64,000 bases of DNA from Dehalococcoidia bacterium (GTDB taxonomy: Bacteria; Chloroflexota; Dehalococcoidia; Lucifugimonadales; Australimonadaceae). The stretch lies in the NCBI GenBank assembly GCA_022449765.1, contig JAKUPZ010000007.1:26872-90871 (forward strand), read 5' to 3'. The notes below the pieces were generated by a model. The model saw only the letters and a program-made list of their open reading frames with translations, was not told the DNA's origin and searched no databases. How positions within the stretch are numbered: the stretch's first letter is position 1; every line of letters starts with the position of its first letter. Position numbers and translations under genes: made by a program. Below are positions 1 through 64,000 of the stretch, piece by piece.

Positions 1-1
1 C

Positions 2-3000
2 GTCCCTCCGGCTGCTGCTGGTGACGCACCTCCACCTCCTCCACCGGTTGACTTGCCTGCCAGTGCTCTTGGTGACGCTCCTCCACCGCCGCCACCACCC
101 GATAGCCCAAACAATGGTAACCAGTCAGAAGGAAGCAGATCCAGCATTAATGATTGCCTTCAAATTAGTAAACCCAAGTCAGCTAACTCTGCTCAAGGAG
201 TAAATGCGTACGGCTATCTATACGGGTACGATCAGGATGTTTGGCAATTCAGCGCCAAAGAAGGCGACAAGGCCCTTATCGAAATGATTGGATCAGTAAT
301 ACCTCGTGCCCAGCGTAATCGTATGGATAGTCCCTTAACACGAACAAATGCCTTGGCAGAGACAATTTTTTCTATAGTAGATCCAAATGGTAAGGAAATA
401 ATTACAAATCATAAGGGAACAGAATTTTTGCCAGAGGGCCAAGCTAATCATCCAATACAGTTCAGTATTTGCACTACTGGTGTACACAAAATCTATGCAA
501 ATACATATAAAAATGATTCTGGGGGCTATCAACTAGCCGTTAGTTTGAACAATGTATCCCTGCAAGTTACTCCCGCTGAAGATGGAAATACCCCATTGTT
601 AGATCAAAATCCGATCGCGGTCACACAGGGAAATAAAACAACAAATTGGACTTATAAAAATAAAGGGTCTTTCTTTATTGAAGACAAGCAAGATACCTAT
701 ACTTTTAATGCAAGCAAAGGCCAATTATTAAAAGTGCTATTAAAAGTAGTGGCTCCCTTCAAATATGGAAAAGATAATTTTGATTTTAATACCCAACTGC
801 ATCTTTTTGATTCAAAAGGAAAAATAATTGAGGTAGCTACCGACGTAGGTGCCGGAATGAATCCCATTCTAATTACAGAATTGCCAATGGCAGGACAATA
901 CTCTCTGGTAAGTTCTATTAGAGGTAAATTTGCACTTCCTAATGAAGGTAAAATCGGTAACGATGCATGGAATCAATGGGATGCATCTACGAATCAGTTA
1001 TTTGATCTAGGACCTAACGGACTTGGTCATTATGAAATTCAATTCAGCATCGACTTAGACGGAACTCATGTACGTCAAGAATTTCCATTAAAAAGAAAAG
1101 ATGCAGTAAAAATAAATGCAATTCGGGTTACGGATGATGTTTCCTTCAGTTCTTCTAATCCAACAAAAATTGACATTCAAGCGCAAGTCGATCACTTGAA
1201 CAAAATTTACGGTGATCTTTTGCCTATTGGGATTTGGCCTGGGTTTGAATTGGCCTCAATAACTGATTATTACGATCCTGTAAGGGCCAAATCGTCAACG
1301 CCTGAAGAAGCTTTAATGGTTATGGACGAAGTGGGGGCTAGCCCTGCTGCAATTGATGATGCAGTAAATATAATTCTTACTGATATTAACAATGCCGGTA
1401 CCCAGGGCTATACATACAAAAATTTTCCCTATCGAGCTCGCAAAGGGGCTCAAATAGTTGTTGATACATCCAACATAAGTGGAGGTGCTTCTATTGATCC
1501 GTACAGTGCTTCAATACTTCTACATGAGATGGCACATGTAACGGGGATTGATCATTTTGCTGGATTCGCAGTTCCTCAAAGGGTTGGAATAGAAGTTTCC
1601 GAAGAGATGGGAACTTACGATTATGTTTCGTTTCTGTATTCAAACGCTGAAAAAAGCTTTATGAGCCAGCATGTCTCAGAAGCTTCAAAACATGATAGTC
1701 AATATGCGGGTCAAAGCTGGTATTTGACAAGGCCTGAATTTAGTCTCAATACACCTACGTACGGTCGTGTAGTAAGAGCTTCCTTTATAAATTGGCTGGT
1801 TAAAAACGAGATAGTAGAACTATCGACAATCCCAACGCAGTACCTCTTACCGAAACTCTCCGTTGATGCAGTTGATAGTAAAGCAAATTGGGAATGGGAT
1901 GAGCAAAATGATATTAAATTGACAACAATGGACACTCCCAAATTCCCTCTCATAGTTAGTGCTGACTCTCCATTGAACCAATCAGCTGCTGCAGCGTGGA
2001 CTTCAAGCACACAGGATGAAATCTGGCTAGTCAATAGAGATCAGAACGGATCATGGGCGAGCCCTGTTTCCTTCGTATACCCAGATGGAGTGTCTGCTCT
2101 TTCAATAAAAATGAACAACTCAGGGAATGCTATCGCCATATGGGAACGAAGCAAGGCAAAGAATCTAGGTAATTCGAGTATAGAAATCACTACTTACGAT
2201 GTAAGTACTAAAACTTGGGCAGTACCTTCTCCGCTCTCTGCACTAAGCGATACAAATACGTCTATGAAGTACCCAAGGCTTGAGATAAATGACAATGGAG
2301 AAGCCACTGCGATTTGGGTGCGTAGAAACAGTGGGAGCCAGCAGGGAAAATATCAACTAATGAGCCGTACTCGCGATACGCAAGGTGCCTGGTCAAGCTC
2401 TATTGTGCTATCTGAAAGTTCTAATCTCATTGCGTTCCCTGCTCTTTCGTTGAATCAGCGAGGTGATAAATGGGTAGCATGGCAAGAATTCTTACCTAAT
2501 AAGAAAGTATTTCAAGTGAAAGGACGCTTTTTCTCAAATGAAACTGCTACCTATCCATATTGGTCAGCTACAGAGATTTACTCTGACGGAACCGCACATG
2601 CCGGGTTTCCGCAGCTTTCACTAGATAGTCAAGGAAATGGGATTATGTACTGGCGTGAAGCTGATCAAGCTAAGTTAATTGCTTCCCATCACTTTATTGG
2701 TACCACTCAGCTGAACGGGTATTTATCGATGTCTGCTACAGCCCATCTTACAGTGATGAACCGGGCTCGTGCTGGGAGATTAAGTAGCAAAAAACAATTA
2801 TCTGATCAAGGGCATGATAGCTTCAATGCAAATGTAGAAACGGCAGAGGATATCAATATAAAATTTACGGCTAATGGTAAGGCTATTGCCGTATGGTACG
2901 GATTCGATGGAGATGACTATAGGATTTTTGCTTCATCACGAGATGCCTTAGGTAATTGGGGATCAGCGAAGGCTCTTTCAGCTTCAGGCTATCATGCCAA

Positions 3001-3286
3001 AACACCACGAATTGCGATTGGAGATAATGGAGAAGTAGCTATTATATGGGGCCGTTCAGATCCAGTGGCTGGGCACGTAATTGAGACTGCAAGTTTGGAC
3101 CCTGAATCAGAGAATTGGTCTAGTCCGTTAGTTTTGTCCAAATCCAATCAAACTGCAGTTTGGGCCGATATTTCTTTCGATGGGGGAAGGAGCTATACCG
3201 CCATATGGGTGGAACTCGAAAAGAAGCAAAAATCTTGGGAACCAGATAAACTTTTTGTAGTTACTAGAAGTGGAAAAACGAACTGA
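2..3286 (+). CDS. Large secreted metzincin-like metalloprotease with C-terminal beta-repeat region (5' end outside window)
   Basis: The frame is open from the left edge, so the true start and signal peptide lie upstream; about 1094 codons are visible. It begins in a proline-rich stretch in which GDAPPPPPP occurs twice, 17 residues apart, probably a surface linker. A beta-rich region resembling pre-peptidase C-terminal (PPC) domains follows. The protease core carries HEMAHVTGIDH at 1523-1555, a full HExxHxxGxxH zinc motif as in metzincins; a Met in SFMSQH about 50 residues later could be the Met-turn. From about 1940 onward come at least six repeats ending in patterns such as AIAIWER, ATAIWVR, KWVAWQE and EVAIIWGR, which suggest a beta-propeller. 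Likely an exported enzyme degrading particulate protein. The peptidase family is not settled. It converges on the MBL gene. Confidence 0.8.
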   Translation, partial: VPPAAAGDAPPPPPPVDLPASALGDAPPPPPPPDSPNNGNQSEGSRSSINDCLQISKPKSANSAQGVNAYGYLYGYDQDVWQFSAKEGDKALIEMIGSVIPRAQRNRMDSPLTRTNALAETIFSIVDPNGKEIITNHKGTEFLPEGQANHPIQFSICTTGVHKIYANTYKNDSGGYQLAVSLNNVSLQVTPAEDGNTPLLDQNPIAVTQGNKTTNWTYKNKGSFFIEDKQDTYTFNASKGQLLKVLLKVVAPFKYGKDNFDFNTQLHLFDSKGKIIEVATDVGAGMNPILITELPMAGQYSLVSSIRGKFALPNEGKIGNDAWNQWDASTNQLFDLGPNGLGHYEIQFSIDLDGTHVRQEFPLKRKDAVKINAIRVTDDVSFSSSNPTKIDIQAQVDHLNKIYGDLLPIGIWPGFELASITDYYDPVRAKSSTPEEALMVMDEVGASPAAIDDAVNIILTDINNAGTQGYTYKNFPYRARKGAQIVVDTSNISGGASIDPYSASILLHEMAHVTGIDHFAGFAVPQRVGIEVSEEMGTYDYVSFLYSNAEKSFMSQHVSEASKHDSQYAGQSWYLTRPEFSLNTPTYGRVVRASFINWLVKNEIVELSTIPTQYLLPKLSVDAVDSKANWEWDEQNDIKLTTMDTPKFPLIVSADSPLNQSAAAAWTSSTQDEIWLVNRDQNGSWASPVSFVYPDGVSALSIKMNNSGNAIAIWERSKAKNLGNSSIEITTYDVSTKTWAVPSPLSALSDTNTSMKYPRLEINDNGEATAIWVRRNSGSQQGKYQLMSRTRDTQGAWSSSIVLSESSNLIAFPALSLNQRGDKWVAWQEFLPNKKVFQVKGRFFSNETATYPYWSATEIYSDGTAHAGFPQLSLDSQGNGIMYWREADQAKLIASHHFIGTTQLNGYLSMSATAHLTVMNRARAGRLSSKKQLSDQGHDSFNANVETAEDINIKFTANGKAIAVWYGFDGDDYRIFASSRDALGNWGSAKALSASGYHAKTPRIAIGDNGEVAIIWGRSDPVAGHVIETASLDPESENWSSPLVLSKSNQTAVWADISFDGGRSYTAIWVELEKKQKSWEPDKLFVVTRSGKTN

Positions 3287-3312
3287 ATTAGAAGTAATAT
3301 CGAGATATAAGG

Positions 3313-4083
3313 TTAGTTTGCAATCGCTTGGCTTTCGATTCCTGGCATTACAAATGGTTTGATTTTTTCAGACTTGATATTGATATTAGAATCATTAATA
3401 TCAATACCAAAAAATGTAAGTTTCCGATCTGCTAAGTAATCAATTTGACCGTTTTTCAGTATTTTAAACGGCCTGTCGTGGCCCGGATAAATTATTTCTG
3501 CAGCTTGAGAAATTCGCTCTATGCTGCGCTTAGAATCAGCTTCATTCCAAAAAACATTTGCGTTTATCTTTGTTGAAATTACCTTAGCATTAGCAATCCC
3601 ATCTCCTGTAATTGCAACAGGTCCTTCTTCAGTTTCAACAATTAAAGCCATTGTTCCTGCAGAATGCCCTGGCGTGTGCATGACTGTAATACCATCTTCA
3701 AGTTGATAGCCATCTTCTACTTCTTTAACTTTACCCAGAGAGTCAATCATTGCGTTTGTCCATAATGGAGTAGCCCAGTCATTTGGGTGGGGGTTACGGA
3801 TGTATTTTCGTTCCCATTCATGGATGAGTACTTCGGCAGAAGGGAAGATGTCATAATTTTGCGCATGATCCCAGTGTGCATGGGTCATTACGGCAATATT
3901 AATATCGGCTGGTTGAAGATTGCGATCATTAAGGGCTTTTTGTAGCGCTCTTCTTCGGCCAACATGCCCAGTATCTACAATGATATTTTGGGAACCTCTA
4001 ATTAGCAGGGTACTGCAATAGCCTAAGGATCCGTAATTTGTAGAAATAGATTCACCATGGAGCAACACTTCTATGGATACCAT
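3313..4083 (-). CDS. Metallo-beta-lactamase-fold hydrolase (lactonase/glyoxalase II-like)
   Basis: This 256-residue protein is a complete MBL-fold enzyme. The metal ligands are visible: THAHWDH at residues 67-73 (HxHxDH), H140 in TPGH, D161 in TGDG and H202 in YPGHDRP. The spacing fits the N-acyl homoserine lactonase / quinoprotein-type MBL subfamily and is cytoplasmic, with no signal peptide. A CGAGGG ribosome site lies just before the ATG. Substrate cannot be read from the sequence; lactone, thioester or phosphodiester hydrolysis are all possible. It is transcribed alone or behind the radical SAM gene, from which a 113-nt gap separates it. Confidence 0.85.
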   Translation of the reverse strand: MVSIEVLLHGESISTNYGSLGYCSTLLIRGSQNIIVDTGHVGRRRALQKALNDRNLQPADINIAVMTHAHWDHAQNYDIFPSAEVLIHEWERKYIRNPHPNDWATPLWTNAMIDSLGKVKEVEDGYQLEDGITVMHTPGHSAGTMALIVETEEGPVAITGDGIANAKVISTKINANVFWNEADSKRSIERISQAAEIIYPGHDRPFKILKNGQIDYLADRKLTFFGIDINDSNINIKSEKIKPFVMPGIESQAIAN

Positions 4084-4196
4084 ATAACCCTCGATTTAGT
4101 ATTGGAGAATTTTAAATTGTTTTTCGATCTGTAGTGATCAATGCTTTTCAAATTTCACAATGAATGTATTCGAACAAATGACTTGCTTTCTGCGGA

Positions 4197-5378
4197 TTAT
4201 AGAGGGCATCTATCGCACGGAAAGCAACTGGATCTTTCTTCAGCAAGATGCGCTTTCCGAAGTGCAGAATATCGCGCGCCAAGCCAAGCCTCACTTAACG
4301 TCATCTCATTGATATTTCCCACTGTTAAGTATGATTTATAGTCGAAGTCACACGGATTCAAGGCGCCATCATACCAAACGTACATACGCTCCCATAATTG
4401 ACTACAGGGTACTTTTATCGAATTCGTATTGTTATGGTAGGAGTCCCAACGCGCGATCGCCGGCTTTATGGATACCTCGTCTACAAGAGGGCTCCAGAAC
4501 GCAACCATCTGTTCTACATCCTGGTCTTCGTCGACCTTTACCCCGCTGATTCGAGTTGTTGTTTTAGAATCAGGGAATTCAGTCTCCCTGATTTCATTGA
4601 ATCGCGTTATGTTAGCGACGACTTGATCAAATTTACCTTTGACACGGATTCTTTCGTATGTCTCTTTGGTCCCTGCGTCGACAGAAAAGACCAGTTCATT
4701 TACTTCTGAAGAGAGTATGCTTCGGGCAATTTTTTCAGACAGTCGAGTTGCATTCGTGTTTAACTTGAGATCAAGAATTCCTTTACTGTGAATGTAAGCG
4801 AGCATGTCTGGTAACAAAGGATGTAAAGTCGGCTCTCCGCGCGAAGCAAGAGTGATTGCTTGGCAATCATTTTTTGCACTTTCGTCAACTGCTCGCTGGA
4901 AAATATTCCATGGCATTTTCCCCATGAATTGCGAGTTCGTGAAAGTCTTATCGACTTGAAAGCACATCACGCATCGAATATTACAAACTGAAGTCGGCTC
5001 AATCAAAACATAGGGAGGAAATTCTTTGAGGATTTTTTTCTCTGGGTAGACCCTAAATTTATAACGATAAATGAGGTAATCAGCCCATTTTCTAGTTTCA
5101 TTTTTTTTGAGCCAAGAGAATTCTTGCTCTCCTAGTTGGAAATTAGCTCTATAGAAATTAATCTCGTTATCAATATTTTTACGAAGAGATCCTCGGATTG
5201 TTTTCGCTATCTCGTAATTTTCCGAGTCTTGACCTTCTAATTCAGAAATTTTCCTGTCTAATTCCGCAAAGACAGAATGCCAAAAAGTATCCTTGTCTGA
5301 CATTTGACTGGAAGTAAGTATTCGTCCATGTGATATATGGTTCTCTTTTCCATTACCCTCTTGCATTACTCTCTCCAT
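4197..5378 (-). CDS. Radical SAM protein with SPASM-type C-terminus
   Basis: A 393-residue radical SAM enzyme. CNIRCVMC at residues 132-139 is the CxxxCxxC cluster that binds the SAM-cleaving 4Fe-4S centre. The C-terminal third has the SPASM layout: a Cys followed by YDGALNPCDFD, then VGNINEMTLSEAW, and a final Cys cluster CFPCDRCPL at the very end, likely ligands of an auxiliary cluster. The first 115 residues are a charged helical extension. The start is set by AGGAAG six bases before the ATG. No precursor peptide gene is visible beside it, so peptide modification is not supported; sugar or lipid modification is equally possible. Confidence 0.85.
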   Translation of the reverse strand: MERVMQEGNGKENHISHGRILTSSQMSDKDTFWHSVFAELDRKISELEGQDSENYEIAKTIRGSLRKNIDNEINFYRANFQLGEQEFSWLKKNETRKWADYLIYRYKFRVYPEKKILKEFPPYVLIEPTSVCNIRCVMCFQVDKTFTNSQFMGKMPWNIFQRAVDESAKNDCQAITLASRGEPTLHPLLPDMLAYIHSKGILDLKLNTNATRLSEKIARSILSSEVNELVFSVDAGTKETYERIRVKGKFDQVVANITRFNEIRETEFPDSKTTTRISGVKVDEDQDVEQMVAFWSPLVDEVSIKPAIARWDSYHNNTNSIKVPCSQLWERMYVWYDGALNPCDFDYKSYLTVGNINEMTLSEAWLGARYSALRKAHLAEERSSCFPCDRCPL

Positions 5379-5414
5379 GCTTCTTCCTAGGAAAATTCAT
5401 CTGCTATTCTGATC

Positions 5415-5446
5415 TCTAACATGAAGTATTTTGCATTCATGTTAGA
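5415..5446. repeat. Perfect 11-bp inverted repeat in divergent promoter region
   Basis: TCTAACATGAA (5415-5425) and TTCATGTTAGA (5436-5446) are exact reverse complements around a 10-nt AT-rich spacer. The repeat lies in the gap between the divergent radical SAM gene and six-TM gene. There is no T-run, so an operator for a dimeric regulator fits better than a terminator. Function is inference. Confidence 0.55.
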
Positions 5447-5526
5447 TTGAACTATAAGGTGCATACCATTACGTTAAGTAGCACATTAAAGTGGGATTCC
5501 AATGGGGAACCCCGAAAGAGGTATCG

Positions 5527-6135
5527 ATGCTAAATTCAAAGGCAACGGGCTGGTCTCTGACGATGGGATTCGTCACTTTGGTCATTCTGATGGGTGCAAG
5601 CATGGTCCAGGGCAACCAGGAGACCAAAGCTGATGAAATCGCTTGGCTTATAGCAAACGAGGATATGCAGTGGCTCGGGCTGGTAGAAATGGTCGGTGGT
5701 CTTACCATGCTCGTGTTCACAGCTGGCATGATCTCCTGGATCCGTAGTATCGATGAGTCTAATGCTCCGCTTACGTACGCCAGCTATCTTCCGCTGCTGG
5801 GTCTCGTACTGAGCTGGGTAGGCATTATCAGCAGTAGCGCCGCTGCAAATACGGCTGCAGATAACGCCGATGCTGCCTATGCGCTGCTGCGCCTTGGTGA
5901 CATTGGTGGATTCCTTGGGATCGTAATGATGATGCTCAGCTTCTTCATCGTTGGGACCGTTTCGTACCTCAAAAAGTCGGGAGCACCGGTTTTAATGGGA
6001 TTACTTGGACTAGCAGGAATCGTTGGAACCATCGGCGTCTTCATTCCCGCATTTGGTTTCGTGGCTTTTATGTTGCTTTTCCCCGTGAATCTGATCCTTG
6101 TAGCGATCATTGGTATACAGAAGGTTCGCGCCTAG
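5527..6135 (+). CDS. Six-transmembrane protein of unknown function
   Basis: A 202-residue integral membrane protein. Six hydrophobic segments are visible: one after the start (WSLTMGFVTL onward), a second from about WLGLVEMVGG, a third from YLPLLGLVLS, and three more in the C-terminal half. I do not recognise the family; it is loosely like DUF4386-type proteins. The start is placed at 5527, where AAAGAGG sits six bases upstream, rather than at the in-frame ATG at 5491. Codons are noticeably richer in C/G at third positions (gtc, ctg, atc, acc) than neighbouring genes, which suggests high expression or transfer. It is followed by a long perfect hairpin. Confidence 0.75.
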   Translation: MLNSKATGWSLTMGFVTLVILMGASMVQGNQETKADEIAWLIANEDMQWLGLVEMVGGLTMLVFTAGMISWIRSIDESNAPLTYASYLPLLGLVLSWVGIISSSAAANTAADNADAAYALLRLGDIGGFLGIVMMMLSFFIVGTVSYLKKSGAPVLMGLLGLAGIVGTIGVFIPAFGFVAFMLLFPVNLILVAIIGIQKVRA

Positions 6136-6153
6136 AACTGAAGATACAGAAAT

Positions 6154-6204
6154 GAACGATAAAGAATAAGGCCTCAAAATTTGAAGCCTTATTCTTTATC
6201 GTTC
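6154..6204. terminator. Long perfect hairpin, probable bidirectional terminator
   Basis: A 19-bp perfect inverted repeat (6154-6172 with 6186-6204), whose inner part pairs AATAAGGC with GCCTTATT, lies between the six-TM gene (plus strand) and tRNA-Leu (minus strand). It is placed to stop transcription from both sides. The U-rich tract is inside the outer stem rather than after it. Confidence 0.75.
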
Positions 6205-6235
6205 AACAATTACTTGGTCATTACCTAGGAGAGAG

Positions 6236-6323
6236 TGGTGCCGAGGGCGAGACTCGAACTCGCACGCCCAATTAAGGACAACGGATTTTAAGTCCGTGGC
6301 GTCTGCCATTCCGCCACCTCGGC
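6236..6323 (-). tRNA. tRNA-Leu (TAA)
   Basis: The reverse complement folds as a class II tRNA with acceptor GCCGAGG/CCTCGGC, a long variable arm, anticodon loop CTTAAAA (anticodon TAA) closed by ACGGA/TCCGT, and GTTCGAGTC in the T arm. CCA is encoded (6236-6238). Confidence 0.97.
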
Positions 6324-6376
6324 CCAATATTATTATAAGCCGCGCGATATTTTTATGCGCGCGTTAAGATATTGCA

Positions 6377-7741
6377 ATGGACAAGAATGCATTTCGCAGT
6401 ATACCTAGTATAGACAACCTTTTGTCAGATTCTAGAGTAATCGACCTTTTAGGGTTGCTTGAGCGTGAGTTTCTCGTACAAGTAATAAGAGAGATTACAG
6501 ACAACACCCGCGAAGAAATACAAAAAGGAAAAACTCCGCCAAATCGAAATGAATTGATCCAGATAGTCGTAGATACAGTCAATCGTGAAATGGAGCAATG
6601 GCCTTCACCAGTAATAAACGCTACAGGGGTTGTCTTACATACGAATATGGGTAGGGCTCCATTATCTGAGGATGCTCTGATTTCAGCCAAGGTAGCGTCA
6701 GAAGATTACAGTGATCTTGAATTGGATCTTCGGGATGGTAAACGTGGTTCTAGGTACTCTGAAATTTCTAATTTATTGAGACGATTGACTGGGTGTGAGG
6801 ATGCGATTGTAGTGAATAACAATGCGTCCGCGATGTTTTTAGGTCTCGCTGCAATCGCCCGAGGTAAAGAAGTAATTGTATCTCGTGGCGAGGCTAGTGA
6901 AATAGGCGGTGGTTTTCGCATCCCCGACGTTCTTGTGCAGAGTGGTGCAAAATTAGTCGAGGTAGGGACTGTCAATCGGACCTATGCGGAAGATTATCAA
7001 TTAGCAATTACATCTAAAACTGCAGCTATCCTCGTGGTGCACAGGTCTAATTTCCAAGTCTTGGGCTTTACACATGAACCGCAGTTATCCGATATTTCTC
7101 AAGTCGGTAGGGACAATAATATCCCAGTACTCCATGACCTTGGCTCCGGTGCTCTAATAGATACTGCTGCGTACGGATTGGGGCATGAGCCTATGCCGCA
7201 GGAGAGCTTGGCTGATGGCTCAGATCTTGTATTTTTCTCTGGTGACAAATTGCTTGGAGGTCCCCAGTCTGGAATCGTAGTAGGTAATAAGAACCTTATC
7301 TCTAAATTAAAAGCACATCCTTTAGCGCGCGCATTGAGGCCGGAAAAATTAACATTGGCAGCTTTGCATCAGACTCTTCTTCATTACTTACAAGGTGAAG
7401 CGACCCAGAAAATTCCTGTATGGAAAATGATCTCAATGCCTTTAGAAGAACTGGACGAAAGATCAAGAATTGCTGCCGAAGCTATCGGGCCTCGTGCCAA
7501 AGTAGTGGACGGATTTTCCGCTGTGGGTGGAGGAAGTTTGCCTACTGATCAATTACCTTCCAAATTAATTTCATTGAGTCCATCAGAGCATGTAAAAATT
7601 GAAAAAACAGCCGAAAAAATCAGAAAAAACACACCTCATATTATTGCCAGAATTGAAGATGGGAATTTGATTTTCGATTTTCGTACGGTTATACCAGAAA
7701 ACGATAAGGAAATTATAGAAGCTATTAAGCGGGTTCTTTAA
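6377..7741 (+). CDS. selA: L-seryl-tRNA(Sec) selenium transferase SelA
   Basis: SelA is the PLP enzyme that converts Ser-tRNA(Sec) to Sec-tRNA(Sec) using selenophosphate. The 454-residue length is normal. Family hallmarks are present: NATGVVLHTNMGRAPL at 81-96, the glycine-rich EIGGGFRIPD at 175-184, HDLGSG at 253-258 and the PLP lysine K291 in FFSGDKLLGGPQ. No selB, selD or tRNA-Sec gene lies beside it, which is unusual since selA and selB are often adjacent. Its presence matters for the in-frame TGA in the DsbA-like gene at 62648-63286. The stop overlaps the stop of the convergent MFS gene by a few bases. Confidence 0.95.
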   Translation: MDKNAFRSIPSIDNLLSDSRVIDLLGLLEREFLVQVIREITDNTREEIQKGKTPPNRNELIQIVVDTVNREMEQWPSPVINATGVVLHTNMGRAPLSEDALISAKVASEDYSDLELDLRDGKRGSRYSEISNLLRRLTGCEDAIVVNNNASAMFLGLAAIARGKEVIVSRGEASEIGGGFRIPDVLVQSGAKLVEVGTVNRTYAEDYQLAITSKTAAILVVHRSNFQVLGFTHEPQLSDISQVGRDNNIPVLHDLGSGALIDTAAYGLGHEPMPQESLADGSDLVFFSGDKLLGGPQSGIVVGNKNLISKLKAHPLARALRPEKLTLAALHQTLLHYLQGEATQKIPVWKMISMPLEELDERSRIAAEAIGPRAKVVDGFSAVGGGSLPTDQLPSKLISLSPSEHVKIEKTAEKIRKNTPHIIARIEDGNLIFDFRTVIPENDKEIIEAIKRVL

Positions 7742-9006
7742 ATTTCCAGTTTCCGGAATGATGGCGCTGCTAAGGTAATTAGAACAACTAAAAGCATGCC
7801 CATTAGACCACCAAATACCCATGCTGTAGAAACACCGTAATAAGTTGCGAGTAATCCAGCAATTACACCACCGATTGGTTGCATTCCCACATCAAGCATA
7901 AATATCCCCATTACTCTGCCTCTTAGGTGATCAGGAGTGACGGATTGCAAAATGGTGTTATTAGTTGTCATTACCATAATGAAAAATAATTGCTGTACGA
8001 CCAGAATTATCCAGGCGAGTTGCCATGATGGTACAAGCGCAAGCAGGACTAAAGAAGCTGCCCCGCCGGCCACTGCTATGAGAGCAACCCTTCCTTTTCG
8101 CCTAATGAAATGAAACCTCGCCACAAAAACGGCCCCAAGAAAACCACCAACACCCATTCCGAGCCCCATTAATCCCAGCAGACCTCCATCAGGATCATTT
8201 AGATCGACCGCGACAAAAACGGGCAATTGGGTTTGAATAAATGCCATTAGCCAAACTGTAGCAACTAAGCTTAATAGGACTGCGTACCTAGGGATTGGTT
8301 GTGATGTTACGTACATCAATCCTTCTTTGAAATCTTTGACCGGGGTGATTTTGGCCGGTGCTTCACGTAATTCTGCAAACTCAGCCTTATACGGTATTAC
8401 CAGAAAAACAACCGCGGCGTACATTACAGCTTGGATAAGAAAATTAATTTCAGGTCCAAACATTGCAATCATTATGCCTGCAATGCCTGGCCCGATCATT
8501 CGCATAGAATTGAACGCCATCGAATTTAAGGCGATCGCATTGGTTAATGCGGAACGAGGTACAGAATTGGCAACTAGTGTTTGCCGTAAAGGATTCATCA
8601 TTCCCCAGCCTGCACCTGTCAGGAATGAAAATACATAGAGATGCCAGATTTCCTCTAGCTCAAAAAGAATGATTAAAGAGAATCCAAATGCAAGTAGGGC
8701 AAGATATGTTTGATCAAATAGCAAAAATTTCCTTCGATCAAAAATATCTGCAATTACTCCAGCTACCGGAGCAGCAAGCATGGGCAGCGCCCTGAGACCC
8801 AGTACGACTGATACTTGCAAGGGCGAATTGGTCATTTCGAAAGCTAACCATCCGAGAGTTATCTGCTGTATCCAGGTTCCACCACTCATAAATATCGTTC
8901 CGAACCAGAGTAAGCGAAAATTCTTATAGGACAAAGAAGAGAAAGTACCAGCCCATCCTGTTTTTTGAATTGGAGGTGGGTGCTCGGAGTTCGGAGGTTG
9001 TTTCAT
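7738..9006 (-). CDS. MFS transporter, DHA3/EntS-like (copy 1)
   Basis: A 422-residue major facilitator protein with about twelve hydrophobic segments. The loop after TM2 has ADIFDRRKFL, matching the MFS signature. The C-terminal loop motif DHLRGRVMGIFMLDVGMQPI and the overall plan resemble the EntS/DHA3 efflux group. Its neighbour upstream on the same strand (9029-10291) is a clear paralog, so the pair arose by tandem duplication. Substrate unknown; export of small organic molecules is likely. The two genes are 22 bases apart and probably co-transcribed. Confidence 0.88.
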   Translation of the reverse strand: MKQPPNSEHPPPIQKTGWAGTFSSLSYKNFRLLWFGTIFMSGGTWIQQITLGWLAFEMTNSPLQVSVVLGLRALPMLAAPVAGVIADIFDRRKFLLFDQTYLALLAFGFSLIILFELEEIWHLYVFSFLTGAGWGMMNPLRQTLVANSVPRSALTNAIALNSMAFNSMRMIGPGIAGIMIAMFGPEINFLIQAVMYAAVVFLVIPYKAEFAELREAPAKITPVKDFKEGLMYVTSQPIPRYAVLLSLVATVWLMAFIQTQLPVFVAVDLNDPDGGLLGLMGLGMGVGGFLGAVFVARFHFIRRKGRVALIAVAGGAASLVLLALVPSWQLAWIILVVQQLFFIMVMTTNNTILQSVTPDHLRGRVMGIFMLDVGMQPIGGVIAGLLATYYGVSTAWVFGGLMGMLLVVLITLAAPSFRKLEI

Positions 9007-9028
9007 TAATTATTAATACTCTTTAGCA

Positions 9029-10291
9029 TTACAGGGCTATCTTGCGGTATTGAGGCACAAAAATACTAGCCAAAACTATTATGGCCAGCCCTGTTAAACC
9101 GCTTACTAATAATGCCTGATCGACCCCGTATAAACTAGATATCCATCCTGCAAGAAGCCCTCCAAATGGGAGCATCCCAATTTCCATTTGGTAAACGCCC
9201 ATTACCCGCCCTCTCATTGCGTCTGGTGTCACAGTATGAATTACAGTCATATGAGTAGTCATAACAATTTGCATAAACATTTGCTGCAGCATTAATACAA
9301 AAAGCGCTATCCATAAATTTGTTACTTGCGAAAGTGCAATTACGCACAATGCTGACATTAAAAATCCGCTGGATGCTAACAATCCCTTACGGGAGTAGCT
9401 TCCTAATGAGGCGATTATGGCGGTACCAATAAAACCCCCAAAGCCTAGCGACATCATTAATAACCCAAGGTAGGTTCCATCTTCATTGAATAAAATTTCA
9501 GCTGTGTAGACTGGAAGTTGATTGAAGACGATTGCAAGCATGAAAAATGAAACTGCAAATGCCATTACGGTAATTATTCGGGTTATAGGGTCATTTATGA
9601 CATGGGAAAATCCATCAGAAAGATTTTTAAAAGGAGAATTTCTTTGCGCCTGTGCTCTATCGGCTGTGTAGTAGGGAGTTTGCATTTTTTGAATTAAAAT
9701 CAGTGCAATTAAAAAAAGTACGGTTTGAATTAGAAAATTTACACCTGGACCCAAGTAAGCGATAACGAAGCCTCCTATTCCGGGGCCCAGTGCGCGCATA
9801 GCGTTGAATGCCATCGAAACCATTGCTGTTGCATGCATCAGCGCTTCTTTGGGTACTGTATTTGCGATGAGCACGTACCTGACTGGGTTGTTAACAGCCC
9901 AGAGGAACCCGAAAGTTAGCGCAAAAACGTATAGATGCCAGACTTGATGTAGATTGGCGAAGAGTAGAAGCGAGAATCCAAAAACTAAAATTGTTACTAA
10001 AGCTTGATCAATAACAAGCAATTTTTTTCTGTCTATTCGATCAGCAAGTACGCCTGTTATTGGCGACAGAAGCAGCGGCAAAGTCCTAATTCCTACTACT
10101 CCAGCTACATGTATCGGGTTTCGTGTTAATTCATATGCAAGCCAACCTAGAGTTACCTGCTGGAACCACGTCCCTCCTGCGACAAGTCCTGTAGTAATCC
10201 AAAGAAGTCGAAAATTAGAGTACTTTAAAGAATTGGACGAGGGTTCATTTCCTTGCTTCGCGGGTGAGTTAAAGTTGTTTACAGGTTGCAT
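9029..10291 (-). CDS. MFS transporter, DHA3/EntS-like (copy 2)
   Basis: A 420-residue paralog of the gene at 7738-9006, with matching blocks along the whole length: LRLLWITTG at the N-terminus, ADRIDRKKLL after TM2, and DAMRGRVMGVYQMEIGMLPF in the C-terminal half. Twelve membrane segments are expected. First gene of a two-gene minus-strand unit, divergent from the epimerase. Two tandem exporters of the same subfamily could work as a heterodimer or differ in substrate; neither is shown by the sequence. Confidence 0.88.
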   Translation of the reverse strand: MQPVNNFNSPAKQGNEPSSNSLKYSNFRLLWITTGLVAGGTWFQQVTLGWLAYELTRNPIHVAGVVGIRTLPLLLSPITGVLADRIDRKKLLVIDQALVTILVFGFSLLLFANLHQVWHLYVFALTFGFLWAVNNPVRYVLIANTVPKEALMHATAMVSMAFNAMRALGPGIGGFVIAYLGPGVNFLIQTVLFLIALILIQKMQTPYYTADRAQAQRNSPFKNLSDGFSHVINDPITRIITVMAFAVSFFMLAIVFNQLPVYTAEILFNEDGTYLGLLMMSLGFGGFIGTAIIASLGSYSRKGLLASSGFLMSALCVIALSQVTNLWIALFVLMLQQMFMQIVMTTHMTVIHTVTPDAMRGRVMGVYQMEIGMLPFGGLLAGWISSLYGVDQALLVSGLTGLAIIVLASIFVPQYRKIAL

Positions 10292-10394
10292 ATATAAAAG
10301 GCGCCGTCGTTAAACTATACGCTATATCATTAAGATGTATTTAATCTGAATTCGTTGATGGAGTGAAAAACTTGCAAGTTCAAAATGGTGCTAA

Positions 10395-11321
10395 ATGAAT
10401 ACTCTTGTAACAGGCGGAGCTGGATTTATAGGTTCTCATTTAGTTGATGCGCTTATTTCAGAAGGTCACAGGGTTACAGTAATGGATGACCTTTCAAACT
10501 CCTCGACAAAATATCTCAACGACGGTGCAGACTTTAGGCAAGGAAATATCCTTGACTTGCAAGAACTCAAAAAGGGATTCGAATTCTGCTCCCCATCTGT
10601 TGTGTTTCACCTTGCAGCCCATGCAAGCGTCAGTGAGTCAGTGAGGGACCCTCAATATGATGCACAGGTCAATATCCTTGGAACAATTAATGTTTTGGAG
10701 CTATGCAAGGAGTTCAAAGTCAATCGCCTAGTTTTCAGTTCTACTGGAGGAGCATTGTATGGAGAACCAAAATATCTCCCTGCAGATGAAGAGCACCCTA
10801 CTCACCCTCTTTCTCCATATGGGGCATCAAAATTGGCAGCAGAAGCATTTATTGAGAGTATTAGTAGTCTTAGTGGGATGAATTATTCAATATTGCGTTA
10901 TGGGAATGTATATGGACCACGTCAAAGCCCTTATGGGGAAGCTGGTGTGGTCGCAATCTTTATTGACGCCTTGCTCCGTGGTGAGTCACCTATGATTTTT
11001 GGAGACGGTTTGCATCAGCGGGATTATGTCTATGTGGAAGATGTAGTGAAGGCCAATCTGCTGTCATTGCAATCATCCGGCAATGAAAAATTTAATATAG
11101 GAACTAATTCAAGTACGTCAGTAAAAGATATTTATGATCTTGTATCTAGAGCATTGGATTCCGAAATACCTGCTATTTTCAAAGACGAAAGAATTGGCGA
11201 TGTTCGTAGTATCTACTTAAACAGCGATAGAGCTAATGAAAAATTGAAATGGAAACCCACCATTGATATCGACAACGGAATAAAGCGTACGGTGGAATGG
11301 ATGCGGAGTGAGCTCAGATAG
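10395..11321 (+). CDS. NAD-dependent sugar-nucleotide epimerase/dehydratase (UDP-glucose 4-epimerase-like)
   Basis: A 308-residue extended SDR. GGAGFIGSH at residues 7-15 is the NAD-binding GxxGxxG motif, STG at 116-118 and Y142xxxK146 in PYGASK are the catalytic residues, and RYGNVYGPRQ is the usual substrate-side block. This is the GalE/RfbB-type fold; UDP-glucose/UDP-galactose interconversion is most likely, but epimerases of this length act on many sugar nucleotides. With galU at 31455 it could feed the glycan genes at 52-61 kb. The ribosome site is weak. Confidence 0.85.
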   Translation: MNTLVTGGAGFIGSHLVDALISEGHRVTVMDDLSNSSTKYLNDGADFRQGNILDLQELKKGFEFCSPSVVFHLAAHASVSESVRDPQYDAQVNILGTINVLELCKEFKVNRLVFSSTGGALYGEPKYLPADEEHPTHPLSPYGASKLAAEAFIESISSLSGMNYSILRYGNVYGPRQSPYGEAGVVAIFIDALLRGESPMIFGDGLHQRDYVYVEDVVKANLLSLQSSGNEKFNIGTNSSTSVKDIYDLVSRALDSEIPAIFKDERIGDVRSIYLNSDRANEKLKWKPTIDIDNGIKRTVEWMRSELR

Positions 11322-11357
11322 GGTACATTTATATCAAGGCTTTGTTAGGAGATTGTT

Positions 11358-11495
11358 GTGAAAGATTTGATTTGGCCTTTTGGTCATGCAAAAGATATCG
11401 GATACATCATTTGGCCGATTGCTGCGACAGGTGTAATTGGTGCCGGATCGACATTAATCATTCTTGTATTTTTATGGCCAGTTATTAGGCCTTAG
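11358..11495 (+). CDS. 45-residue single-span membrane peptide
   Basis: A short frame with GTG start preceded by AGGAG six bases upstream. It encodes a peptide starting VKDLIWPFGHAKD, with one long hydrophobic stretch (from IIWPIAATGV to LIILVFLWP) and a short basic end (VIRP). The stop is three bases before the next ATG, so it is probably translated as part of the epimerase-hydrolase unit. Its length is below usual gene-calling limits. Function unknown; small one-span proteins often stabilise membrane complexes. The start, ribosome site, hydrophobic profile and tight packing all support a real gene. Confidence 0.6.
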   Translation: MKDLIWPFGHAKDIGYIIWPIAATGVIGAGSTLIILVFLWPVIRP

Positions 11496-11498
11496 CAA

Positions 11499-12350
11499 AT
11501 GACAGGCTTGCAATTTGCAGACATAAATGGTGTGCGTATTGCATTTGAGCAGTCAGGGCAGGGTGTTCCGATTCTCGCCCTGCATGGTTTCCCTAGGACC
11601 CATCGAACATGGAAATATATTGAGCCTTTACTAGCAGGCGATTTTCAATTAATAATGCCCGATCGACGTGGTTATGGTGATTCAGATAGATTGCCAGAAC
11701 CTTCTTCATATCGATTGCAAGATATGACGACGGATGCTATTGGTTTAATGGATTACTTAGGGATAGATAAATTTGTGGTGCTTGGTCATGATAAAGGTTC
11801 ACCAACAGCCCGAAAAATTGCGCTAGATCACCCTGATAGGGTTCTTGGAATGATACAAATCGACGCTGTTCCTCAAGAATTAGTAGTAAGCAACAGAGAC
11901 GCAAGTGGCCGTCAATGGTATTTTGATTTTTTCCGACAACGTGACGTCGCAGAAAAAATAGTAACTGCTATACCAGAGTTGTTTTTTGGCTTATTTATTG
12001 ATCGCAACCCTCACTTGCCTGATGATGAACGCCAGCATTACATAGAGCAATTCAGCAAGAAAGGAACCCCTGAGGCGGTAGTATGGGATTATCGTTCGAT
12101 GCTCGAAGAAGATCCGATTTATTGGCAGGAACTTGCCGACAATGGCAGTAAAATTGTTGTTCCTGTTTTAGTGCTTTGGGGTAGCACCGGTCCTTCTGCA
12201 CGCCTTGAAGTTGAACAGCTATGGAGGAAAGTAGCAGAAAAAGTAAAAGGAATAGCTGTTGATTCCGCTGCTCATTACGTACACGAACAGCAACCTGAAG
12301 TTACTGCTGGGCACATTCTCAATTTCGCTAAGAATGAAAACATTTTGTAA
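11499..12350 (+). CDS. Alpha/beta hydrolase, haloacid dehalogenase/epoxide hydrolase type
   Basis: A 283-residue alpha/beta hydrolase with an aspartate nucleophile: D98 in GHDKGS, oxyanion HGFP at 29-32, RRGYGDSD at 57-63 and the catalytic H259 in AAHYVHEQQP. Asp instead of Ser at the elbow and the RGYGDS block place it with fluoroacetate dehalogenase and soluble epoxide hydrolases. It would cleave C-halogen or epoxide bonds through an ester intermediate. Cytoplasmic, no signal peptide. It starts three bases after the small membrane peptide and converges on an SDR gene. Confidence 0.85.
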   Translation: MTGLQFADINGVRIAFEQSGQGVPILALHGFPRTHRTWKYIEPLLAGDFQLIMPDRRGYGDSDRLPEPSSYRLQDMTTDAIGLMDYLGIDKFVVLGHDKGSPTARKIALDHPDRVLGMIQIDAVPQELVVSNRDASGRQWYFDFFRQRDVAEKIVTAIPELFFGLFIDRNPHLPDDERQHYIEQFSKKGTPEAVVWDYRSMLEEDPIYWQELADNGSKIVVPVLVLWGSTGPSARLEVEQLWRKVAEKVKGIAVDSAAHYVHEQQPEVTAGHILNFAKNENIL

Positions 12351-12361
12351 TTTCTATAAGG

Positions 12362-13153
12362 TTAAGGTCTTCCTCCGTCTGCTTCGATAGTAGCACCATT
12401 CATGTATCCTGCTGCGTCTGATACCAGCCAGAGGACTGTACCTGCATGCTCATCTGGTGTTCCAAGTCGACCCATCGCGCTTCTACTGGTACTTGTGCTA
12501 CGAATTGTCTCGCTCCACATTGGCCGGTGTGGTGTTTCTATTCCTCCAAGTGCTATGGAATTTACACGGATCTCAGGAGCCCATTCGTAAGCCATTGATT
12601 TGGTCATGTTAATAACACCTGCCTTGGCAGCCCCGTATGCGGCTTGGCCTGTGCCTGGATTAAGCCCTGATCCAGAGGCGATATTAACAATAGTTCCTTT
12701 TCCTTGGCTTTTCATAATGGGCTGGACTGCCTTAGCACATTGGAATGCCGTAATGACATTTACTTTGTAGCATTCTATAAAATCATGCTCCTCTAGCTCC
12801 ATCAAAGGACCTGAACGGAAAGTTTCACCCCAGCTGCCTCCAACTACATTGACCAATATATCGATTTTGCCAAAAGTCGACATAGTTTCTTCAACCATAT
12901 TCTCGACATCAGAGAGATTTCTGACATCGCATGTAATTCCTAGCCCTCTGCTACCAATTGCTAAAATTTCATCGACAACTGGTTTTACAGGTGCGTGAGG
13001 ACGCTCTCTGCCTACGGTTACTCCTTCAGGCTCACGCGCAGCTACGACAACATTTGCACCTTGGTGTGCTAACCCAATTGCTATTGCCTTTCCAAACCCT
13101 TGTGATCCTCCAGTAACAATTGCAACTCTGTCAGTTAAATCAAAACTTGGCAT
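12362..13153 (-). CDS. SDR-family oxidoreductase
   Basis: A 263-residue classical short-chain dehydrogenase. TGGSQGFG at 14-21 binds NAD(P), and S160, Y173 and K177 (YGAAK) form the catalytic set. The NNAG position reads VNVVGGSWG, a variant seen in 2,4-dienoyl-CoA reductase-like members. There is an extra loop at about 43-58 rich in R, P and H. Substrate unknown. It follows the amidohydrolase by 12 bases on the same strand, so the two likely form a small catabolic unit. Confidence 0.87.
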   Translation of the reverse strand: MPSFDLTDRVAIVTGGSQGFGKAIAIGLAHQGANVVVAAREPEGVTVGRERPHAPVKPVVDEILAIGSRGLGITCDVRNLSDVENMVEETMSTFGKIDILVNVVGGSWGETFRSGPLMELEEHDFIECYKVNVITAFQCAKAVQPIMKSQGKGTIVNIASGSGLNPGTGQAAYGAAKAGVINMTKSMAYEWAPEIRVNSIALGGIETPHRPMWSETIRSTSTSRSAMGRLGTPDEHAGTVLWLVSDAAGYMNGATIEADGGRP

Positions 13154-13165
13154 TTGCAGCTCCTA

Positions 13166-14167
13166 TTAATTAGTTTCTCCTAAGAAGCGAATGGCGTTTT
13201 TCCATCCGATAAATTCCTGCTCTGTTCTATCCAGGCCGAGAGCTAAAAATTCGTCCGATGGAGACGGCACCTTAGCTCCAGTACCTTGCCAGTCTGACCC
13301 TATCATTACTTGTTCTATACCTACGTGGTCAATTAGATAGCGTAGTGGTGCAATGTCGAAAGCTATATCGTCATAGAAAAGCATTGAAGCGTATTCCAAT
13401 GGAGATTTGGGTAATAGCTTGCGGACTGCCTCTCTGCTATGCCAATTTTCATTGGATCTTGCAAGGAGCGGAATCAATATACCTCCAGCATGGCTCATAC
13501 ATATTCGTAAATTCGGAAAATCTTCAAGTAAGCCGCTCCAGATGATCGATGCGCCTGCAAGCCCAGATTCAATTGGAAAACCGAGTGGTGCATCTGCTAC
13601 CGATGCCGGGATATGCGCAAGCCGATCACTGAAGGTAGGCCGATTCGCATGTGGAAAAACAGCTAGATCAAGTGCAGATGCAGCTTCAAAAAACGGCTTG
13701 AATTTTTCCTCACCTAGGCTGCATCCTTCAATATTTGTGCGTATCTCAACCCCGTGAAGGCCGAGTTCTTTGATGTATTGAAGCTCGGTAATCGCAAGTT
13801 TTATATCCTGCATCGGAACTGAACCAAGTCCGTAAAAAGTATCGGGCTCTTCTTTAATCATTGTCGATATACATTCGTTGAGATGCCTAGCTAAATCTGC
13901 GCCGTCTTTAGGATCGAGGTGATACATCAAAAGCTCGGGTAGGGGGGAAAGCACTTGTTTTGTAGTGCCTTCGTTATTAATTTCTTTCTTCCTTTTGCTT
14001 GCATCCCAACAAACATTTCGTACTGTCCGGTAATTTTTCCCGTCGATTATTATTGTCGATCGTTCATCATCTTCAATTTGCATTCTAGGGAACGAATCGC
14101 CGGAAGGTCGTCCATCCAATAAAGGGAATTCACTTGGAACGATGTGAGTGTGCATATCAATGATCAT
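13166..14167 (-). CDS. Amidohydrolase family 2 (ACMSD-like) protein
   Basis: A 333-residue TIM-barrel metal enzyme of the amidohydrolase-2 family. Ligands are visible: H6 and H8 in DMHTHI, H173 in FPHANRP, H226 in MSHAGG and D292 in IGSDWQG. The family includes the decarboxylase of aminocarboxymuconate semialdehyde and related non-hydrolytic decarboxylases acting on aromatic ring-cleavage products. The adjacent SDR fits catabolism of cyclic compounds. It is the first gene of its unit and diverges from the VOC gene. Confidence 0.87.
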   Translation of the reverse strand: MIIDMHTHIVPSEFPLLDGRPSGDSFPRMQIEDDERSTIIIDGKNYRTVRNVCWDASKRKKEINNEGTTKQVLSPLPELLMYHLDPKDGADLARHLNECISTMIKEEPDTFYGLGSVPMQDIKLAITELQYIKELGLHGVEIRTNIEGCSLGEEKFKPFFEAASALDLAVFPHANRPTFSDRLAHIPASVADAPLGFPIESGLAGASIIWSGLLEDFPNLRICMSHAGGILIPLLARSNENWHSREAVRKLLPKSPLEYASMLFYDDIAFDIAPLRYLIDHVGIEQVMIGSDWQGTGAKVPSPSDEFLALGLDRTEQEFIGWKNAIRFLGETN

Positions 14168-14284
14168 TTTTCACTCTATAAAAGAAATTTTGATGAAGAA
14201 TACCATTACTTAAGGTTTTAATTTGCAAAAAAATCGCAGTTCTTTCTGACCTAGAGTATGCTCTGCCAAAATAGGAGGTTTGTA

Positions 14285-14677
14285 ATGCCACTAAATCTTG
14301 ACCATACGATAGTACCAGCTTATGACAAAGTGAAATCGGCACAATTCATTGCAAGAATATTGGGCCTAGAATATACAGGTCCATATGGGCATTTTGCTCC
14401 AGTAAAAATTAATGAAACATTCACCCTAGATTTTGATAACTCAGATAATCCTCATTCAAATCATTATGCTTTTTTAGCTTCTGACGAGGAATTCGACACA
14501 ATATTGCAAAGAGTAAAGGACGAAGGAATTCTTTTTGGAAGTGGCCCTGGTTCAAGAACCGACGGTGAAATTAATCATAAGCACCAAGGAAGAGGGTTTT
14601 ACTTCGATGATGAGAATGGCCATGTTTGGGAAATAATTACGCATACCTACATATCCAGTAGTTCAGGAACTAGCTAA
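14285..14677 (+). CDS. VOC-family (glyoxalase/dioxygenase fold) protein
   Basis: A 130-residue protein of the vicinal oxygen chelate fold, beginning LDHTIVPA (metal His) and ending with GRGFYFDDENGHVWEIITH, where the late H and E match metal positions. The start is set at 14285 because AGGAGG sits six bases before that ATG; the in-frame ATG 27 bases earlier lacks a site. VOC proteins of this size include glyoxalase I, bleomycin-resistance and extradiol enzymes; substrate unknown. It is seven bases from the next gene. Confidence 0.85.
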   Translation: MPLNLDHTIVPAYDKVKSAQFIARILGLEYTGPYGHFAPVKINETFTLDFDNSDNPHSNHYAFLASDEEFDTILQRVKDEGILFGSGPGSRTDGEINHKHQGRGFYFDDENGHVWEIITHTYISSSSGTS

Positions 14678-14684
14678 ACCCAAA

Positions 14685-15068
14685 ATGAGAACACCAGAAG
14701 AAAAATTAAACATAGAAAAGGCAATTAGAAATGATCGCCTTGTAGATATAACCACCACTGGTCGAAAGTCAGGTAACCAATATAGGAAAGAAGTTCGCTT
14801 GCGACAGATTGACGGACAGGTATATTTGACTAATAACCCTGGTACTAGAGACTGGGCCGCCAACCTCTATGCAATTCCTCAGTTTCAATACCACTTCAAA
14901 GAAAGTGCAGAGATTGATGCTATTGCAGTAGCTAAGCCAGTTAGAGAGGAATCTGAAAAACGACAAATTCTCTATGCACTCCTGGAAAAAGAAGGAGCTT
15001 TGGATCAGCTAGAGGCAAGAGTTGCTGGTAGCAACCTATTCAAAATTGATTTCCCCGAGGAAAAATGA
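14685..15068 (+). CDS. Deazaflavin (F420)-dependent nitroreductase-family protein
   Basis: A 127-residue split beta-barrel protein of the Ddn/nitroreductase family. The typical opening VDITTTGRKSGNQYRKEVRL and the middle block YLTNNPGTRDWAANLY are both present. Members bind F420 or FMN and reduce quinones or nitro compounds; F420 use is common in Actinobacteria and Chloroflexi but is not proven here. It forms a unit with the VOC gene and converges closely on the next hydrolase (one base between stops). Confidence 0.8.
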   Translation: MRTPEEKLNIEKAIRNDRLVDITTTGRKSGNQYRKEVRLRQIDGQVYLTNNPGTRDWAANLYAIPQFQYHFKESAEIDAIAVAKPVREESEKRQILYALLEKEGALDQLEARVAGSNLFKIDFPEEK

Positions 15069-15069
15069 C

Positions 15070-15894
15070 CTAGAGGAAATTCAATAGAGCTTCGTTAAAT
15101 TCATCTGGCTTTTCAGTAGGGATCCAGTGCCCACAATTTTCGAAGGTCACCATTCTTGAACCAGGTATTCCCTCGTGTGTCATTTGCCCCATTTCAAGCG
15201 CGTTTACTGGATCCTCAGTTCCCCAGACCACTAAAGTTGGTACAGAAATGTGCGGGAATCTTCTAACCGTGTTGTACCTACTTCGAGTTTCCATATTGTT
15301 CATGTGGCTTAATACTCTACGGTACGCACCGAGACGCTCTTCGCTCTGTGTCAAGGCAAATTGGTAATCTGCAAGAGCTTCAATATCCACGCCTCCATTT
15401 ACTTTAGGAGTGTAAGTCTCGATTATTTGATCCCGCGTCGGTGGGGTGAATTCAACCATGCTTTTCAGCTGCCTTGGCATTGCACCACCGCTTGCTACTA
15501 ATACAAGTTTGTTGAGGCGCTGAGGGCTTTCGTATGCAAATAACGAAGCCAACCAACCTCCCATTGAATGTCCTACAAGATTAGTTTTTTCTAGACCTAA
15601 GGCATCTTGGAATTCCCGAAGAAAATCTACAAGGTACGCAAAAGAGTACTCTTGTTGTAGAAGACCATCGCCTTTACCCCACGCCAGTGCATCTACGGCG
15701 ATGATTTTCATTTTTTTTGATAGAGGCCCGATATTTAGAAGCCAACTGTGGGCTCCATCGGTGTAGCCTACTCCGTGGAGCAAAATTGTTGGGTATCCTT
15801 CGCCTGCTTCAATGTACCGTGTTTTACCATGGCTCATTTCCACATATTTTTCCTCAGCATTGTCCAAAGTAATATTTGCAATTTGAACAGACAT
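15070..15894 (-). CDS. Alpha/beta hydrolase with serine nucleophile
   Basis: A 274-residue alpha/beta hydrolase. LLHGVGYTDGAHSW at 38-51 forms the oxyanion region, S110 in GHSMGGW is the nucleophile, and His in NCGHWIPTEKP completes the triad with Asp in WGTEDP. The pattern resembles meta-cleavage product hydrolases (MhpC/BphD type) that act after ring-cleaving dioxygenases, but esterase activity is equally possible. Single gene, divergent from the thioredoxin-like gene. Confidence 0.86.
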   Translation of the reverse strand: MSVQIANITLDNAEEKYVEMSHGKTRYIEAGEGYPTILLHGVGYTDGAHSWLLNIGPLSKKMKIIAVDALAWGKGDGLLQQEYSFAYLVDFLREFQDALGLEKTNLVGHSMGGWLASLFAYESPQRLNKLVLVASGGAMPRQLKSMVEFTPPTRDQIIETYTPKVNGGVDIEALADYQFALTQSEERLGAYRRVLSHMNNMETRSRYNTVRRFPHISVPTLVVWGTEDPVNALEMGQMTHEGIPGSRMVTFENCGHWIPTEKPDEFNEALLNFL

Positions 15895-15967
15895 AAATTC
15901 TCCTACCGGATAAGCTCGTATTACAGATATCCTAGAATGGCTTTTGAAAGTGTCAAGTGGAGATCAT

Positions 15968-16465
15968 TTGTTATACGAATATATAAATCATAATTCCGCT
16001 CTGATAGCACTCATTATTTTTGTGATTGGAGTAGCATTTTTTGCTTGGACCTACAAAAGAAACTTGTTTGTTTTGCTCCCAGCTTTGCTTATTGCGGCGC
16101 TTGCAATTTTCCTATTTTTCAATGCTCAGTACGGTCATAGCGACGTAACTAATACCAATGAGCTTAATATTTTCTTTGAATCCAATAAGCCATTTATTGT
16201 CCAAATTTATTCTGATTCATGCGCAATGTGCTTACTAAGTAAGAACTCCGTTGACGAATTGGATCGTAACATTGATGGAGAAGTGGCGTTGTTACGCTTA
16301 AATCTTTCTGAAAAAATAGGTAGAATGGTAGCTCGGCAATATCAAGTTACCGTTACACCTACTTTTCTCATATTTGATGGTTTTGGGAATGTAGCGTTTA
16401 GGCAGAGTGGTTATCCAGATATTGCTAAAATAGAGGAAACCGCATTGAGCCTAAAATCAAGTTAG
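15968..16465 (+). CDS. Membrane-anchored thioredoxin-like protein
   Basis: About 165 residues: two hydrophobic spans (ALIALIIFVIGVAFFAW and FVLLPALLIAALAIFLFF) followed by a thioredoxin domain with CAMC as the active site and the cis-proline in VTVTPTFLIF. The domain is probably outside the membrane and would handle disulfides of exported proteins. TTG at 15968 with GTGGAG five bases upstream is preferred over the in-frame TTG at 15944. It may cooperate with the DsbA-like protein at 62648 and with the secreted proteins at 18.5-20.4 kb, which have conserved Cys pairs. Confidence 0.75.
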   Translation: MLYEYINHNSALIALIIFVIGVAFFAWTYKRNLFVLLPALLIAALAIFLFFNAQYGHSDVTNTNELNIFFESNKPFIVQIYSDSCAMCLLSKNSVDELDRNIDGEVALLRLNLSEKIGRMVARQYQVTVTPTFLIFDGFGNVAFRQSGYPDIAKIEETALSLKSS

Positions 16466-16477
16466 AATATGTAATCT

Positions 16478-16562
16478 GGGGAAGTGGCGGAATGGCAGAC
16501 GCGCATGATTTAGGATCATGTGCCCTGAGGGCGTGGGAGTTCGAGTCTCCCCTTCCCCACCA
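16478..16562 (+). tRNA. tRNA-Leu (TAG)
   Basis: Class II tRNA with acceptor GGGGAAG/CTTCCCC, a long variable arm, and anticodon loop TTTAGGA (TAG) closed by CATGA/TCATG. CCA is encoded at 16560-16562. Confidence 0.97.
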
Positions 16563-16579
16563 AGAATATTCGCTTGAAA

Positions 16580-16655
16580 TGGTGGAGATAGGGGGGCTCG
16601 AACCCCCAACCTCCGCATTGCGAACGCGGTGCTCTCCCAGTTGAGCTATATCCCC
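16580..16655 (-). tRNA. tRNA-Ala (CGC)
   Basis: On the minus strand, acceptor GGGGATA pairs with TATCTCC (one G-U), the D arm reads AGCTCAACTGGGAGAGC, the anticodon loop TTCGCAA gives CGC, and the T arm is GGGGGTTCGAGCCCCC. CCA is encoded. Confidence 0.97.
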
Positions 16656-16675
16656 ACATTGAACAAACACATAAT

Positions 16676-16750
16676 TGGCTCCCGCGGTAGGACTCGAACC
16701 TACGGCCAATCGGTTAACAGCCGACCGCTCTACCACTGAGCTACGCGGGA
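16676..16750 (-). tRNA. tRNA-Asn (GTT)
   Basis: Acceptor TCCCGCG/CGCGGGA with discriminator G and encoded CCA; anticodon loop CTGTTAA gives GTT; T arm GTAGGTTCGAGTCCTAC. Standard class I tRNA on the minus strand. Confidence 0.97.
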
Positions 16751-16865
16751 GCGAGGACTCTGAAAAGAGCTTATGTATTGTAACAAGCCAATCGCTCTAG
16801 GACTAGAACAAAGCGGATCATGGCAGGCTAATATTACAATAGTACTTTATTTATTGAAAAAATAA

Positions 16866-16944
16866 TGGCGACCCCGACCGGATTTGAACCGGCGATCTCC
16901 GCCTTGACAGGGCGGTGTGTTAAACCAGGCTACACCACAGGGCC
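16866..16944 (-). tRNA. tRNA-Asp (GTC)
   Basis: Anticodon loop CTGTCAA (GTC) is closed by CCGCC/GGCGG; the T arm is CCGGTTCAAATCCGG. The acceptor GGCCCTG/CGGGGTC contains two G-U wobbles (2-71 and 6-67), unusual for this tRNA but consistent along the helix. CCA is encoded. Confidence 0.95.
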
Positions 16945-16953
16945 GCGAATTTT

Positions 16954-16972
16954 ACCCTGAATCCTTCAGGGT
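16954..16972 (-). terminator. Hairpin downstream of glutaredoxin gene
   Basis: ACCCTGA and TCAGGGT pair perfectly around a 5-nt loop just after the stop of the minus-strand glutaredoxin gene. Only a short A/T tract follows, so it may be a partial terminator or a processing signal before tRNA-Asp on the same strand. Confidence 0.55.
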
Positions 16973-16984
16973 GGGCTAGAACGC

Positions 16985-17212
16985 TCAACCAATCCCGTGA
17001 TATCCGATAATTACGAGATCTCCTTCGACCATAACCGGAGTTACACGTTCTCCGCCCGTCAACCTTTCAAGCTCATCTATACGCTCTGGATACAACTCAA
17101 GATCAACTTGTGTATATGCTACATCGTCTTTGTCTAAGTCGTGAAGCAGCGCGTCTGAGTATGAGCAGTCAGGTCTTGTATATATTACAAGTTCTGGTTC
17201 ACTTATCACCAC
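16985..17212 (-). CDS. Glutaredoxin-like protein with CxxS active site
   Basis: A 75-residue complete glutaredoxin fold: YTRPDCSYSDALL carries the redox cysteine in a C-S-Y-S motif, TPVMVEG supplies the cis-proline, and IIGYHGIG is the C-terminal end. One cysteine only, so a monothiol mechanism is expected. Members this short act in cytoplasmic thiol exchange. It is followed by a hairpin and then tRNA-Asp on the same strand. Confidence 0.85.
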   Translation of the reverse strand: MVISEPELVIYTRPDCSYSDALLHDLDKDDVAYTQVDLELYPERIDELERLTGGERVTPVMVEGDLVIIGYHGIG

Positions 17213-17298
17213 ATTATGTTATCACGAGTTGTCCATATGCTTCTGAAATGATATTTATGTGAGAATCGAGAAATTTTGAAAAGAAAGAGAGGTCTCCT

Positions 17299-18276
17299 AT
17301 GGTCAAGATGCCCGCAGCAATTCTTCGTGGACTTGGGGACATAGAGTGCGACGAAGTTGATTTGCCTGATTCAGTTGAAGGAAAAGTATTGGTAAAAATG
17401 GAAATGGCATCAATTTGTGGTACAGATTTGCATTATGTGTTCCATGGTTGGCCTCGCAATAATTACCCAATGAACCCTGGGGAACCGGGACATGAGGGAA
17501 TTGGACGAGTTCTTGATCCTGGACCGACGCTTTTGAAAGAAGGAACCCTTGTTCTTACAGTCCCGAACATTTGGGAAGCAAGAAACTTTGCGGGATATCA
17601 ATGGATCTCACCAAATTTTCTTGTGGAACTACCCGATGATCGGCCCCCTGCAGAGTTGATGATGGCTCAGCAATTAGGCACAGTAATATTTGCAGCGCAA
17701 AAATTACCTGATATGTCGGGGAAAACGGCAGTGGTGATTGGACAGGGAAGCGCAGGATTGTTCCACGACTACTACCTCCGTAAATTGGGAGCTTCAAGAA
17801 TTATTGCCATTGAACCTAACGACGATAGAAGAAATGCAGGAATAAATTTAAATGTGGACGATACCGTGGATGTTATAGGAGATTCAGCTGTTCAAGCGGT
17901 AATGGAATTGACTGGTGGTAAGGGGGCTGAAGTTGTCGTTGACGCTGTTGGAGGCCCTGAAACATTGGACCAAGCTATAAAAATCGCAAAGCCTGAAGGG
18001 CACGTTCACGTTTTCGGATTGCCGACAAGTTTTGAGAAAGTGCAGTTTGACCTAGGCACGTATTTCCTAAAAAGGCTCGATTTGCGCACAATTTTTGGTG
18101 CTCAAGACGAAAACAACCTATCTTCATTCCGAAAAGCACTTAAGCTAATTATTGATGGAGACATCGACATGTCTCCATATGTTACCCATGCTTTACCTAT
18201 CGAAAACGTCAAAGATGCTTTCTCTTTAGCTCATGATCCGACTGATGGAGCGTTGAAGGTTTCATTAACAATGTAG
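17299..18276 (+). CDS. Zinc-type medium-chain alcohol dehydrogenase
   Basis: A 325-residue MDR-superfamily dehydrogenase. C40 in CGTDLH and H65-E66 in GHEGIG match the catalytic zinc site; the four-Cys structural zinc loop is missing, as in the shorter members. The nucleotide-binding region contains VVIGQGSAGLFHDYY. NAD(P)-dependent oxidation of a secondary alcohol or sugar-related alcohol is likely; the substrate is unknown. AGAGAGG precedes the ATG at 17299. It stands alone between the glutaredoxin gene and the secreted-protein cluster. Confidence 0.85.
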   Translation: MVKMPAAILRGLGDIECDEVDLPDSVEGKVLVKMEMASICGTDLHYVFHGWPRNNYPMNPGEPGHEGIGRVLDPGPTLLKEGTLVLTVPNIWEARNFAGYQWISPNFLVELPDDRPPAELMMAQQLGTVIFAAQKLPDMSGKTAVVIGQGSAGLFHDYYLRKLGASRIIAIEPNDDRRNAGINLNVDDTVDVIGDSAVQAVMELTGGKGAEVVVDAVGGPETLDQAIKIAKPEGHVHVFGLPTSFEKVQFDLGTYFLKRLDLRTIFGAQDENNLSSFRKALKLIIDGDIDMSPYVTHALPIENVKDAFSLAHDPTDGALKVSLTM

Positions 18277-18352
18277 GCTAAAAATCTAAAGTAGTTTTTG
18301 GTTAGTTTTATCAAAGTTACTTTCAATCTTGAGATCTTGGTGGTTTTAGCTC

Positions 18353-18381
18353 TTGACACACTCCTTGACTACCGATAGTCT
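18353..18381 (+). promoter_or_regulatory. Sigma70-type promoter for the secreted-protein cluster
   Basis: A perfect -35 TTGACA (18353-18358) is followed after 17 bases by TAGTCT (18376-18381), a moderate -10. It lies about 80 bases before the first gene of the cluster, in a 187-base gap with no frame. Confidence 0.6.
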
Positions 18382-18383
18382 CC

Positions 18384-18400
18384 ATCGCGCATCTCGCGAT
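18384..18400 (+). promoter_or_regulatory. 5'-leader hairpin
   Basis: ATCGCG and CGCGAT pair perfectly around CATCT, right at the predicted 5' end of the transcript. A 5'-terminal GC hairpin of this kind can protect an mRNA from decay, which fits a highly expressed secreted-protein operon; this role is inference. Confidence 0.45.
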
Positions 18401-18463
18401 CAGTTTACAATTCTGATATTAATGTATTTTGGAAGTATTCGCGGGTAGGTTAAGGAGGAAGCC

Positions 18464-18976
18464 GTGATTCGCACGCATTCGTTTATGTCGCGACGGTTGG
18501 CACTCGTATGGATTGCCGCAAGTCTGTTAGCTGGATTCGCTTTAATGGCTGCAATGTCAGGCACTGATAGTGTTCGAGCTGATGGGCACAGTACAGGTAA
18601 TGAGAAATTAATCGTTACTCCGTCAGAGGCTGATTTTCAGCCTGGTAACCGTAGCTCTAAGACAGTTGTCTGGATTTATGGTTCCGGATTTGTACCTGGT
18701 ACAAGCGTTCTAGTACTCGCTGCAGACCAAAGGGGTGTTGCAAGTGACGTTGGAGCACTTTCAAAGGTTGATGTTGTCGCCAATGCGGATGGAGCGTTTG
18801 GATTTCCATGGAAATTCGGTCGTTTCACACGTAAAGGTGTCGGTGGTGAGGGTATGATTTCACTTAGGGCTGTTGATGCTGCCAGTTTTGAAGACTTGGC
18901 AACTGCACCTCTTGCTCTTTGTAACCTGAACAACCGAGCCGAAGGTGCAGATGTACCTAGCCACTGTTCTAAATAG
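18464..18976 (+). CDS. Secreted protein of a lineage-specific family, paralog A
   Basis: A 170-residue exported protein. A basic N-terminus and hydrophobic core (ALVWIAASLLAGFALMAA) end at SVRA-D, a signal-peptidase site; the mature protein starts DGHSTGNE. Features shared with the next two genes are GSGFVPG (73-79), VANADGAF, the block GRFTRK (119-124), AVDAASF, and TAPLALCNLNNR with a second Cys 15 residues on (C153, C168). AAGGAGG lies five bases before the GTG start. The fold looks like an Ig/beta-sandwich with one disulfide. I know no described family; a surface coat or adhesion role is only a guess. Confidence 0.8.
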   Translation: MIRTHSFMSRRLALVWIAASLLAGFALMAAMSGTDSVRADGHSTGNEKLIVTPSEADFQPGNRSSKTVVWIYGSGFVPGTSVLVLAADQRGVASDVGALSKVDVVANADGAFGFPWKFGRFTRKGVGGEGMISLRAVDAASFEDLATAPLALCNLNNRAEGADVPSHCSK

Positions 18977-19018
18977 ATAAGTGGTGTTGAATTTAGTTAG
19001 ATATTTAGGGAGGACTCA

Positions 19019-19585
19019 GTGACTCGCACGCAAGTAACAAATATGCGACGTACCACTTGGATGTGGTTAGCAGCGGGCCTTTTTGCTGGACTATTGCTAG
19101 CTTTTGGGCTTACAGGTGTTCAGTCTGCCGCAGCTGATGGACATGCAACTGGTAACGAATCGATTACTCTTTCCACTAATGAAATAGACTTCGAAACTGG
19201 TAAGAGTCGTTCTAAGAAAAGCGTATGGATTCGCGGATCAGGATTTACGCCTGGCCAAGAAATCACGCTTATAGCTAGTGGTGCCCAAGGTGCTCTTTAC
19301 GAGATTAGCACTTGTAGGTGGAAGACTCTTGGAGTATGTGACCCCAAGAAACGAAAAGATGGTGGTGGGGTACCTTATCCGCTAGTAGCTAACGATGATG
19401 GAGCCTTTGCCAGCAGTTGGCTTTTGGGACGATTCACTCGTAAAAACGTGGGAGAAGAGGCAATGATTACTATTTTGGCAGTAGATTCTGCTACTTATAC
19501 TAACCTTGCTAGTGCTCCCTTGGCTCTCTGTAATCTTAATAACCGTGGTGAAGGCGAAGAAGTCCCTGACTTCTGCTCAGCCTAA
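19019..19585 (+). CDS. Secreted protein of a lineage-specific family, paralog B
   Basis: A 188-residue paralog of the preceding gene with signal peptide ending SAAA-D, GSGFTPG, VANDDGAF, GRFTRK (137-142), AVDSATY and APLALCNLNNR with C171 and C186. It has an extra loop between the core strands with two more cysteines (C99, C107) and a basic KKRKDGGG stretch, so a second disulfide is possible. GGGAGGA is placed before the GTG start; the gap from the previous gene is 42 bases. Function unknown. Confidence 0.8.
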   Translation: MTRTQVTNMRRTTWMWLAAGLFAGLLLAFGLTGVQSAAADGHATGNESITLSTNEIDFETGKSRSKKSVWIRGSGFTPGQEITLIASGAQGALYEISTCRWKTLGVCDPKKRKDGGGVPYPLVANDDGAFASSWLLGRFTRKNVGEEAMITILAVDSATYTNLASAPLALCNLNNRGEGEEVPDFCSA

Positions 19586-19602
19586 GTGCGTAGGAGGAAA
19601 TT

Positions 19603-20361
19603 GTGACTAGCACTATTACAAAACATTCCCGGGCAATGACACTTGCAGTACTTGCATTTGGTCTCATGTTTGGGCTGGTAGCAGGAACCATGGTTTTGAC
19701 ACCTAGTTCAGCATTTGCTGACGGTGATCATGATCACGGTACCACTGGTCTTGAGACCATAGTTGCCGAGAACGTCGTCGTTGACCATGAACTTGGTAAA
19801 CGTACTTCTAAAAAGACTGTAAAATTGTGGGGCTCAGGTTTTAAACCTGGTGCTGAATTTATTCTTATGATTAATGACGGCCCTGGAGCTCCTACAGATA
19901 TTACCAACTACACTACTCCTCATGACAAAATTAATGGGGTTGTGATAGCAAATGAGCGTGGTGCATGGGCAACTACTTGGAAGGTTCACCGATTCACACG
20001 TAAGCGTTCAGGTATTGGACCTGGTGACGGTGATGTTGAGAGGATGCGAGCCATTAGCGCCGTTGATCCTTCAGACTTCTCAGTTATAACAACTGCCCCC
20101 TTGGCTTTCTGTCGCGTAACTGACAGAGCAAACGCCAATGGCACTGCAGACGATGCAGCAGCAGCGTCAGCAGCAGCAGCAGCAGCAGTTACAGAATTTG
20201 CTGGCTTGACTAAACCAGAAGCAGCGACAGACGCAACTTGGGGGCTAATTGGGCCTGCTCTAGATGCTCACGCTGCAGCTACAACGGCAGATCAAGCAGC
20301 GGCTGATAAGGTTTTGTCAGACTGGAAAGCTTCCGGCGTATACAACCACTGCCCTAACTAA
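19603..20361 (+). CDS. Secreted protein of a lineage-specific family, paralog C with Ala-rich insertion
   Basis: A 252-residue third paralog. It has a signal peptide ending SAFA-D, then a His-rich mature N-terminus (DGDHDHGTT), GSGFKPG, VIANERGAW, HRFTRK and TAPLAFC. Where A and B have about 14 residues between the two cysteines, this protein has about 79 (C170 to C250), filled by an Ala-rich helical stretch encoded partly by a GCA repeat. The cysteine pair is kept, so the insertion loops out of the same disulfide. AGGAGG precedes GTG; a strong terminator follows. Confidence 0.8.
   Translation: MTSTITKHSRAMTLAVLAFGLMFGLVAGTMVLTPSSAFADGDHDHGTTGLETIVAENVVVDHELGKRTSKKTVKLWGSGFKPGAEFILMINDGPGAPTDITNYTTPHDKINGVVIANERGAWATTWKVHRFTRKRSGIGPGDGDVERMRAISAVDPSDFSVITTAPLAFCRVTDRANANGTADDAAAASAAAAAAVTEFAGLTKPEAATDATWGLIGPALDAHAAATTADQAAADKVLSDWKASGVYNHCPN
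20155..20188 (+). repeat. GCA trinucleotide repeat inside paralog C
   Basis: Two short runs of GCA (six in a row at 20170-20187) encode an alanine run in the insertion. Such tracts expand and shrink by slippage, so copy number may vary among strains. Confidence 0.85.
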
Positions 20362-20386
20362 TTAGCTGCAGATTTTAGATAACCTT

Positions 20387-20415
20387 AAAGGCCACCCGTT
20401 AACCGGGTGGCCTTT
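20387..20415 (+). terminator. Strong intrinsic terminator after the secreted-protein cluster
   Basis: AAAGGCCACCCG and CGGGTGGCCTTT pair over 12 bp around TTAAC, with GTTTTG following. It closes the three-gene operon 26 bases after the last stop. Confidence 0.92.
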
Positions 20416-20440
20416 GTTTTGATAAATTTTAGGAGTCCAA

Positions 20441-21607
20441 ATGGAAGAGTTTCATGGGATCGATTATCTGAACATTGAATCCGAATTAACTGATGATGAA
20501 CTTCAAGTAAGAGACACAGTCAGAGAATTTGTGAATTCTGAGGCGATAAAAGAAATTCCAGATCATTTCCGCCAAGGGATTTTCCCTCATCATTTAATTC
20601 CACGTATGGGGGAGCTCGGAATATTTGGAGCACACATTGATGGATATGGTTGTGCAGGTATTGGTTCCGTTGCATATGGATTAATCATGCAGGAGCTAGA
20701 AAGAGCGGACTCAGGTTACAGATCTTTCGCATCAGTCCAATCGTCTCTTGCCATGACAGCTATCTACCTTTTCGGCACTGAAGATCAAAGGAAATTTTAC
20801 TTGCCAGATATGGCCAAAGGGACAACTTTAGGTTGCTTCGCTTTGACAGAAGCAGATCACGGTAGTGACCCTAGTGGAATGAATACATTGGCTACAAGAT
20901 CCGGTAAGGGCTTCGTGCTCAATGGTTCAAAAATGTGGATTACAAACGCTGGGATATCCAAAGTCGCGGTAGTATGGGCTTATTTTGAGGGATCAATTCG
21001 GGCATTTTTAGTAGATATGTCTTTAGAAGGTGTTTCGGTACAAGACATTAAAAACAAACTTTCAATGCGAATGAGTGTAACTTCAGGTATCCAATTTGAT
21101 AATGTGTTATTACCAGAGGATTCACTGCTTCTGGGCACTAAGGGGTTGGGTTCTGCGTTAGAATGCTTGAATTCTGCAAGGTATAGCATCATATGGGGCG
21201 TATGTGGTGCAGCAGCGGATTCATTACATACGGCTATCGAATATACCAAGTCAAGGATTCAATTCAATAAACCGCTCGCAGGATTCCAGATGGTTCAGGA
21301 AAAACTATCTGATATGGCTACTGCGCTTTCCAAGGCCCAATTACTTGCACTTCATCTCGGTAGGCTTAAGGATAAGAACCAATTGCATTGGTCGCATGTC
21401 AGCATGGGCAAGTATAGTAATACTCGGGCAGCTCTAGAAATCGCACGTAATTGCAGGGATCTTCTTGGGGCAGCGGGTATTACAGACGATTTTTCACCTT
21501 TAAGGCATGCTATTAATCTTGAAACGGTACACACCTATGAAGGCACTGAACATATGCATCAATTGATTTTAGGCAGGCATATTACTGGATTAAATGCAAT
21601 TAATTGA
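20441..21607 (+). CDS. Acyl-CoA dehydrogenase, glutaryl-CoA dehydrogenase-like
   Basis: A 388-residue flavoprotein of the acyl-CoA dehydrogenase family. FALTEADHGSDPSGM and WITNAG are the FAD-binding signatures, and E367 in TYEGTE is the catalytic base in the position used by glutaryl- and short-chain enzymes. RSFASVQSSLAM and the C-terminal LGRHITGLNAI fit glutaryl-CoA dehydrogenase, which oxidises and decarboxylates glutaryl-CoA to crotonyl-CoA. First gene of a four-gene plus-strand run, preceded by AGGAG. Other alpha,beta-desaturations cannot be excluded. Confidence 0.87.
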   Translation: MEEFHGIDYLNIESELTDDELQVRDTVREFVNSEAIKEIPDHFRQGIFPHHLIPRMGELGIFGAHIDGYGCAGIGSVAYGLIMQELERADSGYRSFASVQSSLAMTAIYLFGTEDQRKFYLPDMAKGTTLGCFALTEADHGSDPSGMNTLATRSGKGFVLNGSKMWITNAGISKVAVVWAYFEGSIRAFLVDMSLEGVSVQDIKNKLSMRMSVTSGIQFDNVLLPEDSLLLGTKGLGSALECLNSARYSIIWGVCGAAADSLHTAIEYTKSRIQFNKPLAGFQMVQEKLSDMATALSKAQLLALHLGRLKDKNQLHWSHVSMGKYSNTRAALEIARNCRDLLGAAGITDDFSPLRHAINLETVHTYEGTEHMHQLILGRHITGLNAIN

Positions 21608-21637
21608 GAACAACTCCTTTAATAAAATGATGTTCTC
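21606..21637 (+). repeat. Inverted repeat before quinone oxidoreductase gene
   Basis: GAGAACA (21606-21612) and TGTTCTC (21631-21637) are exact reverse complements around 18 bases, just before the ribosome site of the next gene. It may be a small operator or an intercistronic hairpin; evidence is only the symmetry. Confidence 0.35.
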
Positions 21638-21648
21638 CATGGAGGAAA

Positions 21649-22608
21649 ATGAAAGCGATTAGGGTACATGAATATGGTGGTCCAGAAGTTCTCCAACTAG
21701 AAGAAATAGAGGACCCAGTTATTACCACAAGTGATGGGGTTTTGATTGGCATGCATGCATCGGGAGTGAACCCTGCTGAGGTTTCACGAAGAGCAGGTAA
21801 GGGGATGCCAATACAATTTCCTGCAATTCTAGGTATTGAAGGCGCGGGTGAAGTTATTGAGATAGGCTCAGATGTTCATTCGGTAAGCGTAGGTGACAGA
21901 GTGGTCGTAAGGCAGCCTGCCTATACGTACGCAGAATTGGTAGTGGCTCCTGAAACGAATGTCTATAAATTCCCCCAAAATTTAAGTTTTGTGGAAGCAT
22001 CTACAATTTCGATCATATATTCGACTGCATGGGCAGCATTATGTGTTAAAGGAGAAGCTAAACCAGGTGATACTGTTCTTGTTCAAGCAGCAGCATCTGG
22101 GGTAGGTATTGCGGCAGTACAACTCGCAAAGCATCTAGGTATGACGGTTATTGGTACATCGAGTAGCGAAGAGAAACTTTCCTGGGCCCAATCATTAGGC
22201 TTAGATCATGGTATCAACTACCAAAGCACAGACTTTGTAGAAGAAGTTAAGCAAATCACAGAAGGACGGGGAGTCGATGTCATAGTGGATGGAGTCGGCG
22301 GAGATGTATTGGCAAATGGGGTAAGTGCGCTTGCCCGTAACGGTAGAGTCTGTGTTTTTGGAGGAGCAGGAAGCAGAGAATCGACTATTTCAGTTACCTC
22401 TCTATTTAGGATTGGTGGATCAATAAGAGGTTGTGGTGGCGCAGAAACATCACCAGATGATTTTAAGAAAATCCTTTCTTGGTTTGAACAAGGTTTACTA
22501 CACCCGACTGTAGACAAAGTTTGGTCGCTGGCTGATGCAGTTGAGGCACATCGATATCAGGAGTCAAGGCAAATAAAGGGCAAATCAGCTCTTGTAATTA
22601 GGGAGTAA
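21649..22608 (+). CDS. NADPH:quinone oxidoreductase-type MDR protein
   Basis: A 319-residue zinc-free medium-chain reductase. MHASGVNPAEVSRRAG, the GIEGAGEVIEIG block and the nucleotide-binding segment VLVQAAASGVGIAAVQLAKHL mark the quinone oxidoreductase / zeta-crystallin group. It would reduce quinones or enones with NADPH. GGAGG precedes the ATG. It lies between an acyl-CoA dehydrogenase and a dienelactone hydrolase, consistent with a catabolic operon. Confidence 0.86.
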   Translation: MKAIRVHEYGGPEVLQLEEIEDPVITTSDGVLIGMHASGVNPAEVSRRAGKGMPIQFPAILGIEGAGEVIEIGSDVHSVSVGDRVVVRQPAYTYAELVVAPETNVYKFPQNLSFVEASTISIIYSTAWAALCVKGEAKPGDTVLVQAAASGVGIAAVQLAKHLGMTVIGTSSSEEKLSWAQSLGLDHGINYQSTDFVEEVKQITEGRGVDVIVDGVGGDVLANGVSALARNGRVCVFGGAGSRESTISVTSLFRIGGSIRGCGGAETSPDDFKKILSWFEQGLLHPTVDKVWSLADAVEAHRYQESRQIKGKSALVIRE

Positions 22609-22610
22609 TT

Positions 22611-23357
22611 ATGAACTCTAAATGGGTAAATGTCTTAATAAATGATAAGCCTGTAGAGGCTTACTTATCCACGCCTGACGGACAAGGCCCGCATCCAGGA
22701 ATAGTGGTTGCTATGCATGTTTTTGGGATTGATCAATTTGTCCAAGGTAAGTGCGACGAACTTGCCCAGCAAGGGTATATTGCAATTGCTCCATATTTAT
22801 TTCACCGCTCTGATGTGTCTAATGATCAGTTAACGTCTTATCAATTTGAAGACCCACAGCGTCGTCAGGTTGCAATGCCTTTGAAAGATAATTTGAAGGA
22901 CCCTGAGCTCATAGAGGATATGCTTGGCGCTCTCAATTATCTCAAGAAAATGGATAATGTTAGCGCTTCCTTTGGAGTAACTGGGTTTTGTATCGGAGGG
23001 AGAATTGCATATCTGATGAGCGTTAATACAAACGAATTTGAAGCTTGTGCAGATTTTTATGGAGTAGATATAGATCTTCCATGGGGTGAAGGTAATTCAC
23101 CTTTAAGTTTGACAGCTAATCTTAATTGTAAGTTGGCGGGATTTTTTGGTGACTTGGATCAAAACCCGTCGAAGCTAGATGTTGATCATTTTGAAGCAGA
23201 GTTAAAAGCAAAGCATAAAAATTATACTTTTCATCGTTATTCGAATGCTCAACATGCTTTTAATGATCCCTATAATCCAGTTCGTTATGATCAGGAAGCC
23301 TCAAGGGATTCATGGCCAAAATTAATTGAATTCTTTGACGAGGCATTAAAAAATTAG
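22611..23357 (+). CDS. Dienelactone hydrolase-family protein (copy 1)
   Basis: A 248-residue alpha/beta hydrolase with a cysteine nucleophile, C127 in GFCIGGR, Asp in FGDLDQNP and His in NAQHAFND. This triad is typical of carboxymethylenebutenolidase, which opens dienelactone in chlorocatechol breakdown. The start is two bases after the previous stop, with GGAG upstream, so translation is coupled. The homolog at 37544 has the same Cys position. The natural lactone or ester is unknown. Confidence 0.87.
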   Translation: MNSKWVNVLINDKPVEAYLSTPDGQGPHPGIVVAMHVFGIDQFVQGKCDELAQQGYIAIAPYLFHRSDVSNDQLTSYQFEDPQRRQVAMPLKDNLKDPELIEDMLGALNYLKKMDNVSASFGVTGFCIGGRIAYLMSVNTNEFEACADFYGVDIDLPWGEGNSPLSLTANLNCKLAGFFGDLDQNPSKLDVDHFEAELKAKHKNYTFHRYSNAQHAFNDPYNPVRYDQEASRDSWPKLIEFFDEALKN

Positions 23358-23359
23358 CT

Positions 23360-24505
23360 ATGCAAACTTCATCTGAACGTATTTTTACGACGCATGTTGG
23401 AAGTCTTCCAAGACCAGATGCTTTAGCAGAATTATTGTTGAAGAAAGAAAAAGGCGAGGACTTTTCAATTCAAGAATTAGAAGATCAAACTCGTATTGCG
23501 GTTAGCGAGATTGTGCGAAAGCAAAGTGAAATAGGCGTTGATATTGTGAGCGACGGAGAAATGAGTAAGATAGCTTACTCGACTTATGCTAAAGATAGAC
23601 TCACCGGCTTTGAAGGCGATAGTGAACGTCGCATTAATCTCGATTTAGTTCCCTATCCAAATTTTCGCGAAAAAATGGCTCGTATGACTGGTAATCAACC
23701 TATGCGTAGGCCTAAATGCGTCGCTCCCGTACAAGTTAAAGATAGAGAGCCTTTGATCAAAGACTTAGCTAACTTCAAAAGCGCCCTCACAGGTGTAGAT
23801 GTAATTGAAGCATTCATTACGTCTTCATCACCTGGAGTTGCTTCCATGTTCATGCCTAATGCTTATTACAATACCCACGAAGATTATGTGGAAGCGTTAG
23901 GAGATGCATTGAGAGAAGAGTACGAATCTATTGTTTCTGCAGGCTTTTTACTCCAGATAGACTGCCCCGATTTAGCAATGGCTTTTCATACTGCGTTCCA
24001 AGGGATTACGAAAAAACAATTCTTGGAACGTGCTCGTTTTCACATCGATGTATTGAATGAAGCCCTACGAAACGTGCCGGAAGATTCTGTCCGTATGCAC
24101 ATATGTTGGGGTAACTATGAAGGCCCTCATGATCATGACATTCCAGTGAAAGAAATTTTACCCATAGTGCTTGATGCAAAACCTCAGGCAATTGCGTTTG
24201 AAGCTTCAAATCCAAGGCATTCACACGAATGGGTGGATTGGAAAGAGGCAAAATTACCAGATAATAAAATTTTAATACCTGGGGTGCTGGATTCGACTAG
24301 TAATTTTATCGAGCATCCAGAATTAATTGCTCAAAGGATAGAGACATTTACCAATATCGTAGGCCATGAACGTGTGATAGCCGGCTCAGATTGTGGGTTT
24401 GGCACGTTTGCGGGGTACGGCAAAATGGACCCGGACATAGTTTTTGCTAAATTAGAAGCTTTATCCCAAGGAGCTGCAATAGCTACAGATCGGCTGAAGT
24501 ATTAG
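23360..24505 (+). CDS. MetE-like (cobalamin-independent methionine synthase C-terminal fold) protein
   Basis: A 381-residue protein with the MetE C-terminal barrel. TTHVGSLPRPDAL begins the fold; MHICWGNYEG holds the His and Cys zinc ligands, with Glu in FEASNPRHSHEW and the late Cys in AGSDCGFGTF completing the site. It lacks the MetE N-terminal half, as do the stand-alone homologs used for thiol transfer, including epoxyalkane:CoM transferase. With three catabolic genes upstream, a role in transferring a methyl or alkyl group to a thiol is more likely than methionine synthesis. The stop overlaps the convergent methyltransferase gene. Confidence 0.83.
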   Translation: MQTSSERIFTTHVGSLPRPDALAELLLKKEKGEDFSIQELEDQTRIAVSEIVRKQSEIGVDIVSDGEMSKIAYSTYAKDRLTGFEGDSERRINLDLVPYPNFREKMARMTGNQPMRRPKCVAPVQVKDREPLIKDLANFKSALTGVDVIEAFITSSSPGVASMFMPNAYYNTHEDYVEALGDALREEYESIVSAGFLLQIDCPDLAMAFHTAFQGITKKQFLERARFHIDVLNEALRNVPEDSVRMHICWGNYEGPHDHDIPVKEILPIVLDAKPQAIAFEASNPRHSHEWVDWKEAKLPDNKILIPGVLDSTSNFIEHPELIAQRIETFTNIVGHERVIAGSDCGFGTFAGYGKMDPDIVFAKLEALSQGAAIATDRLKY

Positions 24506-25122
24506 CGACTTGCTCGTAGAATCACAATCCGTTCATTTTGGGGAATAGCTTCAACATTTTTGAAACCCGCATCCTTTAGCCATTGCACATGAGTATCCAC
24601 TCCTCCAGCTTGGGCAGCATAATCTAAATTAGCGAACACTCCCCCGTCAGAGATCAGGTCGTGAATATCCTTATAGATACTGGCGATTAGATTGTCGTCG
24701 TACATGTTATGGATAGCGATTGCTGATACCACCATATCGAACGGCCCACCCAGGGCATTGCTCCAATCCCGCTTGGAAAAATCGCTTTTTATAAATGTAG
24801 TTTTACCTTCATATTCTTTCAGGCGTTCTTTTGCATGAACGAACATCGGCTCCGAAACGTCCTGTAAAGTAACGTTTGCATTCGGGAAATTATCAAGCAC
24901 GTACTTTGCTAGCAGTCCGTAGCCAGATCCGACATCAAGAACATTGATGCTTTGAGTTTCAGAAAAACCACAAGAGCGTACAGTTGCTTCAATCATAGGG
25001 CCCCTTTGGTCCTGACGCCCGTCGTCCCTATTAACCCAATGGTCGACAAATTGCTGCTCTTCCCATTGTTCAGGGATTTCATGATTTACCGCGTGCTGTG
25101 ATGGTTGATGCCTGTTTGTCAT
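24502..25122 (-). CDS. Class I SAM-dependent methyltransferase
   Basis: A 206-residue Rossmann methyltransferase. VLDVGSGYGLLAKYV is motif I; the acidic residue after beta-2 (VTLQDVSEPM) and DMVVSAIAIHNMYDD give motifs II and IV. The 50-residue N-terminus is polar and rich in Q, H and W. The acceptor is unknown. It follows the adenosine kinase-like gene by 14 bases; S-adenosylhomocysteine breakdown yields adenosine, which makes co-transcription plausible. Confidence 0.85.
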   Translation of the reverse strand: MTNRHQPSQHAVNHEIPEQWEEQQFVDHWVNRDDGRQDQRGPMIEATVRSCGFSETQSINVLDVGSGYGLLAKYVLDNFPNANVTLQDVSEPMFVHAKERLKEYEGKTTFIKSDFSKRDWSNALGGPFDMVVSAIAIHNMYDDNLIASIYKDIHDLISDGGVFANLDYAAQAGGVDTHVQWLKDAGFKNVEAIPQNERIVILRASR

Positions 25123-25136
25123 TACGTGCTCCTAGT

Positions 25137-26141
25137 TTAAGTGTCCGAGGGATGCGCTCCCTTTAAGATTGATTCAGTTGAGATTGTAAGCGATTCCTTA
25201 AGCCTTGGACCCCTTTGTGTGACTATTTTTGCTGATGCGAATAGTCCAATCTGCGCGGATTCTTGAATGCTCATGCTTTTACTTAAGCCAAATAATACTC
25301 CTGCAGCAAATATATCACCTGCTCCAGTTGTATCGACTACGTCGACATTGTAGCCGGGAAGAGAATATATCTGACCATTGTCGAAAACCATAGTGCCGTC
25401 GGCTCCACATGTCATAAATACTAGCTTTACATGTCGTCCTAGCATTTGTAACTGTAGAGTTCTATCGTTTGATCCAGAGAAAATTTCTGCTTCGTGTTCA
25501 TTACAGAACAGAATATCTGTGAAATTCTCCACTGCATTTTTCAGTGGATCCATGAAATTTGTGACGATGCCAGGATCGGAAAGAGTTAAGGCGACCTTAA
25601 TGTTACGGTCTCTTGCCATTTTCATTGCTAGAGTTGCAGCCGTTTGTGCAGAGGGAGAGCTGTATAAGTAGCCTTCCACATATATGGTTGTACTTGCAGT
25701 TAGCGTAGATAAATCAATATCTTCCGAATTGAGAGTGGCGGATGCAGCAAGATTAGTTTGCATAGTTCTTTCGCCATCAGGCGTTACCAATACCACGCAT
25801 GAACCTGTGGATTCTTGATGGTTATAAGCAGGTGCAAATTGAACCCCATTATTAGTCATACTTTCACGATATAAATCCCCATTCCTGTCGGTTCCTACCT
25901 TCCCAATAAATGAGGTTGTCCCACCAAATTGGCTAATACCGACAACGGTATTAGCTGCAGATCCACCTGCTGCGTTACTCTGGGTAAATTCACGCAATTG
26001 TTTAAGAATGAAAGATTGCTCATCAGAGGAAGACAGGGTCATCAATCCTTTTTGAAGTTGATTTTCCTGTAAAAATTGATCTTCGATCCTGATTTCAGTA
26101 TCGACAATAGCGTTTCCGATTCCGAGAACATCGTATTTCAT
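25137..26141 (-). CDS. PfkB-family nucleoside/sugar kinase (adenosine kinase-like)
   Basis: A 334-residue ribokinase-fold kinase. NAAGGSAANTVVGISQFGG at 56-74 is the PfkB signature 1 and VVDTTGAGDIFAAGVLFG the signature 2, with catalytic D276. The spacing and the LSDPGIV and FCNEHEAE blocks resemble adenosine/inosine kinases used for nucleoside salvage. The methyltransferase after it supports recycling of SAM-derived adenosine. It is divergent from hflK. Confidence 0.86.
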   Translation of the reverse strand: MKYDVLGIGNAIVDTEIRIEDQFLQENQLQKGLMTLSSSDEQSFILKQLREFTQSNAAGGSAANTVVGISQFGGTTSFIGKVGTDRNGDLYRESMTNNGVQFAPAYNHQESTGSCVVLVTPDGERTMQTNLAASATLNSEDIDLSTLTASTTIYVEGYLYSSPSAQTAATLAMKMARDRNIKVALTLSDPGIVTNFMDPLKNAVENFTDILFCNEHEAEIFSGSNDRTLQLQMLGRHVKLVFMTCGADGTMVFDNGQIYSLPGYNVDVVDTTGAGDIFAAGVLFGLSKSMSIQESAQIGLFASAKIVTQRGPRLKESLTISTESILKGAHPSDT

Positions 26142-26199
26142 ATTTGCACGCAGGGAACCTACACGCAGATTTACACTTCGTCAATTAATGCAGGTGTCG

Positions 26200-26228
26200 T
26201 TGACATAGGGTAGTCGTACCCATACACT
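26200..26228 (+). promoter_or_regulatory. Sigma70-type promoter for hflKC-lepA, with internal palindrome
   Basis: TTGACA (26200-26205), 17 bases, then TACACT (26223-26228) is an excellent consensus promoter 30 bases before hflK. Between the boxes lies GGGTA-GTCG-TACCC (26208-26221), a 5-bp inverted repeat placed where a repressor could block polymerase. Confidence 0.7.
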
Positions 26229-26257
26229 CATGTGGTAGCACTATTACTGGAATTTGT

Positions 26258-27316
26258 ATGTACGGCGAACGTAAACCTGAATTTGACCCCGATGAACTAA
26301 TGCGTAACCTCAAAGCTAATTGGGGCGGCATTTTTAGTCGCCTTCCTGGCGGAGGGAACCGCGGAGTTGTTATCGCTGTTATTCTCGTCTTATTAGCTGT
26401 TGCCTGGGCAGCGAGCGGTATCTTTACTGTTGGCCCCGGTGAGCAAGCAGCAACAAGGCTTTTTGGTAAATTTACAGGGACTGAAGGTCCTGGGTTGCGC
26501 TGGTATTACCCTGCGCCTATTGGTGCTCGTAACATCGAGAATGTTCTTGAAACGAAGAGAATGGAACTGGGCTTCAGGAGCAATCCCAGTCGGGATGTCC
26601 CAGTAGAGTCTACGATGATTACCGGTGACTTAAACATTGTGGACGCAAGGCTTGTGGTTCAATATAGAATTTCTGATTTAGAGAAATTCCTATTCCGAGT
26701 TGATGATCCTGGTGATTCTGATCGAGACTCTGCAGAAGGTAGACCAGACGGGAGAACATTAAAAGATGCTACTGAAGCTGCCCTCAGGCAGGTCGTAGGC
26801 CAACGTTCAATCGATGACGTCCTAACTGTCGGGAAAGAAGCCGTCCAGCAAGACACAAGAACACTGCTTCAGGAGTTTATGACTTCTTATAATGCAGGCA
26901 TTCAGATACTTGAGGTTGCCTTACAGGAAGTTACTCCTCCAGATGAAGTCCGTGCTGCATTTGATGATGTCGTTGCTGCACGTTCTGACAAAGAAACTAG
27001 AGTTAACCAGGCTAACGCATATGAACAGGATCGTATTCCTAAGGCTGAGGGTGCTGCCCAGCAGACTGTTCAAAGCGCCGAGGCATTTAAAGCTTCTCGT
27101 GTTGCACAAGCGCGAGGTGAAGCCTCTGGATTCCTCGAAATATTAGAGGAGTATGCGAAATCTAAGGAAGTTACACGCACACGATTGTATTTAGAAGAAA
27201 TGGAGAAAACGCTCTCTGGAGTGGAGATTTTTGTTGTTGATGAGAAGACAGGTGGAGTCCTTCCATTCCTGCCATTGACTCCAGGTGCAGCATCTTCAGT
27301 AGGGGGAGGTTCCTAG
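26258..27316 (+). CDS. hflK: FtsH protease modulator HflK
   Basis: A 352-residue prohibitin/SPFH protein. A short cytoplasmic N-terminus with glycines (LPGGGNRG) precedes one membrane span (VIAVILVLLAVAWAASGIF), then the SPFH domain starting VGPGEQAATRLFGKF, and a coiled coil with QANAYEQDRIPKAEG. HflK and HflC form a ring around the FtsH protease and regulate its access to membrane substrates. The stop is one base before hflC. A strong promoter is just upstream. Confidence 0.93.
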   Translation: MYGERKPEFDPDELMRNLKANWGGIFSRLPGGGNRGVVIAVILVLLAVAWAASGIFTVGPGEQAATRLFGKFTGTEGPGLRWYYPAPIGARNIENVLETKRMELGFRSNPSRDVPVESTMITGDLNIVDARLVVQYRISDLEKFLFRVDDPGDSDRDSAEGRPDGRTLKDATEAALRQVVGQRSIDDVLTVGKEAVQQDTRTLLQEFMTSYNAGIQILEVALQEVTPPDEVRAAFDDVVAARSDKETRVNQANAYEQDRIPKAEGAAQQTVQSAEAFKASRVAQARGEASGFLEILEEYAKSKEVTRTRLYLEEMEKTLSGVEIFVVDEKTGGVLPFLPLTPGAASSVGGGS

Positions 27317-27317
27317 C

Positions 27318-28250
27318 ATGAAACTATTAGCCCCTATTGTGATTTTGATTGTTGCTGCTTTTGTTTTAATTCCTCAAGCGTTTTATAAGGTAGATGAAAC
27401 CGAGCATATAGTACTCACTCGCTTTGGAGAGATTAGAGGTATTGAGAGTAGCCCGGGATTGAAAATGAAAGTTCCGTTTATTGATGTGGCCAATGTCCTT
27501 GATAAGCGTTTACTCCGAGTTGATGTCCCCCGAGCTGGCTTCCCTGATATTCAAAGTCAATTTTTAGATATCGATGCTTATGTTCGATACAGGATTACGG
27601 ATCCTCGTAGCTTCAGAGAAGTACTATCTAATGAGGTAACTGCAGGTGACCGAATCAGTAACCTCGTCGTTGCTGCACTTCGTGAAGAAGTTGGTATGCG
27701 AGACCGTGAAGAGATAATTGGTGGTAACCCTATTGATCTTGCGGATGGAACACAGAAAGTGGAGCCGATCGTTCAAAATGGAGTTTTTGCCAGAGAAGAA
27801 TTGACTAGAAAAGTTAGAGATGTTGCTGATGCACGTGCAAAAGAACAGGCGTTTGGTATTTCTATTGTGGATGTTCGTATCAAGAGAGCTGAATTTCCTG
27901 ATTCAATTGTGGGTACAGTATTTACACGAATGCGCTCAGAGCGTGAAATTCAAGCTAATGCACTCCGTGCACAAGGCGAAGAGCAATATCTCACGAAAAC
28001 AGCTGATGTTGATCGTAGGGTAGAGATAATTGGGGCGCAAGCCGATGAAAAAGCCAACCGTCTTCGTGGTGAAGGAGAAGGACAGGCAATTTCCATCCTT
28101 GCAGAAGCATTAGGGCAAGATCCAGAATTCTTTGCATTTCGACGTAGCTTGCAAGCCTATAGCAAAATTTTGAATGATAGTACGACGTTAGTGCTACCAG
28201 CAGATGCTGATTTATTTAAATTCCTTCTTTCCTCGCAGGGTAGCAAATAG
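27318..28250 (+). CDS. hflC: FtsH protease modulator HflC
   Basis: A 310-residue partner of HflK with a short N-terminus, one span (LAPIVILIVAAFVLIPQAF), SPFH domain (VDETEHIVLTRFGEI), and the HflC-typical block VVAALREEVGMRDREEI. The C-terminal coiled coil carries AQADEKANRLRGEGEG, the family signature. It directly follows hflK and precedes lepA by 34 bases, probably in one operon. Confidence 0.93.
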   Translation: MKLLAPIVILIVAAFVLIPQAFYKVDETEHIVLTRFGEIRGIESSPGLKMKVPFIDVANVLDKRLLRVDVPRAGFPDIQSQFLDIDAYVRYRITDPRSFREVLSNEVTAGDRISNLVVAALREEVGMRDREEIIGGNPIDLADGTQKVEPIVQNGVFAREELTRKVRDVADARAKEQAFGISIVDVRIKRAEFPDSIVGTVFTRMRSEREIQANALRAQGEEQYLTKTADVDRRVEIIGAQADEKANRLRGEGEGQAISILAEALGQDPEFFAFRRSLQAYSKILNDSTTLVLPADADLFKFLLSSQGSK

Positions 28251-28284
28251 ATTTTTGTTTGCCTCGATGCTGTAGAATCAGCAT

Positions 28285-30126
28285 GTGAACTCCTCTTTAA
28301 TTCGTAATTTTTGCATAATTGCTCATATCGATCATGGTAAATCGACACTTGCCGATCGTATGCTCGAGATAACAGGTACTGTTTCTGCACGAGAAATGCA
28401 GAACCAATTGCTGGATACAATGGATCTAGAGCGAGAGCGTGGAATTACAATCAAAGCCCAAGCGGTAAGAATGGATTTGGAGTACCAGCAACAAAACTAT
28501 GAAATAAATTTAATTGATACCCCAGGTCATGTCGATTTCTCGTATGAAGTTTCACGATCATTAGCAGCATGCGAAGGTGCGCTTCTAGTTGTTGATGCTT
28601 CTCAGGGTATTCAGGCGCAGACGCTAGCAAATGTTTACCTTGCACTAGAGCATGATTTAGTAATTATCCCTGTTATAAACAAAATAGACTTACCTGCAGC
28701 TGATCCTGAACGCGTGATAGAGGAAATAGGAACTGCTTTTGGCTTTACGCCTGATGAAGTGCTTATGGTTTCAGCCAAGGCTGGTACGGGCGTAAGAGAA
28801 TTGCTGGAAGCTGTTGTAGATCGAGTTCCCCCTCCTGAAGCTGACGAACAAAAACCTTTAAGAGCACTCGTGTTTGATTCGAAATATGATTCCTACAAAG
28901 GAGTGATGGCATACGTCAGAGTTATTGACGGCGTCGTTAAAGGGACTGATTCAGTAAAGATGATGGCTACTGGCGTTGAAGCCGATTTGCTAGAAGTAGG
29001 CGTTTTTAAGCCTACTATGCAAAAAATACCTCAGCTTGCAGCAGGGGAAGTGGGGTATTTAGCAACTGGACTTAAGAGCGTAGGAGAATGCCGTGTAGGC
29101 GACACGATTACTTTATCTCGCAATGGAGCAATTGAAGAGCTTCCGGGTTATGGGGAACAGAAGCCTATGGTTTTTGCCGGATTATACCCTTCAGATAGCA
29201 GCGAATTTCACGACCTTCGTGAAGCTTTAGAAAGATTGCAAATGAATGATGCTGCACTAATTTATGACCCTGAGAGTTCTCCTGCTTTAGGCCCAGGTTT
29301 TCGATGTGGCTTTTTGGGATTGCTGCATATGGAGATCGTCCAAGAACGACTAGAGCGAGAATATGGAATGGATTTAGTAGTTACTGCACCTAGTGTCGTA
29401 TATAAAGTTACTATGAATGATGGTTCAATCAGAGAGGTTTCTCGCCCTACAGATCTACCTCCTGCAGGGGAGACAGAAAAAGTCGAGGAACCATGGCTAG
29501 AAACTTCATTATTGACTCCCGCAAGATTTGTAGGCCCCATGATGGATTTGATAAATACCAAGCGGGGAGAATTTAAACGCACAGAATATTTGGATATGGT
29601 TGGGGTGAAAATGGATGCTAAAGATTCGGCACCCTCCTCTGATCCACGTGTTGTACTTGAGGCAAATATTCCTATGGCTGAAGTTCTTGTGGATTTCTAT
29701 GATCAAGTAAAAACTCGGAGCAAAGGGTACGCTTCGCTAGATTACTCATTTAACCAATACCGATCAGCCCCATTAGTAAGGTTAGATATTCTTGTAAACC
29801 AAGTATCGGTTGACGCATTATCTTTAATTACGCATCGTGATCGTGCTTACTATCAAGGGAAAGCGTTAGTTGAGCAGCTTAAGAAAGCTATACCTCGTCA
29901 GTTATTTGAAATTCCAATCCAAGCTGCAATTGGCAGCAAAATAGTGGCTAGAGAAACAGTTTCGGCTCTCAGGAAAAACGTGTTGGCCAAATGCTATGGT
30001 GGAGATATCACAAGGAAAAGGAAACTTCTTGAGAAGCAGGCTGAGGGTAAGAAGAGAATGAAGCGCGTAGGGCGAGTTGAGGTTCCCCAAGAGGCATTTC
30101 TTGCAGTGCTTAAGATGGATAGATAA
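28285..30126 (+). CDS. lepA: Elongation factor 4 (LepA)
   Basis: A 613-residue translational GTPase with the complete LepA plan. The GTPase motifs are AHIDHGKST near the start (G1), RGITIK (G2), DTPGHVDF (G3) and NKID (G4). The C-terminal family-specific part includes YKVTMNDGS and the basic tail [16 protein letters not shown]. It binds ribosomes and back-translocates stalled elongation complexes. The GTG start at 28285 gives a normal N-terminus. No separate ribosome site is obvious. Confidence 0.95.
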
Positions 30127-30129
30127 TTC

Positions 30130-31422
30130 TCAAATTCTATTTGAGAATATGCCTTGGTCTCCCTCGAGGCCCGTTGCTCTTGCTTTTTCTGAAGCAGCAG
30201 TTAAATATTCATCAAATTTGCCCCATACTGGGCTAAACATGCCTGTGTTGTTGTACTGAATGTCGCCTTTTTGGTAATGACTAATTCCATATTTTTCCAT
30301 AGGGAGTTCAATGCATTGGTTTTCTTCTGGATTGCGGAAAGTACACATCGGGTCTCCTCCATCTTCTACAATCCTTGCTTGATCCTCGATCATTTTCCTT
30401 AGCATGATCAATCCTCTATCCATTTCTGTTAACTTTTCTGCTGATCTATCGGTTACTTCACCTTGACCTTCCCATGCGATCATATCTTGACCAATAACAT
30501 GTACAGGTAAATTTTCAACAGGTACTTCGTAAGAAGGAACCGGGGTTTGCTCAGGAACAACAACTTCTTGCCCGGGTGTATAACACTCATAAACTAAATG
30601 CCACGTATGTGTGTCGTCTATTGGGATACGAATTTGGAATTCTTCTAATCCGGGTCTACCAATCAACACTACGTTTGGGAAAACCATAGGATGCCCTGTT
30701 TTCCAGTGAGGAGAGCTTTCATCAAGCCCTTCAATAACACGTCTTTTGATAATACCGTACTCGAACTCCTCGAACCCTATTTTTAAATGATGACGTTTAA
30801 TTGATTCAAATCGATCTTTCATTGCTGGATCACTGATACCTCGTCTTTCCATTGAATACAGACCTAGATGGCCGTGGACATATTCAGCATGAACTTGGTC
30901 TACAGAATTTTCTTGGCATTGAAGCCAATTACAATTCAGGACAGTGGTACCGATTTGACGTAATGCATTTTCGCGAACGAAGATTCCCCATTTAGGTAGC
31001 AACGGAGCAGGGTTAGGGCCAATATACCCCCAGATTAAACCGCCAAGCTCTTCAACTGCGTAGCTATCAATTTTGACGCGCGAAGCAAATGTGGTTTTGT
31101 TAATTTCAGCAGGCATTTCAATACAGTTGCCATTTGAGTCGTATAGCCATCCATGGTAGGGACACCTTAATCCATCTTTTTCAGGAATCCCTAGGCGCAA
31201 GTCTACATTTCGGTGAAGGCATCGCTGGCCAATTAGCCCTAAATTACAAGAACGATCTCTAAATAATGTGAAATTTTCACCTAACAGCCGTATTGATTGG
31301 ACTGGATTTTCTTGCAAGTTCTGAGATGTAGATATTGGATACCAATATCTACGTAATAATTCTCCTATAGGTGTTCCTGGGCCTACTTTTGTTAAACGGT
31401 CATTTTGATCTTGAGTTAGCAT
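30130..31422 (-). CDS. Rieske non-heme iron oxygenase, phthalate/vanillate dioxygenase type
   Basis: A 430-residue oxygenase large subunit. The Rieske centre ligands are C68-H70 (RCLHRN) and C87-H90 (CPYHGW). The catalytic iron site is DQVHAEYVHGHLG with Asp and two His. The single-chain layout matches phthalate 4,5-dioxygenase, vanillate O-demethylase and related enzymes that need only a reductase. No reductase is visible nearby. Hydroxylation or O-demethylation of an aromatic acid or ether is likely. It is downstream of galU by 32 bases on the same strand. Confidence 0.88.
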   Translation of the reverse strand: MLTQDQNDRLTKVGPGTPIGELLRRYWYPISTSQNLQENPVQSIRLLGENFTLFRDRSCNLGLIGQRCLHRNVDLRLGIPEKDGLRCPYHGWLYDSNGNCIEMPAEINKTTFASRVKIDSYAVEELGGLIWGYIGPNPAPLLPKWGIFVRENALRQIGTTVLNCNWLQCQENSVDQVHAEYVHGHLGLYSMERRGISDPAMKDRFESIKRHHLKIGFEEFEYGIIKRRVIEGLDESSPHWKTGHPMVFPNVVLIGRPGLEEFQIRIPIDDTHTWHLVYECYTPGQEVVVPEQTPVPSYEVPVENLPVHVIGQDMIAWEGQGEVTDRSAEKLTEMDRGLIMLRKMIEDQARIVEDGGDPMCTFRNPEENQCIELPMEKYGISHYQKGDIQYNNTGMFSPVWGKFDEYLTAASEKARATGLEGDQGIFSNRI

Positions 31423-31454
31423 AGTACCCTCAATGCATTTGTGATTTAGTCACT

Positions 31455-32315
31455 TTAAAACTTAAGATTTTGTATCCAATCTAACACTTCTGATCGGTAC
31501 AGCGGGTTTTGAAGTGCTAACTCTATACCAGTTTTCATTAGGCCCAAGGGAGTGCCTGCATCGTACCTGTTTCCGTCGAACAAGTGAGTATGTACTGGTT
31601 CCAAATTTGCAAGCATATCAATGGCATCCGTTAGTTGAATTTCTCCTCCACTTCCTGGAGAAATAGATTCAAGGCAATCAAAAATTTTAGGAGAGAAAAT
31701 ATAGGGACCGACAAATGCAAGATTTGTCGGCGCATTATTTTGTTCGGGCTTTTCTATGCACCGGATCAATTTTGTGTCACGTGCGGATATCCGTTCTCCT
31801 TCAACAATTCCATATCTTGATACCTCTTTCCACGGAACTTCAATTACCCCGATAGCATTCCCCAATCTTTTGTAGGCGTCTAGTAATTGCAGGGTTACTG
31901 ATGGTGTTCCGATAAGAATTTCATCAGGAAGGTAGACAATAAATGGTTCAACTCCTACAGCCTGTTTTGCCGTAAGTACAGCATGCCCTAACCCAAGTGG
32001 TGCACTTTGCCTCACTGTGATGATATTAGCCCTATTGGAAATATTTTTTATTTCCTGCAGTCGTGGGTAGGTATGTGAATTTACGGGAGTTTCATGCTCA
32101 TTGCTAAAATCAAAATAATCTTCCAACGCTGCTTTGCCACTTGAAGTAACAATTATAATTTTGTCTACTCCAGCTTCTACGGCTTGTGCTACTGAGTAGT
32201 GTATGACTGGTAGGTCGATTATAGGGAGCATTTCTTTAGGCACAGATTTCGAAATTGGAAGAAACCTAGTTCCCAAACCTGCAGCTACTATTACAGCAGT
32301 ACGTATTTTCATCAC
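31455..32315 (-). CDS. galU: UTP-glucose-1-phosphate uridylyltransferase
   Basis: A 286-residue nucleotidyltransferase. GLGTRFLPISKSVPKEMLPI is the pyrophosphorylase signature and VYLPDE the metal-binding Asp segment; VEVPWKEVSRYGIV and the later FVGPYIF block fit GalU. It makes UDP-glucose for glycans and glycolipids, supplying the epimerase at 10395 and possibly the envelope genes at 52-61 kb. Divergent from an MFS gene. Confidence 0.92.
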   Translation of the reverse strand: MMKIRTAVIVAAGLGTRFLPISKSVPKEMLPIIDLPVIHYSVAQAVEAGVDKIIIVTSSGKAALEDYFDFSNEHETPVNSHTYPRLQEIKNISNRANIITVRQSAPLGLGHAVLTAKQAVGVEPFIVYLPDEILIGTPSVTLQLLDAYKRLGNAIGVIEVPWKEVSRYGIVEGERISARDTKLIRCIEKPEQNNAPTNLAFVGPYIFSPKIFDCLESISPGSGGEIQLTDAIDMLANLEPVHTHLFDGNRYDAGTPLGLMKTGIELALQNPLYRSEVLDWIQNLKF

Positions 32316-32405
32316 GGGGTAGGATAGCAGTTGCCTAATCCATATGCATTTAATAGGTTCGTGCTTCTAGTTGTTATTTGAGGATATTAAAATTAGGCTA
32401 ACTGA

Positions 32406-33581
32406 ATGGTCTCTTTAAAAGATCGAGTGATCTATTTTTTCTTATTTCCATGGGGTCATTTCACGGCGGACTTGCCAGGTGGTGCGCTTTTTATTATTGC
32501 TCCAGCTATAGGTATTGCCTGGGGTCTTACACCTGCAGAAATTGGATTCATCATTACGGCACATGCTATAGGGGCTGGTATTGGTTATTTGCCTTCTGGA
32601 ATAATGGGCGATCGCGTTGAAAGACGTGGGTTAGTTTTATTATTCATGATTGGTTGGGCTGCAATAGGCTATATCGCAGCTTCTTTTTCATGGAGCTACA
32701 GTACATTGATTGCATTGATTGCAATTGCAGGATTTGGCGACGGCGGTTGGCATCCTGCTGCTACGGGCACAATGGTACAGAAAATGCCTACAAAAAGAGG
32801 ATTTGTGCTAGGTGTGCATTTGGTAGGGGGCATATTTGCGGAAGTAATAGGACCTGTTATGGCAGGAGTTTTGCTTACTTTTTGGGATTGGAATGAAGTC
32901 TTAAGGTTATCGGCTACCCCATTACTGATTACATTTATTATATTTTTCTTTGCCTGGCCAAATATTTACCGGACCAAAGATTCGAAAATTTCCTTTTCAG
33001 ATTTTTTCAGCTTATTGATCCCCTGGAAATCAATCGCTGGAATAAACATGATTCTTGTAATGATTTCTTACAGCATGGCTTATATTGCACTTTTGGCAAT
33101 GACCCCTTTATATCTACTTGAATTTCACGGCTATAGTTCAGTTTTTGCAGGATCAGTATTTGCAATAATGATGCTTTCAGGAGGAATAATTGCCCCATTG
33201 ATGGGTAGAATTTCAGATCAATTTAACCGCAAATATGTGAATGCAATCGCGCTAGTTGTAGGAGTATTAGGTCTGTCAATTCTTACCACCGGTAATGGGC
33301 CGTTCATGCTAATACTAGGTGCTACTATTGCGGCTGGTGCTTGGACTGGATTGAGACCTGGTTTATTGGCTGATGCAGTTGAGATTACGGGAAAAAGAGA
33401 ATCAACTTCACTCGGAATAATTTTCGTCTTCATGGATGGTATTGGTGCAATGGGTGCTGTATTAGCTGGATTGGTAGGATACGCTGACCTGCGTTACGCA
33501 TTTGTATTTGCAGGAGTCTTGGCAACATTTTCTGCGTTTCTTTCGATAATTTATTCGATTAAGAGAGAGATATCGGTTTGA
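32406..33581 (+). CDS. MFS transporter (fosmidomycin-resistance-like)
   Basis: A 391-residue MFS protein with about twelve hydrophobic spans. The N-terminal PWGHFTADLPGGALFII block and MGDRVERRG after TM2 suggest the FsrR/NarK-like efflux group; a second half with GRISDQFNRKYV repeats the signature loop. Substrate unknown. It lies alone, followed by the SRP RNA gene, and is unrelated in sequence to the tandem pair at 7.7-10.3 kb. Confidence 0.82.
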   Translation: MVSLKDRVIYFFLFPWGHFTADLPGGALFIIAPAIGIAWGLTPAEIGFIITAHAIGAGIGYLPSGIMGDRVERRGLVLLFMIGWAAIGYIAASFSWSYSTLIALIAIAGFGDGGWHPAATGTMVQKMPTKRGFVLGVHLVGGIFAEVIGPVMAGVLLTFWDWNEVLRLSATPLLITFIIFFFAWPNIYRTKDSKISFSDFFSLLIPWKSIAGINMILVMISYSMAYIALLAMTPLYLLEFHGYSSVFAGSVFAIMMLSGGIIAPLMGRISDQFNRKYVNAIALVVGVLGLSILTTGNGPFMLILGATIAAGAWTGLRPGLLADAVEITGKRESTSLGIIFVFMDGIGAMGAVLAGLVGYADLRYAFVFAGVLATFSAFLSIIYSIKREISV

Positions 33582-33638
33582 AGATCTGCTTTAACCTCTG
33601 ACATTGACCATTAGGCTTTCGCACCCTACGATGTTGAC

Positions 33639-33904
33639 GCCGTGCTAGACGGGGAGTTAGCGGTGCCCTGCACCCGAAAGCCGCTTAGCGGGGTTGAATT
33701 CCTACCTTGAGGGTTAAGCCTGACACCTCTAGTTTGGGAACGGATATTGAGAGCTTGGCCCTGCGCGACAAAGTCCTGTGAACCGCGTCAGATCTGGAAA
33801 GAAGCAGCGCTAAACAGTGCCTTTGAGTGCCGCAGTGAAGCCTGGCTTGAGTTCGAACCCTATAGCTATGTGGAAGTTACTGATTCGAATGGCAGGTGCA
33901 CGGC
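33639..33904 (+). ncRNA. ffs: Signal recognition particle RNA, long (Alu-domain) form
   Basis: About 266 nt. The ends pair (GCCGTGC with GCACGGC). The 5' part, from GTGCTAGACGGGGAGTTAGC to the GTGCCCTG segment, matches the Alu domain of Bacillus-type SRP RNA, and the 3' part ends GGTGCACGG as in that class. Domain IV is at 33787-33808: GTCAGATCT-GGAA-AGAAGCAGC, with the GGAA tetraloop closed by TCT/AGA. Compared with the usual form, C52-G57 has become U-A (compensated), while G49 has become A in the Ffh-binding symmetric loop. ftsY at 60896 encodes the receptor. Confidence 0.93.
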
Positions 33905-33938
33905 ACTAATCTTATAAGGCTATGATTACGGAGTAGAG

Positions 33939-34733
33939 TTGTTTCATCGCTCCCCCAAAAAAAGCCTCGGGCAACATTTTTTAACAGATCGTAATTTACT
34001 TGCAGTAATTGCAGACGCTGCAAGTATTTCCAGCGTCGATACAGTAATTGAAATAGGTCCTGGGAGAGGATCGTTGACAGAAGTTCTGGCAACACGTGCT
34101 AATAGAGTCATAGCAATTGAGCTTGACTCTGAGCTGATAGAGCCTCTAAAAAGCTTGGAGTTTGCGAATGTGAAAATTGTTGAAGGCGATGCTCGTGCAG
34201 CAAACCCTGATGACCTTCTAGGTGAATGTAGTTCCTATAAGCTCGTAGGGAATCTGCCCTATTACGCAGCTTTACCAATAATTCGAAGTTTTTTCGAATC
34301 AACATGCAGGCCTTCACAATCAGTATTCCTTCTCCAAAAGGAAGTCGCGATGCAAATTTGTGCAAGTCCCGGGTCGTATTCACTAGCATCTTTAGGAGTC
34401 CAAATATTTGGGGACCCCAGAATATGCAAAATCGTTAAGCCTGGTTCTTTTTCGCCTGCCCCTAAAGTTACCTCTGCCATAGTTGCAATTGAATCACATG
34501 ATCATTACATCAATCGAATACTTAATATTCCTTTGTTTTTCAAACTCCTTCGGGCAGGTTTTGCAGCACCGAGGAAACAGTTACGAAACTCTATCGCCCT
34601 TGGCCTTTCTATAGAAAACAAAATGTCAGAAGAATTATTGTCATTAGCAAGCATTAATTATCAACGTCGAGCAGAGACACTTTCGATTGAAGAATGGATT
34701 AATTTATATAATTACTGGCGAGAAATGGATTGA
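33939..34733 (+). CDS. ksgA: 16S rRNA dimethyladenosine transferase KsgA/RsmA
   Basis: A 264-residue SAM enzyme that dimethylates two adjacent adenines near the 3' end of 16S rRNA. KSLGQHFLTDRNLL is the conserved N-terminus, EIGPGRGSLTEVL motif I, and NLPYYAA the NLPY catalytic motif. The TTG start at 33939 has GGAG five bases upstream and gives a normal N-terminus. It follows the SRP RNA gene by about 35 bases. Confidence 0.93.
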   Translation: MFHRSPKKSLGQHFLTDRNLLAVIADAASISSVDTVIEIGPGRGSLTEVLATRANRVIAIELDSELIEPLKSLEFANVKIVEGDARAANPDDLLGECSSYKLVGNLPYYAALPIIRSFFESTCRPSQSVFLLQKEVAMQICASPGSYSLASLGVQIFGDPRICKIVKPGSFSPAPKVTSAIVAIESHDHYINRILNIPLFFKLLRAGFAAPRKQLRNSIALGLSIENKMSEELLSLASINYQRRAETLSIEEWINLYNYWREMD

Positions 34734-34936
34734 GTATAGTTATTAATAGAGGAGATGGAGGCTTGCTAATTGACCCTCCATGTGAGCGTTGCGGCAGAAC
34801 GCAAGTTCGCGAAGTTCTTTATTCTTCAGCAGGCCAGCCGCTCCTCCCAACTGAAATTGAAAGTTTGGCTTGGACAGATTATTTATGCGTTTGCGGATCT
34901 GTAAGGCTAAGGCTGGGTAAGAACCCTAACTCTTGA
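34730..34936 (+). CDS. 68-residue putative zinc-ribbon peptide
   Basis: A short frame overlapping the ksgA stop by four bases (TTGA), read as a TTG start. It contains CERCGRTQ and CVCGSVRLRLG, a CxxC...CxC arrangement of a small zinc ribbon. The overlap suggests coupled translation. I do not recognise it. A chance frame is possible, but the paired cysteines in a short coherent sequence favour a real gene. Confidence 0.5.
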   Translation: MSIVINRGDGGLLIDPPCERCGRTQVREVLYSSAGQPLLPTEIESLAWTDYLCVCGSVRLRLGKNPNS

Positions 34937-34987
34937 TCACTTTTAAAATATCTAATCCCAATGCTACAGACTGACCTGCGGAAATAT

Positions 34988-36151
34988 CTATCTATCTGCT
35001 CCTTTGGTACCTAGCACTGCTCCACGCTCTTCAGTAGAAGCATATTCCCAATTAAAATTGGCATTTGTATAGGCTTCTTCGGGCATCAAGCTTTCCAATC
35101 CGCGTGAAGCTAATTCCTCTGCAAATTTTTCGCGTATCCATCCTTCTTCTACAGGATACTCAATTTGATCACGTGCACGATCTTCAACTTTTTCACTATG
35201 ACCAGAAAATTGGGGAAGAGGCGCTAGAGCTAGGTATCTAGCTGGCTCTACGCTGACATTAAAATGCTGATGGAACCATCTATCTGGCGGAGTGAACATA
35301 CTGCCTTCATGCCATGGTGCTATGATTTTTTCTCCACCTTCGGGCCACATAATTGAATAGCCTTCACCCGCAGGGATTACTATAACCCTACCTGGTCCAT
35401 GCCTATGGCCTTTTTTGTAAGTTCCTGGGGGAAAGACCGACATATGGCCCCCCATTTGTGAATTTGGAAATGAGACGTCAACGACATGGCCACCACCACC
35501 TCTTTGCCGATGAGGTACCAAGTCATTCCAAGCAGCCATGTCAGTAAAGAAATTGCCGTACCATGTGGCTCCTCTACCCATAGCAGGAGCTCGTTTTGCA
35601 ACAGCATAGAGTTCTTGTTCGGTAGGTCTTAGGAGCTCTGGGTGCTCGTATGGGTTATCAAAAAAGAAGCCAGGATCAGGTTCCAAAGACATTGCTACTG
35701 GCAAGTAATTATTGTGCAGCATTCGCAAAGATTGATCACCTCTGGCATTTGCGAATTGGCGATATGCTCCCCTAGGAATTAGGAATAGACTCCTTGGGCC
35801 AAATTCAAAACTATGTTTATCAACCCCGCTTGTCCATACTGTTGCAATTCCATGCCCAGAGACAGTGTAAACAATTTCATCTAGTGCGAATTTCATTGGC
35901 GGTGCGCTAGCACCGGGTGGTAACTCAGTTAGGCGAGCTTCTGCCACTCCTTCCATTCCTGATACTTGAATGAAAGCCGCATTACATTCCCTTTCATGCC
36001 AAGGACCTACTTCTATAGTTCTCAAATCTTCAATGAAATAGCCTCTATGGATAGGGACATTTTGGTTTTCCATCCATCTGTCATAGATGAATCGACCATC
36101 ACCGCTTCCTCCACGTGCTATATCGTCTTTTACGTTCGTTTCATCAGGCAT
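34988..36151 (-). CDS. Bicupin protein (gentisate dioxygenase-like superfamily)
   Basis: A 387-residue protein with two cupin folds. The first, around FALDEIVYTVSGHG, keeps the E but has few His; the second has KKGHRHGPGRVIVIPAGEGYS with three His, then WFHQHFN, which looks like a full metal site. The two-cupin plan fits the ring-cleaving dioxygenase superfamily (gentisate, salicylate), but identity to gentisate dioxygenase is not shown. Metal probably sits in the C-terminal cupin. Divergent from ispE. Confidence 0.72.
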   Translation of the reverse strand: MPDETNVKDDIARGGSGDGRFIYDRWMENQNVPIHRGYFIEDLRTIEVGPWHERECNAAFIQVSGMEGVAEARLTELPPGASAPPMKFALDEIVYTVSGHGIATVWTSGVDKHSFEFGPRSLFLIPRGAYRQFANARGDQSLRMLHNNYLPVAMSLEPDPGFFFDNPYEHPELLRPTEQELYAVAKRAPAMGRGATWYGNFFTDMAAWNDLVPHRQRGGGGHVVDVSFPNSQMGGHMSVFPPGTYKKGHRHGPGRVIVIPAGEGYSIMWPEGGEKIIAPWHEGSMFTPPDRWFHQHFNVSVEPARYLALAPLPQFSGHSEKVEDRARDQIEYPVEEGWIREKFAEELASRGLESLMPEEAYTNANFNWEYASTEERGAVLGTKGADR

Positions 36152-36222
36152 TCAAAAGCCTCCCCAAATTTGTACCCTTAGATGCTACATGAAATATCCG
36201 AATTCTGCCGTAAAATGGTGAA

Positions 36223-37149
36223 GTGATTCATTTATTGGCTCCAGCAAAAATTAATCTTAGCTTAGAAATTATTGGTCCTTTGGACTCTAATTACTACGAG
36301 GTCCGTACTGTGCTTCAATCAGTAAGTCTTTTTGACGAATTATTTTTTGATCACTTAAAAGATATGCGTCTCAATATTGATAATTCAATAAATTTTGATG
36401 AAGAGGACATAGTGCTAAAGGCTGCAAGGCTTTTACAAAGAAAATTTGACGTCTCTTTAGGGGCCTCTATTCGAGTAATCAAAAATATACCCATATCAGC
36501 TGGTTTAGGCGGGGGCAGTAGCGATGCTGCCACTACTCTTCTTGGTCTTAACAAACTATGGAGGCTTAATTTAAGTGACGATGAACTGCACGATGTTGCA
36601 AGTGAATTGGGAAGTGATGTTCCATTCTTTATTAATGGTGGCACTCGTTATGGGGAGGGGCGTGGTGATGAACTTAGTAAATTGCCTATGCCTACACAAA
36701 ACTATGTGGTCATATTTAGCCCTACCGAAGGAATCCGTGAAAGCAAAACCAAAAGTATGTTCGGATTGATACAAGATAACCATTTTACAGATGGTTCAAG
36801 GACTGCGGAATTGATTGAAGCTATCAACTCTCAGAAGCCATTATCACATCTCCTATTTAACGTATTTGATGCTGTTGCAAGTCTTGCTTATTCGCCTTAT
36901 GTTGGAACAAAATCAGTGCTAGGAGACTTGATCTCTGCTCCGTACATATTAACGGGTTCCGGGCCAAGCTTATTTGCATTATTTTCAAGCGAAAAGGATA
37001 TGATGCAAGTCGTTAATCAGAACAAACTAGCAGGGTATATTGCGTATCCAGCTAGATTGATTTCAAGTTGGTCTACTCAAGGCTTGGATGGTGGTAGTGT
37101 AGAAAATATTTTTAACGAATCTGATAGGAGTGAAAATGCCTCAAATTGA
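36223..37149 (+). CDS. ispE: 4-diphosphocytidyl-2-C-methyl-D-erythritol kinase
   Basis: A 308-residue GHMP kinase of the MEP isoprenoid pathway. APAKINLSLEI is the N-terminal motif, PISAGLGGGSSDAA the ATP-binding loop, and LTGSGPSLFALF the third motif. The GTG start fits the conserved N-terminus. It overlaps the RidA gene by 14 bases, so the two are co-transcribed. Isoprenoids made here also supply polyprenol carriers for glycan export. Confidence 0.92.
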   Translation: MIHLLAPAKINLSLEIIGPLDSNYYEVRTVLQSVSLFDELFFDHLKDMRLNIDNSINFDEEDIVLKAARLLQRKFDVSLGASIRVIKNIPISAGLGGGSSDAATTLLGLNKLWRLNLSDDELHDVASELGSDVPFFINGGTRYGEGRGDELSKLPMPTQNYVVIFSPTEGIRESKTKSMFGLIQDNHFTDGSRTAELIEAINSQKPLSHLLFNVFDAVASLAYSPYVGTKSVLGDLISAPYILTGSGPSLFALFSSEKDMMQVVNQNKLAGYIAYPARLISSWSTQGLDGGSVENIFNESDRSENASN

Positions 37150-37525
37150 ATATTTGCAACCAGAAGGTTTGTCACCGAATGGAAATCGATACACGCATGT
37201 TGTCAAAGTAGGCCCATGGGTTTTCATCGCGGGTCAGACCGCCTCTGATGGGGAGGGTAATGTAGTTGGTATTAATGACCCTCAGGCTCAGGTAGGTCAG
37301 GTCATGAAAAATTTGACACAAGCTGTTGAATCAGTTGGAGGCACATTTGATGATATTGTTAAGACTACCGTTTATGTAGTAGGTGAGCAAAACTTAGATA
37401 TTATTCGTCAAGAGCGCGCTAAATACCGAACTGCTAACCCTCCAACTAGTACACTTTTAGTTATTTCAGGTTTGGCAAAACCAGAGTTTTTACTTGAAAT
37501 TGAAGCAGTAGCGTACGTCGAATAG
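37136..37525 (+). CDS. ridA: RidA/YjgF-family reactive intermediate deaminase
   Basis: A 129-residue RidA protein, with FIAGQTASDGEGN, the arginine in IIRQERAKYRTANPPTSTLL, and E in the final LEIEAVA block. These trimers hydrolyse reactive enamine/imine products of PLP enzymes. ATG at 37136 is chosen over the GTG six bases before because AGGAG lies five bases upstream of it. It overlaps ispE and is followed by a hydrolase. Confidence 0.9.
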   Translation: MPQIEYLQPEGLSPNGNRYTHVVKVGPWVFIAGQTASDGEGNVVGINDPQAQVGQVMKNLTQAVESVGGTFDDIVKTTVYVVGEQNLDIIRQERAKYRTANPPTSTLLVISGLAKPEFLLEIEAVAYVE

Positions 37526-37543
37526 AAATTAAAAGGAGATATT

Positions 37544-38302
37544 ATGCCAGGTTTAAATCTACATCCACCTATAGACACTAAAACAATTCAATTGATGGGT
37601 CATAATAATGATTCTATTGATGCGTATATTGCGAAACCTTCCATCGGAGGTCCTTTTGCAAGTGTAATTGTCGCGCATCATATGCCTGGTTGGGACGAGT
37701 GGTGTATAGAAGTCACTCGCAGATTGGCGCATCACGGCTATTTAGCAGTATGCCCTAATTTACATGATCGATTTGGACCTGGAACAGCTGCAGAAATGTC
37801 TGCTCGAGTTAGAGATGATGGCGGGCAGAGAGATGAATTTGTTATAGGCGATCTACAAGGAACACTTGATTATGTTAGAAACTTAGATGAGGCAACTGGA
37901 AAAGTTGGGATAATTGGGTTTTGTTCGGGCGGCAGAGTTTCGTACATGGCAGCCGCGAAACTTAATTTGGACGCCGCTGTTGATTGCTGGGGGGGCAATG
38001 TTATACCTACTCCGGATCGAATAAATGAAAATCAACCTATTCCTGTCATAGAAATGACATCAGACATTAGTTGTCCCGTTTTGGGTCTTTTTGGTAACGA
38101 CGATGGAAACCCTGACCCTGTTCAAGTTGATTCGATTGAGTCCGAGCTTCAGAAGCACGGAAAAAATTATGAATTTCATCGATACGATGGCGCAGGCCAT
38201 GCATTCTTTAACTGGGCGGGTTCCTCTTATCGCCCTGAGCAGGCTGCAGACGGATGGCAAAAGGTATTTGCTTTTTATGAGAAGCATTTACTGAGTAATT
38301 GA
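37544..38302 (+). CDS. Dienelactone hydrolase-family protein (copy 2)
   Basis: A 252-residue alpha/beta hydrolase. The cysteine nucleophile is C127 in GFCSGGRVSY, with Asp in FGNDDGNPDP and His in GAGHAFFNW. A strong AAAAGGAG lies before the ATG. It resembles the copy at 22611 in length and active-site layout, but neighbouring sequences differ, so it is an older paralog. The substrate is unknown; family members open lactones and thioesters. Confidence 0.87.
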   Translation: MPGLNLHPPIDTKTIQLMGHNNDSIDAYIAKPSIGGPFASVIVAHHMPGWDEWCIEVTRRLAHHGYLAVCPNLHDRFGPGTAAEMSARVRDDGGQRDEFVIGDLQGTLDYVRNLDEATGKVGIIGFCSGGRVSYMAAAKLNLDAAVDCWGGNVIPTPDRINENQPIPVIEMTSDISCPVLGLFGNDDGNPDPVQVDSIESELQKHGKNYEFHRYDGAGHAFFNWAGSSYRPEQAADGWQKVFAFYEKHLLSN

Positions 38303-38351
38303 GAATGCAGATAGGTGTTTTATAAGCTTGATTTACACGTACTGATCTGAG

Positions 38352-41144
38352 ATGGCTATTTTGGATTCTGGTAATAATCAACCTGTTGTTAAAGGCAGCC
38401 ATAGCCTCGAAGCCCCTTTCGTCGCATTGGAAGCGCGATTTGACGAGAATCAGCCGAGTAAGTTAATCGCGATTTCCGGATTGAAATTTCGATCTGCGAA
38501 TCATCCTGAGGTGTACTTTGCGGAAGATGAACATGGCTACAGAGAATTCATAGACTTTTGCATGGGCTGTGCAATTATTGTTCACGATGCTGCACCTGCA
38601 ATTGCAGCTCTTTCACAATATGGGGAATTACGTTCTTCTGAAATTTGGGATGTCCAAGAAATTGCAGAATTGCTACATCCTGAAACAGCAGAAGAGGATT
38701 TATTTTCCTTAGCTACAAAGCTAGGAGTAGATGCACCTTCCAGTAGCGGAAAAATTTTTGATGAGCAGTATCTATATTCAATAACTTTGGGTAATGTTTA
38801 TGAATTTTTGCTCAGGGAGCTAAAAACATTACCACTTAACGTAATTCAAAGGCTCCTATCTTTATTGCTGCGGTCTCAGAGTACTCTTTATACATTAATG
38901 GCAGAAATCTCTGCTTCCTCAACGTATACATCACAAGATTCAATGAAAAGGACGGAGGAGAGAGATTCTGTTAGTAGGCTTGAACGGCCACGTTCCTTGG
39001 GTCAACCTAGTCAATTCCGTGCTATCGAGCCTGAATTCATAGCTGAATTACTTGAAGCAGATGGGCTTATTGCACAAAAATTTCCTGAATATGAACCACG
39101 CCTTGAACAACTAACTATGTCCCAATCTATTTCAGAGGCATTTGGTTCTACTAAACAATCTATCGAAGCTCATCACTTGGTTGTTGAAGGAGGGACTGGA
39201 ATTGGAAAATCAGTGGCTTATTTGTTACCTGCGATTCTTTTTGCAATCCGCAATAACGTTCGAATTGTAATTTCAACCAATACCATTTCTCTTCAAGAGC
39301 AATTGATAAAAAAAGATATACCAGATCTTGTTGATGCTTTAAATGCCATTGAGGACATTGATTTGTCGGACTTTAGGTACTCACAACTTAAGGGAAAGGC
39401 TAATTATGTTTGTCTCAAACGCTGGGAATCTCTTGCTAATTCAGAGGCAATTACTTCTAATGAAGCTTCGACATTAGCAAAGACAGTTGCATGGCTTCGT
39501 AACACAAGGACAGGTGACCGATCAGAATTGCATCTTAATCAAGGGGAGTTAAAATCCTGGACTCGAATCAATGCAAGTGCATTTGCAAATTGCTTAGGTG
39601 TAAAAGAGGGTGCATGTTTTTATAACCATGCTAAAGAAAAAGCTGCATCTGCTCATCTGATCATTGTTAACCATGCGCTATTGCTGTCAGATATTGAAGT
39701 GGGTGGTTCTTTAATCCCTGATTATCAATATTTAATTATTGACGAAGCTCACAATTTAGAGTCTGAGGCAACAAAGCAATTTGGATTCCAAATATCTTCT
39801 GCTGCAATTCTAGAAGCATCAAACCGGTGCAAGTCTATTTATTCTGAACTTCTCGGATTGGTACAAATTTCGCCGATTGATTATAGCCATAAGGAAATTT
39901 TGCAACGACATACAAAAGAATTTGATGAAACTATTGCTAATGTCGATTCCCTTTGGGGTGAACTTATTTCGGAACTTGAGATATTTTTACTAAACTCTCG
40001 TATTTCACCTAGTGAAATGGAATTACGTATAACTAATTCAGTTCGTACAATGCCTGATTGGACTCAGCTTGATATAAAAGCAGACGATTTTGAGCGAACA
40101 TCAAGTCAATTGGCGGATGTTGTGAACCGGTTAAGGCGCGAGCTTGAAGATATTCCTTCCGAAAAAATCAAAGGAATCGATGCTATTAAATCTGAATTAT
40201 CGGATTGGATTTCAATTCAATCCGAAATTAGAGGAAAAATTAATAACTTTATATCAAATCCAGATCCTAAAATAATATATTGGATGAGCAAGGCCGAAAC
40301 TGTGACATTAAATAGTGCACCGTTAGAAGTGGCATCGAAGCTTCGCGAAGATTTATTTGGCGACAAAAAAACCGTGGTTTTGACTAGCGCAACGATGGCC
40401 GTGATGGGCAGTTTTAATCATATTATTGAGAGGCTCGGTATAAGCGAACCTCGGGAATTATGCTTAGGCTCACCTTTCGATTACAAAAATGCCGCTTTGC
40501 TTTACCTTCCAACCGATGTTCCAGCTCCTACTTCTGATAACTACCAAAATTCCATGGCATTAGTGATTCAAAGATTGGTGGAAATTGCAAATGGGAAAAC
40601 GATGGTTTTATTTACTTCACATTCTGCTGTACGAAATATTTCCGCTGATTTAAAGTCAGTTCTCCCTGTTAAAGGGTATGAAGTACTTGCACAAGATATC
40701 GATGGAACACCTGCTCAATTAATAAATCGATTCCAAAGAAAATCAAAGTCAGTACTGCTGGGTACCTCTTCGTTTTGGGAGGGCGTAGATATTGGTAATG
40801 ACGCCTTAAAGGTTTTGATTATTGCTAGATTACCATTCAATGTACCCTCTGATCCTATTTTCTCAGCACGTTCAGATGAATATGAGAATGCCTTTTTTGA
40901 CTATGCCGTACCTCAGGCAATTTTGCGTTTTAGGCAAGGCTTTGGTCGTTTGATAAGGAGCAAAGCAGATAGAGGAGTGGCTGTAATAATGGATAGTCGA
41001 ATAACATCTAAATCATATGGAAAGAGATTTATAGATTCTGTTCCACCAGCTACGGTTATTAAAGGCAAGTTTGATGAAAGTATCTCACTTATAAATACCT
41101 GGCTGAATAGTGAAAATGCAACAAATAACGATAGAAGTGAATGA
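38352..41144 (+). CDS. DinG/XPD-type helicase with degenerate exonuclease-like N-terminus
   Basis: A 930-residue superfamily 2 helicase. Walker A is GGTGIGKS (280-287), the DEAH box is at 464-467 (IIDEAHNLE), and SATMAV, GTSSFWEGVDIG and QGFGRLIRS give motifs III, V and VI. Residues 20-160 recall a DnaQ exonuclease, but the D-x-E and later Asp are absent (FVALEARF, IVHDAAPAIAAL). The iron-sulfur domain shows only C354, C414 and C422, one fewer than the usual four. It overlaps the downstream glycosylase gene. Role in unwinding damaged or structured DNA. Confidence 0.88.
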   Translation: MAILDSGNNQPVVKGSHSLEAPFVALEARFDENQPSKLIAISGLKFRSANHPEVYFAEDEHGYREFIDFCMGCAIIVHDAAPAIAALSQYGELRSSEIWDVQEIAELLHPETAEEDLFSLATKLGVDAPSSSGKIFDEQYLYSITLGNVYEFLLRELKTLPLNVIQRLLSLLLRSQSTLYTLMAEISASSTYTSQDSMKRTEERDSVSRLERPRSLGQPSQFRAIEPEFIAELLEADGLIAQKFPEYEPRLEQLTMSQSISEAFGSTKQSIEAHHLVVEGGTGIGKSVAYLLPAILFAIRNNVRIVISTNTISLQEQLIKKDIPDLVDALNAIEDIDLSDFRYSQLKGKANYVCLKRWESLANSEAITSNEASTLAKTVAWLRNTRTGDRSELHLNQGELKSWTRINASAFANCLGVKEGACFYNHAKEKAASAHLIIVNHALLLSDIEVGGSLIPDYQYLIIDEAHNLESEATKQFGFQISSAAILEASNRCKSIYSELLGLVQISPIDYSHKEILQRHTKEFDETIANVDSLWGELISELEIFLLNSRISPSEMELRITNSVRTMPDWTQLDIKADDFERTSSQLADVVNRLRRELEDIPSEKIKGIDAIKSELSDWISIQSEIRGKINNFISNPDPKIIYWMSKAETVTLNSAPLEVASKLREDLFGDKKTVVLTSATMAVMGSFNHIIERLGISEPRELCLGSPFDYKNAALLYLPTDVPAPTSDNYQNSMALVIQRLVEIANGKTMVLFTSHSAVRNISADLKSVLPVKGYEVLAQDIDGTPAQLINRFQRKSKSVLLGTSSFWEGVDIGNDALKVLIIARLPFNVPSDPIFSARSDEYENAFFDYAVPQAILRFRQGFGRLIRSKADRGVAVIMDSRITSKSYGKRFIDSVPPATVIKGKFDESISLINTWLNSENATNNDRSE

Positions 41145-42003
41145 ACCATTAGATCTGCAGGCTTCCTTAACATCAGGTCAATGCTTTAGATGGAGGATTG
41201 ACGATACAGGTCGGTGGGTAGGTGTTGTTGACTCAGGAATTATTCGTATGAGCCAACATGGCAATATTTTGGAAGTTGAGAGTTCACGACACTCAGGTCC
41301 TAAACTTCATGATTTAATACTAAATTACTTACGTATCGGCGACGATTTGAAGCAAATTGAAACGCGAATTGCTTGGGATAAAAAAGTATTTTCAGGGATC
41401 CAAGTGTACCCAGGGATGCGAATTTTGAGGCAGGATCCTTGGGAAATATTAGTCTCTTTCATTCTTTCTTCAACTTCGAACATTCCAAGAATTAGCAGAA
41501 CAGTCGAATTAATTGCTGCAACATATGGACAGAAAATTTCATTAGACAGTTCAACGAGGTATACATTTCCTACAGCAGGTGCTTTAGCTGAGGTAGGAGA
41601 GCAAAGATTGCGGGAGCTTGGCTGTGGCTTTCGTGCCCCCTACGTAGCTTCCGCAGCAAATGCAGTGGTAAATGGCGACTTACCTTTAGATGAGCTCCGT
41701 AAGGCTGATTATTATGAGGCACTGGGTTATTTGACTAGCTTGAAAGGTATTGGAGACAAGATAGCTGATTGCGTGATGCTTTTCTCATTAGACAAAATTC
41801 GTGCGTTCCCAAACGATCGTTGGATTACTAAGGCTCTGCATGAATGGTACGGATTCCCGGTAAACGCAAAATACCAAGATAGTCGGAATTGGTCATGGGA
41901 TCGATTTGGAGATGATGCTGGGTACGCTAATCAGTATCTTTTTTGGAATATCAGACAGTCAACTAGGCCTTTACGTTCTACTGCTACAATTGAAGGGTAC
42001 TAA
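41116..42003 (+). CDS. 8-oxoguanine DNA glycosylase, OGG1 type
   Basis: A 295-residue DNA glycosylase/lyase. An OGG_N-like domain (SLTSGQCFRWRIDD) precedes the helix-hairpin-helix LKGIGDKIADC with catalytic K215, followed 19 residues later by D234 in FPNDRW, the same Lys-Asp spacing as human OGG1 (K249-D268). It excises 8-oxoguanine opposite C. ATG at 41116 fits best; the gene overlaps the 3' end of the DinG-like gene, so both repair functions are translated together. Confidence 0.9.
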   Translation: MQQITIEVNEPLDLQASLTSGQCFRWRIDDTGRWVGVVDSGIIRMSQHGNILEVESSRHSGPKLHDLILNYLRIGDDLKQIETRIAWDKKVFSGIQVYPGMRILRQDPWEILVSFILSSTSNIPRISRTVELIAATYGQKISLDSSTRYTFPTAGALAEVGEQRLRELGCGFRAPYVASAANAVVNGDLPLDELRKADYYEALGYLTSLKGIGDKIADCVMLFSLDKIRAFPNDRWITKALHEWYGFPVNAKYQDSRNWSWDRFGDDAGYANQYLFWNIRQSTRPLRSTATIEGY

Positions 42004-42020
42004 TACATTTAAGGCTTCAG

Positions 42021-42761
42021 ATGAATAAAACGAATAGTTTGAAAAATAAAATCGTTCTTATAACGGGTGCAAGCAGAGGAATCGGTAAACACTTGGCTAT
42101 AGCGATGGCATGCGAGGGAGCTAAACTAGTAATTACTTCGAGGAAATTCAACCAGTCTCCAGGGCAAGGTGGGACTCTTGCGGACACATTATCTGCGATA
42201 CAAATGCTTGGGGCTGAAGTATTGGCGGTACCTGCGACTATAACCGAAGCTACAGGTGCAAAAGCACTAATTGACCAAACCATTAAAAAATTTGGCAGAA
42301 TTGATATTCTTGTCAACAATGCTGGAATTTATCCGGACCAGGAAATAGTAGAAACCCCTCCAGAAGACTGGATTAACGCAGTAGATGTGAACTTGAATTC
42401 ATTATTTTACCTAATTCATTACTCCTTACCTCACATGATTGAAGCTGGCCAAGGACGCATCGTCAACGTCTCGAGTGAAATGACATTGAGGCGTCGCCCC
42501 GGACGTGCGGCATACAGTGCAACAAAGGCTGCAGTTGACGTCTTTTCACAGGTACTGGCAGAAGAGCTAAAACCTAAAAATATCGAAGTAAACGTATGGA
42601 CGCCTGGTCACGTCAGAACAGACATGTCTGGAGATAAAGCGACCGAAGAAGTGGAAGTAGTCGAAGATTCATTTATGTGGATGATTTCTCAAGAACATAT
42701 GGCATTAACAGGCAAGATTTTAAGAAGACCAGAATTTGGTATTGAGTGGGGGCCTGCTTAG
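42021..42761 (+). CDS. SDR-family oxidoreductase
   Basis: A 246-residue classical SDR with TGASRGIGKHLA at about 15-26, NNAGIYPD, and the YSATKAA catalytic block; the loop GQGGTLADT at about 48-58 is longer than usual. NAD(P)-dependent alcohol/ketone conversion of unknown substrate. It follows the glycosylase by 17 bases and converges on the MFS gene with overlapping stops. Confidence 0.87.
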   Translation: MNKTNSLKNKIVLITGASRGIGKHLAIAMACEGAKLVITSRKFNQSPGQGGTLADTLSAIQMLGAEVLAVPATITEATGAKALIDQTIKKFGRIDILVNNAGIYPDQEIVETPPEDWINAVDVNLNSLFYLIHYSLPHMIEAGQGRIVNVSSEMTLRRRPGRAAYSATKAAVDVFSQVLAEELKPKNIEVNVWTPGHVRTDMSGDKATEEVEVVEDSFMWMISQEHMALTGKILRRPEFGIEWGPA

Positions 42762-44005
42762 GTATTTGAGATCTCTGGTTTTTTTGCTAAGAGGAGTAAT
42801 GAACCTCCCGCCGCGCTGAGACATGCACTAATTATGAATATACTTGTGTAGCTTCCTGTTAAATCGAAAGACCAAGCTGCCATCAATGGACCAAGTGAAT
42901 TACAAAGCATATGCGCAGGGGATACGAGTCCTCGTATCCCTCCAATGGAATTACGACCGAAATAATCTGCCCAGACAACATTCATAACCGTGAAAAGCAC
43001 ACCAGTTGCAATCCCAAAAGCAAATCCAAATAAATGTGCAATTAAATTAGTATCGGCAAAGAGAAACAATATGATGCTCAGTGCCATGAAATAGTAACTT
43101 GCAGCCATTAATTTCTGGACAGGGATTTTTTCAGCACTAAAACCTGCCATTATTGATATAGGCATTGATACAAATGGTGATATAGATAAAGAAATTACAG
43201 CAGCACTGCTTGATATACCTATATCGGTAAGGTAAGAAAACCAATGAAAATGTATTGTTGTTGTTACAAAACTTTGAATACATACTGCAATGGCTATCAA
43301 GTAAAATGCTTGAGATTTAAGCACCATTCGCCGATTGAAGGAATCTTCTAACCTAGAAGATTCCTTCCTTATATCGATCCCATCTGGCAGTAATCCATAA
43401 TCTTCGGGTTGTCTTCGTAATAACGCTAATGTGGGAATCAGAGATGAGATCCATACTGTGAATCCCATTGCTATCCATGCTGTGCGCCAACTGCTAAACG
43501 ACAGTATCCGCTCTGCCATTACAGGGAATGCGATTTGCCCTAATCTTTGACCGAGGTTAGCAAAGGCGATTGCCCTTCCTCTCATTGTGATAAACCATTT
43601 TGGAATCACAACACCGACTACCATAAAAAAAGTTGATGCAATTACAGTTCGACCCAAGATCTGAAGCACGAAATGATGAGTAATATTTTCTACATAACCC
43701 ATCAGGATGAAAGTTAACCCCATAATAAAAATTGCTATGCCCATAACCCATCGGGCACCATGCTTGTCCATGATGGGGCCTATAATCAATCCACCAATTC
43801 CGCCTAAAAAAGAACCAATAGACATTGGCATTGTGTATAAGGATCTAGTCCAGCCAAACTCGTTGGTCATAGGGATTTGAAAAACCCCTAGTACTGGATT
43901 AGTTTCGACACCTCCGGCAAAAGAGATGATTGAAATAACAACGACTATCGTCCATCCATAAAACCATTTCGATTGTTTTTGAGAAGTTTTAGGTTGCCTT
44001 GAAAT
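42758..44005 (-). CDS. MFS transporter (monocarboxylate-type) with probable ATT start
   Basis: A 415-residue MFS protein of the oxalate/formate and monocarboxylate class. ATG at 43870 would delete TM1. The frame stays open upstream for 45 codons without ATG, GTG or TTG, and encodes KWFYGWTIVVVISIISFAGG followed by a loop typical of MFS TM1. An ATT at 44003-44005 lies six bases after AGGAAG, so initiation at ATT (as for infC) is proposed. GGIGGLIIGPIMDKHG is the TM2-3 signature. It is 11 bases after the preceding gene of the same operon. Confidence 0.78.
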   Translation of the reverse strand: MSRQPKTSQKQSKWFYGWTIVVVISIISFAGGVETNPVLGVFQIPMTNEFGWTRSLYTMPMSIGSFLGGIGGLIIGPIMDKHGARWVMGIAIFIMGLTFILMGYVENITHHFVLQILGRTVIASTFFMVVGVVIPKWFITMRGRAIAFANLGQRLGQIAFPVMAERILSFSSWRTAWIAMGFTVWISSLIPTLALLRRQPEDYGLLPDGIDIRKESSRLEDSFNRRMVLKSQAFYLIAIAVCIQSFVTTTIHFHWFSYLTDIGISSSAAVISLSISPFVSMPISIMAGFSAEKIPVQKLMAASYYFMALSIILFLFADTNLIAHLFGFAFGIATGVLFTVMNVVWADYFGRNSIGGIRGLVSPAHMLCNSLGPLMAAWSFDLTGSYTSIFIISACLSAAGGSLLLLAKKPEISNT

Positions 44006-44016
44006 GGGCTTCTTCC

Positions 44017-45009
44017 TTAGTTAATGGAGACAATGAATTTTCCAAAATGCTCAGATTTTTCCATTTCCTCGTGCGCGTCTTTCAACTCTTCTAACCCAAT
44101 AAGTTTGTGAATATGCGTACTTATATTACCCTTGCTTGCTTCATGAACAATATTTTTCAATTCTTCCATTGATCCCATAAACGTTCCAAACAATTTCAGC
44201 TGTTTACTAAAGAGCTGGCCTAAATGAATTTGCGATTGGTAGCCTGCAGTTACGCCGCATATTCCAAATCGTCCGCCTCGTGCTAATGACGCATAAGCGT
44301 CTTCAAAAAATAAAGCTCCTGTGCTATCGACAACTAGATCTGCACCTTTTCCGTTAGTAATTTCCAGGATGCGTTCTTTTATATTTTCCGTTTTGTAGTT
44401 AATTGCATGATCTGCACCAAGCGCTAGTGATTTACCAATTTTTTCTTCACTACTGGTAACAGCAATGCAATCAGCGCCTACGACCCCTTTAATTATTTGA
44501 ATAGCCGCAGTTCCAACACCACTAGATGAGGACAGAACTACTGCGGTCTCTGATTTTTGCAGCTGCCCCTCCCGGATAATTATCCCCCAAGTTGGAAGAT
44601 ATACAGTAGGAAGACCAGCAGCTTGCTCAAAAGATAATGAATCTGGTATAGGAATCACATTTTCTGCGCAAGATGCAACGTACTCGGCATTTGATCCGGC
44701 TCTAGTAGTCCCAAGTATTTGCTTTCCGCAGTGAGGGTTGACTACTACTCGTTGGCCTACAGAAAGATGCGAGACGCCCATGCCAATCTCTACTATCTCC
44801 CCTGAGCATTCCCCTCCTAAAATATGGGGCATTGATTCGTCAGGTAGTTTCGTGCCTCTAGTTCCAGCACGCGAGTATAATTCCAGCCTATTTAATCCCG
44901 TAGCGTGAACTTTCAGTATTACTTCGCCTGCTTTTAAAGTTGGGTATGGCTGCTCACCCACCTCAATTACTTCGGGATCTCCGTGTGTTCGAATAAAAGC
45001 TGCCTTCAA
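44017..45009 (-). CDS. Zinc-type alcohol dehydrogenase/quinone oxidoreductase family protein
   Basis: A 330-residue medium-chain dehydrogenase. GLNRLELYSRAG and GGECSGEIVEIG fit the substrate side; VVLSSSSGVGTAAIQIIKG is the coenzyme loop. C61-type metal ligands are partly present (ECSG), and CGK in VNPHCGKQ may be a remnant of the structural loop, so zinc binding is uncertain. It overlaps the CCA enzyme gene by four bases (ATGA), a coupled pair. Confidence 0.82.
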   Translation of the reverse strand: MKAAFIRTHGDPEVIEVGEQPYPTLKAGEVILKVHATGLNRLELYSRAGTRGTKLPDESMPHILGGECSGEIVEIGMGVSHLSVGQRVVVNPHCGKQILGTTRAGSNAEYVASCAENVIPIPDSLSFEQAAGLPTVYLPTWGIIIREGQLQKSETAVVLSSSSGVGTAAIQIIKGVVGADCIAVTSSEEKIGKSLALGADHAINYKTENIKERILEITNGKGADLVVDSTGALFFEDAYASLARGGRFGICGVTAGYQSQIHLGQLFSKQLKLFGTFMGSMEELKNIVHEASKGNISTHIHKLIGLEELKDAHEEMEKSEHFGKFIVSIN

Positions 45010-46232
45010 TTTAGTGATTCCTCCAATTTAGTAAGAACAAACAAAACAGCGTCACGTTTATTTAGGATAATCCGATCGATCATCGCACAACGCAATTCAC
45101 GTTGCATCATTCCAATTTCAGGGCCAGGTTTTAATCCAAGCTCGATTAGCTCCGCACCAGATAATGGCATACGTAAAAGATTGCCGGCTAGGTATCGATC
45201 CAAATTCCTCGCTACCATTGGATTGGATGTCGTGCTTGCAATAACCAAAATGGCCTCCCTGTCAGTTGCTAGTAGCATTGAATACAAGTGATTAGCATCA
45301 AGAGGCGCCGTAAAAATTGACTCAATTTTTTTTAAGTAATTTATGTCGTCCAGAATTTTAGCTTGTTTTTTCGTTACACCCAAACGTTTTTTTAAGTTTA
45401 GAATTTCTTTTTCGGGCAAGACTGAGCCCAGCACTCCCAGTAAAACATTGCCTTTGCACCCACGTTGGATGGATTGTATTAAAGGGTTTTTAAGAAGTGA
45501 TGTTTTAAATAAAGGGTTTACGTGAGAAAGAATTTCTAAGCGAGTTGCTTCCATCAGTATCTCTACAGAATTTTCCTCATGTAAAATTAATTCTATTTCT
45601 CGGCGAAGTCGTGCGGCAGAAATACCGGCTATGAATGGGGAGCTTTGATTGATTAGTCCTAGAGTTTGATTTTCAATATCAAAACCAAGGCGTATTTGGT
45701 AGCGAACAGCCCGGAACAACCTAGTAGGGTCATCTAGAAAAGAGCTGGGATGCAGAATTCTAATTAATCGATTATTGATGTCTTGCTGCCCATAATTTTT
45801 ATCAACAAGTATCCCGAAATTATCTGGATGTAATGAAACAGCCATTGAATTAATTGAAAAATCTCTACGAATCAAATCTTCTTCTAAACTGCCCCAAGAG
45901 ATTACCGGGAGCGCTCCTGGCTTTGCATAGGTTTCTTTTCGGGTAGTGGCTAGATCTATGATTGTAGAGTCGAACACTAGTTTTTGAGTTTTGAATTGTG
46001 ATTTTGACTTTATTAGGCCATGGTGCGAAGCGATCAATAACTTTCCTAAATCTTCTGCAGGCGCTTCTGAGGTCAAATCAAAATCATTGATTTGACTACC
46101 CAAAATAATATCGCGAACACTGCCACCCACAAGCCATAACCAGATTCCATTATTGGCAGCAGTCATTCCCAAATTACTGAGCAGTTCAAAGTCTTTTTTT
46201 TCTAGTGCAGTTTCTAGCTCAATTACAGCCAT
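45006..46232 (-). CDS. cca: CCA-adding tRNA nucleotidyltransferase (class II)
   Basis: A 408-residue class II nucleotidyltransferase. VGGSVRD (35-41) and D50-x-D52 (NDFD) form the catalytic motif, RRDFSINSMA (139-148) is motif D-like, and DPTRLFRAVRY the next block. It adds or repairs the 3' CCA of tRNAs; all five tRNAs in this window already encode CCA, so repair is the likely role. It lies in the ligA-pth operon after a small membrane protein gene. Confidence 0.9.
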   Translation of the reverse strand: MAVIELETALEKKDFELLSNLGMTAANNGIWLWLVGGSVRDIILGSQINDFDLTSEAPAEDLGKLLIASHHGLIKSKSQFKTQKLVFDSTIIDLATTRKETYAKPGALPVISWGSLEEDLIRRDFSINSMAVSLHPDNFGILVDKNYGQQDINNRLIRILHPSSFLDDPTRLFRAVRYQIRLGFDIENQTLGLINQSSPFIAGISAARLRREIELILHEENSVEILMEATRLEILSHVNPLFKTSLLKNPLIQSIQRGCKGNVLLGVLGSVLPEKEILNLKKRLGVTKKQAKILDDINYLKKIESIFTAPLDANHLYSMLLATDREAILVIASTTSNPMVARNLDRYLAGNLLRMPLSGAELIELGLKPGPEIGMMQRELRCAMIDRIILNKRDAVLFVLTKLEESLN

Positions 46233-46262
46233 TTGATGTAGGGTAGCATGCTTTTACTATCG

Positions 46263-46820
46263 TTAGGGCCTGCAATTAGTGCCGTTTGAAATGTATCGGG
46301 GCAATCCTAAATTATCGGGCAAGGCGTTAATTTTCCAATTACCATTTTCCTTCACAAGTTCGATTTCGTGTGTAGATACGTACCTATTACGAGTATTGAA
46401 CAAAAAAATTCCTGAATTAATTTCTACATATTCAATGGCTACGGTAACGTATGCTTTATTCGGATCCATGGAATTATACTGTTTGTCTTGCGGGTAGCTC
46501 AGGCTGAAATTTCTTTCAGAGTCACGATGGTTATTGATGTATCTGAAATCATCAAATGGACAAGATTTTTGATGTACATCAGATAAAAGCTCGTGCGCGC
46601 TTTGCAGATCACTAACGTTGCCGGTGTTGAAATATACTATGTAATTTTGAACTACGGAGGAAGGCGAACCTTCTACCAAAGTTGGTAACTGCGAAGGGGA
46701 ATATTCCTCAACTCCTTTTTCAATGATCAGAAAAATTACGACTATAGTTAATAAGCATAAAATGACTACCATGCTAGCAATTATTTTTGAAAAAGGAGTT
46801 TTGAATGTTGGCATTTTCAT
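46263..46820 (-). CDS. Membrane-anchored protein of unknown function
   Basis: A 185-residue protein with one N-terminal span (IIASMVVILCLLTIVVIFLII at about 12-34) and a soluble outer domain. The C-terminal part (VTVAIEYVEINSG, YVSTHEIELVKENGNWKI) resembles an NTF2-like beta-sheet fold. Two cysteines (SCPFDD and GTNCRP) may form a disulfide. It lies six bases after the lipoprotein gene, so the two may act together at the cell surface. Confidence 0.65.
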   Translation of the reverse strand: MKMPTFKTPFSKIIASMVVILCLLTIVVIFLIIEKGVEEYSPSQLPTLVEGSPSSVVQNYIVYFNTGNVSDLQSAHELLSDVHQKSCPFDDFRYINNHRDSERNFSLSYPQDKQYNSMDPNKAYVTVAIEYVEINSGIFLFNTRNRYVSTHEIELVKENGNWKINALPDNLGLPRYISNGTNCRP

Positions 46821-46825
46821 GGTCT

Positions 46826-48670
46826 TTAGGGTTTAGATTTTACGGATAAATTGAAATGAGCATACTCCGAGGTTTTTGGAGCGGATGCTGTAATTATTAA
46901 TGTACTGGGCTGATTGACTGAAAGAGAGAGTTTATTACTCGTATTTAGCGGGAATTTTGAGACATTGTTTTTGCTATCTATGTAAATCAAAGTGAAGCTT
47001 TGACGGACGCCTCTACTAGTCATTTTAACAAAGCCATCGGATATCCAGTTTTCATCGGGTTCTTCGAAGTTATCAAAAAAGTCTAATTCCGAAATATTGA
47101 GATCGTCTATACACCAGCCGGAGGTGCTTATAGATTCATCGGTAATGTATTCGAATCTGAGCATAATAGTATTTCCTACGTAAGGACTTAAGTCGATGCT
47201 TTCATTACGCCATTTCTTTGATTGACCTGTGTAAGAAGGACCAAGTGCAGTGCCTAGAGGATTTTTAATAGACGAACGAGTTGCTTTTTGAACCTCCCAG
47301 CTTTGACCTTGGTCATTAGAAACCGTGACATACCCATGATCCCATTCGTTTTCAATATCCCACCAGGATTTGAAATTTAATGTAGCTGTTTTGATATCGC
47401 TGAGATCGAAAGTACGCGTAAGCTGAGAATTTATAGAATTCCCTCTATTGCTCCACCAGCATTTTTCGCCACTATGTGGTAACACCGGTAATATTGCTGT
47501 AGCTTTTGCACCTTCAAACGTAACCTCAATCTCCCCTTCCGGTTCTAATTTTGCGTACCAAGCTCCCCGTTGTTGTATTGAGCCAGATATTTCCTTGGAA
47601 GCGGTAATAGAAACTTGAGGCTTTATTACGTAGGGAAGGTAAGAATATGAGTATTGGGTAGATGGATCATTCAAATAATTTGCTATCAGCCAGTCCTGGA
47701 AAATTTTTTCAAAAGTTTGATCTGACCCTAATAATTTTAAAGTGCTATCAATGCCTTCAGGTCCATTTAGTGGGTTTGATACTAATGTTGCAATTCCTGA
47801 AGTTTGTAATGATTCATATAAATAACCAGCAAAAAGCGAAGCAGCAGCATAATTCGGGAGCGATTTGCCTGGCGATGATGGCCAATTGGTGATTGAAACC
47901 TGAGGATTGTTGAGGAATGTTGAAAATGGTAGGGCTTGGTAGTTGAGTTTTCTTGCAGCTAATTCTGATAAACCTTCCTGAATCCAAGCTTCTTCATTTT
48001 TATCAAGATGCCAGTGCAACAGGTGCTGCAGTTCGTGAGTTAATGTTCCCAAATAGCTAGAGTCTGTTAAATCTGCTGGCTCACTCAAGTAGATTGCCAT
48101 CCTTAAATTACTATGGCGATTGATAGATTGCGGGAGTGCGTCGGATGGTGAAAAGTAGCCTCCTAGACCTGGGAACGAACCGTGAACAATTGCAATTTTC
48201 CCTGGAAGTTTCAATTCAGGCGCAAAAAGGCTAATGGTTTTTGGCCAAATAATTTTTTCGAATTCATCAATAGCTTGTTTAATCTCAGGTAGTTTTTTAT
48301 TTGAAGTGATAGGAAAATACCAAATTGCATTATCACTTGAATAAGCAACTTTGGCTTCAAATTCAAAATAATTTGGGGTTTGTATATTCAGTCCCCAAAA
48401 ATTTCGAGTCGATCCCACGGGCTCATTGCTAAATAGTAGCTCTTCGCTTGGAGGGGGCACTGAAATATTTTTCAATCTTTTTGTAATCGCATAAACATCA
48501 GAGGGACTTGCATTTGGGATTGAGAGTAGAGGGCTGCCAATAACTTTTATTTCTGCAGAACCTACATCGTCTGCATTACTTGGTTCATTTGTTAGGACTG
48601 TACTGTCATCTGAACATGCGCTAAATAGAAGGAATGCAAAAAGAGTTAAGGCAGGAATGTAGAATTTCAA
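46826..48670 (-). CDS. Surface lipoprotein with gluzincin-like HExxH and immune inhibitor A-like C-terminus
   Basis: A 614-residue lipoprotein: a signal with lipobox LFSAC (C19). HELQH at 212-216 with E232 in QEGLSELA gives an HExxH plus downstream Glu layout of a zinc peptidase. Residues about 390-540 (SQLTRTFDLSDI, GYVTVSNDQGQSWE, LRFEYITDES, GWCIDDLNI) resemble the beta domain of M6 immune inhibitor A peptidases. Overall an exported metallopeptidase anchored to the membrane, paired with the secreted protease at the window's left end. It overlaps the pth gene by four bases. Confidence 0.75.
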   Translation of the reverse strand: MKFYIPALTLFAFLLFSACSDDSTVLTNEPSNADDVGSAEIKVIGSPLLSIPNASPSDVYAITKRLKNISVPPPSEELLFSNEPVGSTRNFWGLNIQTPNYFEFEAKVAYSSDNAIWYFPITSNKKLPEIKQAIDEFEKIIWPKTISLFAPELKLPGKIAIVHGSFPGLGGYFSPSDALPQSINRHSNLRMAIYLSEPADLTDSSYLGTLTHELQHLLHWHLDKNEEAWIQEGLSELAARKLNYQALPFSTFLNNPQVSITNWPSSPGKSLPNYAAASLFAGYLYESLQTSGIATLVSNPLNGPEGIDSTLKLLGSDQTFEKIFQDWLIANYLNDPSTQYSYSYLPYVIKPQVSITASKEISGSIQQRGAWYAKLEPEGEIEVTFEGAKATAILPVLPHSGEKCWWSNRGNSINSQLTRTFDLSDIKTATLNFKSWWDIENEWDHGYVTVSNDQGQSWEVQKATRSSIKNPLGTALGPSYTGQSKKWRNESIDLSPYVGNTIMLRFEYITDESISTSGWCIDDLNISELDFFDNFEEPDENWISDGFVKMTSRGVRQSFTLIYIDSKNNVSKFPLNTSNKLSLSVNQPSTLIITASAPKTSEYAHFNLSVKSKP

Positions 48671-49287
48671 TTGAACTTATTCATTGCGTAATCGATGCCG
48701 TATTTTACCCATGCTAAAGTAGCTTCATAGGCATCTTCAAGTGCTTTCTCAAGCACGGTTACTTCTTCAGATTCAAATTTACTGAGGACATGGTCAATAG
48801 TGTCATTCTTTGGCCTTCCAATTCCGATTCGAAGGCGCGGGAAATTACCTGTTCCCAAAGTGTTTGATATTGAATTCAATCCGTTATGTCCGCCAGAGCC
48901 ACCGGATGGTCTCATTCGAATTTGACCTACGGGAAGGTCCATGTCATCGAAGATAATTAGGCAAGAGCTAGCAGGTATGCGGTACCTATCCATTAAATAC
49001 TTGACAGCCTGGCCTGAATGATTAACAAATGTACGAGGCTTCGCGACCGTTAGGTCTTTGTTTTCAAATACACCTTCGCCAATCACTGTAGTTTTCTTTT
49101 TGATGTCGAATTTAATCTTATTTCTATCTGCAAAAAGCTCTGCAAACATGAAACCTACATTGTGCCTAGTCAGTTTATATTTCTCCCCCGGATTCCCTAA
49201 GCCAACGACAACCATTGGCTTTTTCCGGGCTGGATTTAAATGTACTTTGAATATTTGCCCCAAGTCTCCAACTATTTTTTCCAACAT
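48667..49287 (-). CDS. pth: Peptidyl-tRNA hydrolase
   Basis: A 206-residue Pth that releases peptides from dropped-off peptidyl-tRNA. MVVVGLGNPGEKY, TRHNVGFMF, and IFDDMDLPVGQIRMRPSGGS with GHNGLNSI are the family motifs. The start at 49287 (MLEKIV) lies four bases after the ligA stop; the in-frame ATG 63 bases earlier lies inside ligA. A 24-residue N-terminal extension precedes the catalytic fold. Translation is coupled with ligA. Confidence 0.92.
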   Translation of the reverse strand: MLEKIVGDLGQIFKVHLNPARKKPMVVVGLGNPGEKYKLTRHNVGFMFAELFADRNKIKFDIKKKTTVIGEGVFENKDLTVAKPRTFVNHSGQAVKYLMDRYRIPASSCLIIFDDMDLPVGQIRMRPSGGSGGHNGLNSISNTLGTGNFPRLRIGIGRPKNDTIDHVLSKFESEEVTVLEKALEDAYEATLAWVKYGIDYAMNKFN

Positions 49288-49291
49288 ATGA

Positions 49292-51471
<2,180 letters not shown>

Positions 51472-52635
51472 TTAATGATGCGGGCACGTGCACCTAAACC
51501 TTAAATTAGATCTACTCAGTTCATTTATGTTGGTGCATCCCATAAGTTTCATGTCTCTTTCTAAAGCAGTTTTATATAGCCCTAAAGCTCTCTCAACCCC
51601 TGCTTGACCAGCTGCTCCGAGTGCATACAAATATAATCTTCCACCTGCTACAGCTTTTGCGCCCATTGATAAAGCCTTTATCATATGAGTTGATCTCTGT
51701 ATGCCTCCTTCACAAATAACGTCTATTTTGTCTCCTACTGCGTCAACTATTTCGCCTAGTTGATCAAAATTTGATCTTTGGCCATCCAATTGCCTTCCAC
51801 CATGATTGGAGACAATGATCCCAGAACAACCTATATCTACAGCTCTTTTCGCATCTTCTACGCTCATTACTCCCTTCAGAGCAAAATGCCCTCCCCAGTC
51901 AGAAGCAAGCTTTTCCGCATCATTCCAATTCATCGATTGATCAAGCATAGTGGAAAAATAACTTCCTATAGACGTTGATACGTTATTTAGTTCAGATACA
52001 CTGCCTTTCAATAATGGGAGTTCAAATTTTTCACGGAATAGATAATTCAGTCCCCAATTTGGTTTAGATAGAAAGCTAAGAAAACTAGCCCATGTTAACT
52101 GGGGCGGAGATTTGAATCCGGTCCGAAGATCTCGCTCTCTGCTACCTGCAGTTATTGTGTCGACTGTAAGCGCTAGTACATCAAAATTCGAAGCCTTTAC
52201 TCTATCGAGCACCGCGTCATTTATTCCATGATCCTTGTGAAAGTAAAACTGGAACATCTTAGGGGTTTCAACTTGATCAATTTCCTCTATCGCTACAGTG
52301 CCGATAGTGGAAAGCCCAAACATCGTGTTGAATTTAGCAGCTGCTTTTGCTACGGCTCTTTCGCCGTCGTGATGGAAAAGCCTTTGCAGAGCGGTAGGTG
52401 AACAATAAAAAGGCAAGTCCATTTTTTTCCCGAATATAGTAGTCGATAAGTCTATATTCTCTACGCCGCGTAACACATTCGGGACTAATTCGACGTCATT
52501 GTAGGAACTGGTGTTTCTTTGGTACGTTATTTCGTCTTCAGCAGCACCATCTATATAATGAAATATAGGAGACGGCAATTTCTTTTTGGCAAGTTTTCTG
52601 AAATCGTGGAAATTATGGCAATCTTTCAATTTCAT
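51472..52635 (-). CDS. FMN-dependent alpha-hydroxyacid oxidase/dehydrogenase
   Basis: A 387-residue flavoenzyme of the lactate/glycolate oxidase family. SNHGGRQLDGQ is the active-site signature with catalytic His and Arg; PTALQRLFHHDGERAVA and LTVDTITAGSRERDLR are also present. It oxidises an alpha-hydroxyacid such as lactate or mandelate. The start is placed at MKLKDC because AAAAGGAG lies upstream at a normal distance; the earlier in-frame ATG by seven codons overlaps that site. It is separated from the FAD oxidoreductase gene by about 60 bases. Confidence 0.9.
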   Translation of the reverse strand: MKLKDCHNFHDFRKLAKKKLPSPIFHYIDGAAEDEITYQRNTSSYNDVELVPNVLRGVENIDLSTTIFGKKMDLPFYCSPTALQRLFHHDGERAVAKAAAKFNTMFGLSTIGTVAIEEIDQVETPKMFQFYFHKDHGINDAVLDRVKASNFDVLALTVDTITAGSRERDLRTGFKSPPQLTWASFLSFLSKPNWGLNYLFREKFELPLLKGSVSELNNVSTSIGSYFSTMLDQSMNWNDAEKLASDWGGHFALKGVMSVEDAKRAVDIGCSGIIVSNHGGRQLDGQRSNFDQLGEIVDAVGDKIDVICEGGIQRSTHMIKALSMGAKAVAGGRLYLYALGAAGQAGVERALGLYKTALERDMKLMGCTNINELSRSNLRFRCTCPHH

Positions 52636-52693
52636 GACTTTTACTCCTTTTGGCAAGGGTGCCTGCCACTCAATTTGTGGTAGCTCAGATTAA

Positions 52694-54049
52694 TTAATTC
52701 AGCCCGCGATCTTCCTTCATCAGTTGGGCAACGTTTCGTCCCATACGTACAGAATAATTTGTCCCTCGATCCTCTGGGTATATTTGTGTTGTATTAGCCA
52801 AGTAAAGATCCTTAAAAGGTGTGCGGTGGCTGGGTATGCTTTCTGTATAACCTTTGGTAACAATTGGTTGGGCAGCATCTACTTTGTGGTAGTAGTAATT
52901 AGTAACCCAGGATTCTCTGAAGTTAGGATTAATTTTTTGAAGATGAGGGATATATTCTTGGTAAAGCTCTTCAGGGGACAATTTGTACATTGGGTCGTCT
53001 TGCTCAAGGTAATTTGTTAAATAAACGATGTGTGCGCCATTGTAATATTCTGCAGGTATGAAATTAGTATGTTCAATTATTCCTAAGAAGGGTAATTCAC
53101 GATCGCCTACGTAAGTCCAATAATGAGGGGTTAATGCCCTGTCTAACTCTAGAATCACTAAGACTGCAGATAGATAGGTTTTATCAGTTAACTTGCTTAG
53201 GTAATCTTCAGGAATATGTTCTAGAATTTTTGGTAATACAAAAGAAGGAACAGTAGCTAGCACTTGATCATAACTATGGAAGGATGGGGACTCTCCTTCC
53301 GAAGCAACCTCTAGACCTGATACACGATTGTCCTCGATTACTATTTTTTTTACATATTTTGATAGATGAATTTTACCTTTGCTGTCTTCAATTCGTTTAG
53401 CCAGGGTATCAAAAATTTCGCCAAAAGAACCCGAAGGATAGGCAAGTTGTTCTTTTAATTTACCTGCGATTCCTTTTCCTCTGGAAGCAGTGCGCAGAGC
53501 AAATTTATTCCAAAGCCAAGCCATGGTGATTTGGTCGTAATAGCGGCCAAATTTACCTCTTAGCATTGGTTCGAAAATTGCATAGTAAATATTCGAACCT
53601 GCATTTTTTAATAACCATTCCGAGGCAGTTGTTTTTTCGAGGCTCTTCCATTCTTTCCTACGTTGAAGCATTAAAGTTAAAAGACCTAATTTGACTCTAT
53701 CCCATAAAGGGATTGGCCTGAAGGCCAATAGGTCAAATGGAGATGTGAATTTCCATAATTTCCCTTTAGTAAAATAACCAACGTTTGAGTCTATCCATTT
53801 CAACTTATGCGAAAGCCCCAGCTCAGTAACTAAGCCAATCATTGATTGATCACTTGTGAACAAGTGATGATACCCTCTTTCAACAGGGACACCATTAATC
53901 AAGAACGTAGACGCTTGTCCTCCTAGGAATGGAGCACTTTCATATACGTCTACGTGACATCCCTCAGAAACAAGATCATAAGCTGCCGCAAGGCCTGCAG
54001 CTCCTGCTCCAATTATTCCTACCCGATAGGTTTCGGGAAGATCATTCAC
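52694..54049 (-). CDS. FAD-dependent oxidoreductase of the amine oxidase/protoporphyrinogen oxidase fold
   Basis: A 451-residue flavoprotein. GIIGAGAAGLAAAYDL is the N-terminal FAD Rossmann motif, YESAPFLGGQAST the following block, and NTTQIYPEDRGTNYSVRMG at the C-terminus closes the FAD site. The family includes phytoene desaturases, protoporphyrinogen oxidases and UDP-galactopyranose mutase relatives. It overlaps the flippase-like gene by eight bases and sits in the run with YYY and Agl23-like genes, so a glycan- or lipid-related role is more likely than heme synthesis. Confidence 0.82.
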   Translation of the reverse strand: MNDLPETYRVGIIGAGAAGLAAAYDLVSEGCHVDVYESAPFLGGQASTFLINGVPVERGYHHLFTSDQSMIGLVTELGLSHKLKWIDSNVGYFTKGKLWKFTSPFDLLAFRPIPLWDRVKLGLLTLMLQRRKEWKSLEKTTASEWLLKNAGSNIYYAIFEPMLRGKFGRYYDQITMAWLWNKFALRTASRGKGIAGKLKEQLAYPSGSFGEIFDTLAKRIEDSKGKIHLSKYVKKIVIEDNRVSGLEVASEGESPSFHSYDQVLATVPSFVLPKILEHIPEDYLSKLTDKTYLSAVLVILELDRALTPHYWTYVGDRELPFLGIIEHTNFIPAEYYNGAHIVYLTNYLEQDDPMYKLSPEELYQEYIPHLQKINPNFRESWVTNYYYHKVDAAQPIVTKGYTESIPSHRTPFKDLYLANTTQIYPEDRGTNYSVRMGRNVAQLMKEDRGLN

Positions 54050-55073
54050 GCGGATCTCCAGTTAGTTGTTTTAGTGAAAGGCTTGCGTAAACCATATACG
54101 CGATACCAACGATTATAACGGGTAAAAGTAAAGATAAGTGCAATATGATTACATACGCGGATGCCACACCATTGCTCACTCCAAGGTAAACTAATGCAAT
54201 TGTTCCAAAGACCTCAAATGGTCCTATCGAACCTTGCGAGGAAGGGATTGAGGTAGCTAAATTGGAAACTGATACAACAATAAGCATTGCTAGGGAATAT
54301 TGCCAAATATTGGGGAAGAAGTTATCGATTCCAAATCCGTATCCTATGATTAGGTACATATAAGCTTCTGCCATCCATACAGGTACGGATAATAAAAATA
54401 CCCAAAACAACCTATCCGGTTTATTCATTCCTTTAAATCCGTTAATAAAACGTGTAATCAACGGGCTTAAAGTGGATTCAAATTTTCTTGGAAGCTTCAT
54501 TAGAAATTTTCGCGTTATAGATAGAAAGATATTGGGCTTAATTGCAATAAAAATAATTAACGCAAAGACAAGTACGAATGGAGAGACAACTATTGCAATA
54601 ATCGATTGTGGATGTAGATTTGCAGTTTCAGATAATTTTGAAACGAGTGGAGAAAGAGGCAAGAATAAACCCCCAACGAAAAGAAATAGTATAAGAGTCA
54701 GCCCGTCAAATACCCTCTCAACAAGAACAGTAGCTAATCCGGTAGCAGAAGAAATTTTTTCTCGCGTTGCTAAGTAATAACTCCTGACGAATTCGCCAGC
54801 CCGCAAGGGCAAAATGTTATTTGCTAAATAACCTACAAGTAATACGGGATAAAGTCTCGCGGTAGTAGTTGATCCGAAAGGAGAGAGCAGATATTTCCAT
54901 CGAATACTTCGGAAATATAGAGAGATAAAATATACGCATATGCCTGGAAATACATAAAAGTAATTAGCGTCGCGTAAGGACTGAATCATTTCCTTGTAGT
55001 CGATTTGAGAGATTAAAATAACCAGAAAAATAGTACTGATTATTAGTCCGATCCAATACCTACGAGACATCAT
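54042..55073 (-). CDS. Lysylphosphatidylglycerol synthase transmembrane/flippase-like membrane protein
   Basis: A 343-residue integral membrane protein (UPF0104 family) with about eight hydrophobic segments. LRSIRWKYLLSPFG and LLVGYLANNILPLRAGEFVR with RSYYLATREKISSATGLATV are the hallmark blocks. Members lie with glycosyltransferases and are thought to flip lipids or lipid-linked sugars. Overlaps the FAD oxidoreductase gene and follows the Agl23-like gene by 53 bases. Confidence 0.85.
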   Translation of the reverse strand: MMSRRYWIGLIISTIFLVILISQIDYKEMIQSLRDANYFYVFPGICVYFISLYFRSIRWKYLLSPFGSTTTARLYPVLLVGYLANNILPLRAGEFVRSYYLATREKISSATGLATVLVERVFDGLTLILFLFVGGLFLPLSPLVSKLSETANLHPQSIIAIVVSPFVLVFALIIFIAIKPNIFLSITRKFLMKLPRKFESTLSPLITRFINGFKGMNKPDRLFWVFLLSVPVWMAEAYMYLIIGYGFGIDNFFPNIWQYSLAMLIVVSVSNLATSIPSSQGSIGPFEVFGTIALVYLGVSNGVASAYVIILHLSLLLPVIIVGIAYMVYASLSLKQLTGDPRE

Positions 55074-55126
55074 TTTGAATTAACCCTACCTTTGTGCAAG
55101 AAAGATAGTATAACTAGAAAGTACGC

Positions 55127-57301
55127 CTATTGCCTTTTTGTGCACGAAGTGACGTCGTCAGTTAGCTGGTCAGCAATATAAATAATTCCATTCGAGCGCT
55201 GCATACTACTGCCCATTTCTCTCCTGACCTGATAATCGTATATGGTTTGCCATCCCTGTGACGAGACTGCACCATCAAGGATTTTGGGGAGAGTGAGTTG
55301 CTCATATGCATAATTAGGAAACCACCAGAGATGGTGGAGCTCCCCTGTTCTACGGTACGCACCTAAAGAATTCACATGATTATTTTCTGAAGCTTTGCTC
55401 ATCATTATGATTTGATATTCAGGCAGTTCTTTAATAGGGCCTTGATTTAATGGCCTGTAATCTACGTTATTAAAATCCCGCAAATACCATCTCCACTGCC
55501 AAGCAAAATTATCGGATTCATCTACAAGAATTCTTATGTCATCTTCGGACATAAGCTTGATTCGATTTAGGCATTTTGCAGCATATGATGTTTCTTGCCC
55601 TGTCTGGGAGTAAACAAGCAATTCTCTGGGTTTTTCCATGTTGTCATAGGAATAGCTTGCTCTGACTGAACTGGCTCCAATGCCAAACGCCCAAACGCAA
55701 ATAAATGAAATAGCAAGTATGGGCAGTGCTGAATATAAGCTTGGCCAATTATTGGTCGCATTTTTCCATTGAAAAATAAGGACAACGGAGTAGATCAGAG
55801 CTATGGCTCCAATCAAAATTCCGATGTAATAAATTTCAACTGAAAAAGGTTTGGAGGGAAGAATTACGTACAGGATAATAATTGGACTTGCAATGAATAG
55901 CAAAAGCCATACTAAATATATTCTAACCCGCATATAGAGACTCATTGCTTGGTGCATTAATTTATCGATTACTATTCCAGACACTATCACGAGGGGAAGT
56001 GTGATACCGGTCAGTAGCCAAGGCATTTTTTCACCTGCGATGGTGAAAAGTATTAATGTCATAGCTGCCCAAAAAATAATTATTAGATTGAAATTTGTTC
56101 GGTGCTTTAACAAGAGATAGATAGAACCAATAGTCGCTAGGACTATTGCAAGTGACTCGTAAACCATTAGGCCTAGTAGGTAGTAGTACCAAGGCTGGCT
56201 AGCACGTTCTACTGCTTGTTGTGCTATCCAGTAACCAAGCGATCCCCATACGCCTGTGAATAAGCCCTGCCAATTAGTAAAAAAGCTTGTGAATAGAATT
56301 AGCCATATAAATGCAAAGCTGCCTGCAAGTATAGGCCATCGTTTCCTATCCCAAAGTAGCCCTATCGCTACCGACAGTATCAGTAAGACTAAAAATATAA
56401 ATGCGGCAATGTATAGACTACCCCCTACTGGTGCTCCAGTTACAGCATTTGATCTAATTATTTCTCCTGCAATTACTCTAGGGTCATTCGGGTCTGGGTT
56501 TACAAGTATTACACCCAAAGCGGACTGAATAGTTCCTGCAATTGGCGCCCATAAAGGTAGTGAACATGTTCCTAGGACAATTAATAAATCGCCAGATGGA
56601 CCAATATCTGAGAGAAATCGATTGCCTTTTATCCATTGCCATAATGCTTTTGAAGTCTGAAAAATCAGTATTAAACCAATAGTACCTGCAAGTAAAAAAG
56701 CTGATTCTTTGGTGGAATAGGCTAAAGCCCATATTATCGCCCATGCAAAAAGTAAGCTGAATTTAGGAGATCTTTGGTATTTAATCATTATGATAATTAG
56801 AGCTAGAGCCCAAACTGCCATATAGATATCGTTTCGCATAAATCTACTGAAGTACAAAAATGATGGAGATATAAGCAGGTAAATTGACGCGAAAATTGCA
56901 CCGTATTTTCCAATCTCATTACGTAAGAAATAGGGCATTCCTATTAAAAATATCCCAAAAAGTGCGGGAAGAAAGCGGGCAGTAAAGTCATTTGAACCGA
57001 AAACAAAAAAGCTAGCCGCTCCACCATGGAACAAAAAAGGACCGTGAGTTAGAGGAGTATGCGAATAGCCCATACCTTGGGAGTACATCCATGAATACCA
57101 TGCATGGAGAATTTCATCGTAATGAAGAGACCGTCCGCTTAGATCCCAAAGCCTTGTAATTATGGCAATTGTAATTATGGCAACATAAGTCCACCCAACG
57201 AAAGTTCTTGGAGGACGTATGCTCTTGAAAGAATCCCATAGCCTAAGGGAAAAATATTTTGCTGATGACCAATATTCTATTGCTCTTAAAATAAATTGCA
57301 T
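55127..57301 (-). CDS. Agl23-like GT39-type membrane protein (TIGR03663 family)
   Basis: A 724-residue polytopic protein. The N-terminus (RLWDLSGRSLHYDE with a catalytic-type Asp-Glu) and LTHGPFLFHGGAASFFVFG are typical of GT-C dolichyl-phosphate mannosyltransferase relatives; RNDIYMAVWAL lies in a later loop. This family is reported to co-occur with the YYYxG family, often as a neighbour, as here (four bases from its stop). Likely transfers sugar from a polyprenyl-phosphate donor to an extracellular acceptor. Confidence 0.87.
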   Translation of the reverse strand: MQFILRAIEYWSSAKYFSLRLWDSFKSIRPPRTFVGWTYVAIITIAIITRLWDLSGRSLHYDEILHAWYSWMYSQGMGYSHTPLTHGPFLFHGGAASFFVFGSNDFTARFLPALFGIFLIGMPYFLRNEIGKYGAIFASIYLLISPSFLYFSRFMRNDIYMAVWALALIIIMIKYQRSPKFSLLFAWAIIWALAYSTKESAFLLAGTIGLILIFQTSKALWQWIKGNRFLSDIGPSGDLLIVLGTCSLPLWAPIAGTIQSALGVILVNPDPNDPRVIAGEIIRSNAVTGAPVGGSLYIAAFIFLVLLILSVAIGLLWDRKRWPILAGSFAFIWLILFTSFFTNWQGLFTGVWGSLGYWIAQQAVERASQPWYYYLLGLMVYESLAIVLATIGSIYLLLKHRTNFNLIIIFWAAMTLILFTIAGEKMPWLLTGITLPLVIVSGIVIDKLMHQAMSLYMRVRIYLVWLLLFIASPIIILYVILPSKPFSVEIYYIGILIGAIALIYSVVLIFQWKNATNNWPSLYSALPILAISFICVWAFGIGASSVRASYSYDNMEKPRELLVYSQTGQETSYAAKCLNRIKLMSEDDIRILVDESDNFAWQWRWYLRDFNNVDYRPLNQGPIKELPEYQIIMMSKASENNHVNSLGAYRRTGELHHLWWFPNYAYEQLTLPKILDGAVSSQGWQTIYDYQVRREMGSSMQRSNGIIYIADQLTDDVTSCTKRQ

Positions 57302-57305
57302 TTAA

Positions 57306-60300
57306 TTAATCCAGCTTATACATCAACAAATCAGTTCCTTCAAAAACCACACTACCAAATTCTTTGAATTTTTCCTTACCTTTTGTACCGTAGATTTCAA
57401 GCTCGCTTTTACTGATGACTACGTAATCAATCCCATACTTAGAAATTAGAATTTTCGCAGCAGAGGGGTCAGTGGTAGTGTAAATTTCACGTATGTCATC
57501 CTGCCGTTCTTCAAGGAGAGAATGATTGGTTCGCCACTGTTGTTCGTGCCCCTCCCACCCTAGGACCGTAGGTCTACCTGTGGCTGAGGCTACTCTTCCC
57601 AAGCGCGGGTCCCAATCGTTGCAGCCGGATTGGCTGGCTGTACAGGGCACTAATGACCCCTGGAGTACGATAGAATTTCGATTAGTATGTTGATTGACCC
57701 ATTTGATTAATTCGTATTCTTCAGGTGCAGTCTTACTAACGTACGATAAGCCATTGAGCGTGAAATAATCATGATTTTGAGTGCGGGTAGAGATACCAGC
57801 AAATGAGTAATAACTTAGCCCTCCAAATATAACTACTAGTACAAGGAGCCAAGCAGTTAGCCCAGTTCGTCCTGTTAGTGTGCGTTTGTCCCATTTTGTG
57901 GATACATACCAAAGTCCAACTCCTCCAATGACAGAAAGTAATATCCACGATTGATAATAAAGCTTGAATACAGTATTAAATCTTTTTAATTCGCCTCCAA
58001 AAATGTCTACAACATGGAATAATTCTGCTCCCATAATTAACGAGATTGATATGGAAAAAATCAGGAAAATTGGGACAAAACCGTTCCAGCGAGTTAATGC
58101 TTCTCGACCAAAACGACCATGCCTCATATGTTCACTGTCTTTATGTGCAAGGGACCATGCAGAATAAAACCCGATTGCCATTAGTATGGCAATCGGCAAT
58201 ACTACGAGGAGACGATCTATTGCTAGCAATTCACCTCCAAGTCCTCTTTCATTACTTATAATCCCATTCCATATAAGTCCCCCAATAATCACCAGACTAC
58301 CGACAATGAATGTGAAACGAGGATTATAGGCAAACAGAGCTTCATCAGCTCGAGGCAGTCGATAGCCTATTTGATGCAAGCCAAAAAGTAGCAGAATTAC
58401 AGTAAATAGAGGGATACCGTATATAGGTTGTAACCAGAGCATTATGGGAGCTAGTGATGCTACTAAAATGACCCCTAATCTTATTGGACTCCAGGTTTCT
58501 CGACTGAGGGAATGCCGAAGGAGCAATACGAACATTGGTAATATTAAAAAAGCAGAAATGCCCCAGATCAAAAAAAGATGTAAAGGTCTTGTAAGTAAAT
58601 CGCTTAATGGTGCAATCCCTTTCGCCGAACTTTCAAAATTCATTAAAAATGGCGAGCTAACAACGTAGCTTGAAAATAGTAATAACCCTATAGCCGAAAG
58701 TGCTCTTGAAAGCCTCCATGGTCCGCCAATTTTCCCAGCAGGGGCCCATTTATCTAATGACCTTTGGAAAAAATATACTGCGCCTTGGCCTTGTCCAGGC
58801 GCACCTGCAGAAGCATATCCATTCGCAATTGCTACGCTTGTACCCAAGGTTGCATTGGTACTTGTATCACTTGCAGATAGCTCAGCATGCGCACTCCAAA
58901 AACCATTTTTAGATAACTCATATACGAAAAGTTTCCCTGATCTAGAAGATGGATTACTTTCATTATTAGCGCCTACGACGATAAATGTGTTATCAATAGC
59001 TACAGATTCACCAAACGATTCTGAAGGCTTTGATGGGTATAAAATTTGACTTACTACCCAATTAGTTTTTTGCTTTTTAAGCACTGCAACAGAACCAATG
59101 CCAGCAACAACTACGTGATCGTCGTTCATCGCAATGCTGCCACCTAATTGCCTGATACCCATTTCGGAAGAGCTAAATTGCTGAGAAAGGCTCCATCGTG
59201 TGCGAGCCATGCGGTAAATTCGTAGCACTCCGCTAGATGGCGTAGTAAGACCAACAGCAAGGTAATTATTATGCACTGACACTTTTACGGCCTGTTCAGA
59301 ATTATTAGTTTCGATAGGAAAACTTTCGAATATTACCCAGCCTTTTTCTGTTTCATTAAATAGATAAACCTTTTCTTCCGAACCAACCGCAATTACGCCT
59401 GAATCGGCAGATACTGAACACCCGAATTTGGTTGCTTTGCTATTTTGCGAAGGCCTTAGAGTGGCCTTGTGGATCCATTTTTCTTTTGACTTTTTGTAGA
59501 CCCTTACTATCCCAGTTTTGCTTGCTTCAGAACAGCCAACTGCAATAAGGCTCTCACTGATGGCTAGGGCGTCGCCAAAGCCTGAATGTGTACCAAGCTC
59601 CTCTGCTGTAAGTTTCTGGTTAAATTTCCACCCTTTTTCAGAAAAATTGAAGATTCTCACACAGGGCATAGGGGAATTATTTTGGGGCCCAGTAGTGGAA
59701 CTAATTAGTAATGAATTCTCGTTCATTACTATGGCCTTACCCAACTGAAGTCGCCTTTCATTCCTAGCCGCATTAAGGAGTATTGAACTTGCAATGAGAG
59801 CAAGGGCCACCGGAAAATCCCATAGATTCGTCACTATTAATGAACCGAGACTGATTGAGGTTATAAGCAAGAGTGGCCACAGGGATTTAAATGCACTTAA
59901 ATGCAGCAAACCTTGCTGAAGGTATATTTGTATCGATAATGAGGTAGCTAATAATAAAAATGCTAATGACATCAAATGAGGATGCATATCACCCAGCAAA
60001 AAACTAAATGCTGGAAACTCGGTTATTGCTCCAGGTATTGCTCTTGAAGCTCGCCACCACCACCATGCCGAGTCCGTAGGGAACCAATTATTAGACGGCT
60101 CTGATTGAGTGAGGCCTGCAATTGCTATCGATGACCAAAAATTAGAATCCCCCCCACCAGATGCTCGAAACAGCTCAAGTACTCCTACAAGATTACTTGC
60201 GAGTAGCGCTAGGAAAACTGTTGTGATGCCTGCAAATATTCCGGATTCCCGCGATCCCCTACAAAGCAAAACTAAATTGTACGTAAGTCCAAATGCTGTT

Positions 60301-60878
60301 ACTGCGGTCATTGCAGCGAACATGGCCAGCCCCAGATTATAGGCGACCCATGTTTCAATCCCTGTAAGTAAAGTAATAGAACCTACAAAAACATAGCCGA
60401 GGTAATAGTATGAAACATGTTCGCCAGAAAGCCAGGAATCAATGGGTGGAAAATGTTCACTTGCAACCACTGAGCTTAGGAACATTAGATCCATTGGCTG
60501 CTCTGTGTGGGATATGTCTGGAATCGATGCTCGAAGCAGTGCCATTCCACAGAAAATGGTAATGAATAAGAGTTCAATGGAAATAATCAGACTTAGGTTA
60601 GCCTTGGTAGTACTCCATATTTCCTTGTAATCCTTTCCTGCTGCAATCCAAGATACAAAAGCGAGAATTGCTATTGCAATTAAAACAGCTAAGCGAGAAA
60701 CGGTAACAATTTGAGAAAGGCCTATCAGCCAAACGCTGAAGCCTACAATGAGTAGGCCAATGACTTTGGTGAAGGCATAGCCTCTATCGGGCATTCGACT
60801 GAACACCCTAAATGACAGTGGGATACTCATTGCAGATATTAGCTGTAACAATCCCAGCCAGAGGATAGCACTAAGCAT
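57306..60878 (-). CDS. YYYxG (Chlor_Arch_YYY, DUF2298) membrane protein with inserted seven-bladed beta-propeller
   Basis: A 1190-residue protein. Residues 1-370 are polytopic, with YYYLG at 157-161 as the family motif and GDMHPHLMSLAF in a loop. Residues about 378-716 (58731-59747) hold seven FG-GAP-like repeats, each of the type SFGESVAIDNTFIVVGA followed by VYEL and an aromatic edge. Membrane segments resume at about 725 and continue to the C-terminal domain. The insert sits between spans, presumably outside the cell. It lies in the run with Agl23-like and flippase-like genes. Role in glycan assembly is inferred. Confidence 0.87.
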   Translation of the reverse strand: MLSAILWLGLLQLISAMSIPLSFRVFSRMPDRGYAFTKVIGLLIVGFSVWLIGLSQIVTVSRLAVLIAIAILAFVSWIAAGKDYKEIWSTTKANLSLIISIELLFITIFCGMALLRASIPDISHTEQPMDLMFLSSVVASEHFPPIDSWLSGEHVSYYYLGYVFVGSITLLTGIETWVAYNLGLAMFAAMTAVTAFGLTYNLVLLCRGSRESGIFAGITTVFLALLASNLVGVLELFRASGGGDSNFWSSIAIAGLTQSEPSNNWFPTDSAWWWWRASRAIPGAITEFPAFSFLLGDMHPHLMSLAFLLLATSLSIQIYLQQGLLHLSAFKSLWPLLLITSISLGSLIVTNLWDFPVALALIASSILLNAARNERRLQLGKAIVMNENSLLISSTTGPQNNSPMPCVRIFNFSEKGWKFNQKLTAEELGTHSGFGDALAISESLIAVGCSEASKTGIVRVYKKSKEKWIHKATLRPSQNSKATKFGCSVSADSGVIAVGSEEKVYLFNETEKGWVIFESFPIETNNSEQAVKVSVHNNYLAVGLTTPSSGVLRIYRMARTRWSLSQQFSSSEMGIRQLGGSIAMNDDHVVVAGIGSVAVLKKQKTNWVVSQILYPSKPSESFGESVAIDNTFIVVGANNESNPSSRSGKLFVYELSKNGFWSAHAELSASDTSTNATLGTSVAIANGYASAGAPGQGQGAVYFFQRSLDKWAPAGKIGGPWRLSRALSAIGLLLFSSYVVSSPFLMNFESSAKGIAPLSDLLTRPLHLFLIWGISAFLILPMFVLLLRHSLSRETWSPIRLGVILVASLAPIMLWLQPIYGIPLFTVILLLFGLHQIGYRLPRADEALFAYNPRFTFIVGSLVIIGGLIWNGIISNERGLGGELLAIDRLLVVLPIAILMAIGFYSAWSLAHKDSEHMRHGRFGREALTRWNGFVPIFLIFSISISLIMGAELFHVVDIFGGELKRFNTVFKLYYQSWILLSVIGGVGLWYVSTKWDKRTLTGRTGLTAWLLVLVVIFGGLSYYSFAGISTRTQNHDYFTLNGLSYVSKTAPEEYELIKWVNQHTNRNSIVLQGSLVPCTASQSGCNDWDPRLGRVASATGRPTVLGWEGHEQQWRTNHSLLEERQDDIREIYTTTDPSAAKILISKYGIDYVVISKSELEIYGTKGKEKFKEFGSVVFEGTDLLMYKLD

Positions 60879-60895
60879 GGTCTGGTACCCTGTCT

Positions 60896-61846
60896 TTAAT
60901 TTTCATCAAATAATCCGTCGATAAAATTGTTTCTATCGAATATAGATAAATCATTCACTTGTTCGCCAGTCCCCACTAAGGCGACTGGAATTCCTAGTTG
61001 ATCATTGATAGCAATAACAATACCGCCTTTTGCCGTACTATCTAATTTAGTTAAAAAGATGGCATTAATGTCTACGATGCGCTGAAAACTTCTAGCTTGT
61101 TCTAATCCATTTTGGCCAGTTGTGGCGTCCAATACGAGTAATATTTGATGAGGAGCATCGGATGAAATTCTTCCAAATACGCGATTTATTTTAGAGAGTT
61201 CATCCATAAGATGATTCTTATTATGCAACCTACCAGCGGTATCATAAATTAATACGTCAGCTTGCCGTGCAATGGCTGCGTTATAGGCATCAAACGCTAT
61301 GGCGCCTGGATCAGAACCTTGCTGATGTGCAACAACGTCTAGGTTTAATCTTTCACCCCATACCTTTAACTGGTCTATAGCCGCTGCTCGGAAAGTATCT
61401 CCTGCCCCTAATGTTATATTCTTCCCCATTCTTTGGTAGTACGCAGCAAGCTTTGCTACGCTGGTGGTTTTGCCAACGCCATTTACACCTACAACCATAA
61501 TGACTAAAGGTTTTGGGCAAGACGGATCTGTGAAAAATTCTTCGAGGTATGGTTCTTGGTACGGATTCATAAGGCATAATAATTCAGATTTTAGTAGCCC
61601 CATGATTTCCATGGAGGTATCGATATTTTGTTTCTGGGCTGAAGTTTTTATTTTTGCAATTAACTTAGCTGTAGTTTCTATTCCCGTGTCGGCAGAAATA
61701 AGTAAATCTTCCAAATCTTGCCATAAAGATTCATCAATTTTAGTGCTTGGCTGAAAAAGGTAAGACAAATTATGGCCCAAATCTTTACGAGTCTTTGATA
61801 GAGCCTTAAAAATATTTTCTTTGCTTTCGAATAATGAAAAAGCCAA
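60896..61846 (-). CDS. ftsY: Signal recognition particle receptor FtsY
   Basis: A 316-residue SRP receptor with only the NG GTPase: GVNGVGKTT (120-128), DTAGR at 202-206, LTKLD and the GVGEQ-like loop near the end. The acidic A domain of the E. coli type is absent, as in many Gram-positive and Chloroflexi proteins. It docks the ribosome-SRP complex at the membrane with the RNA encoded at 33639. It lies between rnc and the YYY gene. Confidence 0.94.
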   Translation of the reverse strand: MAFSLFESKENIFKALSKTRKDLGHNLSYLFQPSTKIDESLWQDLEDLLISADTGIETTAKLIAKIKTSAQKQNIDTSMEIMGLLKSELLCLMNPYQEPYLEEFFTDPSCPKPLVIMVVGVNGVGKTTSVAKLAAYYQRMGKNITLGAGDTFRAAAIDQLKVWGERLNLDVVAHQQGSDPGAIAFDAYNAAIARQADVLIYDTAGRLHNKNHLMDELSKINRVFGRISSDAPHQILLVLDATTGQNGLEQARSFQRIVDINAIFLTKLDSTAKGGIVIAINDQLGIPVALVGTGEQVNDLSIFDRNNFIDGLFDEN

Positions 61847-61923
61847 TATTAGGATTCCTAATGAATGCTTTGCTAATGTCTTGGATGGATGCTACCAGCG
61901 ACCAGCAAATATCCACAATAATT

Positions 61924-62655
61924 TTATTGGAGTTCTGAATTTTGATTTCTAAGTATCGCTAAGGCGGATTCAGCGGCTTGCTGCTCTGCGGTGCTTTTCT
62001 TAGGAGCAATGCCTTCAGCAACAAATTTGTTAGCTATAAGGATCTGTATTACAAAAAGTTTTGATCGAGAGACTTGTTTTGCATTAACCACCTGATAAAC
62101 CGGAAGGGGTAACCCTTTTTTTTGTAAGAATTCCTGCAGCGCGCTTTTGGGGTCGTTTAATGATTTATTTGAAGCAATTAATTTTATCTGATCATCCAAT
62201 AAATGTAATATGAATTTAGCTGCAGTTTTTTCACCACGATCAAGTAATATTGCACCTACTAAGGATTCAAACACTGCCGCAAGGTTGGAGGGTCTATTGC
62301 GCCCCCCACTTGCTACTTCTCCCTGACCAAGCTGCATATACTTTCCAAGATTTAATGCTTGAGCTAAAGACTGCAAATTAGAACCTCGTACAAGCAAAGC
62401 TCTGGCTTTAGTTAATTGTCCTTCGGGGAAATTGGGGTACCGTTTGTAAGTTTCTTGTGCGACAACCCATCCTAGGAACGAGTCCCCTAAGAATTCGAGT
62501 CTTTCATAACTTCCTAATCTTGATCTTGGCTCTTCGTTTAGGATGGAAGGGTGGCGCATTGCCTGAGCGAGAAGCTCAACGCAATTGAATTTAATCCCTA
62601 ACTTATCTTGCAATTCACTTAAGGAGTGGTTACTTGGAGTGCTGTGATTAATCAA
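61924..62655 (-). CDS. rnc: Ribonuclease III
   Basis: A 243-residue RNase III: the signature ERLEFLGDSFLGWVV at 51-65, the downstream catalytic block AAVFESLVGAILLD, and a C-terminal dsRNA-binding domain (DPKSALQEFLQKKG). It processes rRNA and other double-stranded RNA. It overlaps the 3' end of the DsbA-like gene by eight bases; the ftsY gene follows after a 77-base gap. Confidence 0.94.
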   Translation of the reverse strand: MINHSTPSNHSLSELQDKLGIKFNCVELLAQAMRHPSILNEEPRSRLGSYERLEFLGDSFLGWVVAQETYKRYPNFPEGQLTKARALLVRGSNLQSLAQALNLGKYMQLGQGEVASGGRNRPSNLAAVFESLVGAILLDRGEKTAAKFILHLLDDQIKLIASNKSLNDPKSALQEFLQKKGLPLPVYQVVNAKQVSRSKLFVIQILIANKFVAEGIAPKKSTAEQQAAESALAILRNQNSELQ

Positions 62656-63286
62656 AGACTCCTTTAGGCCATGGAGGCTGCGGCCGCTTTACTTCTCCCA
62701 AGAAAGGCGCACTTTTTAACAGTGTTATTAAAGAGTTGAATGCAGCGAGGGCCTCTTCATTTGTGTTTGGTTTGATCATTTTGACAAATGCAGAACCTCC
62801 CTCTTTGAGAATAAAAGTCGGAGTACCAAAGACGCCAAGGGATTGAGTTGCTTCTATGTGAGAGGCTTTTATTTCTTCTAAAGTAGAACGATCCTCTAAG
62901 TCTTCAGAAAATTTGATGATATCTAGCCCACATTCCTGCGCTATGTTTTTGAGTATGGATTTATCTGAGAGTGATACTCTGTCCACATGACGCGCAGTTA
63001 GTAGTCTTGGAAGGAATTCATTAAGGTACTCTTCACCTTGACGACGTGCGGCTTGTCCAGCGCGTAATCCCCAGAGACTTTCATCTAAATTTTCATCATC
63101 TTCATTCCAGGCTTCGTAATCAGGCCCGATTTTTTGGTTAACTTGCGCTAATGAGAAAGGACGCCATGTAGCCTGTAGGGGAATTTCTCCTCCTAGTGCT
63201 TCTTTTACTTGATTCAGCCAAACCACTGAATTAAATACAAATGGTCACCTAAAATCAAAATATATATCCGCTTTAATGGTTACCAT
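62648..63286 (-). CDS. Selenoprotein: DsbA/FrnE-family thiol oxidoreductase with Sec at the active site
   Basis: Read from the ATG at 63286, preceded by GAGGAGGG, the frame gives 212 residues with one in-frame TGA at codon 14 (63245-63247): IYFDFR-U-PFVF. In DsbA/FrnE proteins this position is the first Cys of the CPxC motif after YFDF. The rest is a complete DsbA-like thioredoxin fold with the cis-proline in GTPTF. A conventional start would be the GTG at 63226, which has no ribosome site and loses the active site. A SECIS-like hairpin follows, and selA is at 6377. The second Cys is replaced by V, so it works with a single selenol. Confidence 0.85.
63212..63235 (-). promoter_or_regulatory. 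Candidate bacterial SECIS hairpin
   Basis: Downstream of the TGA, ATTCAG (63226-63231) pairs perfectly with CTGAAT (63212-63217) around the loop TGGTTTGG, with TTT/AAG extending the stem past one mismatch. The apical GG begins 20 bases after the TGA, within the range of known bacterial SECIS elements. Confidence 0.7.
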
Positions 63287-63329
63287 AAATCCCTCCTCTA
63301 AATTCTAAAGAACTAAAAAACCCTTCGCC

Positions 63330-63358
63330 TTGAGTCATATTGAGTATAATCATATATA
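63330..63358 (+). promoter_or_regulatory. Candidate promoter for the DUF1015 gene
   Basis: TTGAGT (63330-63335) is followed after 17 bases by TATATA (63353-63358), 18 bases before the gene. The region is very AT-rich, so chance matches are likely. Confidence 0.35.
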
Positions 63359-63375
63359 TAGTGATAGGAGTTTGC

Positions 63376-64000
63376 ATGGTTGATTTTTACCCATTTAGAG
63401 CTATTAGATATGGATCCAATGCTGGCTTAATGCCTGATTTGATTTGCCCTCCATATGATGTGATATCAAAAAATGACGAGAAAGAGTTACTTCTTAAAAA
63501 TATTAACAATATGGTACGGCTAGAGCTGTGCGAAATTGATGGCTCACCTGATGAAAACCGTTATACAAACGCCGCGGCCTCTTTTCAAGAAATGCTTGCG
63601 AGTAACGTCCTGATAAAAGATGAAAAAGCATCTTACTATTTGCTTCGCCAAAAATTTTCAATTCAGGGGCAGGCTCAAGAGAGAATCGCAATTATAGGAG
63701 CACTTAGATTAGAAGAGTTAGGAGAAGGTGTTTTACCGCATGAAAACACAGCATCTGGTCCTAAAGAAGATAGACTGGCATTGATGCACGCTACAAGTGC
63801 AAACTTCAGCCCTTTAATGATGCTTTATCAAGACCCTCAGAAAGTGATTTCACTGCTCATTAAAGACATTGTTCTCCACGATCCAATCTACGATTTTGTA
63901 GCCGATAATATGGGCTATACAGTTTGGGCCATTTCTGATCCAGAAAAGATTCAAGTAATAGAAGAAGCTTTGAAGATGCAGCATGTATATGTTGCTGATG
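63376..64000 (+). CDS. DUF1015 family protein (3' end outside window)
   Basis: An open frame from ATG at 63376 to the window edge, 208 codons, with AGGAG five bases upstream. FYPFRAIRYGS, LICPPYDVIS, MVRLELCEID and LPHENTASGPKEDRLALM are characteristic of DUF1015 (uncharacterised conserved proteins, often near serine metabolism genes). The function is unknown. It diverges from the selenoprotein gene across an 89-base gap. Confidence 0.88.
   Translation, partial: MVDFYPFRAIRYGSNAGLMPDLICPPYDVISKNDEKELLLKNINNMVRLELCEIDGSPDENRYTNAAASFQEMLASNVLIKDEKASYYLLRQKFSIQGQAQERIAIIGALRLEELGEGVLPHENTASGPKEDRLALMHATSANFSPLMMLYQDPQKVISLLIKDIVLHDPIYDFVADNMGYTVWAISDPEKIQVIEEALKMQHVYVAD

Follow-up and report, generated by a model that had tools for sequence, protein, structure and literature searches.

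We propose, with little doubt, that an in-frame TGA in a Chloroflexota genome is a selenocysteine (Sec) codon and that the gene carrying it encodes a bacterial selenoprotein, a DsbA-like thioredoxin-fold protein of 212 residues with Sec predicted at residue 14. The gene lies on the minus strand at 62648–63286 of the window, the 64 000-nucleotide stretch that we analysed, which comes from a draft genome of 1.6 Mb related to the SAR202/Dehalococcoidia bacteria of the Chloroflexota. The assignment of the full gene draws on a frame with one TGA, a match to PF01323, a set of homologs and an AlphaFold model.

Read from the ATG at 63286 to position 62648, the frame contains exactly one TGA, at codon 14 (63247–63245), where the predicted Sec falls in the motif D-F-R-U-P-F-V. 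Upstream of the ATG stands AGAGGAGGG, which includes a Shine–Dalgarno-like GGAGG at 63296–63292 on the minus strand, 5 bases 5′ of the start codon. This arrangement had been described in an earlier sequence-only reading, and the sequence bears it out. The same reading had held that standard gene calling begins at the GTG at 63226 and loses the active site; the mechanical list of open reading frames has precisely this start. Elsewhere in the window TGA is an ordinary stop that ends 11 of the 53 open reading frames, which gives no hint of a reassigned code. When the window was scanned for further genes that could be extended through a single upstream TGA, no other convincing case emerged on inspection by eye.

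Of 250 genomes in the source organism's order (SAR202, Chloroflexota), 186 encode a homolog, and nearly all the matches listed carry exactly one internal TGA. At codon 14, TGA stands in 101 of 105 distinct sequences and TGC or TGT in four; neither of the other stops, TAA and TAG, occurs there. In the alignment the Cys of these four homologs falls precisely on the TGA position. A phylum-wide search extended the set with Sec and Cys forms from other Chloroflexota families, whose Cys residues fall there too. The TGA is retained in independent genomes, among them the complete genome of Ca. Lucifugimonas marina JH1073 (CP046147), which makes a sequencing error at this position very unlikely. The active-site motif D-[FY]-x-U/C-P-[FWY]-V occurs in all 105 sequences with no second conserved Cys. 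No Cys column other than residue 14 is invariant, and Cys is missing altogether from 74 of the 101 Sec forms. The suggestion, made from the U-P-F-V context, of a mono-selenol protein fits this pattern well, U-P-[FWY]-V being invariant. On a tree of 133 proteins nine changes between Sec and Cys are needed, at least seven of them forced by well-supported branches, which indicates that the two residues have been exchanged many times at codon 14.

Two further features of the family were observed. Firstly, genomes G061 and G062 (loci L063 and L077) hold two neighbouring copies of the gene, each with a Sec codon. Secondly, a C-terminal block, KRPQPPWPxG (62660–62689, minus strand; residues 200–209), shows no variation except at position 208 across 19 aligned homologs and falls in the lower-confidence tail of the AlphaFold model.

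A bacterial SECIS hairpin core, ATTCAGTGGTTTGGCTGAAT, with apical loop GGUUUG, occupies positions 63212–63231 of the minus strand and, counted from the T of the TGA, starts 16 nt downstream. Its significance was assessed by folding a 27-nt stretch and shuffling synonymous codons within each sequence, a procedure that separates selection on the RNA from constraint on the protein. Over 101 Sec homologs the mean energy of the hairpin is −10.0 kcal/mol, compared with −6.0 kcal/mol for the shuffled sequences. The z score is −3.5 for the gene in the window and averages −2.2 over the 101 homologs, with values below −1 in 91 of them. In the four Cys forms, z lies between −0.6 and +1.0 and the hairpin signal is absent. 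As a positional control, a sliding test of 60 Sec forms gave a mean z of −1.8 at offset 16 and of −0.5 to +0.3 elsewhere. The SECIS-like hairpin reported to follow the TGA is thus stronger than synonymous codon choice would give, and only at this place. Some columns of the stem are compensatory: one pair, for instance, occurs as U-A, G-C and C-G, although other cells there are unpaired. By inspection, Sec forms of other Chloroflexota families have a similar hairpin of the GCAGC..GCUGC type and Cys forms are without it.

The machinery for Sec insertion is also encoded. The selenocysteine synthase gene selA, which had been placed in the same window, is found at 6377–7741 on the plus strand (TIGR00474, 537 bits; PF03841, 443 bits). 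Besides selA, the source genome has selB, selD and a tRNA-Sec with anticodon TCA, the three components by which the sequence-only reading had proposed to check itself; the tRNA was found with both Rfam and ARAGORN, the latter labelling it tRNA-SeC. Across the order, 144 of the listed genomes carry a Sec form, and tRNA-Sec was detected in 121 of these. In the other 23 it was not found under strict filters, and these are mostly incomplete drafts, with a few that are 93–96% complete. The four Cys-form genomes of the 105-sequence set still have tRNA-Sec; in G134 and G087, two further genomes of the order with the Cys form, it was not found. The selD gene of the source genome (L042, G000:C3:77799-78722) itself has one in-frame TGA, and its product, the selenophosphate synthetase SelD, is probably a selenoprotein as well.

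The protein obtained by reading through the TGA scores 48.2 bits against PF01323 (DSBA; cut-off 25.6), with the match running from residue 7. The AlphaFold model (pLDDT 94, pTM 0.89) places Sec14 between a strand of residues 4–10 and a helix of residues 15–30. With a score above the cut-off, a thioredoxin fold with a helical insert and a conserved PT loop, the protein belongs to the DSBA superfamily. Residues Phe153, Gly154, Pro156 and Thr157 are invariant, and the conserved PT at 156–157 is the probable cis-proline loop that faces Sec14 in the DsbA fold.

The closest solved relative by both sequence and fold is DR2335 of Deinococcus radiodurans (PDB entries 7dk9 and 7dka; 9e-27, TM score 0.80), followed by Rv2466c and FrnE. 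A review presents DR2335 as DsbA-like, with one conserved Cys, and gives neither a function nor experimental data for it (PMC8945050); for this reason no activity can be transferred by homology. That single active-site Cys aligns with Sec14 of the SAR202 protein, which, having one conserved Cys or Sec and no CxxC, falls into the DR2335-like group of single-Cys DsbA proteins. The two differ in that DR2335 has Cys rather than Sec, in overall sequence (about 29% identity), in the active-site motif (CPYA versus U/CPxV of the SAR202 family) and in the C-terminal KRPQPPWP block, which they have only partly in common. Rv2466c of Mycobacterium tuberculosis (PF22234) has the same fold and layout, and the SAR202 protein scores 28.7 bits against PF22234 (cut-off 27). 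Identity is about 20%, and the SAR202 family lacks a second conserved active-site Cys, all 101 Sec forms having UxxV; Rv2466c presumably has this second Cys, in a CxxC motif.

Two named families were considered and rejected. The Rcas_1661 family thioredoxin-like (seleno)lipoprotein model (NF041057) gave 15.7 bits where 190 are needed. For the selenoprotein TsoY (NF047643), which has UxxV, the protein has no NCBIfam match, and TsoY is not among the matches of 49 homologs. No NCBIfam model tested names the SAR202 protein above its cut-off.

Our scheme for the enzyme combines parts that computation supports, namely the fold, the position of Sec, the hairpin, the Sec machinery and the absence of a resolving Cys, with parts that we infer, namely Sec insertion itself, the reducing direction, the cytoplasmic site, the substrate and the thiol partner. 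With the hairpin just downstream as its guide, SelB would bring Sec-tRNA(Sec) to the codon-14 UGA. The product would be the 212-residue DsbA-superfamily protein in which Sec14 heads the first helix of the thioredoxin fold within U-P-[FWY]-V. No signal peptide is visible and the product is probably cytoplasmic. Most probably the selenolate would then attack an oxidised or electrophilic substrate, such as a disulfide or a mixed disulfide, and leave a selenenyl-sulfide for an outside thiol to resolve, either a small thiol or a thioredoxin-type protein. We give a role as a mono-selenol reductase roughly an even chance.

The protein could alternatively be a Sec peroxidase, or an enzyme resembling glutathione transferase kappa or HCCA isomerase that acts on small electrophiles, rather than a disulfide reductase. 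1-Cys peroxidases and kappa glutathione transferases are likewise built around one reactive residue with no resolving Cys, and the related Rv2466c is a mycothiol-dependent nitroreductase in the Pfam description. Glutathione transferase kappa and HCCA isomerase are indeed among the fold matches, but at a TM score of about 0.6 and 12–16% identity these are weaker than the matches to DR2335 or Rv2466c. We regard such a function as a real but lesser possibility.

The sequence-only reading had called the protein DsbA/FrnE-like. The first half of the name stands on the PF01323 match and the fold; the second does not. FrnE (DR_0659) shares the DsbA superfamily and is likewise predicted to be cytoplasmic. 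In favour of a thiol oxidoreductase of the FrnE subfamily of DsbA proteins, FrnE structures occur among the sequence and fold matches. FrnE proteins, however, have a CP(W/F)C active site and often a C-terminal CxxxxC (PMC8945050), and both motifs are absent from the SAR202 protein. The FrnE label fails because the CxxC that defines it is missing, with UxxV in 101 of 101 Sec forms; the matches are also far weaker (4e-8 versus 9e-27 for DR2335), and the closest structure is the single-Cys DR2335. We consider membership of the FrnE subfamily very unlikely.

Least probable of all are two readings of the TGA itself. Standard rules do yield a gene from the GTG at 63226, but that translation really ends at the TGA, or that the TGA is a sequencing error, with this truncated gene as the real one, is scarcely credible given the same TGA in 101 distinct homologs from many assemblies, complete genomes among them, protein sequence conserved on both sides of it with Cys forms aligned, a preceding strand that belongs to the fold and to the DSBA match from residue 7, and a recoding hairpin that follows it. 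Equally improbable is that a changed code or a suppressor tRNA has the UGA read as Trp or Cys, which would open the frame just as well, since UGA terminates 11 of 53 frames in the window, ARAGORN labels the tRNA with the TCA anticodon as tRNA-SeC, the hairpin tracks the TGA and is missing from Cys forms, and the aligned alternative residue is always Cys and never Trp.

The selenoprotein gene is followed on the minus strand by rnc, encoding RNase III (61924–62655; PF14622, PF00636 and PF00035), whose predicted start (TTG) overlaps the 3′ end of the selenoprotein gene, and then by ftsY, encoding the SRP receptor GTPase (60896–61846; PF00448 and PF02881), the next gene in a likely operon. In 74 of 81 SAR202 loci rnc lies directly downstream of the selenoprotein gene on the same strand, and ftsY is present in 42 of the 81 within the 3 kb flank examined. 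In most loci the distance from the selenoprotein stop to the rnc core is nearly constant, at 129–172 nt, and the start of rnc lies near that stop or overlaps it. Among the loci from the phylum-wide search, rnc was not found beside the gene outside the order, and the sole loci with the two genes adjacent were L190 and L191, both from the order. Two other elements of the window were noted. A large bacterial SRP RNA (RF01854, 157.7 bits) is encoded at 33640–33903 on the plus strand, in the same window as ftsY. At 57306–60878 on the minus strand lies a gene for a 1190-residue DUF2298 membrane protein whose DUF2298 region is apparently interrupted midway by inserted FG-GAP repeats.

Given the conserved order of selenoprotein gene, rnc and ftsY, we considered whether Sec decoding at UGA 14 might act as a selenium sensor for rnc. 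When Sec-tRNA is short, ribosomes would stop at codon 14 and the abutting rnc start would lose coupled translation. If this were so, levels of RNase III, and perhaps of FtsY, would follow the selenium supply in SAR202. We think such a role improbable.

A DsbA-like selenoprotein with UxxV has a precedent. The 2008 ocean (GOS) survey in PLoS Genetics lists a selenoprotein 'DsbA 3', assigned to pfam01323 with the motif UxxV, from five reads in three samples and with 72 Cys homologs (PMC2398784); the main text of that survey names no SAR202 or Chloroflexi host. The SAR202 protein is likewise a pfam01323 protein with this unusual UxxV motif, and the source, the ocean, is shared, so that the kind must be regarded as already known from the 'DsbA 3' entry (PMC2398784). 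On the table description, as distinct from the read sequences, 'DsbA 3' is probably the SAR202 family. To those reads the present case adds a complete gene, a host lineage, a test of the hairpin and the gene neighbours. In its main text, a 2026 review has only two PF01323 entries, DsbA-like form 1 (UxxC) and form 2 (DxxUP), and TsoY as the only UxxV protein (PMC13188914). Forms 1 and 2 are also Sec-containing PF01323 proteins, but their Sec motifs differ from the UxxV seen here. A search of titles and abstracts for selenoproteins jointly with SAR202, FrnE or Rv2466c returned nothing on the SAR202 gene.

What is new, then, is the SAR202 host lineage and the prevalence of the family within it, the repeated switching between Sec and Cys, and the conserved place of the gene upstream of rnc. 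A family that is probably represented in the literature consulted by one line in an ocean-survey table (PMC2398784) now has a host. A selenoprotein common to most SAR202 genomes has its active site lost when ordinary gene-finding cuts it short. Because Sec and Cys versions both occur in nature, the family also lends itself to comparison of the two in a single-chalcogen thioredoxin-fold enzyme. The SAR202 Chloroflexota are widespread, mostly uncultured and largely marine, and selenium is now tied to their redox machinery.
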